Assembly: GCA_024275485.1 (NCBI GenBank)
Contig: JAJRZA010000097.1
Coordinates: 1-51,536 of the forward strand
Reading direction: 5' to 3'
From: Candidatus Krumholzibacteriota bacterium
GTDB lineage: Bacteria > Krumholzibacteriota > Krumholzibacteriia > LZORAL124-64-63
Length of the DNA stretch: 51,536 nt
Of this stretch, positions 1 to 51,536 are shown one piece after another (the first letter of the stretch is position 1; every line of letters starts with the position of its first letter). The notes beneath the pieces are model-generated. The model had not been told where the DNA came from. It saw nothing but the letters and a program-made list of their open reading frames with translations, and searched no databases. A program made the position numbers and the translations under genes.

Positions 1-78
1 AGTGGAAAAAGTCAGGATTTTCTGGACCTCATGTATCACGGATACACCACGGTCCAGAAAATCCTGACTTTTTCCGCT
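1..78. repeat. long inverted repeat (hairpin) at window edge
   Basis: Bases 1-28 and 51-78 are inverted copies that match at 27 of 28 positions, the one difference being T3 against C76. The 22-base spacer contains a smaller inverted pair, GTATC (33-37) and GATAC (41-45), so the single strand could fold as a branched hairpin. There is no T-run after the stem on the plus strand, so it does not look like a standard intrinsic terminator. The left arm may extend outside the window. It could be a palindromic mobile-element end or a transcription barrier; I cannot tell which. Confidence 0.75.
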
Positions 79-356
79 GATGGTGTACCATGGCAGCAAC
101 TTAAGTGGTTTCGGTCAACGTGGTTTTGCATAGTTGGGGTTAAGACGAACAAACCAAAGTATTTGCACTTGGTGGCAAAAAGATCATCCGAGGGAATAAA
201 TTCAATGGGTGATTTTTTCAGATAAATTACTTCAACTTGTTTTGAGGTTATTTTGTCACACCCCACCTCCTGTTGGCGGGAAATATTGTAGGTAGTTCAG
301 AATATTTTCAATTCAGGGGGCCGTTCCAAAATCTCTACACACTGTGGCCCATTTCT
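79..356. other. intergenic region, no gene supported
   Basis: There is no open frame here with a ribosome-binding site and protein-like composition. A 64-codon frame at 31-225 runs out of the hairpin and has no recognisable features. The stretch ends in the extended -10 promoter described separately. Confidence 0.5.
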
Positions 357-365
357 TGATATAAT
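357..365 (+). promoter_or_regulatory. extended -10 promoter for the 410 gene
   Basis: TGATATAAT fits an extended -10 element (TGnTATAAT), with the perfect -10 hexamer at 360-365. No good -35 hexamer lies at the usual distance, as is common for extended -10 promoters. Transcription would begin near 372, about 40 bases before the start codon at 410. Confidence 0.5.
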
Positions 366-409
366 ACCCTTGAACAACCTCACTGGCATCATCCAAGAAG
401 CAGGCCCCC

Positions 410-1498
410 ATGCACCTGATTTTCACCGTCACAGACCGCAAAATCCTGATCGAAAAAACAGAACTGCCCCTGGACCTACGCCGAAAAATATCCCAATCCC
501 CCCAGCAACCCCTGAATCTGGCCCCGTCGGAACTGGCAGCCCTAACTGCCACAACCCTAAAAGCATACACCAGACACAACAACCCCAAAACCCGCCAAGA
601 AATCAAACAAGTTCTGAACAAAATCCTCGCTGCAGGCGAAGATCTCTTCAGTACCCGAACACCTGAAACCACCATCAACAAGGCTGGCCATAAAGCCCCC
701 CCCTTGATCGGGGGGTTGTCCCCAAAACAGGTTTCTCTTCTCATTCACCAGGGTTGGTCACCCGTCACCCCTGGTGTACAGTTGAACTATGATCTGACAA
801 CCGATGAAGTCAGCTCAACATCCGTCATCAGTCGGGCCCAAATATTCTTACAGGCCCTGGGCCAGGACGGGATCAAGGCCACAACCGCCGGGAACCTCAG
901 TCGAAAATTCGTGGATTCCATGATCGACCTGATGGACTTCTCGGATGACTACGTGAAGTATCTCAATTCTTACAATAAAGTCCTTAACGAGTCCGATGTT
1001 GCCCCCTTGTTGACTCTCAGGGCGGTTTTGGAACTGGCCGAAATAATTGAACTAAAGGGAAGGCGGTTTCGAGTCACGGATATGGGTCGCGAACTCATGG
1101 AGCCCGGCAGTGAAGGCGGGTTGTTTCTCGTGCTTTTTGTTACCTGGTTCCGGGAATTCAATCTCGCCTTTGGGGATCGGATACTTGATATACCCGAGTT
1201 TCAGGACACTCTTGGCTATAGCCTCTATCGTCTTTCCACGCTCGATCAGGGCTGGCATGACCATGAGGAAATGAGCCAGCAACTAATTTTGCCCACAGTG
1301 GCGGCAATGATCCCCACGGAGCCTTTCAATTTCAGAACGGCCATGGTGGATAGGCGCTTTCTGAGGAATCTTGAATTGTTTGGTCTTGTGGAATTGAGAC
1401 TGGAAAGTGATTCCGAAACACTGATATGGTACAGACCGCTAAAAGGGTTCCGGAGGACGGAATTGTTTGATCGATTTGTCGGGTTTGAGTTTTCTTGA
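410..1498 (+). CDS. hypothetical protein with winged-helix-like C-terminal half
   Basis: This is a 362-residue protein of unknown function. The first ~90 residues are polar and charged. The middle (about residues 120-235) has the layout of a helix-turn-helix region: a segment reading SRAQIFLQALGQDGIKAT followed by 'AGNLSRKFV', then 'LTLRAVLELAEIIELKGRRF' and 'VTDMGREL'. Similar segments (x-NARLFL-x, then GNLPRK-x) occur in proteins that carry pRiA4b ORF-3-like domains, so I relate it to that group by pattern only. No signal peptide or membrane segment is visible, so it should be cytoplasmic. The ribosome-binding site is weak (AGCAGG). Around 696-714 the gene contains a run of C then G that forms a GC hairpin inside the coding sequence. 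It stands alone upstream of the haem operon. Confidence 0.6.
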   Translation: MHLIFTVTDRKILIEKTELPLDLRRKISQSPQQPLNLAPSELAALTATTLKAYTRHNNPKTRQEIKQVLNKILAAGEDLFSTRTPETTINKAGHKAPPLIGGLSPKQVSLLIHQGWSPVTPGVQLNYDLTTDEVSSTSVISRAQIFLQALGQDGIKATTAGNLSRKFVDSMIDLMDFSDDYVKYLNSYNKVLNESDVAPLLTLRAVLELAEIIELKGRRFRVTDMGRELMEPGSEGGLFLVLFVTWFREFNLAFGDRILDIPEFQDTLGYSLYRLSTLDQGWHDHEEMSQQLILPTVAAMIPTEPFNFRTAMVDRRFLRNLELFGLVELRLESDSETLIWYRPLKGFRRTELFDRFVGFEFS

Positions 1499-1762
1499 AG
1501 TTTTGTGGAAAGAACCTTCTTATGACGTGAATTGTTATTCCGGCACCTTTCAGTCAGGAGACATCCCAGCGCATCCCTTCCGGAAAAGCCAACCCCAGAC
1601 GATACTCGCCCAAAAATACACAATTTTCCCTTGTAAGTTTATTATTTAACAACAAATGACACCCCCATGACATCACTATCCTTGATCTGGTGTAACTTAC
1701 TACCATCTTGGGTGTTAACACGGGATCATCCGTCCATTCATGCGCTCAACCAGGAGACCCCA
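1499..1762. promoter_or_regulatory. leader of the haem operon, with a 10-bp palindrome
   Basis: This 264-base gap must hold the end of the upstream unit and the promoter of the haem operon. The clearest element is the perfect palindrome GTGTTAACAC at 1712-1721, about 40 bases before the hemC start, a plausible operator position. I do not see a convincing -35/-10 pair or a terminator. A ribosome-binding site (CAGGAG, 1751-1756) lies just before hemC. The regulator is unknown. Confidence 0.35.
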
Positions 1763-2692
1763 ATGCCCACCGTCTACAAAATCGGCACCCGCGGAAGCGA
1801 CCTTGCCCTATGGCAGGCCCATACCATTTCCGCCCAGCTGCGGGAACTTGGAATAATTCCCGAACTCACCATCATCAAAACCACGGGTGACAAAATCGAT
1901 AACCTTCCTTTTTCCAAACTGGAGGGCAAAGGTTTCTTCACCAAAGAGCTGGAAGACGCGCAGTTGGATGGCCGTGTTGATCTGGCTGTACACTCGCTGA
2001 AAGATCTGGCCACTACCATGCCCGACGGTCTTGTGCTGGCTGCCATGGTTGGTCGCGAAGATGCCCGTGAAACTCTTCTGGTGCGCCGCGAAGCAGTGGA
2101 CGATAGACGTCTGGCCGACGGCGACGTCCTGCCTCTCAAATCCGGTGCGAAAATTGGCACCAGCGCGGCCCGTCGTCAGGCCCAGGTGCACATCCTGCGT
2201 CCCGACCTCAAGATCGCCGACCTGCGCGGCAATGTACCCACGCGGGTGAACCGTCTGCGGGAGGGTCTTTACGACGCCATCCTGCTGGCCCATGCCGGGC
2301 TGGTGAGGCTGGAGTTGGATCTGGAAGATCTCTTCGTCAAGAATCTGGATGTGGATCAGTTCGTTCCCGCACCCGCCCAAGGAATGTTGGGTATCCAGTG
2401 CCGAGATGAACTTGAGTGGATCGAGGGAATCGCCAGGTTGAATTGTCCCGAAGCCGCAGGGGCGGTGGCCGCCGAACGGTTGCTTCTGAACCGGTTGGAT
2501 GGCGGGTGCCAGCTACCTTTTGGCGTGAACATTGAGCAAAACGAAAACGGATGGCGGCTGGAGGCTTTCCTGGCCGACAGTCCTGAAGACGACAACCCGC
2601 TGCGCATCAGTCTGCAGGGAGACAACCCTGATGATCTTGCCGAAGAAGCCTGGAAATCTTTGGCCACTCGTCAAAAGAACAAGGAAGGCTAG
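1763..2692 (+). CDS. hemC: hydroxymethylbilane synthase (porphobilinogen deaminase)
   Basis: Joins four porphobilinogen molecules into hydroxymethylbilane in the cytoplasm, a committed step of tetrapyrrole synthesis. The protein has 309 residues, normal for the family. Visible signatures are the N-terminal 'IGTRGSDLALWQA', the 'HSLKDLAT' segment, the arginine-rich 'IGTSAARRQAQV' substrate-binding segment, and 'LDGGCQLPFG', whose cysteine carries the dipyrromethane cofactor. I start at ATG 1763 rather than at the in-frame start at 1667, because CAGGAG lies six bases upstream and homology begins there. It is the first gene of a ten-gene haem operon. It ends in TAG, and the AAGGAAGG in its last codons serves as the ribosome-binding site of hemD. 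Confidence 0.95.
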   Translation: MPTVYKIGTRGSDLALWQAHTISAQLRELGIIPELTIIKTTGDKIDNLPFSKLEGKGFFTKELEDAQLDGRVDLAVHSLKDLATTMPDGLVLAAMVGREDARETLLVRREAVDDRRLADGDVLPLKSGAKIGTSAARRQAQVHILRPDLKIADLRGNVPTRVNRLREGLYDAILLAHAGLVRLELDLEDLFVKNLDVDQFVPAPAQGMLGIQCRDELEWIEGIARLNCPEAAGAVAAERLLLNRLDGGCQLPFGVNIEQNENGWRLEAFLADSPEDDNPLRISLQGDNPDDLAEEAWKSLATRQKNKEG

Positions 2693-2696
2693 CGGC

Positions 2697-3413
2697 TTGA
2701 GCGGCAACGCACGCATCATCCTGACTCGCCAGGAGCAGCGGAACAAAGGCTGGCATCAGAGCCTGGTTGAGGCCGGATTCCAGGTCCTGGATCTGCCAAT
2801 GGTACGTTTCGCTCCCCTGGACGTGCCTGCTGAATATTTCAACAATTCCTACGACTGGATCCTTTTCACCTCACCCCAGGGCGTGGATGCTTTTGTGGCC
2901 TCGGAAATGAAAATCCAGGCTGCCAAACTGGGGGCACTCGGGGCAGGCACTTCGGCGGCCTTGTCAAAAGCGGGCCTGCCCGACGACTTGGGCTTCAACG
3001 GGTCGGACGGCGCGGAGTTTGCGCGCGCTTTCGTTGACCAAATCTCCGCACCGGCCACTGTGCTGCTGCCTGGTGCAGCCAAACGCCTGGAGGATCCCCG
3101 CGCAACCCTGGCTGCAGCCGGATTCCAGGTTCGTGAATTGCCTTTGTACGAAACCCGGCCTGTTCCAGCCGACGAACTGGCCTTCGAATTTCATTCCAAT
3201 GACACCATCTTCTTCTGCAGTCCATCGGCCGTGCGCGCCTTCATTGCCGCCTTTGCCGAAAGACCCGGCTGTGTGGCCATCGGTGAAACCACCGCAGCGG
3301 TATGCCGCGAAAACGATTTCCCCACCCAGGTGGCCGAAACTCCAAATCTTAATGCCATGGTCCGCGCAGCCGGTTGCGGGCCTCTCACCATCACCCCGGA
3401 GAATGAATCATGA
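2697..3413 (+). CDS. hemD: uroporphyrinogen-III synthase
   Basis: Cyclises hydroxymethylbilane to uroporphyrinogen III with inversion of ring D. The 238-residue protein has the weak conservation typical of HemD: 'ARIILTRQ' at the N terminus, 'DWILFTSPQGVDAF' in the first lobe, 'LLPGAAKRLEDPRATLAAAG' near the hinge, and 'TIFFCSPSAVRAFI' with 'CVAIGETTAAVCRE' in the second lobe. I chose TTG 2697 as start: AAGGAAGG lies eight bases upstream inside the hemC tail, and the frame upstream of it has no HemD-like sequence. It lies four bases after hemC and overlaps hemB by ATGA. Placement between hemC and hemB strengthens the call. Confidence 0.9.
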   Translation: MSGNARIILTRQEQRNKGWHQSLVEAGFQVLDLPMVRFAPLDVPAEYFNNSYDWILFTSPQGVDAFVASEMKIQAAKLGALGAGTSAALSKAGLPDDLGFNGSDGAEFARAFVDQISAPATVLLPGAAKRLEDPRATLAAAGFQVRELPLYETRPVPADELAFEFHSNDTIFFCSPSAVRAFIAAFAERPGCVAIGETTAAVCRENDFPTQVAETPNLNAMVRAAGCGPLTITPENES

Positions 3414-4381
3414 ACCTCATCGATCGTCCCCGTCGTTTGCGCTCAACTTCCGTCCTGCGGGAAATGGTCGCCGAAACCGAAGTCTCGGCTCGACACCTGA
3501 TCACTCCCCACTTTGTGGTCGAAGGCACCGGGGTGCATGAGGAAATCGGCGCCATGCCCGGCGTATACCACACCTCGGCCGATACCATCGTCGAAGAGGT
3601 GGGCAAGGATCTGGAGTTGGGCCTCAAGTCGCACCTGCTGTTCGGCATCACCGACCACAAGGATGCCAAGGGCAGCTCCGCCGTCGACGACAACAGCGTG
3701 GTGAACCGCAGCCTGCGCGCGTTGAAGGAGAAGTTCGGCGACGACATCATCACCATCACGGATATCTGTCTTTGCGCCTACACCGATCACGGGCACTGCG
3801 GCTTCGTCAAGGATGGTCGCATTCTCAACGACCCTTCGGTGATGCAGTTGGCGAAGATGGCCGTTTCCCACGCCAAGGCGGGCGCCGACATCGTCAGCCC
3901 CAGTGACATGATGGATGGCCGGGTGGCGGGTATTCGCGAGGCCCTCGACGAAAACAATCTGGAAAACACCATCATCCTGTCCTACAGTGCCAAGTATGCC
4001 AGCGCTTATTACGGTCCTTTCCGTGATGCCTGCGACAGCGCTCCCGAGGGCGACCGAAAGACCTACCAGATGGACATTCGCAACGGCCGCGAAGCCATCC
4101 TTGAAACCATCCTGGATCTGCAGGAAGGCGCCGACATGGTCATGGTCAAACCCGCCCTCGCGTATCTGGATATCATCAGTCGCGTGCGCGCCGAGGTTTT
4201 GTGTCCCCTGGTTTGTTACAACGTCTCGGGGGAGTACTCCATGGTAAAAAACGCTGCTGCTGCCGGCCTGGTGGACGAAGGAACAATGGTCAGGGAGAAC
4301 CTGCTGGCTTTCCGCCGTGCCGGTTGCGACCTGATCATCACCTATCACGGTCACGAAGCTATCGAAAAGGGATGGATTTAA
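3410..4381 (+). CDS. hemB: delta-aminolevulinic acid dehydratase (porphobilinogen synthase)
   Basis: Condenses two 5-aminolevulinate molecules to porphobilinogen. The 323-residue protein is full length. The two Schiff-base lysines are visible as K195 (in SYSAKYAS) and K247 (in MVMVKPA). C120, C122 and C130 in 'DICLCAYTDHGHCG' form the zinc-binding set of the Zn-dependent subclass, rather than the aspartate-rich Mg type. The start ATG overlaps the hemD stop (ATGA), and hemL follows two bases after the stop, so translational coupling is likely. Confidence 0.97.
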   Translation: MNLIDRPRRLRSTSVLREMVAETEVSARHLITPHFVVEGTGVHEEIGAMPGVYHTSADTIVEEVGKDLELGLKSHLLFGITDHKDAKGSSAVDDNSVVNRSLRALKEKFGDDIITITDICLCAYTDHGHCGFVKDGRILNDPSVMQLAKMAVSHAKAGADIVSPSDMMDGRVAGIREALDENNLENTIILSYSAKYASAYYGPFRDACDSAPEGDRKTYQMDIRNGREAILETILDLQEGADMVMVKPALAYLDIISRVRAEVLCPLVCYNVSGEYSMVKNAAAAGLVDEGTMVRENLLAFRRAGCDLIITYHGHEAIEKGWI

Positions 4382-4383
4382 GC

Positions 4384-5661
4384 ATGAGCAACAACTCCTG
4401 GTGGCAGCGGGCCGAAAAAGTTTTGCCAGGCGGCGTGAACTCACCCGTGCGGGCCTTCAAATCGGTGCCCGGCGATCCTTTGTTTTTCCAAAAGGCAAGC
4501 GGTTGCCGTTTCACCGATGAGGACGACAAAGCCTATATCGACTGGTGCCTGAGTTGGGGTCCGATGATCCTCGGTCACGCCGATCCGGATGTGGCCGCGG
4601 CCGCCATCGAGGCCATCGGCGAAGGAACCAGTTTTGGCGCGCCCAGCCGAAGGGAAATCTTGTTGGCCGAAGCCTTTCTGGAACGATTGCCTTTTTTCCA
4701 GCAGGTGCGTTTTGTCAGCAGCGGCACCGAAGCGGTGATGAGCGCCATCCGCCTGGCAAGGGGTTTCACCGGCCGGGACAAGATCGTCAAATTTGCCGGT
4801 TGTTATCACGGCCATGTGGATCATCTGCTGGTGGAGGCGGGCAGCGGGCTGGCCACTTTCGGCACTCCCAGCAGTGGTGGCGTTCCAGCAGATTTTTCTC
4901 GCCACACCGCCGTCTTGCCTTTGGATGACGATGATGCTCTTGAGGCCTTTTTTGCTGATCATGGCGACCAGACTGCGGCTTTGATTGTGGAGCCTTTCCC
5001 TGCCAATGCCGGGCTGTTGATCCAACGTCGGGAATTCCTGGAGAAGTGCCGCCAGCTGACTACGCGGCATGGTGCCCTGTTGATCTTCGATGAAGTAATC
5101 ACCGGTTTCCGCGTGGGCAGGTCCGGGGCGGCGGATTTGCTGGGAATCACGCCTGATCTGGGCACTTACGGAAAAATCATCGGCGGTGGATTTCCAGTGG
5201 GTGCCTATGCGTCCGGCAAAGAAATCATGGACCATGTTTCTCCCACCGGTCCGGTGTACCAGGCCGGCACCCTGAGCGGAAATCCCGTGGCCATGGCCGC
5301 CGGTCTCGCCACATTGGAGAAAACAGGGCGGCCTGGTTTTTATGAGGAGTTGGAACGAAAAGGCGCGTTGCTCCAGTCCGGATTGGAAAAAGCGGCTGCC
5401 GACGCGGGCATCACCGCCACCGTCGTGCGCCAGGGATCGTTGTGGTGGACAGTCTTCCAGGATGAAGCTCCGCGCGCCTTCGAATCTATCGACGCCTCAA
5501 AAATGGAGATCTATGGGCGCCTGCACCGGGACCTCATCGACCGTGGCGTATACCTGGCACCTTCCGGTTGGGAAGTGGGCTTTGTGAGCGCGTCCCACAC
5601 CGACGAAGACATCCAACAAACCGTGGCCGCCGTGGCCGACACCTTCACTTCCTGGAGCTGA
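4384..5661 (+). CDS. hemL: glutamate-1-semialdehyde 2,1-aminomutase
   Basis: A PLP enzyme that converts glutamate-1-semialdehyde to 5-aminolevulinate, the second step of the C5 pathway after HemA. The 425-residue protein begins with the characteristic 'LPGGVNSPVRAF'. It has 'SSGTEAVMSAIRLAR' for phosphate binding, 'LLIFDEVITGFR' with the cofactor aspartate, and the PLP lysine at K264 in 'GTYGKIIGGGFPVGAY'. The start is ATG 4384, two bases after the hemB stop; a longer in-frame extension back to 4201 would lie inside hemB. Together with hemA at the end of the operon it shows that 5-aminolevulinate is made from glutamyl-tRNA rather than by a Shemin-type synthase. Confidence 0.97.
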   Translation: MSNNSWWQRAEKVLPGGVNSPVRAFKSVPGDPLFFQKASGCRFTDEDDKAYIDWCLSWGPMILGHADPDVAAAAIEAIGEGTSFGAPSRREILLAEAFLERLPFFQQVRFVSSGTEAVMSAIRLARGFTGRDKIVKFAGCYHGHVDHLLVEAGSGLATFGTPSSGGVPADFSRHTAVLPLDDDDALEAFFADHGDQTAALIVEPFPANAGLLIQRREFLEKCRQLTTRHGALLIFDEVITGFRVGRSGAADLLGITPDLGTYGKIIGGGFPVGAYASGKEIMDHVSPTGPVYQAGTLSGNPVAMAAGLATLEKTGRPGFYEELERKGALLQSGLEKAAADAGITATVVRQGSLWWTVFQDEAPRAFESIDASKMEIYGRLHRDLIDRGVYLAPSGWEVGFVSASHTDEDIQQTVAAVADTFTSWS

Positions 5662-5663
5662 CC

Positions 5664-6698
5664 ATGAGCAATTTGCACGACAGCATCTTCCTGAAAAATT
5701 TGCGCGGTGAACCCTGCGATCGCACTCCCATCTGGATCATGCGCCAGGCCGGTCGGTATCTGCCGGAGTACATGGCGGTGCGCAAGAAATTGAGCTTCAA
5801 CGAACTGTGCCGCACCCCTGAAGCCGCTTGTGAAGTGACGCTGCAACCAATCCGGCGCTTCGGCTTCGACGCGGCCATCCTGTTCAGCGACATCCTGGTG
5901 CCCTTGCAACCGATGGGTGCCCCTTTTCAATTTGGCGACGGCGGGCCCAAGCTGGAGCGTCCCATTCGTAGTGAAGATGACATCCACGGCCTGCAGGTGA
6001 CCGATGCCTTGGAGGGGACCGGATATGTTGCCGAGGCCATCAAGCTCATCAAGGCCGAGTTGGGTGACAAGACCCCGCTCATCGGTTTCGCCGGTTCGCC
6101 CTTCACCCTTGCCACCTACCTCATCGAAGGCGGCGGGTCGAAGAACTACGAGAACCTCAAGACCATGCTCTACAGCCGGCCCGAGCTGCTGGACGAGTTG
6201 ATGGACAAGCTGACCGACCAGATCATCGACTATCTCGCCATGCAGGTTGAAGCTGGTATCGATGCGGTGCAGTTGTTCGACACCTGGGGCGGCATTCTGC
6301 ACCCGCAGGACTACGAGAAAGTGATCCTGCCCAGGGTGCGTCGAATTTTTGAAAGCCTGGCCGACAGCGGTGTGCCGCGCATCTATTTCCTCAAGGGCAA
6401 CGCGCCTTACCTGGACCTGGTCAAAACTCTCGACGTGGAAGCCCTGGGTCTGGATTGGACCATGGATTTGAGCCAGGGAATTCGACAATTGGATAAATTC
6501 AGTGTCCAGGGGAACCTGGATCCTTTGGTGCTTTATGGAGATCACAACCAGATCCGCGACCGGGCTCTGGAAATTTGTCGCAAGGGTACCGAAGCCCGTG
6601 GTCATGTCTTTAATCTGGGCCACGGCATTCTGCCGCAAGCCCCCATCAATGCAGTGGAGACTTTGGTCGAAACGGTCCAGGGATTCCGTAGAACATAA
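5664..6698 (+). CDS. hemE: uroporphyrinogen-III decarboxylase
   Basis: Removes four carboxyl groups from uroporphyrinogen III to give coproporphyrinogen III. The 344-residue protein shows both family signatures: 'PIWIMRQAGRYLPEY' near the N terminus and 'GFAGSPFTLATYLIEG' in the centre. The substrate-coordinating aspartate lies in 'AAILFSDILVPLQPMG', and the C-terminal 'HVFNLGHGILPQAP' is also typical. ATG 5664 lies two bases after hemL; the in-frame start at 5568 is inside hemL and is rejected. Confidence 0.97.
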   Translation: MSNLHDSIFLKNLRGEPCDRTPIWIMRQAGRYLPEYMAVRKKLSFNELCRTPEAACEVTLQPIRRFGFDAAILFSDILVPLQPMGAPFQFGDGGPKLERPIRSEDDIHGLQVTDALEGTGYVAEAIKLIKAELGDKTPLIGFAGSPFTLATYLIEGGGSKNYENLKTMLYSRPELLDELMDKLTDQIIDYLAMQVEAGIDAVQLFDTWGGILHPQDYEKVILPRVRRIFESLADSGVPRIYFLKGNAPYLDLVKTLDVEALGLDWTMDLSQGIRQLDKFSVQGNLDPLVLYGDHNQIRDRALEICRKGTEARGHVFNLGHGILPQAPINAVETLVETVQGFRRT

Positions 6699-6716
6699 AA
6701 ATCAGGTAGGAAAATC

Positions 6717-8093
6717 ATGGCATTGCCCATCACCGCCGAGTTCGTCGATAAATACAACCAGCCTGGTCCTCGCTACACCAGTTACCCGACGGTTCCAGTC
6801 TGGAAGCAGGACTTTGGGCACAACGAGTACCTGTTGGCCCTGCAGGAATTGACTCAAAAACCGGACGACGAACTGGCTATCTATCTGCACCTTCCTTTTT
6901 GCGCCAAGCACTGCCATTACTGCGGTTGCAACGCCCTTGTAACCCGCGAGAAGGAGGCGGTGAACCAGTACCTCGACCTGGTGGAGCGCGAGATCAAGCT
7001 GGTCACCGATGTGATCGGCACGGGCCGCAAGGTGTCCCAACTGCACTGGGGTGGCGGTACGCCAAACTACCTCAACGAAGCCCAGACCGAGCGGGCGCTG
7101 AATCTCTTTCGGACCGCCTTCGATATGCAGGAAGGAGCGGAAGTTTCCCTTGAAATTGATCCCCGGATCAGCTCTCCCGAACAGGCGAAATTCCTCAAAC
7201 AACTGGGCTTCAACCGCATAAGTCTGGGTGTGCAGGATTTTGAAGATGTGGTGCAGGTCGCCATCGGCCGCCGACAATCCCACGATCGCACGATCCGCGT
7301 TTACGATGGTTGTCGCGCCGCCGGGTTCGATGGCGTGAACGTGGACCTGGTGTACGGTTTGCCCGGCCAGACCCGCAAATCGTTCACCGCCACCCTGAAG
7401 GAAATAATCAGCATGGAACCCGACCGGGTGGCCTGCTTCAGTTACGCCCACGTGCCCTGGGTCCGTCCCGAGCAGAACAAGGTGGACACCACCATCATGC
7501 TGGCCGGGTTCGAAAAATTCCAGCTCTTTCAACTGACGGTGGATCAGTTCGGCGAGGCAGGCTACGACTGGATCGGCATCGACCATTTCGCCAAGAAGGA
7601 CGACGAGCTTTCCGTTGCCCTGCGCAACCGTGCCCTGCACCGCAACTTCATGGGCTACGCCACCAAGCCCGCGCCCCACATGCTGGCCTTCGGCATGAGC
7701 GGCATCGGCGATGTGGGGGATCGCTTCGTTCAGAACGACCCCGATCTGGTCAGTTGGTCCGACACCGTTGCTGCCGACCGCCTGCCTATCATCAAAGGAC
7801 ACCGACTCGACGATGACGATCGCCTGCGCCGCCTGGCCATCATCAACATCATGTGCAATCTGGAACTGCCCTGGCAATTGACGGTGCCCGAATTCGGTGC
7901 TCCGGCCAACGAACTGCTGGCCGAGAGCCTGAAGGCCCTGCCGCCTTTGGTGGATGATTCGCTGGTGGAAATTGACGCCCATGGTCTGCGCATTACCGAC
8001 AAGGGTCGGTACTTCGTGCGCAACGTGGCCATGATTTTGGATACTTACCTGGGCCAGGACAAGGACCGGCCCATCTTCTCGAAGACGATTTGA
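6717..8093 (+). CDS. hemN: oxygen-independent coproporphyrinogen III dehydrogenase (radical SAM)
   Basis: Uses S-adenosylmethionine and a [4Fe-4S] cluster to decarboxylate two propionates of coproporphyrinogen III, giving protoporphyrinogen IX without oxygen. The 458-residue protein has the cluster motif as C62, C66, C69 and C71 in 'FCAKHCHYCGCN', where the CxxxCxxCxC pattern and extra cysteine mark true HemN. 'GPRYTSYPT' near residue 20 is also HemN-specific and argues against the haem chaperone HemW. 'LHWGGGTPNYL' and 'SLGVQDFEDVVQ' are further radical-SAM signatures. It is preceded by an 18-base gap with AGGAAA, and its stop overlaps the hemH start. Confidence 0.96.
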   Translation: MALPITAEFVDKYNQPGPRYTSYPTVPVWKQDFGHNEYLLALQELTQKPDDELAIYLHLPFCAKHCHYCGCNALVTREKEAVNQYLDLVEREIKLVTDVIGTGRKVSQLHWGGGTPNYLNEAQTERALNLFRTAFDMQEGAEVSLEIDPRISSPEQAKFLKQLGFNRISLGVQDFEDVVQVAIGRRQSHDRTIRVYDGCRAAGFDGVNVDLVYGLPGQTRKSFTATLKEIISMEPDRVACFSYAHVPWVRPEQNKVDTTIMLAGFEKFQLFQLTVDQFGEAGYDWIGIDHFAKKDDELSVALRNRALHRNFMGYATKPAPHMLAFGMSGIGDVGDRFVQNDPDLVSWSDTVAADRLPIIKGHRLDDDDRLRRLAIINIMCNLELPWQLTVPEFGAPANELLAESLKALPPLVDDSLVEIDAHGLRITDKGRYFVRNVAMILDTYLGQDKDRPIFSKTI

Positions 8094-9187
8094 TGCCAAA
8101 AACGAAACAGGCATGTTATCCCTTCGAACGCCTGGATCCGGGCAAGTGCACGGGCCTGGTTTTGTGCGGGATGGGCGGCCCCGACGGTTCCGAGGCGGTG
8201 CAGCCATTTTTGCGCAACCTTTTTTCTGACCCGGCCATCTTGCCCGTGCCCAGATTCTTGAGCCCTTTGGTGGGCAGCCTGATGAGCAGGCGCCGGGCAC
8301 CGTTGGCCCGCAAGCGTTACCTGAAAGTCAGCCCCGATGGCGTCACGCCCCAATTGGCAACTACCTTGGCCCAGGCCGAATCGGTGGCGTTGATGCTGAG
8401 CGAAAAAGGCACGGCCTGCATCGGTGGCGTGGCCATGCGCTACTGGGATCCCTTTCCCCATGAAACTCTGCGCGATCTGGTGAAGCGAGGCGCCGAACAA
8501 TTCATCCTGGTGCCGACCTATCCTCAATACAGCTCCGCCACCACCGGCAGCACTTTGAAGTTCGTCCTCGATGCAATTCCTGATGCCGCGGTTGGGAAAC
8601 CCGTGTATGTGATCCAGGAGTGGCCTCTTCTGCCGGGATTGTTGGATGTTTTTTCCCGCGCCGCAGCCGAGGCCCTGAAGAATTTTGCCGGCCAGGGACT
8701 GGACCCTGCGGCCTGCGCTCTGGTGTACGTGGCCCACAGTCTTCCCCAAAAAATGGTGGACAAGGGCGACCCCTACCTGGAACAAACCCTGTCCACTGTT
8801 CAGGCTGTTCAGGAAAAAGTTCAAACGGCACTGGTGGCTTCTGGTCATGAGCAATGGGTCCAGGGGGCCGTTGGTACCAAGGAGTCTATCCTCACTTTTC
8901 AAAGCCGCGTGGGCCCCATCAAATGGCTTGGACCGGAGGTGGCGGGTACGGTGCGCAAATTGGCAGCCGAAGGCTGTCGTCATCTGCACGTGCAGCCGGT
9001 GAGTTTCACCTGCGAACACGTGGAAACGCTTCTGGAGTTGGACATTGAGTTGAAAGAAGACGCCCTCGGCGCCGGTATTCAAACCTTCAGTCGGGGGAAG
9101 GCCCTGAATCTGGATTCCAGCTGGCTGAAATCCCTGTCCGAAGAGTTGCATCGTCGATCCTTCAAACCGGAGGTTTTCGCGAGATGA
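8093..9187 (+). CDS. hemH: ferrochelatase
   Basis: Inserts ferrous iron into protoporphyrin IX. The 364-residue protein has the catalytic histidine at H215 in 'VAHSLPQKMVDKGDPY', the 'FQSRVGPIKWLGP' segment, and the acidic C-terminal motif 'FTCEHVETLLELD', with E311 in the position of the catalytic glutamate. I place the start at ATG 8093, which overlaps the hemN stop (TGATG); an adjacent TTG at 8090 is also possible. It overlaps hemY by ATGA. It is somewhat diverged from classical HemH at the N terminus, where 'LVLCGMGGPDG' replaces the usual 'LLNLGGP'. Confidence 0.93.
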   Translation: MPKTKQACYPFERLDPGKCTGLVLCGMGGPDGSEAVQPFLRNLFSDPAILPVPRFLSPLVGSLMSRRRAPLARKRYLKVSPDGVTPQLATTLAQAESVALMLSEKGTACIGGVAMRYWDPFPHETLRDLVKRGAEQFILVPTYPQYSSATTGSTLKFVLDAIPDAAVGKPVYVIQEWPLLPGLLDVFSRAAAEALKNFAGQGLDPAACALVYVAHSLPQKMVDKGDPYLEQTLSTVQAVQEKVQTALVASGHEQWVQGAVGTKESILTFQSRVGPIKWLGPEVAGTVRKLAAEGCRHLHVQPVSFTCEHVETLLELDIELKEDALGAGIQTFSRGKALNLDSSWLKSLSEELHRRSFKPEVFAR

Positions 9188-10641
9188 GACCAAACACCTG
9201 CCAGGTGGCCGTCATCGGTGGAGGAATTGCGGGTCTGGCCACGGCGGTCGGGCTTTTGGACAAGGCGGATCAGGCGGGCTGCGACCTGCGCGTGACGGTT
9301 TTCGAAGCCGACGACACTCCGGGTGGAAATTTGCGTACCCTGCAGCATGAGGGTTGGCAGCTCGAATGGGGCCCCAACGGTTTCATGGACAGTGAACCGG
9401 CGACCCTCAGGTTGGTCGACCGGTTGGGCCTGGGCGATCGTCTCCTGCCCAGCAGCGACGCCACCCGGCATCGTTTTCTGCTGGTTGGCGGACGCATGAT
9501 GGAAATCCCCACCTCTCCCAAGGCTTTCCTCAAGTCGAAGATGATGCCGGCAAGTGCCAAACTGCGCATGGCTGGAGAACTGTTCATCCCCGGCCGCAGC
9601 GACCTGGGCAAGGCAGCCGTAGACCCGTCAACCGATGAGACTGTCCACGATTTTGGGGTGCGTCGTCTGGGGCGGGAATTTGCCGAGATCATGCTCGACC
9701 CCATGGTCAAGGGAGTTTTCGGAGGTGAGGCCAAAGAGCTCAGTCTGGCCGCGGCATTTCCGCGCATGGTGGAGTTGGAACGCGACCACGGTGGACTCTT
9801 TCGGGCCATGATCGCCCTGGCCCGCCAACGCCGGGGCAATAAAACCGATGCCGGACCCAGTGGAAATCTGACATCCTTTACCGGTGGCATGGCCGACCTG
9901 GTCGAGGCCCTGGCGCGCACAATCGAAAAATCGGATCGTGCGGAACTCCGCTGCAACTCCCCGGTGGAAACCATCACTCGCGAGATGGACTCCTGGCGAG
10001 TCAGTGGACCGGATTTCAACCTGGGTCCTTTCACGGCCGTGGTGGAAGCTGCTCCAGCCCATGCGGCCGCTCGTCATCTGGCGGGAATTTCGGAAAAGAT
10101 ATCCACTTCCCTGGCCCGGATCCCTTTTTCTCCCATGGCCATAGTGGCTCTCGGTTTCGATCGTTCCACCGTCAAGCACGACCTGGACGGCTTCGGCATG
10201 TTGGTTCCCGGACGGGAAAAGAGCGACCTGCTGGGTTGCCTGTGGACCAGTAGCATTTTTCCAGGCCGCGCACCCGAATCGAAGGTGCTGCTGCGAGCCA
10301 TGCTCGGGGGCGCCGGCAATCCCTGCATCATGGATCTGGACGATGAATCCATGGTGGCTTTGACCCTCAGTGAGTTGCGGCACCTGCTGGGCTTGAAAGG
10401 TCTGCCGAACATGGTCCGGGTGATTCGCCACCAGAAAGCCATCGCCCAGTACCGACCGGGTCATCTGGCCCTTTTGCGTGAAATGGATTTGGAAATGGAA
10501 CGCCTTCCCGGACTGTATTTGACCGGCAGTTCCTACTGCGGCATCGCGGTCAATGCCTGTGTCAAGGAAGCCGAAAAGGTTTCCGCCCGAGTGATAGAAC
10601 ATCTTGCCGAACTGCGTTCAACTACCGCTTCGGAGGTCTGA
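9184..10641 (+). CDS. hemY: protoporphyrinogen oxidase, HemY type (FAD)
   Basis: An oxygen-dependent flavoprotein that oxidises protoporphyrinogen IX to protoporphyrin IX at the inner membrane. The 485-residue protein starts with the dinucleotide-binding motif 'VAVIGGGIAGLATAVGLL', followed by 'VFEADDTPGGNLRT' and 'WGPNGFMDSEP', and ends with 'LYLTGSSYCGIAVNACVKEA', the usual C-terminal FAD-binding segment. The same family (CgoX) can oxidise coproporphyrinogen, but a true HemN precedes it and no HemQ is seen here, so the classical protoporphyrin route is the better reading. Pairing an oxygen-independent HemN with an oxygen-using HemY suggests growth with at least some oxygen. Confidence 0.93.
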   Translation: MRPNTCQVAVIGGGIAGLATAVGLLDKADQAGCDLRVTVFEADDTPGGNLRTLQHEGWQLEWGPNGFMDSEPATLRLVDRLGLGDRLLPSSDATRHRFLLVGGRMMEIPTSPKAFLKSKMMPASAKLRMAGELFIPGRSDLGKAAVDPSTDETVHDFGVRRLGREFAEIMLDPMVKGVFGGEAKELSLAAAFPRMVELERDHGGLFRAMIALARQRRGNKTDAGPSGNLTSFTGGMADLVEALARTIEKSDRAELRCNSPVETITREMDSWRVSGPDFNLGPFTAVVEAAPAHAAARHLAGISEKISTSLARIPFSPMAIVALGFDRSTVKHDLDGFGMLVPGREKSDLLGCLWTSSIFPGRAPESKVLLRAMLGGAGNPCIMDLDDESMVALTLSELRHLLGLKGLPNMVRVIRHQKAIAQYRPGHLALLREMDLEMERLPGLYLTGSSYCGIAVNACVKEAEKVSARVIEHLAELRSTTASEV

Positions 10642-10643
10642 GA

Positions 10644-11573
10644 ATGGTTGTGCTGCTGACCCTGGGAAATGTCTTGTTGCCCTTGCTGTACCTGGTGGTG
10701 TTCGGACTCTATCTTTGGCTCTTTCTGGATGACCATCCCTGGCCCCGTAAAGTGGTCTCGCAATTGGCGGGGGTCACCTGCCTGATCCATCTGGGCGTGT
10801 TGATATTGCAGGGAATAGGGCTTGGCCGCTTGCCCATGGGCACACCCCTGGAATTTCTTTCGGCCACCGCCGTCAGCATGATGGCCACCTATCTCGTCAT
10901 TGAGAGGCGCATCAAGGTCAAGGCCACCGGTGTGATGATCACCGGTATGGTTTTCCTGCTGCAATTCGTCTCCAGCGCTTTCACCGAGACCAATACCCAG
11001 GCCAGTCCCTTGCTGAAGGATCCCGGTTTTGCCGGGCATGCAGTTCTGGTAATGTTATCGTACACGGCCTTGTGCCTCAGTTTTCTGTTTGCGGTGTTGT
11101 ATCTGGTCCAGGCAAGACAATTGGACCGACGTCAATTCGGACTTCTGTTTCGCCGCTTGCCATCGCTGGAGGTGCTGGAACGCATGAGCGTAGGCGCGGT
11201 GAAAATCGGGGTGCCTCTCATGTTTCTGGCTCTCAGCCTCGGACATCTCTGGATGTACGATCTGGCCGACCGTTTGCCATCCCGGATGGCTAGCAAACTG
11301 ACGCCCTGGGATCCAAAAATCATGGTCTCCTGGGTCATCTTTCTGGGCTACCTGATTGGTTTGGCGGGATATCGTTTTCTGGGCTGGCGAGGCAGGCGCA
11401 TGAACCTTTTGGCCGTGGTGGCCTTCATCGCCATCATCTCCACTTTTGGTTTGATTCACCACTTCGTGCCCAGTTTTCACGATTTTGCCAACACCGAGTC
11501 TGCCTGGCTGCAAACCTGCACCCTCTGCCTTGTGGTCATGCCATTCAGGCGAGAGGAGAATGTCCATGAGTGA
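10644..11573 (+). CDS. CcsA/HemX-family integral membrane protein
   Basis: A 309-residue polytopic protein with about eight hydrophobic segments, beginning 'LTLGNVLLPLLYLVVFGLYL'. The C-terminal part has the pattern of the CcsA/CcmC/HemX family: 'WDPKIMVSWVIFLGYL', then a basic loop 'GWRGRRMNLLAVV', and a final segment with 'FVPSFHDF'. CcsA is the haem-handling partner of System II cytochrome c maturation, while HemX in Gram-positive bacteria controls HemA level. Location directly before hemA, with an 8-base overlap, fits the HemX role, because hemX-hemA pairing is known elsewhere. Either role is possible; no CcsB/ResB is present in the window. Confidence 0.82.
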   Translation: MVVLLTLGNVLLPLLYLVVFGLYLWLFLDDHPWPRKVVSQLAGVTCLIHLGVLILQGIGLGRLPMGTPLEFLSATAVSMMATYLVIERRIKVKATGVMITGMVFLLQFVSSAFTETNTQASPLLKDPGFAGHAVLVMLSYTALCLSFLFAVLYLVQARQLDRRQFGLLFRRLPSLEVLERMSVGAVKIGVPLMFLALSLGHLWMYDLADRLPSRMASKLTPWDPKIMVSWVIFLGYLIGLAGYRFLGWRGRRMNLLAVVAFIAIISTFGLIHHFVPSFHDFANTESAWLQTCTLCLVVMPFRREENVHE

Positions 11574-12864
11574 TCAGGAAACTCTCCATGTGTTTACAGT
11601 GAACCACCGCTACGCTCCCACGGAGATTCGTGAACGCGCCCATCTTGATGACGACCAGGCCGTGGCCCTGATGGACCTCATGGCCTCCAGTCCCGGCTGT
11701 ATTTCCTGCATTCCGGTGTCCACCTGCAACCGCACCGAAATCTATTTGGAGACGGTTCCCGGTTGCGATCCGGCCCCCCTGTTGAACAAGGCCCTGGTCT
11801 CCGCAGGTGTCGAAGCCGGAGTATTTTTCGGGCCCAATGCCAGGGGATTCACCGATCTCAATGCCGTCGGGCACCTTTTCAGGGTTTCGGCCGGCCTCGA
11901 AAGCATGATGCTGGGTGAACCCCAGATCAGCGGCCAGCTCAAGGACGCCTACCGCCGGGCCCGTCAATTCCGCGAACCCGGGCCGGGGCTTTTGCGCGCC
12001 TTTCAGGGCAGTTTTCGCGCTGGAAAACGGGTGCGAACAGAAACGAGAATCAATCGCGGGGCCGTGAGCATTGCCTTTGCCGCGGTGGAGCTGGCGAGAA
12101 AGTTTTTCACGTCCCTCAACCTGCAACGCGCCGTCCTGGTGGGCACCGGGGAAACAGGATCCCTTGCGGCCAGACATTTTCTGAAACATGACATCGGCCA
12201 CTTGACGGCCATCAACCGCAGTGCCGAAAAGGCCCGGGAATTGGCCGAGATCCTGAATGAGGGTGCGGATCGTGCCCTCCCCAACCGCGTGACCGCCCGT
12301 CCCTGGGATGAGTTGACCGAAGCCCTGGTTGATGCCGACGTCGTGTTGAGTACCACCGGGGCCACCGATCCGGTGATCACTGCCGAAATGGTCCAGAAGG
12401 CCGCCCATCAGAGGCAGGGCAAACCCCTGTTTCTGCTCGACATCGCCGTGCCTCGGGATATCCATCCGGATGTGGCCAAGATCAGCAATGTCTTCGTATT
12501 TGGATTGGAGGATCTGCAGGAAATAATTCAAATAAATCTGGCCGCCCGGCAAAAGCAGGTTCCCCACGCCCAAAAGATCATCGACGAGGAGATTTCGGAA
12601 TTCCAAACATGGCTCGACGATGTGGATCTGCGTCCCACCGTGGCCGAGTTCAAATCATACCTTGAAGGACTGAAGGACAAGCAGGTCGGATTCGTGCGGA
12701 AAAAACAGTCGGATGAAATCGCCGCCGCAGTGGACAGGAGCTTGCAGCAGTTCATCAAGAAGGTGCTCGGTCGGTCGGTCAGCTCTTTGAAGAGGGCGGA
12801 GAGTCGCCAGGAAAGAGAGAAGGAGTTGGAACTTTTGAGGAAGATATTTTTGGATGCTGAGTGA
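11566..12864 (+). CDS. hemA: glutamyl-tRNA reductase
   Basis: Reduces glutamyl-tRNA to glutamate-1-semialdehyde with NADPH, the first and usually rate-limiting step of haem synthesis. The 432-residue protein has the nucleophile C54 in 'PVSTCNRTEIYL', the 'SAGLESMMLGEPQISGQLK' signature, a Rossmann motif 'VLVGTGETGSLAARHF', and a C-terminal dimerisation helix region. The start is ATG 11566, eight bases after GAGAGGAG; another ATG at 11560 is too close to that site. It overlaps the ccsA/hemX-like gene by eight bases and closes the operon. Having the gatekeeper enzyme last is unusual; hemA is commonly first in such clusters. Confidence 0.96.
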   Translation: MSDQETLHVFTVNHRYAPTEIRERAHLDDDQAVALMDLMASSPGCISCIPVSTCNRTEIYLETVPGCDPAPLLNKALVSAGVEAGVFFGPNARGFTDLNAVGHLFRVSAGLESMMLGEPQISGQLKDAYRRARQFREPGPGLLRAFQGSFRAGKRVRTETRINRGAVSIAFAAVELARKFFTSLNLQRAVLVGTGETGSLAARHFLKHDIGHLTAINRSAEKARELAEILNEGADRALPNRVTARPWDELTEALVDADVVLSTTGATDPVITAEMVQKAAHQRQGKPLFLLDIAVPRDIHPDVAKISNVFVFGLEDLQEIIQINLAARQKQVPHAQKIIDEEISEFQTWLDDVDLRPTVAEFKSYLEGLKDKQVGFVRKKQSDEIAAAVDRSLQQFIKKVLGRSVSSLKRAESRQEREKELELLRKIFLDAE

Positions 12865-13504
12865 TTTTGGGTTTTATATTTCTGCAATTTACGCAGCCCC
12901 CATTGCAGCGGATGCTGCCCCTGGGATGTCACAGTTTGAAGATTTAACGGAGTAATAAACTTTATTCTGATGCAACATTATTGATGAGCTTGTAAGTCTT
13001 ATATTTTGAGAGGAATAGTTTTTTGAGGGTAGTTTGGTGCAATATTAATGTTTCGCATGGCGTTTGAATGAAGCCATTGTCAGATTTGAATTCTCCTTAA
13101 GTTAGAGCAATCAAATAGGTTAATTAGAACATTCCTTTAAGGTGTATTGGGCACGGAGCTTGCTTTTTGTAGTGGTGGACCCAAGGGGATTCAGCACTGA
13201 AGGGGTTTTGATTGTTATCTACTCTATTAATGAGGGTAACGGGAGGGAAGGTTATGCAGCCGAAATCAGGAGGCTCAAAAAGATACGGGCCCATTTTCTA
13301 TTCTCAAAAAGATGGATTGCAATGAAGTTTAACCGGGGTGACCGGACAAGAGGGTGCCAATTATTTACGGGAGATTCGCAGTAAAATGCCCAAAACAACC
13401 AATTGATTCCAATTATCCAGTTCCAATGATATGACAATGCTCCTGTGCCAAAAAACAAATGATCGAGTCAAATGGCAATTTTAGAATCCAGTGAGGAGAG
13501 AACC
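12865..13504. other. 640-base AT-rich intergenic region
   Basis: Between hemA and the giant gene I find no supported coding sequence. An 80-codon frame at 13142-13384 lacks a ribosome-binding site and protein-like features. A small inverted pair (CTGCAAT 12882-12888, ATTGCAG 12902-12908) just after hemA has no T-run, so it is at best a weak terminator. The region must contain the giant gene's promoter, but no -35/-10 pair stands out. A clear ribosome-binding site, GAGGAGAG, lies at 13493-13500. Confidence 0.45.
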
Positions 13505-16500
13505 ATGACGAACCCCACCAAAAATGTTCTGCTTGGGCTGACAATTTTATTAATTGCTGTTTTTGCCGAGGGAACGGCCAAAGCCCAGGAAAAGGCTCTG
13601 GCACCAATTCCCACAATCATGAGCGAAATCCAAGATCCATCTAAAAAAACATTGGTGTTGGACAATGCTCAATACTCCGAATTGATGAACTCAGCAAAAT
13701 CTTGGGCCAGAAAGCCTAATTGGGCTGCACAAAAGAACCCCTCTTTGTGGAATGAATTCAAGAATTTAGTTGAGGAGTTCTCGGTCCTTACCCACCAGGA
13801 GGCCCAGGCAGTCCCCAAAGAGCTCTACCGATTGGGATATATTTTCAATCAGATCAAGACCTATCCTGAAACGAGACCCAACGGGCCTGTCTTTAGTCAG
13901 GCCGACCCCGAGTCGGGAATGGAAATGACAAAAGAGGAGCTTGACAAGGAAATACGGGCCTACGGATGGCGGAGTTCTTCCTATATCTACTCAACCCAAA
14001 GCACAACCGCGACCGCGACAGATGGTGACAATAGCATTTATGTCGCAGTGGCCCGCGATGTTGCCGGTTACAATGGAATCAGGCTCTATAAATCCACTGA
14101 CCTTGGGAATACATGGGCCTCTTCATTCGGAATCTATTCCTCTTCCAATCCCTCTTATGAAAGCTTTGATCTGACCTTTGATCGTAGTAACAACATACTT
14201 TACCTGGCTTATGAAGCCAACTATAGTGGCTCGCATTATGTCAGCGTTTATTCAAGAGACGTCAATGCAGGAACTTATAATTTTAATCCACTCGACTCCG
14301 GGGATGGGCTGGCAATAAACCCCTCGGTTTGTGTGCTCAATGGGGATGGCTACGCGGTTTTTACCCATGACCAAGATGGGGTATTTTCGACCGATAACGA
14401 ATACGAGGTCCATCGAACAACCAACGGAGGTTCCTCTTGGTCTCAATGGCACACCGACGGGTATGGTTGGGCGGATACCAACCCCCACTTTGCCACCGGA
14501 ATCGTGGGGGCCGGGTCGAAAATCTATGTCTCTTATCTTTTTAGTCCTCTATATCAAAGCTGGCTGGATGCTTATGTAGCACATGGCTACACTTCAAATT
14601 CATCCTCCGAATTCGAGTACAAAACGGAGGTGGGAGACGGCAGCCATGGTTTTGGCGTGATCTGGTCAGATATCACGGCGGTTGGCTCAAGCAGAATCCT
14701 GTGCGCTTATTCCCATCCCTATGATTTAATTGGAAACGATATGGATGTTGTGGGTGCACTTTCCACAAACAGCGGCTCTTCATGGTCAAGTTCCTATATT
14801 GCCGCTTCATCAGGTCAGGAAATCTATCCGGTAGTGACTGCGGATTTTTCATCCAGCGGGAGTTTCTATTGTTTCTACGAAAAGGTAGACTCAGGACTCA
14901 TGGGAGAGCAGTCTCCTTCTAGCGGGCAAAGCTGGTCGTATGTGGATGGAACTACAAGCAATACCGTAACTTCAGCCAATGTGGGCGCTAAGAGGGCTAC
15001 GGTCTATTATTCAGGGAACGGTTACAGTCCGTATGTTACCTGGACCCAAGGCTCCAGCGTATACGGTAGTGGCCCGGAGGTATCTTGCTCGCTGCCTGCA
15101 CCAAGCTTGAACACGCCATCCAACGGGGCAAGTTGTCAGTCCACATCTGGTACTCTGGACTGGTCCTCAGTTTCGGGGGCGGCAGGATACGAGGTCCAAA
15201 TTGGATCGTCTTGTGGATCCGGTTCGGTTTATTCCACTTCAGGATCATCCTATGGTTATTCGGGACTTTCCAGTGGTACAACATATTTCTGGCGGGTTAG
15301 GACCGAATGCGACAGTGGTGAATTCGGGGATTGGTCGGGATGCTACAGTTTTTCAACCGTCCCTGGCCCACTCTCAGCCCCCAGCCTAAGTTCACCACCT
15401 AGCGGCAGTCAATGTATTCCAACATCCGGTACCTTGGACTGGGGAAACCTAAGTGGAGCCACATCTTATAGGGTGCAAATTGGAATCAGTTGCGGGTCGG
15501 GTAGCTACTATACCGTAGGTGTATCAAGCTACAACTATAATAGTCTTTCATCCGGAACGACATATTATTGGCGCGTACAGGCACAAAATTCCTGCGGGAC
15601 ATGGGGTTCCTGGTCAAACTGCCGTTCTTTTACCACCGACCCAGGGCCATTGGCCGCACCATCGTTATCTTTACCTGGAAATGGTGCACCATGCCAGGCC
15701 ACTTCTGGAACGCTTGATTGGAACAACGTAAGCGAGGCTTCTTCCTATCGAATTCAGATTGGCACGAACTGTGGATCTGGAAGTACATTTATTGTGACTT
15801 CTTCAAGTTACAATTATTCTGATCTGCCACCATCAACTACCTATTTCTGGCGTGTCCAAACCCAAAACGCATGTGGAATTTGGGGCAATTATTCAAGTTG
15901 TTGGTCCTTTACTACGAGCGATCCTCAGCTATCTCCCCCAATTCTGGTTCTGCCAGAGGACAATGCGACTTGCCAACAGGCAAGCGGGACTCTTGATTGG
16001 ACGGATGTGGCTTTCGCAGACGGCTATCGAGTACAATTAGGAAGTAGTTGTGGGGTAGGTGAAGTCTACGATGTTACATCTTCAATGTATAATTATTCAA
16101 ATTTAACCGCTGGGTCCACATATTGGTGGCGTGTCCAAACTAAAAACTCATGTGGGATTTGGGGTATTTGGTCAGATTGCAGTTCATTTTCGATTGCCTT
16201 GCCAGCGCTACCAGGACCAACGGCCACTTATCCACCCGATGGTGCCCTCGATGTTCCTATTTCTGGAACACTACAGTGGGAGGCAGTCAGCGGGGCATTG
16301 ACCTACAGGGTCCGCTTGGCTGGAATTTGTGGACAAGGGGAAATACAAGAGGTTTCTGAACCACAGTTACCATACTCCGGCCTTGAACCAGGGGCAACCT
16401 TTTGGTGGCAGATTCAAGCTCAAAACACATGTGAGCTATGGGGTGATTGGTCAGCTTGTTCGAATTTTACGACTAGCTTAGCCATGCCCTTGTGTGATAT

Positions 16501-19500
16501 TTCACCAAGCACAATTTACATTGGCTTTCCCCAAGGCTCCCTTGAACCGGTACTTACTTCATTTTCAGTTGGAAATTCAGGTTCGGGAGACCTACTTGCC
16601 ATACCAACTGCAAGCTATGGTGGCTACTCGTTTGATCCAATTGAATTCACGGTCTTACCGGGTGAGTCCCAAGAGGTAATTGTTTCATACCAACCAACGG
16701 GTTGCCGGGAGGAGACGGGTGGCGAATTAATATGGGACACCATTGAACCAGGAGGTGGGTGCGAGATTATTGATGTCGGGGTGACGGATGATTCTTACTA
16801 CATCATTGAATCCCATCCGGACACTTTGCATTTCTATGTCAGCACAATAGGACAAACGGATTCTCAATTGGCCTATATTCAAAATTCGGCTTGCGGGGAT
16901 GCAGGAATGCATATCAATGTCCAAGGCGAGTTTTTCCCCTCCGACTCTACCTTTGCTTTACAACCGGGAGAAAACCCCATTGAGCTCAACTACCTTCCTG
17001 TAGACGCTGGAAACGACACGGTCACCGTTCAAATTGTCCTTGAAATGTCTTTGAGCGGGGGAGTAATCAATGGGCCACTAAGTGTCGTTTGCATCGGCCA
17101 TGGCCCCCCTGTACCGGATGTTATTACCTGCTACGAACTCCAAGAATACGATCCAGAAACAGGTTTCCCTGTTAGTCCCTACCAAAATGAAATTATCACA
17201 GTCGAAGGTGTCGTTTTTGTAGCACCAGGCACCTACAGCGAGAGTGGCGGTGGATATCTCCAGGACGATACAGGCGGCATCAACTTCCACACTTTTGACT
17301 TGCCAGTGTCAATCAACGAAGGCGACCGAATCCGGCTAACAGGGCCCCTCTGGTCATCTTCTTGGGAGCTTTATATCGGTGACTATAGCTGGATCACCCT
17401 GGAAACAGATGTTGATTCCATACTGGTTGTTTACACAGTTACCGAACTCCTCAGTGATTACCGTCACGTGGGAAGTTTTGTCCAGATCACGGCAACGGCA
17501 ACCGGTGTGACTCCCGAGTCATTTTTCCTAGACGATGGAATGGAGCAGGTGGAGGTATTCCGGACCGACTATACAGGCGTTTCTTTCATGGAAGTGACAG
17601 AAGGTAGCACTTGTACTGTTGTGAGCCCTTGCATGAACCTGTACGGAACAATAAAATTGTCTCCTAGACGTCAGTCTGACCTGATAGTTGTTCCACCTAT
17701 CGGCTTTACCGATGTGACCGCCCTCTACCCAGGCCTAGACGATCAAACCGCCGGCATCAGCATGGCCTGGATCGACTACGACCTGGATGGCGACTCCGAC
17801 CTCTACATCCTAGCCGGATCCAACGGAACCAACCGTTTTTTCAAAAACCAGCGCATCGAAACCGGCTTGGCTGGTTTCACCGAACTCAACGACCCTCTCC
17901 TAAATCACACCGGTTACCATCGAAGCCAAACCTGGGGCGTTTTCCAAAACGACGATGGTTATCCTGACTTGTACATGGGAGTTCATAACGGCGAAAATGT
18001 CATGGTTGAAAACCAGGGCATTCAGTTCACCGACCAAACCATTGGCCTCCTTGGTGGTGATCCGAGTGCCCAAACCCGAGGCGTTCGAATGGTCGACTAT
18101 GACAACGACGGCCTTCTCGACATCTATGAACAAATCGTCGATGGCCAAAGCCGCTTGTTGAAAAACATGGGCAATTATTGGTTTGAGGACCACACAACAG
18201 GAGATCTTGGCACCGGAAACGGTGTCTACGAATCAGCCTGGTCCGATGTTGATCGGGACGGAGACATGGATGTCTACATCCTCCGCGACAACCTGGAAAA
18301 CCTATTGTTGATCAACGATGGCCAAGGGGAATTCACCCTCCAACCCAACTCCTTGTTGGCCGATTCCGGCCGAGGACAGGGCGGTAGTTGGGGCGATTAC
18401 AACAATGATGGCCAACTGGACCTTTTCGTGGCCAATTTCGAGGGCGTCAACCGTTTGTTCCGCAACGATGGAGATTTCAATTTCACGGAAGTCACACCGA
18501 GTGGTCTGTCTCCAGCCCTTTCAACCCAGAGCGGTGTTTGGGGAGACTACGACAATGACGGTGATCTGGACCTCTTTGTGACCTACATGACCGGCCCAAA
18601 CCAATTATGGCGCAATGACGGCAATGATCAGTTCACGAACATGGCCGAAGGTGCCCTTGCAGACGAAGGCCCAAGTATTGCCGCTGGCTGGTCCGATTTC
18701 GATCTTGATGGTGATCTTGATCTTTTTGTCGGAAACCACGGGGCTAACAATCTTCTTCTGGAAAATAATCTGGCCAATGGAAATCACTGGTTGGGGGTTA
18801 AACTTGTAGGCACTCGCTCAAACACTTCGGCTATCGGAGCCAGGGTGCTCTTGATTACCAACAACGGTACTCAATACCGCGAGCTAGGGAGCAATCACGC
18901 TTTCTGGAGTCAACCAAACCTGGACCTCCATTTCGGACTGGCTGACCAACAAAGCGTGAACAAAATCGAAGTCCGCTGGCCATCAGGTCAGACGTCGATC
19001 CATATGGTCGCTGATGTCGATGAAACCATAACCCTAACCGAACCCAACGATTGGACCGACATCGCCACCGGAACACCACTAGCTTCTGTCTTCACGGGGA
19101 GTGCGATTGCTTGGGGTGACTTCGACAGTGATGGCGATGACGATGCCTATGTCGTAGGGGTTGGCATCAACAGCTTGAACGCCTTATTCGTGAATGATGG
19201 TGAAGGTGGCTTCATTGAGTGCACTCCTACTCTGTTGGCTGACCCCGGCGCTGGCATGGATGCGACTTGGGGTGATTTCGACAACGACGGCGACTTGGAT
19301 CTCTTCCTGGCGAATTATGATTCCGAGAACCGACTCTTTGAGAATTTAGGATCAGGATCCGGTTGCTGGAATTTTGCAGACGTAGTGGATGCAGAGATCA
19401 ACAACACCGGCAGCACGGTTGCCGCAGTCTGGGTCGATTACGACCACAACGGGAGTCTTGATCTTTACGTATCCAACAACGACAGCAACAACCAACTTCT

Positions 19501-20719
19501 CCTTCAAACTGAATCCGGTTGGCAGGAGGCCGGTATCTCGGACATTACAAACCTGGGCCCTTCGCAGGGTTGTGCTTGGGTGGATTTCGATATGGACTTT
19601 GATGAAGACCTCTTTCTGTCCTTTGAAGGAGAGGTGGATATTCTGTTTGAGCAGATCAGTCCGACGGAATTCCATCCCATCATAATGCCAAGTGATCTCT
19701 CGGGACAGGGTTGTTCCTGGGCTGACTACGACAACGACGGGGACATGGACATCTACACAACAGCATGGGGTCCGGGTAATACCTTGTGGCGCAATGATGG
19801 AGACGGTTTGTTCACCCCTGTCGTATCTCTGCTGTTGGAGAATTACCGAAATGGCCAAGCTGGAGTCTGGGGAGACTACGACAACGATGGTTTCGTAGAT
19901 CTTTATTTGGCCAACTACAACTCTACAAATCGGTTGTTCCGCAACGAAGGGGGCACCGGTGGATTTACCCTCGTTCAAAACAACTTGCTACAGGATGACT
20001 CCAACAGTATTGGGGCGGCCTGGAGCGATATTGAGGGCGATGGGGACCTCGACATCTATGTGAACAACTACGATGGAGACAATCGACTGTACCGAAATGA
20101 GTTGGACAATGGGAACTCTTGGCTGGAAGTGCGGCTGGAGGTATATGCACCGGGGAGCCAAAGCAATGGTGCTGCCATTGGTGCACTGATACGGGTTGAT
20201 GCAGATGATTTGGTCATGTGGCGGCGCGTTTCCGGTGGCTCCGGTTATTCGAGCCAAAGCTCTTTAACCCAACATTTTGGGCTGGGATATGCGACCATGG
20301 TGGACCGGGTCACTGTTTTCTGGCCCTTTGACTTCTATAACGGCGCCCACAATATAACGGTGTTCGAAAACATTTTACCGGGCCAGATATTCACGGTTGA
20401 TGAACACGTTAGTGGAACAGACAATCTGGAATCACCATTAGCATTCAGGTTGCGGCCATGCTATCCCAACCCGTTCAACCCCATGACGACTATCAGTTAT
20501 GATTTGCCTCAGGAATCAAGAGTTGATCTGGCAATATATGATGTGACGGGACGATTGGTCACGCGACTTAGGTCAGGGGAAGTTGAATCCGCTGGTCTAC
20601 ACGATGTCGTGTGGCGAGGTCAGGATCATCGAGGTCGGATTGTGGCTTCGGGCGTGTACTTGTACCGCTTGCAAGCTGGCGGAAACAGCGAAACCCGAAG
20701 AATGGTATTGATGAAATGA
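13505..20719 (+). CDS. giant secreted multidomain protein with FG-GAP/ASPIC modules and type IX-like sorting tail
   Basis: A 2404-residue exported protein, probably displayed at the surface. In order: a signal peptide (hydrophobic 'LLGLTILLIAVFA', then AKAQ); a sialidase/BNR-like region to about residue 525 with Asp-box-like repeats (STDLGNTWAS, TTNGGSSWSQ, STNSGSSWSS); five Fn3-like repeats of ~92 residues (nt ~15090-16480), each with about four cysteines and a 'TYFWRVQT' strand; choice-of-anchor-type beta domains to ~17100; an OB-fold-like segment (~17115-17700); seven FG-GAP repeats (~17700-18770); an ASPIC/UnbV domain (~18780-19035); seven more FG-GAP repeats (~19050-20090); a second ASPIC domain (~20105-20400); and a sorting tail with 'YPNPFNP' and 'GVYLYRLQAGG'. 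Repeats carry DxDxDGDxD calcium loops. The start is ATG 13505 after GAGGAGAG. The Fn3 part is more AT-rich than its surroundings. The function may be adhesion or glycan binding; no catalytic residues are clear. Confidence 0.9.
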   Translation: MTNPTKNVLLGLTILLIAVFAEGTAKAQEKALAPIPTIMSEIQDPSKKTLVLDNAQYSELMNSAKSWARKPNWAAQKNPSLWNEFKNLVEEFSVLTHQEAQAVPKELYRLGYIFNQIKTYPETRPNGPVFSQADPESGMEMTKEELDKEIRAYGWRSSSYIYSTQSTTATATDGDNSIYVAVARDVAGYNGIRLYKSTDLGNTWASSFGIYSSSNPSYESFDLTFDRSNNILYLAYEANYSGSHYVSVYSRDVNAGTYNFNPLDSGDGLAINPSVCVLNGDGYAVFTHDQDGVFSTDNEYEVHRTTNGGSSWSQWHTDGYGWADTNPHFATGIVGAGSKIYVSYLFSPLYQSWLDAYVAHGYTSNSSSEFEYKTEVGDGSHGFGVIWSDITAVGSSRILCAYSHPYDLIGNDMDVVGALSTNSGSSWSSSYIAASSGQEIYPVVTADFSSSGSFYCFYEKVDSGLMGEQSPSSGQSWSYVDGTTSNTVTSANVGAKRATVYYSGNGYSPYVTWTQGSSVYGSGPEVSCSLPAPSLNTPSNGASCQSTSGTLDWSSVSGAAGYEVQIGSSCGSGSVYSTSGSSYGYSGLSSGTTYFWRVRTECDSGEFGDWSGCYSFSTVPGPLSAPSLSSPPSGSQCIPTSGTLDWGNLSGATSYRVQIGISCGSGSYYTVGVSSYNYNSLSSGTTYYWRVQAQNSCGTWGSWSNCRSFTTDPGPLAAPSLSLPGNGAPCQATSGTLDWNNVSEASSYRIQIGTNCGSGSTFIVTSSSYNYSDLPPSTTYFWRVQTQNACGIWGNYSSCWSFTTSDPQLSPPILVLPEDNATCQQASGTLDWTDVAFADGYRVQLGSSCGVGEVYDVTSSMYNYSNLTAGSTYWWRVQTKNSCGIWGIWSDCSSFSIALPALPGPTATYPPDGALDVPISGTLQWEAVSGALTYRVRLAGICGQGEIQEVSEPQLPYSGLEPGATFWWQIQAQNTCELWGDWSACSNFTTSLAMPLCDISPSTIYIGFPQGSLEPVLTSFSVGNSGSGDLLAIPTASYGGYSFDPIEFTVLPGESQEVIVSYQPTGCREETGGELIWDTIEPGGGCEIIDVGVTDDSYYIIESHPDTLHFYVSTIGQTDSQLAYIQNSACGDAGMHINVQGEFFPSDSTFALQPGENPIELNYLPVDAGNDTVTVQIVLEMSLSGGVINGPLSVVCIGHGPPVPDVITCYELQEYDPETGFPVSPYQNEIITVEGVVFVAPGTYSESGGGYLQDDTGGINFHTFDLPVSINEGDRIRLTGPLWSSSWELYIGDYSWITLETDVDSILVVYTVTELLSDYRHVGSFVQITATATGVTPESFFLDDGMEQVEVFRTDYTGVSFMEVTEGSTCTVVSPCMNLYGTIKLSPRRQSDLIVVPPIGFTDVTALYPGLDDQTAGISMAWIDYDLDGDSDLYILAGSNGTNRFFKNQRIETGLAGFTELNDPLLNHTGYHRSQTWGVFQNDDGYPDLYMGVHNGENVMVENQGIQFTDQTIGLLGGDPSAQTRGVRMVDYDNDGLLDIYEQIVDGQSRLLKNMGNYWFEDHTTGDLGTGNGVYESAWSDVDRDGDMDVYILRDNLENLLLINDGQGEFTLQPNSLLADSGRGQGGSWGDYNNDGQLDLFVANFEGVNRLFRNDGDFNFTEVTPSGLSPALSTQSGVWGDYDNDGDLDLFVTYMTGPNQLWRNDGNDQFTNMAEGALADEGPSIAAGWSDFDLDGDLDLFVGNHGANNLLLENNLANGNHWLGVKLVGTRSNTSAIGARVLLITNNGTQYRELGSNHAFWSQPNLDLHFGLADQQSVNKIEVRWPSGQTSIHMVADVDETITLTEPNDWTDIATGTPLASVFTGSAIAWGDFDSDGDDDAYVVGVGINSLNALFVNDGEGGFIECTPTLLADPGAGMDATWGDFDNDGDLDLFLANYDSENRLFENLGSGSGCWNFADVVDAEINNTGSTVAAVWVDYDHNGSLDLYVSNNDSNNQLLLQTESGWQEAGISDITNLGPSQGCAWVDFDMDFDEDLFLSFEGEVDILFEQISPTEFHPIIMPSDLSGQGCSWADYDNDGDMDIYTTAWGPGNTLWRNDGDGLFTPVVSLLLENYRNGQAGVWGDYDNDGFVDLYLANYNSTNRLFRNEGGTGGFTLVQNNLLQDDSNSIGAAWSDIEGDGDLDIYVNNYDGDNRLYRNELDNGNSWLEVRLEVYAPGSQSNGAAIGALIRVDADDLVMWRRVSGGSGYSSQSSLTQHFGLGYATMVDRVTVFWPFDFYNGAHNITVFENILPGQIFTVDEHVSGTDNLESPLAFRLRPCYPNPFNPMTTISYDLPQESRVDLAIYDVTGRLVTRLRSGEVESAGLHDVVWRGQDHRGRIVASGVYLYRLQAGGNSETRRMVLMK

Positions 20720-20763
20720 TATGGCCATATGTCCTCGAATTGGGCCAAAAAATTTGAGGCCAA

Positions 20764-20813
20764 GCCGTATCCGGCCCTGGTTCGTTCCCCAGAAAGGTGG
20801 GGCCGGATGCGGT
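20764..20813. terminator. long hairpin between convergent genes, possible terminator
   Basis: Bases 20764-20777 and 20800-20813 form an inverted repeat matching at about 12 of 14 positions, with a 22-base loop. It lies between the giant gene and the convergent chemoreceptor remnant, the expected place for a shared terminator. The T-run is poor on both strands, so intrinsic termination is uncertain. A perfect 12-bp palindrome ATATGGCCATAT (20719-20730) overlaps the giant gene's stop. Confidence 0.4.
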
Positions 20814-20938
20814 ATTTGGTCTCAGAAACGGCCCAAGCGGAAAATTTTGGGCAACCGTTGGCATTTACAATAAAAACCTTTTACCGCAAGCGGGGAGAGC
20901 TCACCGGCGGCCGAATTCAACGAAGCCCACAAGGGTGA

Positions 20939-21693
20939 TCACCACGGTGCCCAATTCTCTGAATGTCTAATCTGGCAGGAAGAAGGTGCTGTCGACTGCG
21001 GAACCGGCTTGGGTGCCGTTTTCTTTCGGGCTACCGGCTTGGGTGCCCGTCGGACTGCGGGTGCCGAAGCTCTTGTTTGCCCAGTACCCAGGATCCGCTT
21101 AAGCTCTACAGCCTGGGAGGCCAGCTCCTGGGCCGCCGTCGCCGACTGTTCGGCACTGGCGGTATTGGCCTGGATATCTTGATCGGTGCTGATGACCTTG
21201 TCGTTCAATTCTTGAATTACCTTGACCTGACCGTTGACAGTTTTGGCCACACTCTTGATCAGGGTATTTACCTGCCCGGAAACACTGTTGATCTCCTCCA
21301 GATATGTGGCCACCTCGGCGTTGACCTGAACGCCGGTTTGGGTGTTCCGAGTGGATTCTTCGATCAATTCCGTGGTGTTGCGCGCGGCTTCGGCACTGCG
21401 TTGGGCCAGGTTTCGCACTTCCTCGGTCACCACGGCAAACCCCTTGCCGGCGTCACCTGCACGAGCGGCCTCCACCGCAGCGTTCAAGGCCAATAGGTTG
21501 GTCTGGAAAGCAATTTCATCAATGGTCTTGGACATGCGATCCATGGCCTGGACGCCACCCTCGGCCCGCGACAAGTTGCTGGTAGCATTTCCTGGACAAG
21601 CAGGCCACAGAAACCGACAAAAGCTGATGCGAGGACCGAACCCGGAAACTGGATGGGCCAGGATTTCCCTGCTGATTGTTTTCCTGATGACAT
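20939..21693 (-). pseudogene. methyl-accepting chemotaxis protein, middle deleted and out of frame
   Basis: The C-terminal 200 residues are a clear MCP signalling domain, with the hairpin-tip sequence '[20 protein letters not shown]' and '[20 protein letters not shown]', followed by a basic, proline-rich tail. Upstream, in another frame, a good start (ATG at 21693, AGGGAG seven bases before it) begins [12 protein letters not shown] and a hydrophobic segment '[13 protein letters not shown]', typical of an MCP N terminus. The two parts meet near 21590. Everything between the first membrane helix and the signalling domain (ligand-binding domain, second helix, HAMP) is absent, and the join changes frame. 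The protein would normally sense ligands for CheA/CheW; this copy cannot. The alternative is an assembly collapse. Confidence 0.8.
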
Positions 21694-22113
21694 TTCCAAC
21701 TCCCTCGTCTCAAAAGCCATATGCCTGAAATTCCCCCAGGCTTTTGCCAATTCCGGAAATTGTGAGCATGCCAGTGGGGCGAATGATGAAATCACAGTTC
21801 CGGATTCCTCCCCGCGGAACCATTCTTCGGCAGGTCAATTGCCATATCCTATCATTTGTATTATATTTCCAACTCCACGATCGGGAACCAGCCCGACAGC
21901 GACGAACAACAGGACCTGACTGCTTCAACAAAGTAGTTTTTCAGAAACATCTTCTGAATTTCATTTTGGTTTATTCGCATGGTCACGTCGCTTTTCTGAA
22001 TCTCTCTTTCCCTTCACTGTTGTATGGGTCAGATCGTAAGGCCGTTACGTGCAGGCGTCTGTCTGTGTGCATATCGGTGGAGACTATCTTTTATGATCAC
22101 ATTGAAATCTATT
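21694..22113. other. non-coding region between the chemoreceptor remnant and a damaged helicase
   Basis: No convincing gene is seen in this ~420-base stretch. On the minus strand a perfect TATAAT lies at about 21866-21871, roughly 170 bases before the chemoreceptor start; its -35 is poor. The short frame starting at ATG 22093 ends at TAG 22114 and runs in frame into the helicase (see next entry). Confidence 0.4.
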
Positions 22114-22116
22114 TAG

Positions 22117-23406
22117 CCAACTGGTTTTGACCAGTTTGGCCTCCATGAGTCCATCCTCCGCGGTATCAAAGCCCTGGGTTTTGAATCACCCCGACCGATC
22201 CAAACCGAAACAATCCCTGCGGGGCTCGACCGCCGCGATGTTCTGGGCCTGGCCCAGACCGGCACAGGCAAGACGGCGGCTTTTGCGCTGCCTTTGCTGG
22301 ACCGCCTGGTCAGAAACCGAGGCTTCGGTCCCCGTGTTCTGATTCTGGCTCCCACCCGGGAACTGGCCACCCAGATTGCCGCCGAAATCCACACCCTGGC
22401 CCGATTCACCCATCTGAAGATGGTCACCATTTATGGTGGTGTTTCGGTTTACAACCAGGTGAGGGTCCTGCGAGATAATCCGGAGATCGTTGTGGGTTGC
22501 CCGGGCCGGGTGCTGGACCTTCTCCAACAGAAGAAGCTACTTCTGGACAAGGTCGAAACCCTGGTGCTCGACGAAGCCGACCATATGTTCGACATGGGCT
22601 TTCTGCCGGACATCCGCAAAATCCTGGCAGCTTTGCCCGACCATCGGCAGAACCTTTTGTTCTCGGCCACCATGCCGGGTGAAATCCGATCCCTGGCAGA
22701 CAGGCTGCTGAACAATCCCCACGTTGTCGAGCTGGCCGACGCCGCCCCGGCAGCCACCATCGACCACGCGCTGGTGATGGTTTCGGAACGTCGCAAACGT
22801 GATTTGCTTGAACACGTTCTGACAGGCAAAGACTGCGATTCGGCCATTGTTTTCACCCGGACAAAACATCGGGCCCGGCGTCTGGCCCAGCAACTCGCCA
22901 AGGCGGGACACAAGGCGGTAGGGATTCAGGGAAACCTCTCCCAGTCCAAACGTGATCAGGCCATGCGTGGCTTCCGCTCTCGTCGTTTCAATATTCTGGT
23001 GGCGACCGATATTGTCGCCCGGGGCATTGATGTCAGTGGTGTTTCCCATGTGATCAATTACGATGTGCCGAACACACCCGAGGCGTACACCCACCGCATT
23101 GGCCGCACCGGTCGTGCGGAAATGGAAGGCATCGCCTGCACCTTTGTGACCGGCAATGATTACAAATGGCTTCGCGCCACCGAGCGGATGATCGGTTCGC
23201 CGATTCAACGCCACCTGGTAGCAGGTTTTGAAGGGGACCCCGAGGTGGTCTCCGGTTCTCAACAAGGTGGGCGCCGGACTCCGCGGAGTGCTGGATCTGG
23301 CGGCCAGCAAGGGCGTCGGCCCGGTAAGGGCCACGGCGCAGGTCAGCAACCGGAAAGTCGCAGTCATCCTTCGAACCGCAGGCGTCGGCGTCGGCGCACC
23401 GGTTAA
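22117..23406 (+). pseudogene. DEAD-box RNA helicase without a usable start codon
   Basis: The reading frame from 22117 encodes ~429 residues of an RhlE/DbpA-like ATP-dependent RNA helicase. It has a Q motif region ('FDQFGLHESI', 'SPRPIQTETIP'), Walker A 'AQTGTGKT', 'PTRELA', 'DEAD', 'SAT', '[10 protein letters not shown]' and 'HRIGRTGR', then a Gly/Gln-rich, arginine-rich C-terminal tail that would bind RNA. The conserved N terminus has no ATG, GTG or TTG before it in frame. The only upstream in-frame ATG (22093, with GGAG about ten bases before it) is cut off by TAG at 22114-22116. The first canonical start is TTG 22294, after Walker A, which would give a dead enzyme. This is either a truncated 5' end, a nonsense mutation, or a local sequence error. 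Confidence 0.7.
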
Positions 23407-23449
23407 GCGGCAAGGAATTGCAAAAAAGGAAACCGGGTCGCATTCAGTC

Positions 23450-25099
23450 ATGATCAACCTGACCAACATATCGAAACGTTATGGACGTCAGATCCTCTTT
23501 GTGGAGACGTCCTTCCAGCTCAATCCAGGTGAGAAGGTCGGTCTGGTCGGTCCCAATGGGTCCGGCAAGACTACCGTTTTTCGGCTCATTGTGGCAGAAG
23601 AGGGGCCTGACGATGGCTCGGTTTCGGTTCCGAAGCGCACCACCATAGGGTACTTCCGGCAGGACATATCCGAGATGTCCGGTCGCTCGGTTTTGGACGA
23701 AGCCATCGCCGGCAGTGGCAATCTGGGTGAGCTTCACCACGAACTTCAGGATCTGGAATTGGCCATGGGCGATCCGGATCGTGCCGATGATATGGACAAA
23801 ATCCTGGAACGATTTGGTGAAGTTCTGGATGCCTACCAAAGCCAGGGTGGCTACGACCTGGAAGCCAAAGCGCGCATGGTCCTTGAAGGATTGGGATTCA
23901 CGGCCGATCAGGTTGCCGCAGATGCCGGCGAACTCTCCGGCGGCTGGAAAATGCGCATCGGCATGGCACGGGTTCTGCTCGCCCGTCCCGATGTTTTACT
24001 CATGGATGAGCCTACCAACCACCTGGACATCGAGTCCATTCTCTGGCTGGAGAAATTCATCAAGGACTACCAGGGTGCCGTCCTGCTCACCTGTCATGAT
24101 AAAGACTTCATGAATCGGGTGGTCAGCCGTATCGTCGACATCGACGGCGGTGATTTCATTTCCTACACCGGTGATTACGATCATTACCTCCGCCAACGGG
24201 CGGTTGCCGAAGCCAACCGTGAAGCCTCATATGCACGCCAACAGGCCATGCTGGCCAAGGAACGTCGTTTTGTGGAGCGTTTTGCTTCCCATGTGGCCAA
24301 GGCCGCCCAGGTGCAGAGCCGGGTCAAGAAGCTTGAGAAAATTGAACTGGTGGAGCCTCCGCGGCGGCGCAAGATTGTGGAGTTTCAATACGCCGCGCCT
24401 CCCCGTTCGGGTGATGATGTGGTCGAGTTGCAGGGTATTTCCAAAGCCTACGGCTCTCATGTCGTTTACGACGACTTCAACCTGAAAATCCGCCGACTCG
24501 AACGTTGGTGTGTTCTGGGGCGCAATGGAGCCGGTAAAACAACCTTGTTGAAACTGGTTGCGGAAAAACTGGTGCCGGATGCCGGAACGGTGAAGCTGGG
24601 GGCCAACCTCAAGATTGGCTATTTTGCCCAGCAATCCCTGGAACAACTGGACCCTGATCTCACGGTTTTTGATCAGCTTCAAATGGCATATCCCACCGAA
24701 GGCAGGGGCGTGTTGTGCAATTTGTTGGGCGCGTTCCAGTTCTGCGGCGACGACATCGACAAGCGCACCCGCTCGCTTTCCGGTGGTGAAAAATCACGCC
24801 TGGTTCTGGCCCGGATGCTTTTCGATCCGCCGAACTTTCTCATCCTCGATGAACCCACCAACCATCTCGATTTGGAGACCAAGGAAATGCTGGTCACCGC
24901 CCTGAAAGACTTTGAAGGCACCATGCTCTTTGTCAGCCATGATCGTACTTTTCTGAGGGGTTTGAGCAACCGGGTTCTGGAGTTGCGGCCAGGCGATGAG
25001 GCTATGGGTTTGGCTCCGGAGTCGCCTTTGGTTTATGAAGGAACCTACAGCGAATTTGTGAGGCGCACCGGAGGTGAAGCGGCGGGAGTGCATCGGTAA
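23450..25099 (+). CDS. ABC-F family ATP-binding protein (translation factor type)
   Basis: A soluble protein of 549 residues with two ATP-binding cassettes and no membrane segments, the layout of ABC-F proteins (Uup, EttA, YheS), which act on the ribosome. Cassette one has Walker A 'GPNGSGKTT', signature 'LSGGWKMRIGMARVLL' and Walker B 'VLLMDEPTNHLDI'. The charged linker (~residues 240-310, 'YARQQAMLAKERRFVERF') follows. Cassette two has 'GRNGAGKTTLLKLV', 'LSGGEKSRLVLARML', 'FLILDEPTNHLDL' and the 'FVSHDRTFL' switch. I start at ATG 23450; the frame extends upstream to 23228 but only overlaps the helicase tail. It follows that helicase by 43 bases, so both RNA/ribosome genes may share a transcript. 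Confidence 0.92.
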   Translation: MINLTNISKRYGRQILFVETSFQLNPGEKVGLVGPNGSGKTTVFRLIVAEEGPDDGSVSVPKRTTIGYFRQDISEMSGRSVLDEAIAGSGNLGELHHELQDLELAMGDPDRADDMDKILERFGEVLDAYQSQGGYDLEAKARMVLEGLGFTADQVAADAGELSGGWKMRIGMARVLLARPDVLLMDEPTNHLDIESILWLEKFIKDYQGAVLLTCHDKDFMNRVVSRIVDIDGGDFISYTGDYDHYLRQRAVAEANREASYARQQAMLAKERRFVERFASHVAKAAQVQSRVKKLEKIELVEPPRRRKIVEFQYAAPPRSGDDVVELQGISKAYGSHVVYDDFNLKIRRLERWCVLGRNGAGKTTLLKLVAEKLVPDAGTVKLGANLKIGYFAQQSLEQLDPDLTVFDQLQMAYPTEGRGVLCNLLGAFQFCGDDIDKRTRSLSGGEKSRLVLARMLFDPPNFLILDEPTNHLDLETKEMLVTALKDFEGTMLFVSHDRTFLRGLSNRVLELRPGDEAMGLAPESPLVYEGTYSEFVRRTGGEAAGVHR

Positions 25100-25132
25100 G
25101 TCTCTCTGTTTGGCTGAAATGCATGAATGATA

Positions 25133-25161
25133 TTGAAATTTCAAAATTTTCGTGGTATGAT
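25133..25161 (+). promoter_or_regulatory. sigma-70-type promoter for the 25217 gene
   Basis: TTGAAA (25133-25138) and TATGAT (25156-25161) are separated by exactly 17 bases. The start codon lies about 50 bases further on. Confidence 0.7.
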
Positions 25162-25216
25162 AAAAGGTGCAGGATATTGGGTTGAAGTTTTGGTCACCAT
25201 CTGAGGAGGACTGATA

Positions 25217-26023
25217 ATGTTGCGCCAATTGTTGCGCCAATCATCCAGCCAATCATCCAGCAATCCATTTAGCCAGCTCACAATCCACCTTTTTATTTTT
25301 GTTGCGGGGGCAACCATGGCCAATGCCGAGGTGGTGGTCAATTACATCGGGGATCTGGAATCCTATCCTACCATTGAGCACCATACCACCGCTGACGGGT
25401 TTTACGGTAACCTTGGACAACCCGGGGGCGTGGTCACCAGCGAGGAGGCTTATTCCAATCTTGGCATAGCTACTACTTTCGATCCGATGGCTGGCGATGC
25501 CGTGTGCGATGTTGGATTCACCATAGAGGCTCTGCACATGGTGCTTGTAAAATTCAATTCCGAACCGGCAACGATTTACCCCAACCTGGCCATTGGAAAT
25601 GCTTTTTTGCGGGAAGATTACCCGCCCGAAGCAAGTTGTTTTTGGCCAACTCCTTGTCCACCTGGTAGTTATAATTATTTTCGTAATTGTTACAGCGAGG
25701 CCACGATAACTCTGGATACTCCTGGATATTACGAAATTGTCTTCACCGGGGACTTTTCGGATTGTGGATGCATCTATACAAATTATACCCACACCATTGC
25801 CAGTTGGATATTTTACATGGATGGGAACATCCGATTCGTCACGGACGACAATTCATCCCATTGCCCGGATCATTTTGCCAGCACCTATTTTTCCGGGGCA
25901 TGCATCTGGAGGGAGTTTGACGCTCCAGGCAACATCCTCTATTGGGCGGAAGTTACCTGTTGCGATATGCCGGTCGCCACCGAGGCTCTCAGTTGGGACG
26001 CATTAAAAAGTATCTATCGGTAG
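25217..26023 (+). CDS. secreted hypothetical protein with C-terminal 'WDALKSIYR' tail
   Basis: A 268-residue exported protein of unknown function. The N terminus is a Gln/Ser-rich stretch made of short direct repeats in the DNA (TTGCGCCAA twice, TCATCCAGC twice), then a hydrophobic segment 'LTIHLFIFVAGATMANA' that fits a signal peptide. The mature part is rich in aromatic residues and has about eleven cysteines, including a CC pair near the end, which suggests disulfide bonding outside the cytoplasm. It ends 'ALSWDALKSIYR'; a W-x-x-x-K-x-x-Y/F-R ending is, to my memory, recurrent in exported proteins of Krumholzibacteria-like genomes and may be a sorting tail. AGGAGG (25204-25209) is seven bases before the ATG, and a good promoter lies upstream. 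Confidence 0.75.
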   Translation: MLRQLLRQSSSQSSSNPFSQLTIHLFIFVAGATMANAEVVVNYIGDLESYPTIEHHTTADGFYGNLGQPGGVVTSEEAYSNLGIATTFDPMAGDAVCDVGFTIEALHMVLVKFNSEPATIYPNLAIGNAFLREDYPPEASCFWPTPCPPGSYNYFRNCYSEATITLDTPGYYEIVFTGDFSDCGCIYTNYTHTIASWIFYMDGNIRFVTDDNSSHCPDHFASTYFSGACIWREFDAPGNILYWAEVTCCDMPVATEALSWDALKSIYR

Positions 26024-26408
26024 AAAAGCCACCAAGACTAAATCACATGTATGTCCATTTTTCGGAAGCCGTTGAAGGTGGTGGGTAGTATACTGCTGTT
26101 CGCCGGTGCCACCGAAGAAGGAATTTGCCTGTTGGACTTGGAAACTGAAAATTCCGGGTAAAATTGAGCCCACACCGAAAACGTGGGCTTTTTTCCTTCC
26201 AAAACAGGAAATACCAACCACAGATTGCCAAATTCGGTCTTCCGCCATATTATTGAGCCCAACAAATCAAAGTCTAGACACGAGCGGCCCACAGGTTGGC
26301 CGCCAGAAAAGCCGCCGCGATTTCTTGCATGCCTCTCGGTTCAGTCCATCCTGAGCTATATCCGAGATCAAGCTGCCGCAGATCCCGGAGTAACGAAACA
26401 GGAATTCC
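26024..26408. other. intergenic region with terminator and helicase leader
   Basis: No gene is supported in these 385 bases. They contain the intrinsic terminator at 26167-26194 and, after it, about 215 bases of leader before the RhlE-type helicase. Long leaders upstream of DEAD-box helicases often carry cold-responsive regulation; I see no specific motif that proves it here. Confidence 0.5.
26167..26194 (+). terminator. intrinsic terminator
   Basis: A 7-bp stem, AGCCCAC (26167-26173) with GTGGGCT (26183-26189), a 9-base A-rich loop, and a run of six T (26189-26194). It ends the transcript of the secreted protein at 25217-26023. Confidence 0.85.
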
Positions 26409-27644
26409 ATGTCCGAGACAACCTTCAAAGAACTAGGTCTGAGCAAACCCGTTTTGCGCGCCCTCGACGATTGTGGCTACCGCCAGCCCACCCCCATCCA
26501 GGAATTGGCCATCCCCATTGTTCGCGATGGGCACGACCTCATCGCCAGCGCTCAAACCGGCACCGGCAAGACCGCCGCTTTTACCTTGCCGATCATCGAT
26601 GACATCAGCACCCGGGAATCCGGCCAGGGCGATGCACCCCTGGTTTTGATACTGACTCCGACCCGGGAGTTGGCACTGCAAATCGATGAGAACATCCAAG
26701 AGTACGGGCGCTACGCCGAGACCCGCACCTGCGTTGTCCTTGGTGGCGTTTCTTCCAGCCCCCAGATCAGGGCCCTGCGCCGTGGGGTGGACTTTGTAAT
26801 CGCTACTCCCGGCCGCCTGATCGACCTGATCGAACAGGGTGAGGTTGTACTCGACGAAGTGGAATTCCTGATTCTGGACGAAGCCGACCGCATGCTCGAC
26901 ATGGGATTTGTGCACGATGTTCGCTGGATTGCCGACCGGGTGCCCCGGCCTCGCCAGACACTGCTGTTTTCGGCCACCATGTCGGCAGCGGTGCGCAGCC
27001 TGGCGTCGACCATGCAAACCGATGCCCAGAGTGTCGCGGTAGCACCACCGGCCACCGTGGCGGACAACATCGAACAGCAGGTGATGTTTGTGGAAAAGGA
27101 ATACAAGAACCAACTGCTGCTGCACCTGTTGCAAGGTGATATCAGTGGACGGGCACTGGTTTTCGCGGGAAAAAAAGCCACCGCTTCCCTGGTGGCGCGA
27201 TTCCTCGAGCGCAGTGGCATCAGCGCCGAAGCCATCCACTCGAACAAAACCCAGAGCCAGCGTCAGAAAGCCCTGGAAGCCTTTACCAGTGGCAAGGCTC
27301 GTGTGCTGGTAGCAACGGATATCGTGGCACGCGGCATCGACGTCGAAGGCATCTCCCACGTTATCAACTATGAACTTCCCGAAGATTCGGAAAATTACGT
27401 TCATCGCATTGGCAGAACAGCTCGGGCAGGTGCCAAGGGTGTGGCCCTGGCGCTGTGTTCGGTGGATGATATATCGTATTTGAGGGGCGTTGAGCGACTA
27501 ATCAAAATGGAAATGGAAATAATGGAAAATCAGCCCTGGCATTCAGAAATGGTTGCGGGTTGTCTGGTGAACGCCAACAGGGCGGCCAAGAAGCGGGCCC
27601 GGGCAGGTCGGGGACGGGGTTCGGGATCCAAGTGGGCCCGGTGA
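26409..27644 (+). CDS. DEAD-box ATP-dependent RNA helicase, RhlE type
   Basis: Unwinds structured RNA with ATP. The 411-residue protein has the full motif set: '[19 protein letters not shown]' and '[11 protein letters not shown]' (Q motif), 'AQTGTGKT' (I), 'PTRELALQ' (Ia), 'TPGRLIDL' (Ib), 'DEAD' (II), 'SATMS' (III), '[20 protein letters not shown]' (V) and 'HRIGRTAR' (VI). It ends in a short Lys/Arg/Gly-rich tail. ATG 26409 fits the homology start. It is a complete relative of the damaged helicase at 22.1-23.4 kb and could supply the same activity. It converges on the YaiI-like gene 24 bases downstream. Confidence 0.93.
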
Positions 27645-27668
27645 TTTTATCTGGTTTATCGACATCCC

Positions 27669-28118
27669 TCAGGCCCGCTGGATGGCCTGAATCATCTGAT
27701 CCAATTGCTGCAAAAACAATGACCGGTCTTTCTGGGCAAACGGAGGCGGCCCTCCCATCATGATTCCCTGCTCCCGCAATTGGGTCAACAGATGCCTCGT
27801 GGCCAGTGAATCGCCGACATTTTCGGGAGTGAAGGGTTTGCCTTTGTGACCGAGAACCCGGGAGCCCTTGTCAAGGCAGCGAGCGGCCAGGGGGATGTCG
27901 CCGGTGATGACGATGTCGTCGGGTCCCGCCTCATCCACAATCCAATCGTCGGCCTCATTCAACCCTTTCTCAACCACCACAAGTTTGACCGATTCGCCGG
28001 TTGGAAAGCGCATGTAGTTGTTGGCCACCAGGGTCACGGACAGACCGTAACGACTGGCGACTTTGTAGACTTCATTCTTGACGGGACAGGCGTCGGCATC
28101 GATGTAGATATGGAGCAT
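27669..28118 (-). CDS. YaiI/YqxD family protein (UPF0178/DUF188)
   Basis: A 149-residue protein of a widespread family with a PIN-like fold and no established biochemical role. Family signatures are present: 'IYIDADACPVKNEV' at the N terminus, 'DDWIVDEAGPDDIVITGDIP' in the middle with conserved acidic residues, then 'LAARCLDKG' and 'GKPFTPENVGDSLATR'. The acidic residues would suit metal binding, as in nucleases, but no activity is known to me. GAGGA lies just before the ATG at 28118. It is divergent from the FmdE-like gene. Confidence 0.92.
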   Translation of the reverse strand: MLHIYIDADACPVKNEVYKVASRYGLSVTLVANNYMRFPTGESVKLVVVEKGLNEADDWIVDEAGPDDIVITGDIPLAARCLDKGSRVLGHKGKPFTPENVGDSLATRHLLTQLREQGIMMGGPPPFAQKDRSLFLQQLDQMIQAIQRA

Positions 28119-28346
28119 TTCATCCTCTGCTGGGTCTCGATTTTCGTTCCAGCGACAGTGTACTTTATTGATGGCTTGATGTCCACCAATGCAAGGTTAT
28201 CAACTCCTCGATTTCATTGGCGGTAAATCAGAATGGCCCTAGATTAGCACCGCTGATCTATTCACTGGTTCATGGCGGAATCGATTGAGCCAATACCAGG
28301 GAGCTGCCTGCAAACCTGGCGTCTCCCGTCTTCAGGAGGAAAACCT

Positions 28347-28949
28347 TTGCAGACTCCCTCATTTTTCAATGATGCGCCAACCATCGAAATGATTGATCCC
28401 CTGGCGAATTTCCTGGGCGCGGTCACCGATGGCCACATCACCTACAGCTATGTCGATGCCGTGAAACTGGCCGGGCATTCCTGTCCCACCGTTGCCGGCG
28501 CCTACCTGATGACCAAGCTGGCCCTGGCACATCTTTACGGCGAAGAAACACCTGTGCGGGGAAACATCCAGGTTGAAATGAGCGATGCTGTGGATGACGG
28601 AGTGACCGGCGTGATCGGCAATGTGATCGGCCTGATGACCGGAGCTGCCGGATCGGGTGGTTTCAAGGGAATTGGCGGCAAATTCAATCGTGCGGGATTG
28701 CTGAAATTCGGCTCCGGAAAATCCCACACGGTGCAGTTCACAAGGATGGACAATGAGCAGACAATCGGGGCAAGTTTTGATGCTTCGGCAGTGCCGCCCG
28801 GAGCCGAGCAAATGCCGATGATGCAAAAGCTCATGAGTGGTGGCGGCAGCCCGGAAGACGTGGTTAAATTTGGCAAGTTGTGGCAAACAAGGGTCGCGAC
28901 CATAATGACTTCGCCCGAATTGTGGGAGCGTATGGTTGTGCTTGGCTGA
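28347..28949 (+). CDS. FmdE-like protein (formylmethanofuran dehydrogenase subunit E family)
   Basis: A 200-residue cytoplasmic protein with the FmdE-type core 'LAGHSCPTVAGAYLMTKLAL', whose Cys and His are the likely metal ligands, and 'GEETPVRGNIQVEMSD'. It lacks the C-terminal zinc ribbon that some family members carry. Family members occur with molybdoenzymes or stand alone in many bacteria; no formylmethanofuran pathway genes are in the window, so the role is open. I start at TTG 28347 because a perfect AGGAGG (28334-28339) is seven bases upstream; an in-frame start at 28272 has no such site. Confidence 0.8.
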   Translation: MQTPSFFNDAPTIEMIDPLANFLGAVTDGHITYSYVDAVKLAGHSCPTVAGAYLMTKLALAHLYGEETPVRGNIQVEMSDAVDDGVTGVIGNVIGLMTGAAGSGGFKGIGGKFNRAGLLKFGSGKSHTVQFTRMDNEQTIGASFDASAVPPGAEQMPMMQKLMSGGGSPEDVVKFGKLWQTRVATIMTSPELWERMVVLG

Positions 28950-28976
28950 GCTTGATCACCGATAGCGGGAGTAACC

Positions 28977-29937
28977 ATGAAGTTGTTTTTTCTTCTCCTT
29001 GCGCTGGCCATTTCACCATTCCAGGCCGACAGCCGAAGTGGAAAGGCCTGCCGGGGCGCAAATTCTGGACGCCAAGGGCGGCTTCCTGGTTACAGGTTTG
29101 ATCGACTGCTTTGCTGCCCTGAACCACCAGGGGCAGGCCAATGCCTTCCTCGCCATGGGCGTCACCTCCATCCTTGGGGTTGAGAGCACGCGGCGTGGGC
29201 CTCTGGACCGGGACTCGGACCCTTCGCCTCACATCTTCCTGTTGGGTGAGGTCGGGTACGAGGCCGCGCCTCTGGCTGAGCTGCTGGACGAGATTGAACA
29301 TGAAAAGGCCAAAGGCGCCGATGTCTTGCTGGCCATGTACCGCATCGACCCGGATCAAATGCTTCCCGAACTTGCCGCCGATACGAAAGCCGTTCAGGCT
29401 TACGGCGTAAAAATTGCAGCCGGCGGCGCTGCGCTCATTCCAACCCTGAGTCTGGATTATCTGGATCGACCAGGCCACGCCAATCCCTGGGAGGAACCGG
29501 TGGCGGCCATCCTCGATGCGCGCGATATCCATTGGCCGGCCGATCCCACCACCGGGGAACATGCCTATTCCGGTGACAAAGCGGCCGCCTACCGCACCAT
29601 TGCCCAGGCGGAGATGACCCTGGACGCCAACTACTTCCAGGCCGGTTGTCGGTATCTGGCCGGCAGTGGTGCCGATGTCTGGGGGACCATGCCCGGCATT
29701 TCCCTGCACCATGAGCTGGCGGCTCTGGTGGAAGTGGGGCACAGCCCCGTCAGGCCCTGGCCGCGGCCACCAGCAATCCCGCAGGAGTATTTAGCTGGAA
29801 CGACATAGGGTCCATCACGGTGGGCAAGCAAGCAGACCTGGTTGTCCTGGCTGCCGACCCAAGGCAGGATATTCAAAACCTGGGTTCCATCACCCAGACA
29901 GTGCTGAAAGGTGTGGTGCTGGAACGGGGGGACCTTC
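28977..29937 (+). pseudogene. exported amidohydrolase remnant with deletion and frameshifts
   Basis: Starts properly (ATG 28977, GGGAG upstream) with a signal peptide, MKLFFLLLALAISPFQA, then jumps frame after about 20 residues. The next frame carries amidohydrolase sequence ('GAQILDAKGGFLVTGLIDC', 'FLAMGVTSILGVE', 'WGTMPGISLHHELAALVE'). Near 29745 the frame shifts again to the typical C terminus ('ATSNPAGVFSWNDIGSITVG', 'KQADLVVLAADPRQDIQNL'). The usual N-terminal strand segment and the metal-binding HxH after 'GLIDC' are missing ('FAAL' instead), so an internal deletion is likely. The intact enzyme would hydrolyse amide or cyclic amide bonds in the periplasm. It is clearly non-functional as written. 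Confidence 0.75.
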
Positions 29938-30227
29938 TGGTGCCAACTCGCCCCTGCGGGTGGCGCGTCGTCTGGCCAAATTTGCCAGTTGGGGCTACGT
30001 GGTGGTGGCCAGTCAGTATCGTGGCAACATGGGTGGTGAAGGGCAGGAAGAATTTGGCGGAGCCGATGTTCACGAGGTCTTGAACCTGATCCCGTTGCTG
30101 GAATCCCTGCCGGGTGAGGTGGACGCAAGTCGCATCGGCATGATTGGTTTCAGTCGTGGAGGCTTATGGGCAGATCCGCAGTTGGCTGGGCAGGTATGTC
30201 AAGGATCTGGAGCCGCACGGGGATTGA
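29938..30227 (+). pseudogene. prolyl-oligopeptidase-type alpha/beta hydrolase remnant
   Basis: The first part reads 'SPLRVARRLAKFASWGYVVV', 'SQYRGNMGGEGQEEFGGADV' and 'DASRIGMIGFSRGGL', the oxyanion and nucleophile-elbow region (GFSRGG, catalytic serine) of S9-type peptidases or dienelactone-hydrolase-like enzymes. Immediately after the elbow the frame changes and the sequence reads 'QIRSWLGRYVKDLEPHGD' and stops at TGA 30225-30227, which looks like the authentic C terminus. The catalytic Asp/His region between them is missing, as is the N terminus. It abuts the amidohydrolase remnant directly, so two neighbouring genes have collapsed. Confidence 0.65.
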
Positions 30228-30263
30228 AACAAAGGGCGGATCCCGTTGGACCCGCCCTTTGTT
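30228..30263. terminator. terminator hairpin shared by convergent units
   Basis: A 12-bp perfect stem, AACAAAGGGCGG (30228-30239) with CCGCCCTTTGTT (30252-30263), and a 12-base loop. It lies 22 bases after the isocitrate dehydrogenase stop on the minus strand and right after the peptidase remnant on the plus strand. The U-run on the minus strand is interrupted (TTTGTTTC). Confidence 0.75.
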
Positions 30264-30285
30264 ATTCAGCTGCTGATTTTATCAA

Positions 30286-31566
<1,281 letters not shown>

Positions 31567-32514
31567 CTAGGATTTTTTAGCGGCAGGCAATTGGTCGAGT
31601 TTTTCGAGCACCCCTGCAAGGCCGTTGTCCACGTTGGCGCCGATCTCCTTCAGGGTCGCGGCGTGCTTGTCCAGGGCCGCGGCGTAGTAAACCGAAACAC
31701 AGTGACCGAACATGACGGGATCCGAGATCTTCATCATGGTCGCTTTCAGGTGCAGACTGAGCAGCACTCCGTCGTTCTTGGCCTCGGCAATGGTCTTGGC
31801 ATAGAAGGCACGTAGCGCAGCAACGTTCATCACCGAAGTATCGATAACTTCACCTTCCAGTAAAGCCACGCTTTTCTTCAAGACAGTGGTCTGGCCGCCG
31901 GTAGCCACAAATTCAATGCGCACATCGTCGGGCTTTTCCATGGTTGTCGAATTTTCGGTGCCGAAGAAATCCTTCTCCTGCATGTGGGCCACCCGGGCCT
32001 TGGAACCTGACTCGGGCCAGTCCTTCATCATGCGATGGGGATTTTTCTGGGCATTTTTCTTCACTGAAACCGCAGACCGACGGTCGGCGTTTCCTTCGCG
32101 CAACACCGGATTGACGGCAGAACCGAGCACCTTGGCAAAACGAGCCTGCAGGACTTTTTCAGCGTCGTTTCGGGCTTCTTCAGGATAGTTGGGGATGTCG
32201 TAGCCGTGGTCCTGCAACTCGGCAATGGCTGCCTGGAGCTGGGGAATGGAGGCGCTGATGTTGGGCAGCTTCAGGATATTGGCCTCCGGAGTCTTGACCA
32301 GCCTGCCGAGCATGGCCAGATTGTCGTCGATTTTCTGGTCGTCGGTGAGGTTGTCCGGGAAGTTGGCAATGATGCGTCCGGCGAGTGAAATATCGCTGGT
32401 TTCGATCTCGACGCCCGTGCCTTTGGCGAATCCCTGAACGATAGGCAGCAGAGAGTAGGTGGCCAGTGCAGGCGCTTCATCAATTTTCGTCCAGATGATT
32501 TTGGAGGATCCCAT
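31567..32514 (-). CDS. icd: monomeric NADP-isocitrate dehydrogenase, N-terminal part (ends at in-frame TAG)
   Basis: The first 315 residues of a monomeric isocitrate dehydrogenase. The start 'SSKIIWTKIDEAPALATYSL' and segments 'SDISLAGRIIANFP', 'KLPNISASIPQLQAAI' and 'ENSTTMEKPDDVRIEF' fit the family. It stops at 'LPAAKKS' followed by TAG, then the same frame continues with [15 protein letters not shown], the normal continuation. A single G-to-T change of GAG would create this TAG. The split is inside one structural domain of the enzyme, so the two pieces are unlikely to have evolved as separate subunits. A possible promoter lies just upstream (AGTCAA/ATTATA on the plus strand at 32623 and 32603), with a short 14-base spacer. 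Confidence 0.88.
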   Translation of the reverse strand: MGSSKIIWTKIDEAPALATYSLLPIVQGFAKGTGVEIETSDISLAGRIIANFPDNLTDDQKIDDNLAMLGRLVKTPEANILKLPNISASIPQLQAAIAELQDHGYDIPNYPEEARNDAEKVLQARFAKVLGSAVNPVLREGNADRRSAVSVKKNAQKNPHRMMKDWPESGSKARVAHMQEKDFFGTENSTTMEKPDDVRIEFVATGGQTTVLKKSVALLEGEVIDTSVMNVAALRAFYAKTIAEAKNDGVLLSLHLKATMMKISDPVMFGHCVSVYYAAALDKHAATLKEIGANVDNGLAGVLEKLDQLPAAKKS

Positions 32515-32602
32515 TTTGTTCCCTAGTCGTTGCAGAACATGACGATCGGGCCGGTCGGAATGACCAGTCGCAAGCGTACGAACTATATACTATGCAACAA
32601 CG

Positions 32603-32628
32603 ATTATATGGAGGCCGCTGATAGTCAA
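32603..32628 (-). promoter_or_regulatory. possible promoter of isocitrate dehydrogenase
   Basis: Read on the minus strand, TTGACT (32628-32623) is followed after 14 bases by TATAAT (32608-32603). Both hexamers are good, but the spacer is shorter than the usual 16-18. A second AT-rich element (GCATAGTATATAG) lies a few bases downstream and could serve instead. Confidence 0.35.
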
Positions 32629-32768
32629 CCCCGAGGATTGAAAACTCTGTTCAACAGGTCATCCAAAGTATGATTTGACGGATCCAGAGGCAGGGGCAGC
32701 CACTGGGAGTTGGGCGCCACCGGCATCAATCTGCGGGGACCGCCCAATAAAATGGAAAATGTCTTCAA
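32625..32768 (-). CDS. small ORF or gene remnant upstream of isocitrate dehydrogenase
   Basis: A 47-codon frame from TTG 32768 to TGA 32627-32625. The peptide is protein-like: 'TFSILLGGPRRLMPVAPNSQ' followed by 'WLPLPLDPSNHTLDDLLNR' and 'VFNPRG'. This could be the C terminus of a larger protein whose start was lost (a TAA precedes the frame by four codons), or a small leader protein. No ribosome-binding site stands out. I do not recognise it. Its stop codon overlaps the proposed -35 of isocitrate dehydrogenase. Confidence 0.35.
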   Translation of the reverse strand: MKTFSILLGGPRRLMPVAPNSQWLPLPLDPSNHTLDDLLNRVFNPRG

Positions 32769-32922
32769 TGTAGGACTTGATTAGCTGCCTAGGTGTCGGG
32801 TAAATGATTGGTAAATGGCAACATATCAACAGGTTGTGTTCAAGACGGTGTTTTTGGCCCCTCCTTTGCAATTGAAGGGATAGGCTCCGCTCCTATTGAG
32901 TGGAATACAAAGGAGGCCAATC
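32769..32922. other. intergenic region before the small exported protein
   Basis: No gene is supported here. The stretch must hold the promoter of the gene at 32923 and includes the inverted elements GGCTCCGC / TCCTATTGAGTGG only weakly. A strong ribosome-binding site AGGAGG (32911-32916) closes it. Confidence 0.35.
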
Positions 32923-33348
32923 ATGAAAACCTTGAAAATGACTTTTTTGGGACTCTGTACTCTCGCCTTTTTTATCATCCCGATTGACGCCCTTGCCGGG
33001 TGGTCCAATGTTCGGCTCCGGGTCGTAATCCAGATTCCCCAGATCGGTGTGAACGTGTATTCCTCCGGTTGGCGTGGTACACATTCCAGTTCTTATGGGA
33101 GCTATCGACGGGAAATCCACCGCGTGACAAAGTGGGATCGCCGGGTGGCAGGAAAGTTGTCGCGGTACACCGGGATTTCCCGGCACAGCCTTCTTGAATA
33201 TCGTTCCAGGGGATACACCTGGGTGGAAATCGGACGCTGGTTGGATGTACCCAGAAAGTTGTTGAGGAAGGCCTTGAAGAATAACCGAGACGTTCGCTGT
33301 GCCGTGCCACCGCGAAGACATTCCACCAGGACAATAATAATCAGATAA
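32923..33348 (+). CDS. small exported basic protein, hypothetical
   Basis: A 141-residue protein with a clear signal peptide ('MTFLGLCTLAFFIIPIDALA' then G), so the mature part (~115 residues) is periplasmic or secreted. It is strongly basic, with many Arg/Lys and Tyr residues ('REIHRVTKWDRRVAGKLSRY', 'LRKALKNNRDVRC'). A segment 'TGISRHSLLEYRSRGYTWVE' followed by 'IGRWLDVPRKLL' is reminiscent of small helical repeats found in other exported proteins of unknown function. I chose ATG 32923 because AGGAGG is six bases upstream, rather than a longer in-frame start at 32896. A terminator follows 17 bases after the stop, so it is a single-gene unit. Confidence 0.7.
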   Translation: MKTLKMTFLGLCTLAFFIIPIDALAGWSNVRLRVVIQIPQIGVNVYSSGWRGTHSSSYGSYRREIHRVTKWDRRVAGKLSRYTGISRHSLLEYRSRGYTWVEIGRWLDVPRKLLRKALKNNRDVRCAVPPRRHSTRTIIIR

Positions 33349-33365
33349 CAAATTCAATCGGGACC

Positions 33366-33395
33366 GGGCCGGCATTGGTCCGGCCCAATTTTTTT
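33366..33395 (+). terminator. intrinsic terminator
   Basis: A GC-rich 7-bp stem, GGGCCGG (33366-33372) with CCGGCCC (33380-33386), a 7-base loop and a run of seven T (33389-33395). It ends the small exported protein gene. Confidence 0.88.
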
Positions 33396-33405
33396 ATTCC
33401 CACTC

Positions 33406-34365
33406 CTAATATTTGGGAGTTGCCCCAGTGCTGGAATCGATTTCATCCCCCGGCATGGGAGGGTGTCGTTTCAGCCGAAAAGTCGCCCAAACCGGAAAAT
33501 GATCCGAAGGGTATCGACCGTCCTTTTGAATTCTTTCGATGCCCGCGTCGATCCCCTCAAAAACAGCCGAGGTCAGGATCCAGTCAATGCGCCCTCGGCC
33601 GGCTTTGCCGGTGAATCCGTGAAAAGTCCCTTCGCCTTGCATGCGCTGCTCCCTTGAAGCGAAGAACCAGGAATCACGCAATGCCATATCCGCCAGGTAA
33701 CCATCTTCGGCGAGGATGCGATATGGCGGACTGTCACTCGTGGTGGGCGCGTTGAAGTCGCCCATCAGTATGACCGGATACTCGCCGGCAAGCATGGCCA
33801 TGCGTTTTTGCAGCAGCAATGCCCCTTCGCGGCGAGCTTCTTCCCCCACGTGATCCATATGCGTGTTGAAAACAAAGATGGTGTCGGGGTTGCACCACCG
33901 GTCCCTGAGTTTCACCCAGGTGACGATGCGTGGGCAGGCGGCGTCCCAACCTTTGCTGCCGGGAACATCGGGCGTTTCGCTGAGCCAGAAGAAACCCTGA
34001 TCCAACAAATGGTAACGATCGTGACGGGTGAAGATGAGGCACATCTCGCCGGCCTGAACCCCGTCATCGCGACCTACCCCCGTGATCCGGTAACCGTAGA
34101 AGGCTTCGTTCAGTTCAACACCCTGATCCCAAAGACATTCCTGCACGCCAAAGATGGCCGGCTTGTGGTCACGAATGGCCCGGCGGACCAGATATCGACG
34201 ATGGTCCCAGCTGATATCCCCGTCGTTGGCGCCGGCGTACCTGATGTTGAAGCTCATCACAGTGGTGTCCACAGGCTTATCGCCGGCAGGGGCGGCGAGG
34301 GCCAAGGTGGCCGTCAGCAAAAGTGCGACAGCGGTGATTCGAAGGATGATTTTTTTTGCCTGCAT
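33406..34365 (-). CDS. exported endonuclease/exonuclease/phosphatase-family protein
   Basis: A 319-residue metal-dependent phosphodiesterase of the EEP superfamily, exported by an N-terminal signal peptide ('ILRITAVALLLTATLALAAP'). Superfamily motifs appear in order: 'TVMSFNIRYAG' (metal Asn), 'AIFGVQECLWDQG' (metal Glu), 'FVFNTHMDHVGEEARREGA', 'VILMGDFNAPTTS' (catalytic Asp/Asn) and the terminal 'YPSDHFPVWATFRL' (catalytic Asp-His). This set suits DNase I-like or sphingomyelinase-like activity; the substrate is unknown. The start at 34365 is chosen for the signal peptide; the frame extends upstream to 34533, but that part overlaps the divergent gene. It converges on the terminator at 33366-33395. 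Confidence 0.88.
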   Translation of the reverse strand: MQAKKIILRITAVALLLTATLALAAPAGDKPVDTTVMSFNIRYAGANDGDISWDHRRYLVRRAIRDHKPAIFGVQECLWDQGVELNEAFYGYRITGVGRDDGVQAGEMCLIFTRHDRYHLLDQGFFWLSETPDVPGSKGWDAACPRIVTWVKLRDRWCNPDTIFVFNTHMDHVGEEARREGALLLQKRMAMLAGEYPVILMGDFNAPTTSDSPPYRILAEDGYLADMALRDSWFFASREQRMQGEGTFHGFTGKAGRGRIDWILTSAVFEGIDAGIERIQKDGRYPSDHFPVWATFRLKRHPPMPGDEIDSSTGATPKY

Positions 34366-34516
34366 TCTGCCGCCTGGGGATAGAGAAAAAGTTGCAGTCA
34401 AGATAATAAAAACCCAGCCGGCTGGAAAACCATCTGGACAGGAAAGCCGGGGTTTGCATCCAGGGGTCTGGCTTGTTAAACTCGCTCCAGCCAAATCCCT
34501 TTGACCAGGAGTCACC

Positions 34517-37030
34517 ATGCCCGCCAACACCACAGCATCAGTACTTCAGCGTTTGCCGGCGAACCTGGTCATTTTTCTGACAGGATTCACTTGTCTGCTT
34601 TACGAAGTCAGTTGGAACCGACTGCTCTCCTTGGTTTTGGGTGCCACGGTGACCGCATCGACGGTGGTTTTGGCCACTTTCATGGCTGGATTTGGCACCG
34701 GCGCCTTCTTTTGGGGCAAAGTGGCGGACAAAAGATCTGCAGTGGGGCCTCTGCTGGCCGCTTTGCTGGCCGCCGTTGGCCTATTCAGCGGAGTCAACTA
34801 CGTGATGCTCACCAGGGTCGTCCCTGCAGTCTACGCAGGGATGACCGCCGGTGGTGCAAGCCTGGCAGCAGTGGATTCTGTGGTTTTTCTGTTGGCGGCG
34901 GCGCTCCTGTTCATTCCCGCCTTTTTCATGGGTGGGGTTTGTCCTCTGGTCAGCAAGTTGGCGGTGTCCTCGGAAGAAGGTATGGCGCAAATTCTCGGCA
35001 GGCTTTACGCCGTGGAAACCTTGGGCAGCACCCTGGGTGGCTTGCTGACTGGTTTTTTTCTGCTGGGCACACTCGGGCAACAGGGAACCATCATGGCGGC
35101 CGCAACGGTGAACTTATTGCTGGCTGGCTGGCTGGCTTTGGACCCGACTTTCCGCTTGCGGGCCGCAGGCCCCACAGCACCCGAGGAAGGGAAAATTTCC
35201 GCTCCCGCACCAAACCCCGTGCAACACTCCGCCTTGTTGGGTGCATTCATCTGCGGACTGTCGGTCCTCGCCCTGCAGATCCTTTGGATGCGCATGTTTC
35301 GCATCTACCTGACCAACACCAGTTATACTTTTGCCCTGGTCTCTTCGGTGGCGATTATGGGACTGTTTGCCGGAAGTGCCTTGTATGGTCGCCGACCCGA
35401 GACAGGAAAAGATCCTCGCTGGTCCATGTTCAAAGCGGTTCTAGGTGTAATGTTGAGCACCGGGGCCGGGTTGGTTTTGCTGATCAATTTGCCGGAGCTG
35501 TTGATGTTCCCCTTCACTTCGATAATGGGCAGTCCATTGGCGCGAGCCCTTGTTCTGCCTTTTGTGGCAGCCCTCCTGATCATTTTTCCTCCTTCGGTAT
35601 TCTCCGGATATGCCTTCCCCCTGGCCTGTCGTATGTACGCCGGTGGGGTAGACAACGTCAGCCGCGATGTTGGGCTGGTGCTGATGGTCAATACTCTCGG
35701 AGCGGTTTTGGGTCCCTTGGCGGCGGCTTTTGTATTGTTGCCGCTGCTGGGCGCCACCATGTCGATTGTCTTGATTATGGCTCTGCTTGGCGCCGCGGCC
35801 TTGGTTCTGCTTCGTTGGCGAGGGACCGTCAAGGGCGGAGAGTATTACCGCAACTTTCTGTACGCGGGAGTTGTCGGGTTGCTGTTGGTGGTTGTTCTAT
35901 CACCGGATTGGCGGATTCTGCCCCCGTCATTCAGACGCTTTGACCGTGAGATTTTGTATTACCGTGAGTCGGTGGAAGGCACTTTGACCGTGGGGCGTGA
36001 CCGCGATACCCGCGCCCGCAGCAAGTACACCTACGTGAACAACAGTGCGGTGATCGGGTCAACCTACGATGCCGTCAAGGTCGTCAAAATGGTGGGGCAT
36101 TTTCCTTTCCTGCTGGGTCTTGAAGCCCGCCAGGTGCTGGTGATCGGATTTGGTATCGGAGTGACGACTTCGGCCATTGCCTCCCACCCGGAAGTGGAGT
36201 CCATCGAATGCGTGGAGCTGGTTCCCGGCTTGCGCGAGGCCGCCAAATATTACCGGGATATGAACCACGGCATCGTGGATGACCCACGGCTGAAAATCAT
36301 ACCCGGCGACGGCCGTCATTATCTTCAGACATCACCTCGCAAATATGACCTGATATCCTGCGATCCCACCCACCCTATTCTGGGGTCGGGCAGTCTTTAC
36401 ACCGCCGATTATTTTCAACAATGCCGTGATCACCTTAATCCCGGCGGCATGGTCAGCCAGTATTTGCCCTTGCACAAACTTCGTCCGGAAGAATTCCTGG
36501 GAATCATCAAGACTTTTGAATCGGTGTTTCCACACAGTACTGTTTGGCTGGGGCATTACCACGCGGTCCTGCTGGGCGGCGTCGATCCTTTGCAGATCCA
36601 GTTCCAGCAATGGGATGATAATGTGCAAAAGCTTGGCAAGGACCGGCATTTCTACGTAAATGCCTATCATCTGGCCGCAACCTTGATGCTCGACGGCCCG
36701 ACCATCCGGGAGTTGGGCGCTCAAAGCGCCATCAACACCGACGACAAGAGCTACACCGAGTTCTTCAACGTGGACTGCCTGCTGGAAGAAAACATCGGGT
36801 TCAATTTGCGCTTCCTCATGGATTCGCGCTGCGATGTTGGTGGGATTTTCAAAAATATTCCCCGTCCTGATCTTATGGGTCGATATCAGGAAGGCCATCG
36901 ATTGCTGACTGAAAGTCTCTATTTCAAATTGGAACGAGACGACCGGCGCAGCATGGATTTGTTGAAACAGGCCATTCGCGCCAACCCTGAGGACCAGGAA
37001 TATCCTTTCCTGCTCAAGTTGTATTTCTAG
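34517..37030 (+). CDS. spermidine-synthase-like protein fused to a polytopic membrane domain
   Basis: An 837-residue protein. Residues ~15-470 contain about 12-14 hydrophobic helices beginning 'LVIFLTGFTCLLYEVSWNRL', the N-terminal pattern of membrane-fused SpeE-like proteins. The C-terminal ~350 residues are a Rossmann methyltransferase-like domain: 'QVLVIGFGIGVTTSAIASHP' (SAM/dcSAM binding), 'ECVELVPGL', 'IIPGDGRHYLQTSPRKYDLI' and 'DPTHPILGSGSLYTADYFQQ'. Classical spermidine synthases have a conserved Asp pair here that binds the polyamine; 'DPTHP' retains one Asp. Similar fusions are common in environmental bacteria and their product is mostly untested, so aminopropyl transfer is inferred. 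It is divergently transcribed from the EEP-family gene and ends 16 bases before the convergent lipoprotein. Confidence 0.85.
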   Translation: MPANTTASVLQRLPANLVIFLTGFTCLLYEVSWNRLLSLVLGATVTASTVVLATFMAGFGTGAFFWGKVADKRSAVGPLLAALLAAVGLFSGVNYVMLTRVVPAVYAGMTAGGASLAAVDSVVFLLAAALLFIPAFFMGGVCPLVSKLAVSSEEGMAQILGRLYAVETLGSTLGGLLTGFFLLGTLGQQGTIMAAATVNLLLAGWLALDPTFRLRAAGPTAPEEGKISAPAPNPVQHSALLGAFICGLSVLALQILWMRMFRIYLTNTSYTFALVSSVAIMGLFAGSALYGRRPETGKDPRWSMFKAVLGVMLSTGAGLVLLINLPELLMFPFTSIMGSPLARALVLPFVAALLIIFPPSVFSGYAFPLACRMYAGGVDNVSRDVGLVLMVNTLGAVLGPLAAAFVLLPLLGATMSIVLIMALLGAAALVLLRWRGTVKGGEYYRNFLYAGVVGLLLVVVLSPDWRILPPSFRRFDREILYYRESVEGTLTVGRDRDTRARSKYTYVNNSAVIGSTYDAVKVVKMVGHFPFLLGLEARQVLVIGFGIGVTTSAIASHPEVESIECVELVPGLREAAKYYRDMNHGIVDDPRLKIIPGDGRHYLQTSPRKYDLISCDPTHPILGSGSLYTADYFQQCRDHLNPGGMVSQYLPLHKLRPEEFLGIIKTFESVFPHSTVWLGHYHAVLLGGVDPLQIQFQQWDDNVQKLGKDRHFYVNAYHLAATLMLDGPTIRELGAQSAINTDDKSYTEFFNVDCLLEENIGFNLRFLMDSRCDVGGIFKNIPRPDLMGRYQEGHRLLTESLYFKLERDDRRSMDLLKQAIRANPEDQEYPFLLKLYF

Positions 37031-37046
37031 CTATCCATCAACCCTG

Positions 37047-37703
37047 CTACCGGGCCCCGTGCACCATGTTCATCAAATCACCTTCCATAACCTCGGCAGT
37101 GGCTTGAGGTCCGGTCAGTTTAAAGAACAAACTGCCCTCAGGACCTTCCAGAACCACTCCAACGAGTCGGTAACCGGGGAGCAATTGGCCACCACCGGCC
37201 ATGGGGCGTCCGCCACCACTTTTGTAGCTGCCATTCAACGCCACCACATGCCCCGGCATGCCGTTGGCGGTGAAGGTGCTGCGCTGGATTTCCCGGGCTG
37301 GATCGCTTCCATCCGGCAGGGTGATTTGCCCGACCCAGCGTTCAAGGTTGGCTTCCACGCCACCGCCTGATTTGACACCGAAATAGAAAACATTCACTTC
37401 CGCATCGGCGGAATCTCCCGGCACGGGTGCCAAACGGAACTGGGCCTGGCGCATCCCCGATGGTTCCAGATTCTTCCAGTGGGAAGGTGGAGTGAAGGTG
37501 ATGCCGGCGACGGTGTTGCTGCCGGGCATGGGAGGTGGGTTGTCTTTGGAGTGGGTGGCGATGCGTGCGTCAGCCCCGTGCTTTGGGCTGCTTTGTTCTC
37601 CATAACCGGAATCCTCGCCGCCACAGGCAGCCAAGCACAGCAGGGAAATCATGGCAGCGGCCAACAGCGCCCGGGGCCTCGCGATTTTGATAGCAATTTT
37701 CAT
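37047..37703 (-). CDS. lipoprotein, hypothetical
   Basis: A 218-residue predicted lipoprotein. The N terminus 'ALLAAAMISLLCLAAC' ends in a lipobox (LAAC), so the cysteine would be lipidated and the protein held at the membrane. The mature part has a polar linker (Gly/Ser/Pro/His) and then a beta-rich domain with 'ITFTPPSHWKNLEPSGMRQA', 'EVNVFYFGVKSGGGVEANLE' and 'RWVGQITLPDGSDPA'. These patterns recur in uncharacterised lipoproteins of Planctomycetes- and FCB-type genomes. No enzymatic motif is visible. It starts 42 bases after the hybrid kinase stop and may be the last gene of the TonB receptor-YfiR-kinase operon. Confidence 0.75.
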   Translation of the reverse strand: MKIAIKIARPRALLAAAMISLLCLAACGGEDSGYGEQSSPKHGADARIATHSKDNPPPMPGSNTVAGITFTPPSHWKNLEPSGMRQAQFRLAPVPGDSADAEVNVFYFGVKSGGGVEANLERWVGQITLPDGSDPAREIQRSTFTANGMPGHVVALNGSYKSGGGRPMAGGGQLLPGYRLVGVVLEGPEGSLFFKLTGPQATAEVMEGDLMNMVHGAR

Positions 37704-37745
37704 AGGGAACAGGGTATAGCAAACAGAAAAGACCGCAACCCGGAC

Positions 37746-39644
37746 TTATAAAGAAATATGCTGTTTCCCGGACATGTTTTTGGAGTCTTTCTTGACCCAT
37801 TTTCCGATGGTTTTGATCAGGATCTTCCTGTCCACCGGCTTGGTCACATAGTCGACCATGCCGGCAGCCAGACAAATATCACGATCTTCGGCCATGGCAA
37901 AGGCAGTCAAGGCAATGATGGGCAGGGAGGCATAGGCGTCGCCAAGTTTTCGTATATGGCGGGTAGCCTCGTAACCGTCCATGATGGGCATTTGGCAATC
38001 CATCAAAACAAGATCGAACTCCTGCTCCTGGACCAGGGCCACGGCTTCTTCACCGTTGTTGGCCACGGTGACAAGGGCTCCCAGCTTGTCCAGGACCCGG
38101 CGGGCGTAAACCTGGTTGATGGGATTGTCTTCAGCCAAAAGAATTTTCAGACCCTTTGCCGACTCGGCGGCAGGGCCGATATCGGTCAGACCATGGACAA
38201 AGTCTTCAGCCTGTACAGGTTGGTTTGCCGCAGCTTTCATTGTCAGAACAAAAAAGAATCGGGACCCGACACCCAGCTCGCTCTCCATGTCGATGTGACC
38301 GCCCATGAGCTCGACCAGCTGCTTGCAAATGGCCAGCCCCAGCCCTGTACCACCGAAACGGCGGGTGGTGGAGGAGTCGGCCTGGGTGAAATGATCAAAA
38401 ACCTTGGCCTTCTTGTCTGCGGCGATGCCTACGCCCGTGTCGCGCACCGAGAACATGATGCGCAGGTCATCGTTGTTCTGGGAAACCAGGCTGATGCCCA
38501 GCTCCACCATGCCTTCGGAAGTGAACTTGACGGCGTTGCCCACCAGGTTGATCAGGACCTGGCGAATCCGAACCACATCCCCCATGACGATTTCCGGCAG
38601 ATCGGGGTCCACTTTGAACTTCAGGGCCAGGCCTTTGTCCTCAACGCGCCCCCCGCTGATGATGCTGATTTCTTCCACGGCCTTGCGCAGATCAAAAGGT
38701 GCTTTTTCGATGATCATCATGCCGGCTTCAATTTTGGAGAAGTCCAGAATATCGTTGATCACCGATAGCAGATGGTCGGCCGAAGTCTTGATGTGTGAGA
38801 GAAGCACCTGCTGGTCATCCTGCAGCTCGCTGTCCCCAAGCAACTCGGTCATGCCGATGACGCCATTCATGGGAGTGCGCAATTCGTGACTCATGTTGGC
38901 CAGAAAATCACTCTTGGCACGACTGGCCTGGATCAGGGCCTGCTCACGTTTTTCGACCTCGTTCAACATTTCGTTGAAGGCGCCCACGAGTTGACCCACC
39001 TCGTCCTTGCCTTCTCCCTGAACGCGTACGTTGTAAATCTGGTTTTTGCTGACGGCTTTGGCAGCCGCCGCAAGGTTGGACACGGGCCTGGAGATAAGCA
39101 CCTGGAGTTTTTCACTGAAGAGCATGCTGATGAACATGGCCAGCAGGCTCAGTCCGACAAAGAAAAACAACATGGATCGGGCATGAATGGCCTCGTCAGC
39201 CAGATCGTAGGCCAGCATCATGGATCCCAACCGTTCGCCGTTCCAGACAATGGGGTTGGTAAGAATAATGCAGTTGTCGGCAAAAACAGGTTCGTCGAAG
39301 TTCAAGTGTCTGGACATTGCCTGGGTTGATTTATCGGATACACCGAGAGATGCGAATACGGTGCCGTCTTCCCGAAAAACGATGGCGTTGCGCAGCATGG
39401 GCAGAAAGCCCAGGTTGGCCAGGGTTTCGGTGGTGAATTCGGGATCCTCGAAAATAAGCGAGGAGGCGCAGTTGCTGGCCACGATCCGGCTGATGACATC
39501 AAGTTCCCAGGTCAAACGATCGCGAAAGGTGTTGCGGTCGTGGCGAACCATGGCGCTGCCCATCAGGACTACTACCAGGACGTTGCTGATAGCCAGGATC
39601 CACCGCAACTTGGTGCGGATAGGAAAGTCCTTGAACATTCCCAA
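37746..39644 (-). CDS. hybrid sensor histidine kinase with CHASE8-like sensor and receiver
   Basis: A 632-residue membrane sensor. Order: transmembrane helix ~15-33; periplasmic CHASE8-type domain ~35-150 ('[20 protein letters not shown]', '[20 protein letters not shown]'); second helix ~157-176; HAMP ~178-232; dimerisation domain with phosphoacceptor H253 in '[13 protein letters not shown]'; ATPase domain with N370 ('[12 protein letters not shown]'), 'VRDTGVGI' and 'GGTGLGLAI'; and receiver with phosphoacceptor D549 in '[18 protein letters not shown]'. No DNA-binding output is present, so the signal goes to another partner. I keep TTG 39644 as start because AAGGGG lies seven bases upstream; ATG 39638 is possible. 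It follows the YfiR-like gene by two bases. Confidence 0.93.
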
Positions 39645-39646
39645 AA

Positions 39647-40249
39647 TCAGTCCCCTTCAACGATCCTGGCCATTTTCAGTAGTTGTGAACTCAGTGACAG
39701 GCCGGCATCATCAGCGGCCTGGCGGTTGATGAAAAAGCGCATTTTCCCTCGTCGTGTAACCATTTGAATGATGCCGCCTTGGACGCAGAAATCATCAATC
39801 TCGCTGATGGTCAGAATGCTTTCGTTACGGGACTCCGCAAAAGCGTCCATCATTTTCAGTTCCGGAATTTCGGAGATGAAAACGAGGTTGCATTCTGACA
39901 GCTCCGTGCGTGAGGAGACATTGCGCACTTCAAGTGCCAGGTGCTTGACCGTTTTTCCGTCGATGCTAGAAAAATCAGGGGAGGAGAAATCTCCACCCAT
40001 CACACCGAGAATCAACCGGTCGGGCTGATTGTCCTTGGGCCAATCCACAAACTTGCAAAAGTTGTAGACCATGGCCGCCCTGATCAGATCCTTGGTATCG
40101 CCCTCATTTTCAGATGCCATGGTAGGGACCTGCATTATCAGAAGGGCAAGTACCAGAATGAAGACAGGCAGACGATGGATGTGGGTGCCGGAACAATGGT
40201 CGTTTCCAGTCTTCCCAATCCACATTGTTTTCTTTGTCGGATTTTTCAT
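39647..40249 (-). CDS. YfiR-family periplasmic protein (DUF4154)
   Basis: A 200-residue exported protein. After a long polar N-region comes a hydrophobic segment '[18 protein letters not shown]' that fits a signal peptide. The mature part has YfiR-type sequence: '[20 protein letters not shown]', '[10 protein letters not shown]', then '[12 protein letters not shown]', '[20 protein letters not shown]' and '[20 protein letters not shown]' followed by 'LKMARIV' (the usual C-terminal end). YfiR is a periplasmic partner that restrains or relays to a membrane signalling protein. Start choice: ATG 40249 has AAAGGAG 11 bases upstream; an alternative ATG at 40270 overlaps the receptor stop. Position between a TonB receptor and a CHASE8 kinase supports a relay. 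Confidence 0.88.
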
Positions 40250-40266
40250 GGTTGTCCTCACTCCTT

Positions 40267-42303
40267 TCATGGTGAAACCGTCAGGTAGAGTCGGTAGGAA
40301 CGACCATCCTGAAAGATGAGATCCTGAAATTCCCCCCAGGTACCGGGATGAGCCACCGGCTCATTGACATTGAGCAGGTTGTAGACACTGGCCCGCATTT
40401 CAAGGCCTTTGATCCAGCTGTGGTTAAGCACGCTGAGATTGACCAGGTAATGGTAGTTGGCATATCCCCGCATGATGGTCAAGCGTTTGCTGTTGTACTG
40501 GACTTCCAGGCCGGCGCGGGTGCCGGCGTCCAGGAATGGAATCGTTAAGTTCAGCTTGGCCATATGGGGGCTGGCTTTCGGATCACCGTAAAGAGGATTG
40601 AAGAGGCGATCTTCAGCTTTGTTGTAGCTGTAACTCATGCGGCCGGTGATGCCGTGTCGAGCCTGTTTCCCAACCTCAAACTCAAAACCGGTGGATTCGA
40701 TTTCATCGTTTTCCCATTCTTCCGGCAAAAGATCCAGATCGTCTTCACCGTTGTCGTTCAGGAACCGGTAATCGTAGAAATAACCGGAAACAGAAGTGCT
40801 GAAGCCTTTGCCCAGGGTCTGTTCCCAGATCAGCTCGTAGGTAGTTATGTCTTCGGGAGTGTAATCCAACACGCCCGCAGCTTCTTCCACGGCAATTTCG
40901 TAACCGTTGGGAGCCCGGAAGGCCGTGCCGTACAGGGCCTTGAACACGGTGCCTTCGACAGGCTCGGTAACGAGAGCCAGTCGGGGATTGGTGGAACCGC
41001 CGAAGGTGGTGTATTCGTCGTGTCGAACACCCAGATTAAGCAAAAGGCCTTTGGCCAGATGCAACTCGGTCAGCAGATAAACGCCCCAGTTCTCCGGCGA
41101 TTGTTTGAAGTCGTACCACAGGTAGTAGGGCTTCAAATCCCGGGCGCTCATGTCCATCTGAAAGTTGTTCACATATTCGGCCCCGAAGGCCACGGCGTGA
41201 TCTCCCGGAAGGCGTTTGGTGAAGTCGATAAGCCCCGTTAGCTTTTCACCGCGGAAATCGTCCACATAGGGATCGGCATAATCCAGGGGATTGCCCGCGT
41301 AGTCCCAATCGTAGGGCCATTCGCCGTCCCATTTGAAATGCTGATAGAAAACCTGGGTTGAAAAATCGAAATCCCAGGGCAGCTTCGTCTTGTATGTGGT
41401 GCTCAGGCTCCAGGAGGTATCCTGGGTCTGGGCGGAGTTGTCATTGAAAATGACGCCCACCGGAGCCATGGGGTTTTGCTTCAACCGCCACCCGTAAATG
41501 GCCTCGAAGGTGAAGTCCTTGTAGATGGCCTTGGCCAGCATGCTGTACCATTCTTCCCTGTCGCCGTCTTCGAAGACCCCGTGGTTCAATGATGGGTCGT
41601 CGAATTCCTTTATGTAGTGGTCCTGGCCATCGATTTTGCCGTAGGTCCCGCTGAGCACCAGATCGATCCCGCTTTCGGTTTCGTAACCACCGGTGAAGCG
41701 CATGTTTTGGTTCCCGTAGCTGCCGGTCCCGATCTGCATCTCGATACCGTTGATCTTGTATCCTTCGCGGGTGACCACATTGATGATTCCAAGCACGGCG
41801 TTGGTCCCGTACAGGGAAGAGGCCGGCCCACGAATCACCTCAATGCGTTCGATGAGGTCGATGTCCACGGGAAAACCATTGCCCGTCATCACGCCGCCCA
41901 CCGATCCCTCGTTGGTTCGAATGCCGTCAACCAAAACCAGGAGGCGGCTACTTAAATCGCCGGGCGTTCCCAGACCTCGCACACCTATATAGTAGTAGTT
42001 GCGGTCATAGGTAATGTAGAACCCCCGCAGGCTGGCCAGCACTTCGGCCATGGTTCGGTAACCGTAGGTTTTGATTTCCTCACGGGAGATGATGGTGATG
42101 GAACTCGGCGCTTCCTTGGCCTTTTGTCGGATTTTTGACGCCCCGTATACCACATTCATTTCCATGAGGTCTTCGAGAGAGAACTCCGTGTAGTCCGGAG
42201 TGTCGTTGGCTAGAACTGGTGGTGTGGTCGGGGGCCACAAAAGGCATCCCAAACCGATAATGATCGACCAGAGTCCCAGTTTTGTTTTTGTTCTCAACTT
42301 CAT
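40267..42303 (-). CDS. TonB-dependent outer-membrane receptor
   Basis: A 678-residue outer-membrane beta-barrel with plug. After a signal peptide ('LGLWSIIIGLGCLLWPP', cleaved near VLAND), the region 'TEFSLEDLMEMNVVYGASK' is a short TonB-box-like start. The plug domain shows 'APSSITIISREEIKTYGYRT', 'RLLVLVDGIRTNEGS' and 'IERIEVIRGPASSLYGTNAV'. The barrel ends in aromatic 'GRSYRLYLTVSP', though the very last residue is not the usual Phe/Trp. It resembles receptors of the colicin I/vitamin type, but the ligand is not predictable. No plug-preceding signalling domain is present. It is the first gene of a three- or four-gene minus-strand operon. Confidence 0.92.
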   Translation of the reverse strand: MKLRTKTKLGLWSIIIGLGCLLWPPTTPPVLANDTPDYTEFSLEDLMEMNVVYGASKIRQKAKEAPSSITIISREEIKTYGYRTMAEVLASLRGFYITYDRNYYYIGVRGLGTPGDLSSRLLVLVDGIRTNEGSVGGVMTGNGFPVDIDLIERIEVIRGPASSLYGTNAVLGIINVVTREGYKINGIEMQIGTGSYGNQNMRFTGGYETESGIDLVLSGTYGKIDGQDHYIKEFDDPSLNHGVFEDGDREEWYSMLAKAIYKDFTFEAIYGWRLKQNPMAPVGVIFNDNSAQTQDTSWSLSTTYKTKLPWDFDFSTQVFYQHFKWDGEWPYDWDYAGNPLDYADPYVDDFRGEKLTGLIDFTKRLPGDHAVAFGAEYVNNFQMDMSARDLKPYYLWYDFKQSPENWGVYLLTELHLAKGLLLNLGVRHDEYTTFGGSTNPRLALVTEPVEGTVFKALYGTAFRAPNGYEIAVEEAAGVLDYTPEDITTYELIWEQTLGKGFSTSVSGYFYDYRFLNDNGEDDLDLLPEEWENDEIESTGFEFEVGKQARHGITGRMSYSYNKAEDRLFNPLYGDPKASPHMAKLNLTIPFLDAGTRAGLEVQYNSKRLTIMRGYANYHYLVNLSVLNHSWIKGLEMRASVYNLLNVNEPVAHPGTWGEFQDLIFQDGRSYRLYLTVSP

Positions 42304-42541
42304 TGCTTCCCTGTGTTTCGCCCCAAAAAGGCCGTGGAAGGTGACAAAAATGACTAACTGGTTGTATTCTCATTGTTTTTATCGACGTGGGATTGAAGGA
42401 CTTGAACCCTATTTCTCAGTTCCATGTTAATTTTTAAATAATTCCCAGGAGGTTACTTTTTGGAAAATCCGTGCGTTTTGATAGGGGCTGCTGTATTGTA
42501 CCGACCTGATAATTTTTTCAACCCGAACCACGAGGTGATCG
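42304..42541. promoter_or_regulatory. divergent promoter region
   Basis: A 238-base region between the TonB receptor operon and the rhodanese lipoprotein. It must hold promoters in both directions; no consensus hexamer pair is convincing. GAGGTG six bases before the lipoprotein ATG is a good ribosome-binding site. No riboswitch-like fold is evident. Confidence 0.4.
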
Positions 42542-43252
42542 ATGAAGAACCGTATTCTAGGGCTGATTTTACTGCTGACGCTGGTTCTTGCCCTGTCCGC
42601 CTGTGCCTCCGACGAAAAATCCGCCTCCGGTGAGTCCAGTGGTTCTTCCGACCATTCCGAAATTTCCGGTGAGATCCATGGCGGTCTGCGCGTGCTGACC
42701 TTCGATCCATCGCTGACCAGTCAGGATTTCCGGATTTATCGTGGCGATTATGTTCGACCTGAAATCAAGGGTGGCGGCAGCATCCACCTGGTGATTGAAG
42801 AGTTGAAGGTTGATGGGGAATATCCGGCACCCGAAGGTTCAAAGCCATACTTCAAAGTGTCTGGCACAGGGACTTTCTCCTATCAGGCAGGTGATCTTTC
42901 CGGGGTGATCGAAGCCGTGGACTACACCGCCGCTACCTATCAGGAAGTATCGGCCCAGGAGGCGGTCGAGCTCATCGCCAACATTGACCCCTTGATCCTT
43001 GATGTGCGCACCGATCGCGAATACAACGACGGCCATATCAAGGGCTCCCTGCTGATTCCCGTTCAGGTATTGCAGGGCAGGGTGGCGGAACTGGCCGAGT
43101 ACAAGAACCGTCCGGTATTGGTTTACTGCAGGTCCGGAAACCGCAGCACCGTGGCTTCACGGATGCTGATCGACAGTGGATTCAAGCAGGTTGTCAACTT
43201 GCGGCATGGTGTGAATGGCTGGAGCCGGTCGGGATACGAACTGGTCAAATAA
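42542..43252 (+). CDS. rhodanese-domain lipoprotein
   Basis: A 236-residue lipoprotein: the signal 'LLLTLVLALSAC' ends in a lipobox (LSAC), so it sits in a membrane facing the periplasm. Residues ~45-130 form a beta-rich domain with cupredoxin-like strand pattern ('LRVLTFDPSLTSQDFRIYRG', 'FKVSGTGTFSYQAG') but no copper-ligand set. The C-terminal ~100 residues are a single rhodanese domain: 'LILDVRTDREYNDGHIKGS' and the active loop 'VYCRSGNRST', whose cysteine would carry persulfide, then 'NLRHGVNGWSRSGYELV'. It may handle sulfane sulfur or sense redox state in the periplasm. A terminator follows the stop. Confidence 0.9.
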   Translation: MKNRILGLILLLTLVLALSACASDEKSASGESSGSSDHSEISGEIHGGLRVLTFDPSLTSQDFRIYRGDYVRPEIKGGGSIHLVIEELKVDGEYPAPEGSKPYFKVSGTGTFSYQAGDLSGVIEAVDYTAATYQEVSAQEAVELIANIDPLILDVRTDREYNDGHIKGSLLIPVQVLQGRVAELAEYKNRPVLVYCRSGNRSTVASRMLIDSGFKQVVNLRHGVNGWSRSGYELVK

Positions 43253-43270
43253 GAATTCAGTTATCTTGAC

Positions 43271-43302
43271 AGGACCTCCAGGTTTGAAAACCCGGAGGTC
43301 CT
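43271..43302. terminator. bidirectional terminator between convergent genes
   Basis: A 9-bp perfect stem, AGGACCTCC (43271-43279) with GGAGGTCCT (43294-43302), extended inward by GGTTT/AAACC pairing. It lies between the rhodanese lipoprotein and the convergent phosphatase and can serve both. Confidence 0.8.
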
Positions 43303-43305
43303 GCT

Positions 43306-44289
43306 TTATTCGGATTTTACGTCCAGAACCCCATTCTGGAATACGCGCTTCCAGTCCTTTGCGATGCTGATGCGCCAGGCATTGTCCTTCTCCTTGACCA
43401 GGTCAGCCATGTCGCTGGTTCCCCTGTCGTATTTGTATTCCCGTTCCGAATCATCGTGATGAACCCAGAGGGCAAGACCAAGGCGCATTCCGGTGACGGC
43501 GTAGCGGCACATGGGCTGATCGTTGTCACTGTTTCCAACAACAAAAATAGGACGCCGACCAATGCGGGTTTCAATGTTGCCGGGTTTGGCCTGATGCCCG
43601 TTGTACACCTGAACAGTTCCGCGCACCATGCGGATTTCCTTGCCCTCCTGGGTGGAAACCGCAGGCGTCCAGCTGCCGATGACGTGTTCGGGGGGGACGC
43701 CGGTGGCGTCTTCCAAAAAGCTGCGCATGAAATCCTGCTCGCTGCCGGTGACGACCCACAACTGGAACCCGTGTTCATTCAGAAGAGCGGCCAGTTCGCG
43801 CATGGGTGCGTAGTAGAGCCGGGCCAGGGGCACCCTGTATCTGGGGTGACGGTATCGGTCCATGAAGGCGCGGGCCGAGTCGCGGTACGCAGTGACGGGC
43901 ATACCCCCAAAAGCAGCGTTCATCTCCTGGTAGGCTTCTTTCCAGCCGTATTTTTTCAGGGCATCCTTGTCGAAGGTATTCCAGGCTTTGAACGGCATTT
44001 TTGTACCGTCGATGGTACCGTCGGCAATAAAACTCCGCACCAGACCAGCCTGGAAGAGGGAGGAAGGATAGTCGGGTCGTTCGCAAATGAAGGTGCCGTC
44101 ATTGTCGAAGACAGCCAGACGTTCAGGTTGCGGAACAAAATCGGCACTGCCGGGTGTGGTGACGGCTGCCACATAGTCGAGTATGGCTTGCTTGACCGTC
44201 GTTTCGTTCCAGGATGGCAACTCCTGGGCATGGACGAATCCGACCAGGAATGTCAAAAGGCACAGGATAATGAAAGTCAGTCGTTGCAT
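43306..44289 (-). CDS. exported HAD-superfamily phosphatase
   Basis: A 327-residue exported protein (signal 'LTFIILCLLTFLVGFVHA'). HAD motifs are visible in order: motif I 'LAVFDNDGTFICE' (nucleophile Asp in DxDGT), motif II 'LWVVTGSEQDFM' (Thr/Ser), a motif III lysine probably in 'GTVQVYNGHQAKPGNIE', and motif IV 'FVVGNSDNDQPM' (acidic pair). The cap lies in the middle. This is the phosphoserine-phosphatase-like branch; periplasmic enzymes of this type act on small organic phosphates. The substrate is unknown. GAAAGG is six bases before the ATG. It lies 82 bases after the propeller sensor on the same strand, so co-transcription is possible. Confidence 0.88.
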   Translation of the reverse strand: MQRLTFIILCLLTFLVGFVHAQELPSWNETTVKQAILDYVAAVTTPGSADFVPQPERLAVFDNDGTFICERPDYPSSLFQAGLVRSFIADGTIDGTKMPFKAWNTFDKDALKKYGWKEAYQEMNAAFGGMPVTAYRDSARAFMDRYRHPRYRVPLARLYYAPMRELAALLNEHGFQLWVVTGSEQDFMRSFLEDATGVPPEHVIGSWTPAVSTQEGKEIRMVRGTVQVYNGHQAKPGNIETRIGRRPIFVVGNSDNDQPMCRYAVTGMRLGLALWVHHDDSEREYKYDRGTSDMADLVKEKDNAWRISIAKDWKRVFQNGVLDVKSE

Positions 44290-44371
44290 TTCGAACCTTT
44301 CAAAGCAGAGGGACTGCTGGCCGGAATCACCAGGCCCATGGTTGTTCCTTCACCTACGGCGGATACCACGG

Positions 44372-46822
44372 CTACCCACCGGATGGTGGCCCCTGGGTGT
44401 CATCTGACAACCTGCGGGCGTCGTTGTTTTTTTTCAGTTGCTCCAGTTCGGCCTCAATGAGCAAATTGGCCGCCTGCTGTTCCTTGACTTCCTGCTGAAG
44501 CCTGGTGGTGAAACGACGCTGGGCCAGAATGATGATGGGCAACATCAGGGCCACCAGCAGGGTCAGGCCAATCAAGGCCAAAAACCACGGTTGGCGCCAG
44601 ACGGGAGATGGCACAATGATTTCAGGAGAACAGGCGACGGCGCTCCATGGTTGCTGGAAGCCGGCGGCTTTGAGGTGGAACTGGTAGGTGCCCGGAGCAA
44701 GGTTGGTGTACCGAACGACCATCTCGCCTGGGGAAATCTGTTCAACCCAATCAGAATCAAAACCGTCCAGTCGGCTCTGGACCCGGATCCGTTTTGGTTC
44801 TCTGGTTGTCAGGGCGCGATACCGAAAAACCAGGGTTTCGCTTCGGGTTGGAAGAATGATTTCTTCGATTTCGGTCCCAAGGGGGTAGGTCTGGTCCCCG
44901 GCTTCGACCTGGTTAAGGTATAAAAGAGGTGGCAGGGAACTGCGGCTCTCAAACATATCGTCAAGGACGGTCAGGCCCCTTTCCGTGCCCACCCAGATTT
45001 TGCCATCCGGTTCGACCAGGCTGGCGCAGCGGTTGGTCTCCCTGCCCACCAACCCGTTCTCCACGGTAAAATGGTCGACCCGATCCTGATCAACCCTGAT
45101 CACCCCGTTGTCGGTTCCGACCCACAAACGGTTCTGCTGGTCCATTTCCAGAAAATACACTGGCCGCCTGATGTCAAACTGCTGATCCGCAGGTCTCACC
45201 AGTCGTTTTTCGGCCAATAGGTACAAGCCGGCACGGGTGCCGACCCAGGTCACTCCCTCGGGAGTTTCCAGGATGTCGAACACGGAATTTCCGTGATCCT
45301 TCAGTCCGGTTTTCCACTGGCGGATCCGGCCATCCTTGAAGGCCAGCAATCCGAGGTTGCCCGTGGCCAGATAGATGGTGCCGTCGTTTCCCAGGATCAG
45401 ACGCCGAATGTAACCGTTTTTAAAAGGGTTGCCTGGGATCGTGACTGGGGAAAAATCGCCATCCTTTCCCACCAGGAGTTGATTGCCGAGGGCGACCCAA
45501 ACCCTGTTCTGGGCATCGACTACAACGGAGACATAATACCCGGGAGTGGATTCTTTCATGGACCACCAGGATAGCTTTCCATCGGGAGAAAGCCGACCGA
45601 GTCCCCTTTGACGCCCGGCAATACAAACGTTGCCCTGGGAGTCTTCGGCCAAATCCAGAACGCGGGTGTGAGCCCCGCTTTTCCTGAACGGGATGGTGAC
45701 CATGCCATTTTTCCAGAGTGTCAGGCCATCGTTGTGGCCCAGGACCAGGGTGCCGTCCCGGCGACGGAGAATAGCGGTCACCTCATCGGATAGAAGCCCC
45801 TGTTGGCTGGAGTAGCCTGAAGTATGCCTGCTGATGATTTTGCTGATTCCCCGCGTGGTTCCCTGCCACATGACATTCTCCCGGTCCAGAAAGAATGTTC
45901 GGGAGTTGTTGTCGACCAGGCCATTTTCCGGTCCCATGAATTCCATCCCGGTGGCCGGATTGAAATACTGGGTGCCATAGTAGCCGGAGAAGTAAATCCC
46001 GCCGAAGCCGTCGGCCCCGCAAACCGGACTTGAGGGTTCCTGAAAACAGGGAAAAAGTGAGCCCTGGGGCGGAAAGAGGTAGTTGAAGACTCCATCGACA
46101 AGCTTGCCGATCCAGTCGTCGCCGATCAACCAAAGGCTGTTGTCCCGCTGGTCCACTCCCAGGCACAGGACCGGGCCGGTTTGTGCTGGGTTGACCACCG
46201 GATGCACCGAAAATGGGGCTTTCGGTTGAACGGAAAAAACACCGCCGGGGGAGGCCAGGATGAATTGGTTGTTATGAACGATCATGCCGGTGATGTTGGT
46301 GATTCCGGATTCATGGAGCGGGATTTCGCGCCAGCCGTCACCATGCATGACATGCATTTTTCCGGATCTTTCCACCATGGCAGCCACCACCTGGGTGTCC
46401 ACTTTGGCCAGGGCGAATTGGGTGAAACTCTGCAGGTTCTTATCCAACCCATCGGGCATGGGAACGGAGATCCACTGGCGGAAATCCTTATGAATCAAGG
46501 CTGGTCCGAAACCGGACATGAGGGCCCAAAGCCCACCGTTGTGGTCCGCCTGCAAAAGACCCTGGCTGATGTCCGGGGCCAAGCTGTCCACCAAAGCCCG
46601 TTCCCAGGACACACCGTTAAAAAACGCGAGACCGGCCCTGGTGGCAATCCAAATCAATCCCCGGCCATCCTGGGTGATGCTTTTGATGTCCGGGCTGGGC
46701 AAACCGTCCGCTTCTTCAATGGTTTCGATATGATAGTACTGGGCCAGGCCCTGGGAAGCTGAAGAAAGCAACATGCCCAACATCAGGGTGCAGATCAACA
46801 AGAGACGGTGGCACGGTTGCAT
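44372..46822 (-). CDS. periplasmic two-component-type sensor (propeller + Y_Y_Y), no output domain
   Basis: An 816-residue protein with signal peptide ('LLLICTLMLGMLLSSASQGL'), then ~620 residues of beta-propeller repeats ('DGRGLIWIATRAGLAFFNGV', 'ETPEGVTWVGTRAGLYLLAE', 'QQNRLWVGTDNGVIRV', 'PDGKIWVGTERGLTVLDD'), a Y_Y_Y-type Ig-like domain ('YRALTTREPKRIRVQSRLDG', 'VVRYTNLAPGTYQFHLKA'), a transmembrane helix ('PWFLALIGLTLLVALMLPII') and a coiled coil ending 'LEQLKKNNDARRLSD'. Such hybrids normally continue into a histidine kinase, LytTR, GGDEF or AraC domain; here the frame stops ~50 residues after the helix. I start at 46822, where the signal peptide begins, rather than at 46879. It may signal through a partner or be a truncated remnant. 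Confidence 0.88.
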   Translation of the reverse strand: MQPCHRLLLICTLMLGMLLSSASQGLAQYYHIETIEEADGLPSPDIKSITQDGRGLIWIATRAGLAFFNGVSWERALVDSLAPDISQGLLQADHNGGLWALMSGFGPALIHKDFRQWISVPMPDGLDKNLQSFTQFALAKVDTQVVAAMVERSGKMHVMHGDGWREIPLHESGITNITGMIVHNNQFILASPGGVFSVQPKAPFSVHPVVNPAQTGPVLCLGVDQRDNSLWLIGDDWIGKLVDGVFNYLFPPQGSLFPCFQEPSSPVCGADGFGGIYFSGYYGTQYFNPATGMEFMGPENGLVDNNSRTFFLDRENVMWQGTTRGISKIISRHTSGYSSQQGLLSDEVTAILRRRDGTLVLGHNDGLTLWKNGMVTIPFRKSGAHTRVLDLAEDSQGNVCIAGRQRGLGRLSPDGKLSWWSMKESTPGYYVSVVVDAQNRVWVALGNQLLVGKDGDFSPVTIPGNPFKNGYIRRLILGNDGTIYLATGNLGLLAFKDGRIRQWKTGLKDHGNSVFDILETPEGVTWVGTRAGLYLLAEKRLVRPADQQFDIRRPVYFLEMDQQNRLWVGTDNGVIRVDQDRVDHFTVENGLVGRETNRCASLVEPDGKIWVGTERGLTVLDDMFESRSSLPPLLYLNQVEAGDQTYPLGTEIEEIILPTRSETLVFRYRALTTREPKRIRVQSRLDGFDSDWVEQISPGEMVVRYTNLAPGTYQFHLKAAGFQQPWSAVACSPEIIVPSPVWRQPWFLALIGLTLLVALMLPIIILAQRRFTTRLQQEVKEQQAANLLIEAELEQLKKNNDARRLSDDTQGPPSGG

Positions 46823-46942
46823 TGGGTGGGCTGACTCCCGGACAATAAATGGTTTGGACGAATGATGGGAAGATATCACGTTCCAAAATATTGGACAACA
46901 GGATTGGTGATGTGGGTGCCCTTTGGCCTGGGTTATGGGGAA

Positions 46943-48823
46943 CTAGGGACATTCCACATCCCCCTCAGGACATCCATTGCAAAATGATTTGAACTTCAGG
47001 GGATCCCAGTTGTTCCCACCCGAATGATTCGATACAAAGTTGTATGAAGTGAACCGGCAAGTTCCATCGCCATCCTTGTCATGCCATAGGATGGCACCGG
47101 TGATGGTTCTATACCGGCGTTTGGAGTCGCTGTACACACCTGTTTTCCAGTCGCTGGTCACTGCTACCTTGAGGATTTCGCTGGAGCTTTTTGCCACCGG
47201 CCCGACCATGGCTTTCTTCATGGCTTTCCGAATTTTCTTGAGATCCTTGCCGCCATAGCTGTCGCTGGGAAATTTGAGTCCGGATGCCACCCGATCACCC
47301 TGGCCCACGATCAAGGAGAATTCTCCTATCGAGATGGCTTTAGCAGTGCGGAAACTTCCCTGTACCCCAAACAATTCAAACCGAACGGCATGGGTACCTG
47401 CAGACAGTCCTTGGGTTGTTTTGCGCCAAGCTGCCGCTTCCTGATTGAAAGTTTCGTCAAACGGCACCGGGTTAGGGGCAAATTGCCAAGTAGTCCAGGT
47501 TTCACCTGCGGCGCCATTGAGATTGCCACTATCAAAGACATCGAACTTGTAAACTTTTTCCTGCCCATCGATGAACAATCTGAATTCGTAGCCAAAGTTG
47601 TCATTCGTTTCTGGTTTGGACCCCCCGCTTTGACTATAAATCGGCGTATTACCAAGTGAATGGACGATATAAAGTCGACCAAAAATAGGATCGGTGAGTT
47701 TGAAGGAAGTCTGGGGTGTGAAATTGTCCTGATCACCAATGTTGATCTGCTTGGTTGACCAAACCATCCGGCCAGGATTGTTTCGGTGCAGAGTGCTGGA
47801 TGGTTCCAATTGGGCATATTTTCCATTGATACGTGTAACCTCGGCAGCAAAAGCCGCGCCGGCAGCGTCCTGTTGGGCTTGCGCGGCCGCTTGGGCCTGA
47901 CCATCCAGCTCAGCAAATTCATCCCGACCATTCTGCACCCTGGATTGAACCTGGATATAGGAATGATGTTGAGTGGGAAGCTGGCTTTGGTAGGTGGAAT
48001 TGAAGGTGGTGAATTTGCCCTCGACCATATCCAGATCCATCTTAACGCCCGGAATATAGCTACCGGGATTGTGGGAACTGTTGGCGGTTTTGAGGGCATT
48101 TTCCAAAGAACGAAGAGAGTTGGCCACTGCAATTAGGTCTTCGCCCATTTGCGAAGGCAAGTCTTCAACGGCACGCTGGTTCGATTCAAGGGGAGCCGAT
48201 TGGTTGGTTTTGGCAACACCTTGGTTCGTGGTCTTTTCAGCTGCATCGATTCGATTTTTGAGGGCCACCAGGTCAGGATGGTTGGGGTCGAAGCTGCCCT
48301 TATAATATTCAAAGATATTCTGGTATTCCATCTTGGCTGCGTTGAGTTCACTTGGGTCATCAGATCCCTTGGCGGCCGCCTTGTTGACCCATTCCAAGTG
48401 ACGGTCGGCAGCATCGATGCGGCGGCGAATGTTTGCCGACAATTCAGCCTGACCTGTGGCCTGGGGATCATCTTTCACCTGGGTGGTTGGGGCCGGGGCT
48501 GATAGTTGGGCCTCAATCTTGTCCATTCGATCTTTGATGCTGGCCAAGGCGGGATGGTTCGGATCAAAGCTACCGCTGTAGTAATTGAAAATATTGTCGT
48601 ATTCCTGCCGGGCGCTCTTAAGGTTTCCGGGCGCTAAATCTGCATTCCCTGCTTTGATCTGTTCTTCGGCCTTATCCAGATATTGGTCGGCGGCGTTGAC
48701 CCGTCTCATTATGTTGGAACCGAGATCTTCAGACAGGGCAGCCCCTTGATAGAAAACAAAAATGAAAAAGAGACTAGTCAGCATGATGCGGATTGATGAA
48801 TGGGCGACAATTTTCGAAAGCAT
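46943..48823 (-). CDS. secreted hypothetical protein with duplicated helical module
   Basis: A 626-residue exported protein (hydrophobic 'IMLTSLFFIFVFYQGAALS'). Residues ~35-110 and ~128-205 are a tandem duplication: each has a R/I-D/N-AAD start, a helix, and 'YDNIFNYYSGSFDPNHPALA' or 'YQNIFEYYKGSFDPNHPDLV'. A third helical, Gln/Ala-rich coiled stretch follows (~220-340), then a beta-rich C-terminal half with 'FGYEFRLFIDGQEKVYKFDV' and 'GTHAVRFELFGVQGSFRTAK'. Near the end a Cys cluster ('SFCNGCPEGDVECP') suggests disulfides or metal binding. I do not recognise the family. A good ribosome-binding site (AAAGGGA) precedes ATG 48823. It is next to the propeller sensor on the same strand. Confidence 0.78.
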   Translation of the reverse strand: MLSKIVAHSSIRIMLTSLFFIFVFYQGAALSEDLGSNIMRRVNAADQYLDKAEEQIKAGNADLAPGNLKSARQEYDNIFNYYSGSFDPNHPALASIKDRMDKIEAQLSAPAPTTQVKDDPQATGQAELSANIRRRIDAADRHLEWVNKAAAKGSDDPSELNAAKMEYQNIFEYYKGSFDPNHPDLVALKNRIDAAEKTTNQGVAKTNQSAPLESNQRAVEDLPSQMGEDLIAVANSLRSLENALKTANSSHNPGSYIPGVKMDLDMVEGKFTTFNSTYQSQLPTQHHSYIQVQSRVQNGRDEFAELDGQAQAAAQAQQDAAGAAFAAEVTRINGKYAQLEPSSTLHRNNPGRMVWSTKQINIGDQDNFTPQTSFKLTDPIFGRLYIVHSLGNTPIYSQSGGSKPETNDNFGYEFRLFIDGQEKVYKFDVFDSGNLNGAAGETWTTWQFAPNPVPFDETFNQEAAAWRKTTQGLSAGTHAVRFELFGVQGSFRTAKAISIGEFSLIVGQGDRVASGLKFPSDSYGGKDLKKIRKAMKKAMVGPVAKSSSEILKVAVTSDWKTGVYSDSKRRYRTITGAILWHDKDGDGTCRFTSYNFVSNHSGGNNWDPLKFKSFCNGCPEGDVECP

Positions 48824-49161
48824 GGACTTTCCCTTTCAGACGGTGGCGAATGTTTTGACTGGGAAGACCAATGCCCATGGTCAGAAGTTGCACTTACGAT
48901 TGAAATAATATTGAGAAATTCCATAAAAATCCGCAACCAGTTGTATATTTTCATCTGTCCCCTGCATATCAAGCCTGTGTAAGGTTCTTCGTGTTGCATC
49001 GAATTAAATCTTATGCACCACCGCTTGTGCAGGGTAGTGCATCTTCTCTTCTGTAATTTCTTCTCTTGACCCAGTTCCGAAGGAACTAGGGTGGAAAAGG
49101 CGGGCCACTTCTGTTCTTCTTGTCGGTGAAGTCCAATTCACTAACTGGAAGGAAGAAAGTA
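48824..49161. other. left flank of the IS256-type element
   Basis: No gene is supported in these 338 bases. They hold the promoter of the minus-strand gene at 48823 and probably the left end of the insertion sequence, but I could not find an inverted copy of the 64-bp arm seen at 50260-50395. A small perfect palindrome AGTTCC-GAA-GGAACT lies at 49073-49087. GGAAGGAAGAAAG just before 49162 is a strong ribosome-binding site. Confidence 0.4.
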
Positions 49162-50259
49162 ATGACCCACCACGAAGATGATACAACAATTGCACGGGTG
49201 ATGGAAACCTTGATTGACAATGGCATGGAGAGCATGGGCGATGCCTTTGGGATTTTGTACAATGCGGCCATGGAACTGGAGCGAGCTCAATTCTTGGGGG
49301 CCGGCCGGTACGAGCGTAGCGAGACCGGGTAGGCCGAGCCAATGGTTTCAAAGATAAGAATATGAAATCCCGAGTTGGCGAAATTGCCCTGAAAATTCCC
49401 CAGGTTCGCGATTTGCCTGAAGGTGCGGAGGGATTCTATCCCAAGTCTCTCGAGAAGGGGCAGCGCAGTGAGCGTGCACTTAAACTTGCTTTGGCTGAGA
49501 TGTATATCCATGGCGTTTCGACCCGAAAAGTGACCAAGATCACCGAGGAATTGTGTGGCTTGGAAGTCACCAGCATGCAGGTCAGTCGTGCCACCGAGTT
49601 GCTTGATGAACAGGTAAAAGCCTGGCGCAATCGTAAGCTCGGATCAATCCGTTATCTGATCCTGGATGCTCGTTACGAGAAGGTCCGTCATGGTGGCAGC
49701 GTCATAGATTGCGCGGTTTTGGTTGCCCTTGGGGTTGATGAAAAAGGGAAGCGTACTGTCCTTGGAACAAGTGTGGCATTGTCAGAGGCAGAGGTGCATT
49801 GGCGGGAGTTCATCTCGTCATTGCAGGACCGTGGTATGCGCAATGTGCAGATGGTCACCAGCGATGCCCATGAGGGCCTTAAGAAGGCCTTACGGGCCAC
49901 GATGTCGGGCGTTCCCTGGCAGCGTTGTCAGTGTCATCTCCAGCGGAATGCCCAAGCCTATGTCCCGAAGGTGTCAATGAGAAAGCAAGTGGCGGCTGAT
50001 ATCCGGAAAATTTTTGCTGGGTCTGATCGTAAAGAGGCTGATCAAAAGTTGGAGGATTTTGTGCTGGCCTACAAGAAAACGGCCCCCCGTTTGGCTGAGT
50101 GGGCTGAAAAAAACATCCCCGAAGGGCTGACTGTTTTTGAATTTCCCGTCAGTCACCAAAAGCGAATGAGAACATCGAATGGGATAGAGCGCCTAAACAA
50201 AGAAATCAAAAGACGGACCAGGGTGGCAACCTTGTTCCCGAATGAAGCATCTCTGCTAC
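49162..50259 (+). pseudogene. IS256-family transposase, frameshifted and truncated
   Basis: A DDE transposase of the IS256/mutator group. The N terminus (49162 to ~49326: 'TTIARVMETLIDNGMESMGD', 'AAMELERAQFLGAGRYERSE') and main body (from ~49327: 'SRVGEIALKIPQVRDLPEGA', 'EKGQRSERALKLALAEMYIH') are in different frames; a one-base deletion near 49327 explains it, since a -1 shift restores the expected 'TRVGRANGF'. The catalytic acids are present: Asp in 'LILDARYEKV', Asp in 'QMVTSDAHEGL', Glu in 'TSNGIERLNKEIKRR'. The body ends at 'ATLFPNEASLLR', where the family normally has ~20-30 more residues, and runs into the perfect inverted repeat. No slippery heptamer is seen, so programmed frameshifting is unlikely. 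Confidence 0.88.
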
Positions 50260-50395
50260 GTAAGCGGTCAGCCTCGACCGTCTTCCCCCCAGGCCTCTTT
50301 GGGTGTAGAACTGTTACGAGCACCAACACCAGTGCTCGTAACAGTTCTACACCCAAAGAGGCCTGGGGGGAAGACGGTCGAGGCTGACCGCTTAC
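50260..50395. repeat. perfect 64-bp inverted repeat joining two truncated genes
   Basis: Bases 50260-50323 and 50332-50395 are exact reverse complements over 64 bp, with an 8-base loop (CAACACCA). On the left it cuts off the IS256-type transposase just before its C terminus; on the right it cuts off a subtilase gene on the minus strand just at the catalytic core. Both interrupted frames run into the arms and read the same foreign residues ('KRSASTVFPPGLFGC'). One frame of the right arm ('QFYTQRGLGGRRSRLTAY') could be the lost end of an IS transposase, so the arms may be insertion-sequence termini. An assembly artefact is also possible. Confidence 0.9.
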
Positions 50396-51143
50396 TTTCC
50401 AACACCAAAACATTGACGCCGCTCCCTTTTAAGCCGTAGGGTATTTCATGAATAATATCCGCCCCGATTTCCGGCCTGACACGATCCATTACGTTGCCAA
50501 TTGGAGCCTGAACCTGATCAATCCATTGGACTGTTTTGAGGCCAATAAGATCATCCAAAATTGCGGGCTCAAACTCCACGGTAGCTGTTCCTATCAATGA
50601 GATGAAATTGGAATCAAAAATGCTGATCGATTGAAGATCAGTTATCGCAGTCGCCGAATCAACCTCGCTGTGGAAAGCTATTGTTGCCCACAAATCACCA
50701 TCGGGTGCAACCGCCCATGAATCAAAGTTTCCTGTTGCCAGTGTATCGTAGATCCGGTATTCCGACGTATACGGTCCTGCCCAAACTATGCCGGCGTTTT
50801 GGATCTCATTTGATGGTGGGACATCGGAAACATCGGCAATCCACGCGCGGTAGGGAATGTAGTCCAAAAGCTTCAGGCCGAAGCTTTCCAAAGTCTGTCG
50901 GGTCGAGTACGTTGGGATGTTGCTTAGACGTAAAATTACATATTCGTCCTGGTTTTTTGCATCAATGAGGATCTGTTCAATATCAGATATAGATTTTTCA
51001 GATGCAATAACATCGCCGGTTTTCAACTTAATATATTCCCAAGAATCACCGTCTCTTGGGACGGCTGCTGAAGCAATGGTGGAGACAAGGATGATAGCGA
51101 CAACGAGCCAACTCAACGGTACTAATCCAGAAATCTTATGCAT
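50396..51143 (-). pseudogene. subtilisin-like (S8) serine peptidase, truncated at the catalytic core
   Basis: About 249 residues of the N-terminal part of an exported subtilase. A signal peptide ('PLSWLVVAIILVSTIASAAV') is followed by a long prodomain-like region ('TYSTRQTLESFGLKLLDYIP', 'YRAWIADVSDV', 'AGIVWAGPYTSEYRI'), which matches the pattern of S8 propeptides in FCB bacteria. The sequence then reaches 'GLKGSGVNVLVLES', the first strand of the catalytic domain, where the triad Asp should follow within one or two residues. At that point the 64-bp repeat interrupts it. Asp, His and Ser of the triad are all missing. AAAGGAGG six bases before ATG 51143 shows the start is genuine. The rest of the gene is not found in the window. 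Confidence 0.78.
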
Positions 51144-51401
51144 GACACCCTCCTTTGTACATGTTGGTCCTTTGCAAGGCTCTCAAGAATCCTGTTTCAA
51201 AGTTCATTGGGAGCGAAAACGGCACTGCTGCCCAGAGTAACAGGACCACATAAAGCCGCATTGAAGATGCAGAAATAGATCTGTTTTTCCCTCCATTGTT
51301 GCCTGGCGATCAGTTATTTACTGGGCTTCCAGCGTAAAGGGATGAGCATCTGCACCTATCGCCCAAACATTCCCCCCTGCTATAATCTCAGTTGCTGAGT
51401 T
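51144..51401. other. intergenic region between truncated subtilase and IS66 remnant
   Basis: No gene is supported in these ~260 bases. They contain the upstream region of the subtilase (minus strand) and may include the right end of the neighbouring insertion sequence. No clear inverted terminal repeat could be matched. Confidence 0.4.
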
Positions 51402-51536
51402 TTAGGCGCTAAGTTTTTCGGCTGATTTTTTCTTCGCCGCCCAGCCATGCGGGGTCAACTCCGCAATGCGGAACTGCGGGTGGGTGTTGACCCTGACCAT
51501 GACGTCCGCCAAATATTCCTGGGCATTGATGCCAAG
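51402..51536 (-). CDS. IS66-family transposase, C-terminal end (continues outside window)
   Basis: The last 44 residues of an open frame that enters from the window edge: 'LGINAQEYLADVMVRVNTHP', then 'QFRIAELTPHGWAAKKKSA' and a TAA stop. The pattern GIN-x-x-x-YL-x-DV followed by 'HP' and R-I-x-EL-x-P-x-x-W is the conserved C terminus of IS66-type transposases. With only the end visible I cannot tell whether the element is intact. Confidence 0.75.
   Translation of the reverse strand, partial: LGINAQEYLADVMVRVNTHPQFRIAELTPHGWAAKKKSAEKLSA

Follow-up and report, generated by a model that had tools for sequence, protein, structure and literature searches.

A perfect 136-bp palindrome between two truncated genes as the probable scar of a deletion between inverted IS66 copies

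In the nearly precise excision of Tn10, a deletion takes place between short repeats that lie inside the inverted IS10 ends. This event does not depend on cuts at the transposon tips, and what stays behind is a short palindrome consisting of the outermost bases of the IS. A study of a Tn10-related transposon, as it is cited in PMC12524634, was read as copy-choice between short direct repeats. For ISPsy5, a member of the IS66 family, an 8-bp duplication has been reported (PMC3916326). Here, we describe a perfect palindrome in a bacterial draft genome that was probably produced by an event of this kind, in which two identical, inverted IS66 elements in two different genes would have been reduced to a palindrome by a deletion via 11-bp hairpin repeats.

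The window, meaning the whole stretch of DNA that was analysed (51,536 nt), is the entire contig C82 from a draft of 106 contigs and 3.98 Mb. An inverted-repeat search of the window identified two arms of 64 nt each, at 50260-50323 and 50332-50395, which are 100% complementary and separated by an 8-nt spacer, giving a palindrome of 136 bp in total. It is by far the longest inverted repeat in the window, with none other of such length, and the perfect repeat with 64-bp arms and an 8-base loop given in the preliminary description was confirmed in the assembly at the same coordinates. The palindrome is gene-free and has no IS66 right end, the only IS66 left-end remnants being pieces of 83 and 64 bp. 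A structured RNA was rejected as its identity, as Rfam gave no match in the window. At the contig start (1-78), the window also contains a 28-bp inverted repeat (96%, 22-nt spacer). At least two further contigs, C14 and C15, have it at an end as well (their starts), and it is a dispersed palindrome at which the assembly breaks.

When the window's own genome was searched with the arm, only three contigs were matched. At C21:24807-24889, 83/83 bp of the left end are found with 100% identity, at the point where an integrase reading frame loses its end. The native continuation of this normal IS66 left end is TCGAAAACATCACC; on C21, the left end runs on with TCGAAAACATCACCAAGGAGGCCTCCATGCAAACAAAC, a ribosome-binding site and the start of tnpA, and the contig stops 138 bp into the IS, with the tnpA start alone visible there. 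A sister element at C34:11306 has 83% identity over the arm and 86% over the 138 bp. Behind its left end lies the complete IS66 family set of tnpA (NF047593), tnpB (PF05717) and tnpC (PF03050, NF033517). A genome of the same genus (G029) carries a further diverged left end at three loci with an identical start base and differing flanks, and three complete relatives from a wider collection start with GTAAGCGG, end with GCTTAC and are bordered by exact 8-bp duplications (CAACGTTC, GTTAAAAC and GGCGCACC). The terminal GTAAGCG stands at the insertion boundary, and the first base coincides in C21, C34, the three loci of G029 and several relatives. Positions 50260 and 50395 are thus the outward-pointing tips of two IS66 left ends.

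The search for the arm in the rest of the genome, which the preliminary description had proposed, thus returned a normal IS terminus on C21. The possibility it raised, that the arm is the right end of an IS256-type element, did not hold. IS256 ends were rejected as the source, since the arm's genomic matches, on C21 and C34, are IS66-type left ends only; IS256 is only a target. The identity of the arms, which had been taken as a sign of very recent origin or of an artefact, stands as an observation and is explained instead by two copies of one IS.

Other traces of these elements were also seen. The complete sister on C34 (11306-13686; L007, L018) lacks an 8-bp duplication where it seems to end (AGTAGGCC / TTTAATAC), a hint that another rearrangement took place there. 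A second truncated IS66 copy (C10:1-259; L015), 93% identical to that on C34, starts inside tnpB and leaves the contig end; therefore, IS66 remnants with internal breakpoints occur beyond the palindrome site. A BLAST comparison of the left end with plasmids gave no match, and a scan of genome contigs and viral contigs for the left-end hairpin pattern, which is a narrow one, gave none.

The two left ends can be traced along the palindrome base by base. From 50260 to 50342 on the plus strand, the window carries left-end bases 1-83, from the tip GTAAGCGG through the complete native hairpin, with 100% identity to the C21 copy. A second left end, bases 1-64, follows in reverse on the minus strand (50332-50395) with its tip at 50395, matching the initial 64 bp of the left end on C21 with 100% identity, so the order is bases 1-83 and then the reverse complement of bases 1-64. 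In the native C21 left end, positions 54-64 and 73-83 form an 11-bp perfect hairpin ahead of tnpA, GTTACGAGCAC-CAACACCA-GTGCTCGTAAC, with an 8-nt loop; such an 11-bp hairpin was present in 0/2000 shuffled left ends. The loop CAACACCA lies at 50324-50331 (plus strand) in its native orientation relative to the left copy and is identical in C21. The two left-end pieces overlap by 83 + 64 - 136 = 11 bp, which is exactly GTGCTCGTAAC (50332-50342, no strand assigned). This sequence is common to both left ends and is the fusion point, where the hairpin arm has served as a direct repeat. When the 138 bp known of the left end are compared with their reverse complement, no direct repeat is longer than GTGCTCGTAAC. 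The inverted IS ends at this locus are, therefore, joined internally on a short direct repeat.

No 8-bp target duplication was found at the junction, where the flanks TCTGCTAC and TTTCCAAC match at 5/8 positions. Because the duplication is absent, the junction is not a simple IS66 insertion. The left ends of C34 and G029 have hairpins of different sequence at the same place, in which a few both-sided changes keep the pairing, a comparison of three sequences that is too small to prove conservation. The predicted left-end fold also pairs the ribosome-binding site of tnpA. Blocking of read-through expression is known for IS10 and IS50, and our guess is that the IS66 left-end hairpin might block read-through expression as well.

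To the left of the palindrome lies an IS256-family transposase gene (49120-50259, plus strand) that is frameshifted near 49330 and cut by the IS66 left end. It matches NF033543 (8.8e-95) over profile positions 31-328/338 and aligns with PF00872 up to position 363/379 with one TAG inside, so that only the last 10-16 profile positions are missing. Its open reading frames are 49120-49332 and 49362-50387. The break in the frame between 49120 and 49362, a shift with a TAG at 49330, is independent of the IS66 insertion; because of it, the gene is either a past or present pseudogene or carries a sequencing error. Ahead of the gene, the stretch 49033-49120 has a 97% match at C95:222-309 with no transposase gene behind it, and this match is likely a solo IS256 end or a remnant.

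The right flank (50396-51143, minus strand) encodes 249 aa in a frame at 50397-51143, which by themselves have no Pfam or other family match. A homologue from the same class (L161) aligns up to the last residue of this protein (29% over 112 aa, pairwise E 8e-07) and, beyond the aligned part, contains a complete Peptidase_S8 domain. This alignment supports reading the flank as the N-terminal part of a subtilase, encoded by the 5' part of the gene and cut where the catalytic domain would begin. Weak matches to GTP cyclohydrolase in family and PDB searches were discarded as chance, and a search across the order for subtilase relatives that would reveal the ancestral layout found none outside the window's genome. 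Further right, the contig runs out at 51347-51536 in the 3' part of another, different IS66-like transposase gene, which lies on the minus strand and was recognised by eye from the C-terminal sequence. The same stretch is found at C11:20465-20669 with 100% identity, and this recurrence within one draft supports the right flank as part of the window's genome. The preliminary description was, hence, right to name a truncated IS256-type transposase on the plus strand and a truncated subtilase on the minus strand, and right that both are cut exactly at the outer ends of the repeat, which are the IS tips. Its argument that halves from different genes do not fit a simple insertion also stands, given an IS256 transposase on one side, a subtilase on the other and no duplication.

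The arrangement is best explained by a deletion between two identical IS66 copies. One copy would have been inserted in the IS256 transposase gene and the other in the subtilase gene, inverted with respect to each other and with their left ends pointing outward. Such inverted left ends would present the 11-mer as a direct repeat at both hairpins. The inverted copies, of about 2.4 kb each if the C34 sister is taken as a guide, could, by pairing with each other, place the short repeats close together as the DNA is replicated. By slippage or copy-choice, one left end may then have been joined, at its 3' hairpin arm, to the matching 11-mer of the other, with loss of the two IS bodies, of each gene's far half and of the intervening DNA. 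What would remain is the transposase flank, a left end of 83 bp, a reversed left end of 64 bp and the subtilase flank, with an 11-bp overlap. A deletion between the 11-mers yields precisely the sequence seen. The two full copies, the deletion event and its replicative mechanism are what we infer for the past of the locus. Of the earlier proposal of a deletion or inversion driven by insertion-sequence ends, the deletion came closest; the ends are those of IS66, not of IS256, and the join lies inside them and not at their tips.

The duplications expected before the deletion are TCTGCTAC at the copy in the IS256 gene and GTTGGAAA (subtilase strand) at the other copy. The far halves were searched for with a combined pattern of an assumed right end, CGCTTAC, and the duplications GTTGGAAA, TCTGCTAC and CGTGTCAT, which gave two matches, neither equal to any of them. 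The genome has 13 subtilase matches, and none of them was recognised as the missing far half. The absence of the far gene halves fits a deletion only weakly, as the draft is incomplete, only 10-16 transposase residues would be recognisable and two of the subtilase matches are cut by contig ends. The parental arrangement with the deleted segment was not found in any relative.

An assembly mis-join had been considered from the start, and a more general form of it is that two separate, genuine IS66 insertions were falsely joined in the library or the assembly by a read that folded back or was chimeric at the left-end hairpin. The join does sit at a hairpin, a structure that allows strand switching by polymerases and in chimeric amplification, and the draft is fragmented, with the IS66 interior unassembled. 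We nevertheless consider such an artefact unlikely. The end overlap of C83 and C18 is exactly 141 bp, and the abutting contigs C13 and C23 give exactly the same figure; a maxK overlap has been described for MEGAHIT and metaSPAdes contigs, with 141 as the last k of the MEGAHIT runs (PMC10914622). Since the contig ends overlap by exactly 141 bp, the final k-mer was 141, which exceeds the palindrome's 136 bp; with k this large, paths cannot be joined through a shared 11-mer. Both flanks enter the palindrome unforked, while C21 shows the break expected of a true multi-copy insertion, 138 bp inside the IS, and flanks from two different genes are more than a simple fold-back would account for. An appreciable number of reads from either flank into a normal IS66 would have forked the graph and broken the contig, as on C21. 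Judged by how such assemblers behave, the unbroken path therefore suggests that most of the sequenced population carries the fusion.

Two explanations would make the palindrome a product of transposition itself. In favour of an adjacent deletion or inversion made by the IS66 transposase on its own ends, IS66-type ends are present at the site, and an identical left end does occur elsewhere, on C21. Yet the transposase acts at the tips, and here the tips are intact, point outward and keep their flanks, while the join is internal, at bases 83 and 64, on the 11-bp repeat. Because of this geometry, transposase chemistry does not produce the join; the full IS is also absent from the site, and this origin seems very unlikely. 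A palindromic MITE, a 136-bp unit with two IS66 left ends inserted whole, would account for a short, gene-free sequence with transposase-recognisable tips at both ends. It is highly improbable, with one copy only in the genome, no 8-bp duplication and two unrelated genes as flanks, which would need another rearrangement. The hairpin-type mobile element of the preliminary description found no support for the first two of these reasons.

A deletion between inverted IS66 copies would explain a striking perfect palindrome as an IS scar and would indicate that IS66-type copies can delete host DNA and leave no IS behind. It would also offer a clean example, resolved to the single base, from beyond the classical Tn10 system. 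For annotation, the locus carries a warning: both flanking reading frames run into IS sequence, so the predicted protein ends are not real. Whether the IS66 left-end hairpin is a recurrent deletion hotspot that fuses inverted copies into double-left-end palindromes, able in turn to be mobilised in trans as new MITEs, is a speculation to which we give little credence.

Compared with known systems, the palindrome has the IS66 family (ISPsy5 type) as the source of its arms, which are left ends of elements whose relatives have tnpA, tnpB, tnpC and 8-bp duplications. Unlike an intact IS66, it retains only 83 + 64 bp of left ends, with no genes, right end or duplication. It resembles a MITE in being short and gene-free with inverted IS tips at both ends, but it is single-copy, lacks a target duplication and has flanks from two genes; by the two features tested, copy number and duplication, it is not a MITE. 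The closest likeness is to Tn10 nearly precise excision, in which the join also falls on short repeats inside two inverted IS ends and leaves a short palindromic remnant. The Tn10 remnant, however, sits in a single gene with a target duplication, whereas the palindrome here joins two different genes without one. Therefore, two independent IS insertions are implied, and the palindrome is not the result of composite-transposon excision. It belongs to a known kind of event and is an ordinary genome scar, with an unusually clear anatomy.
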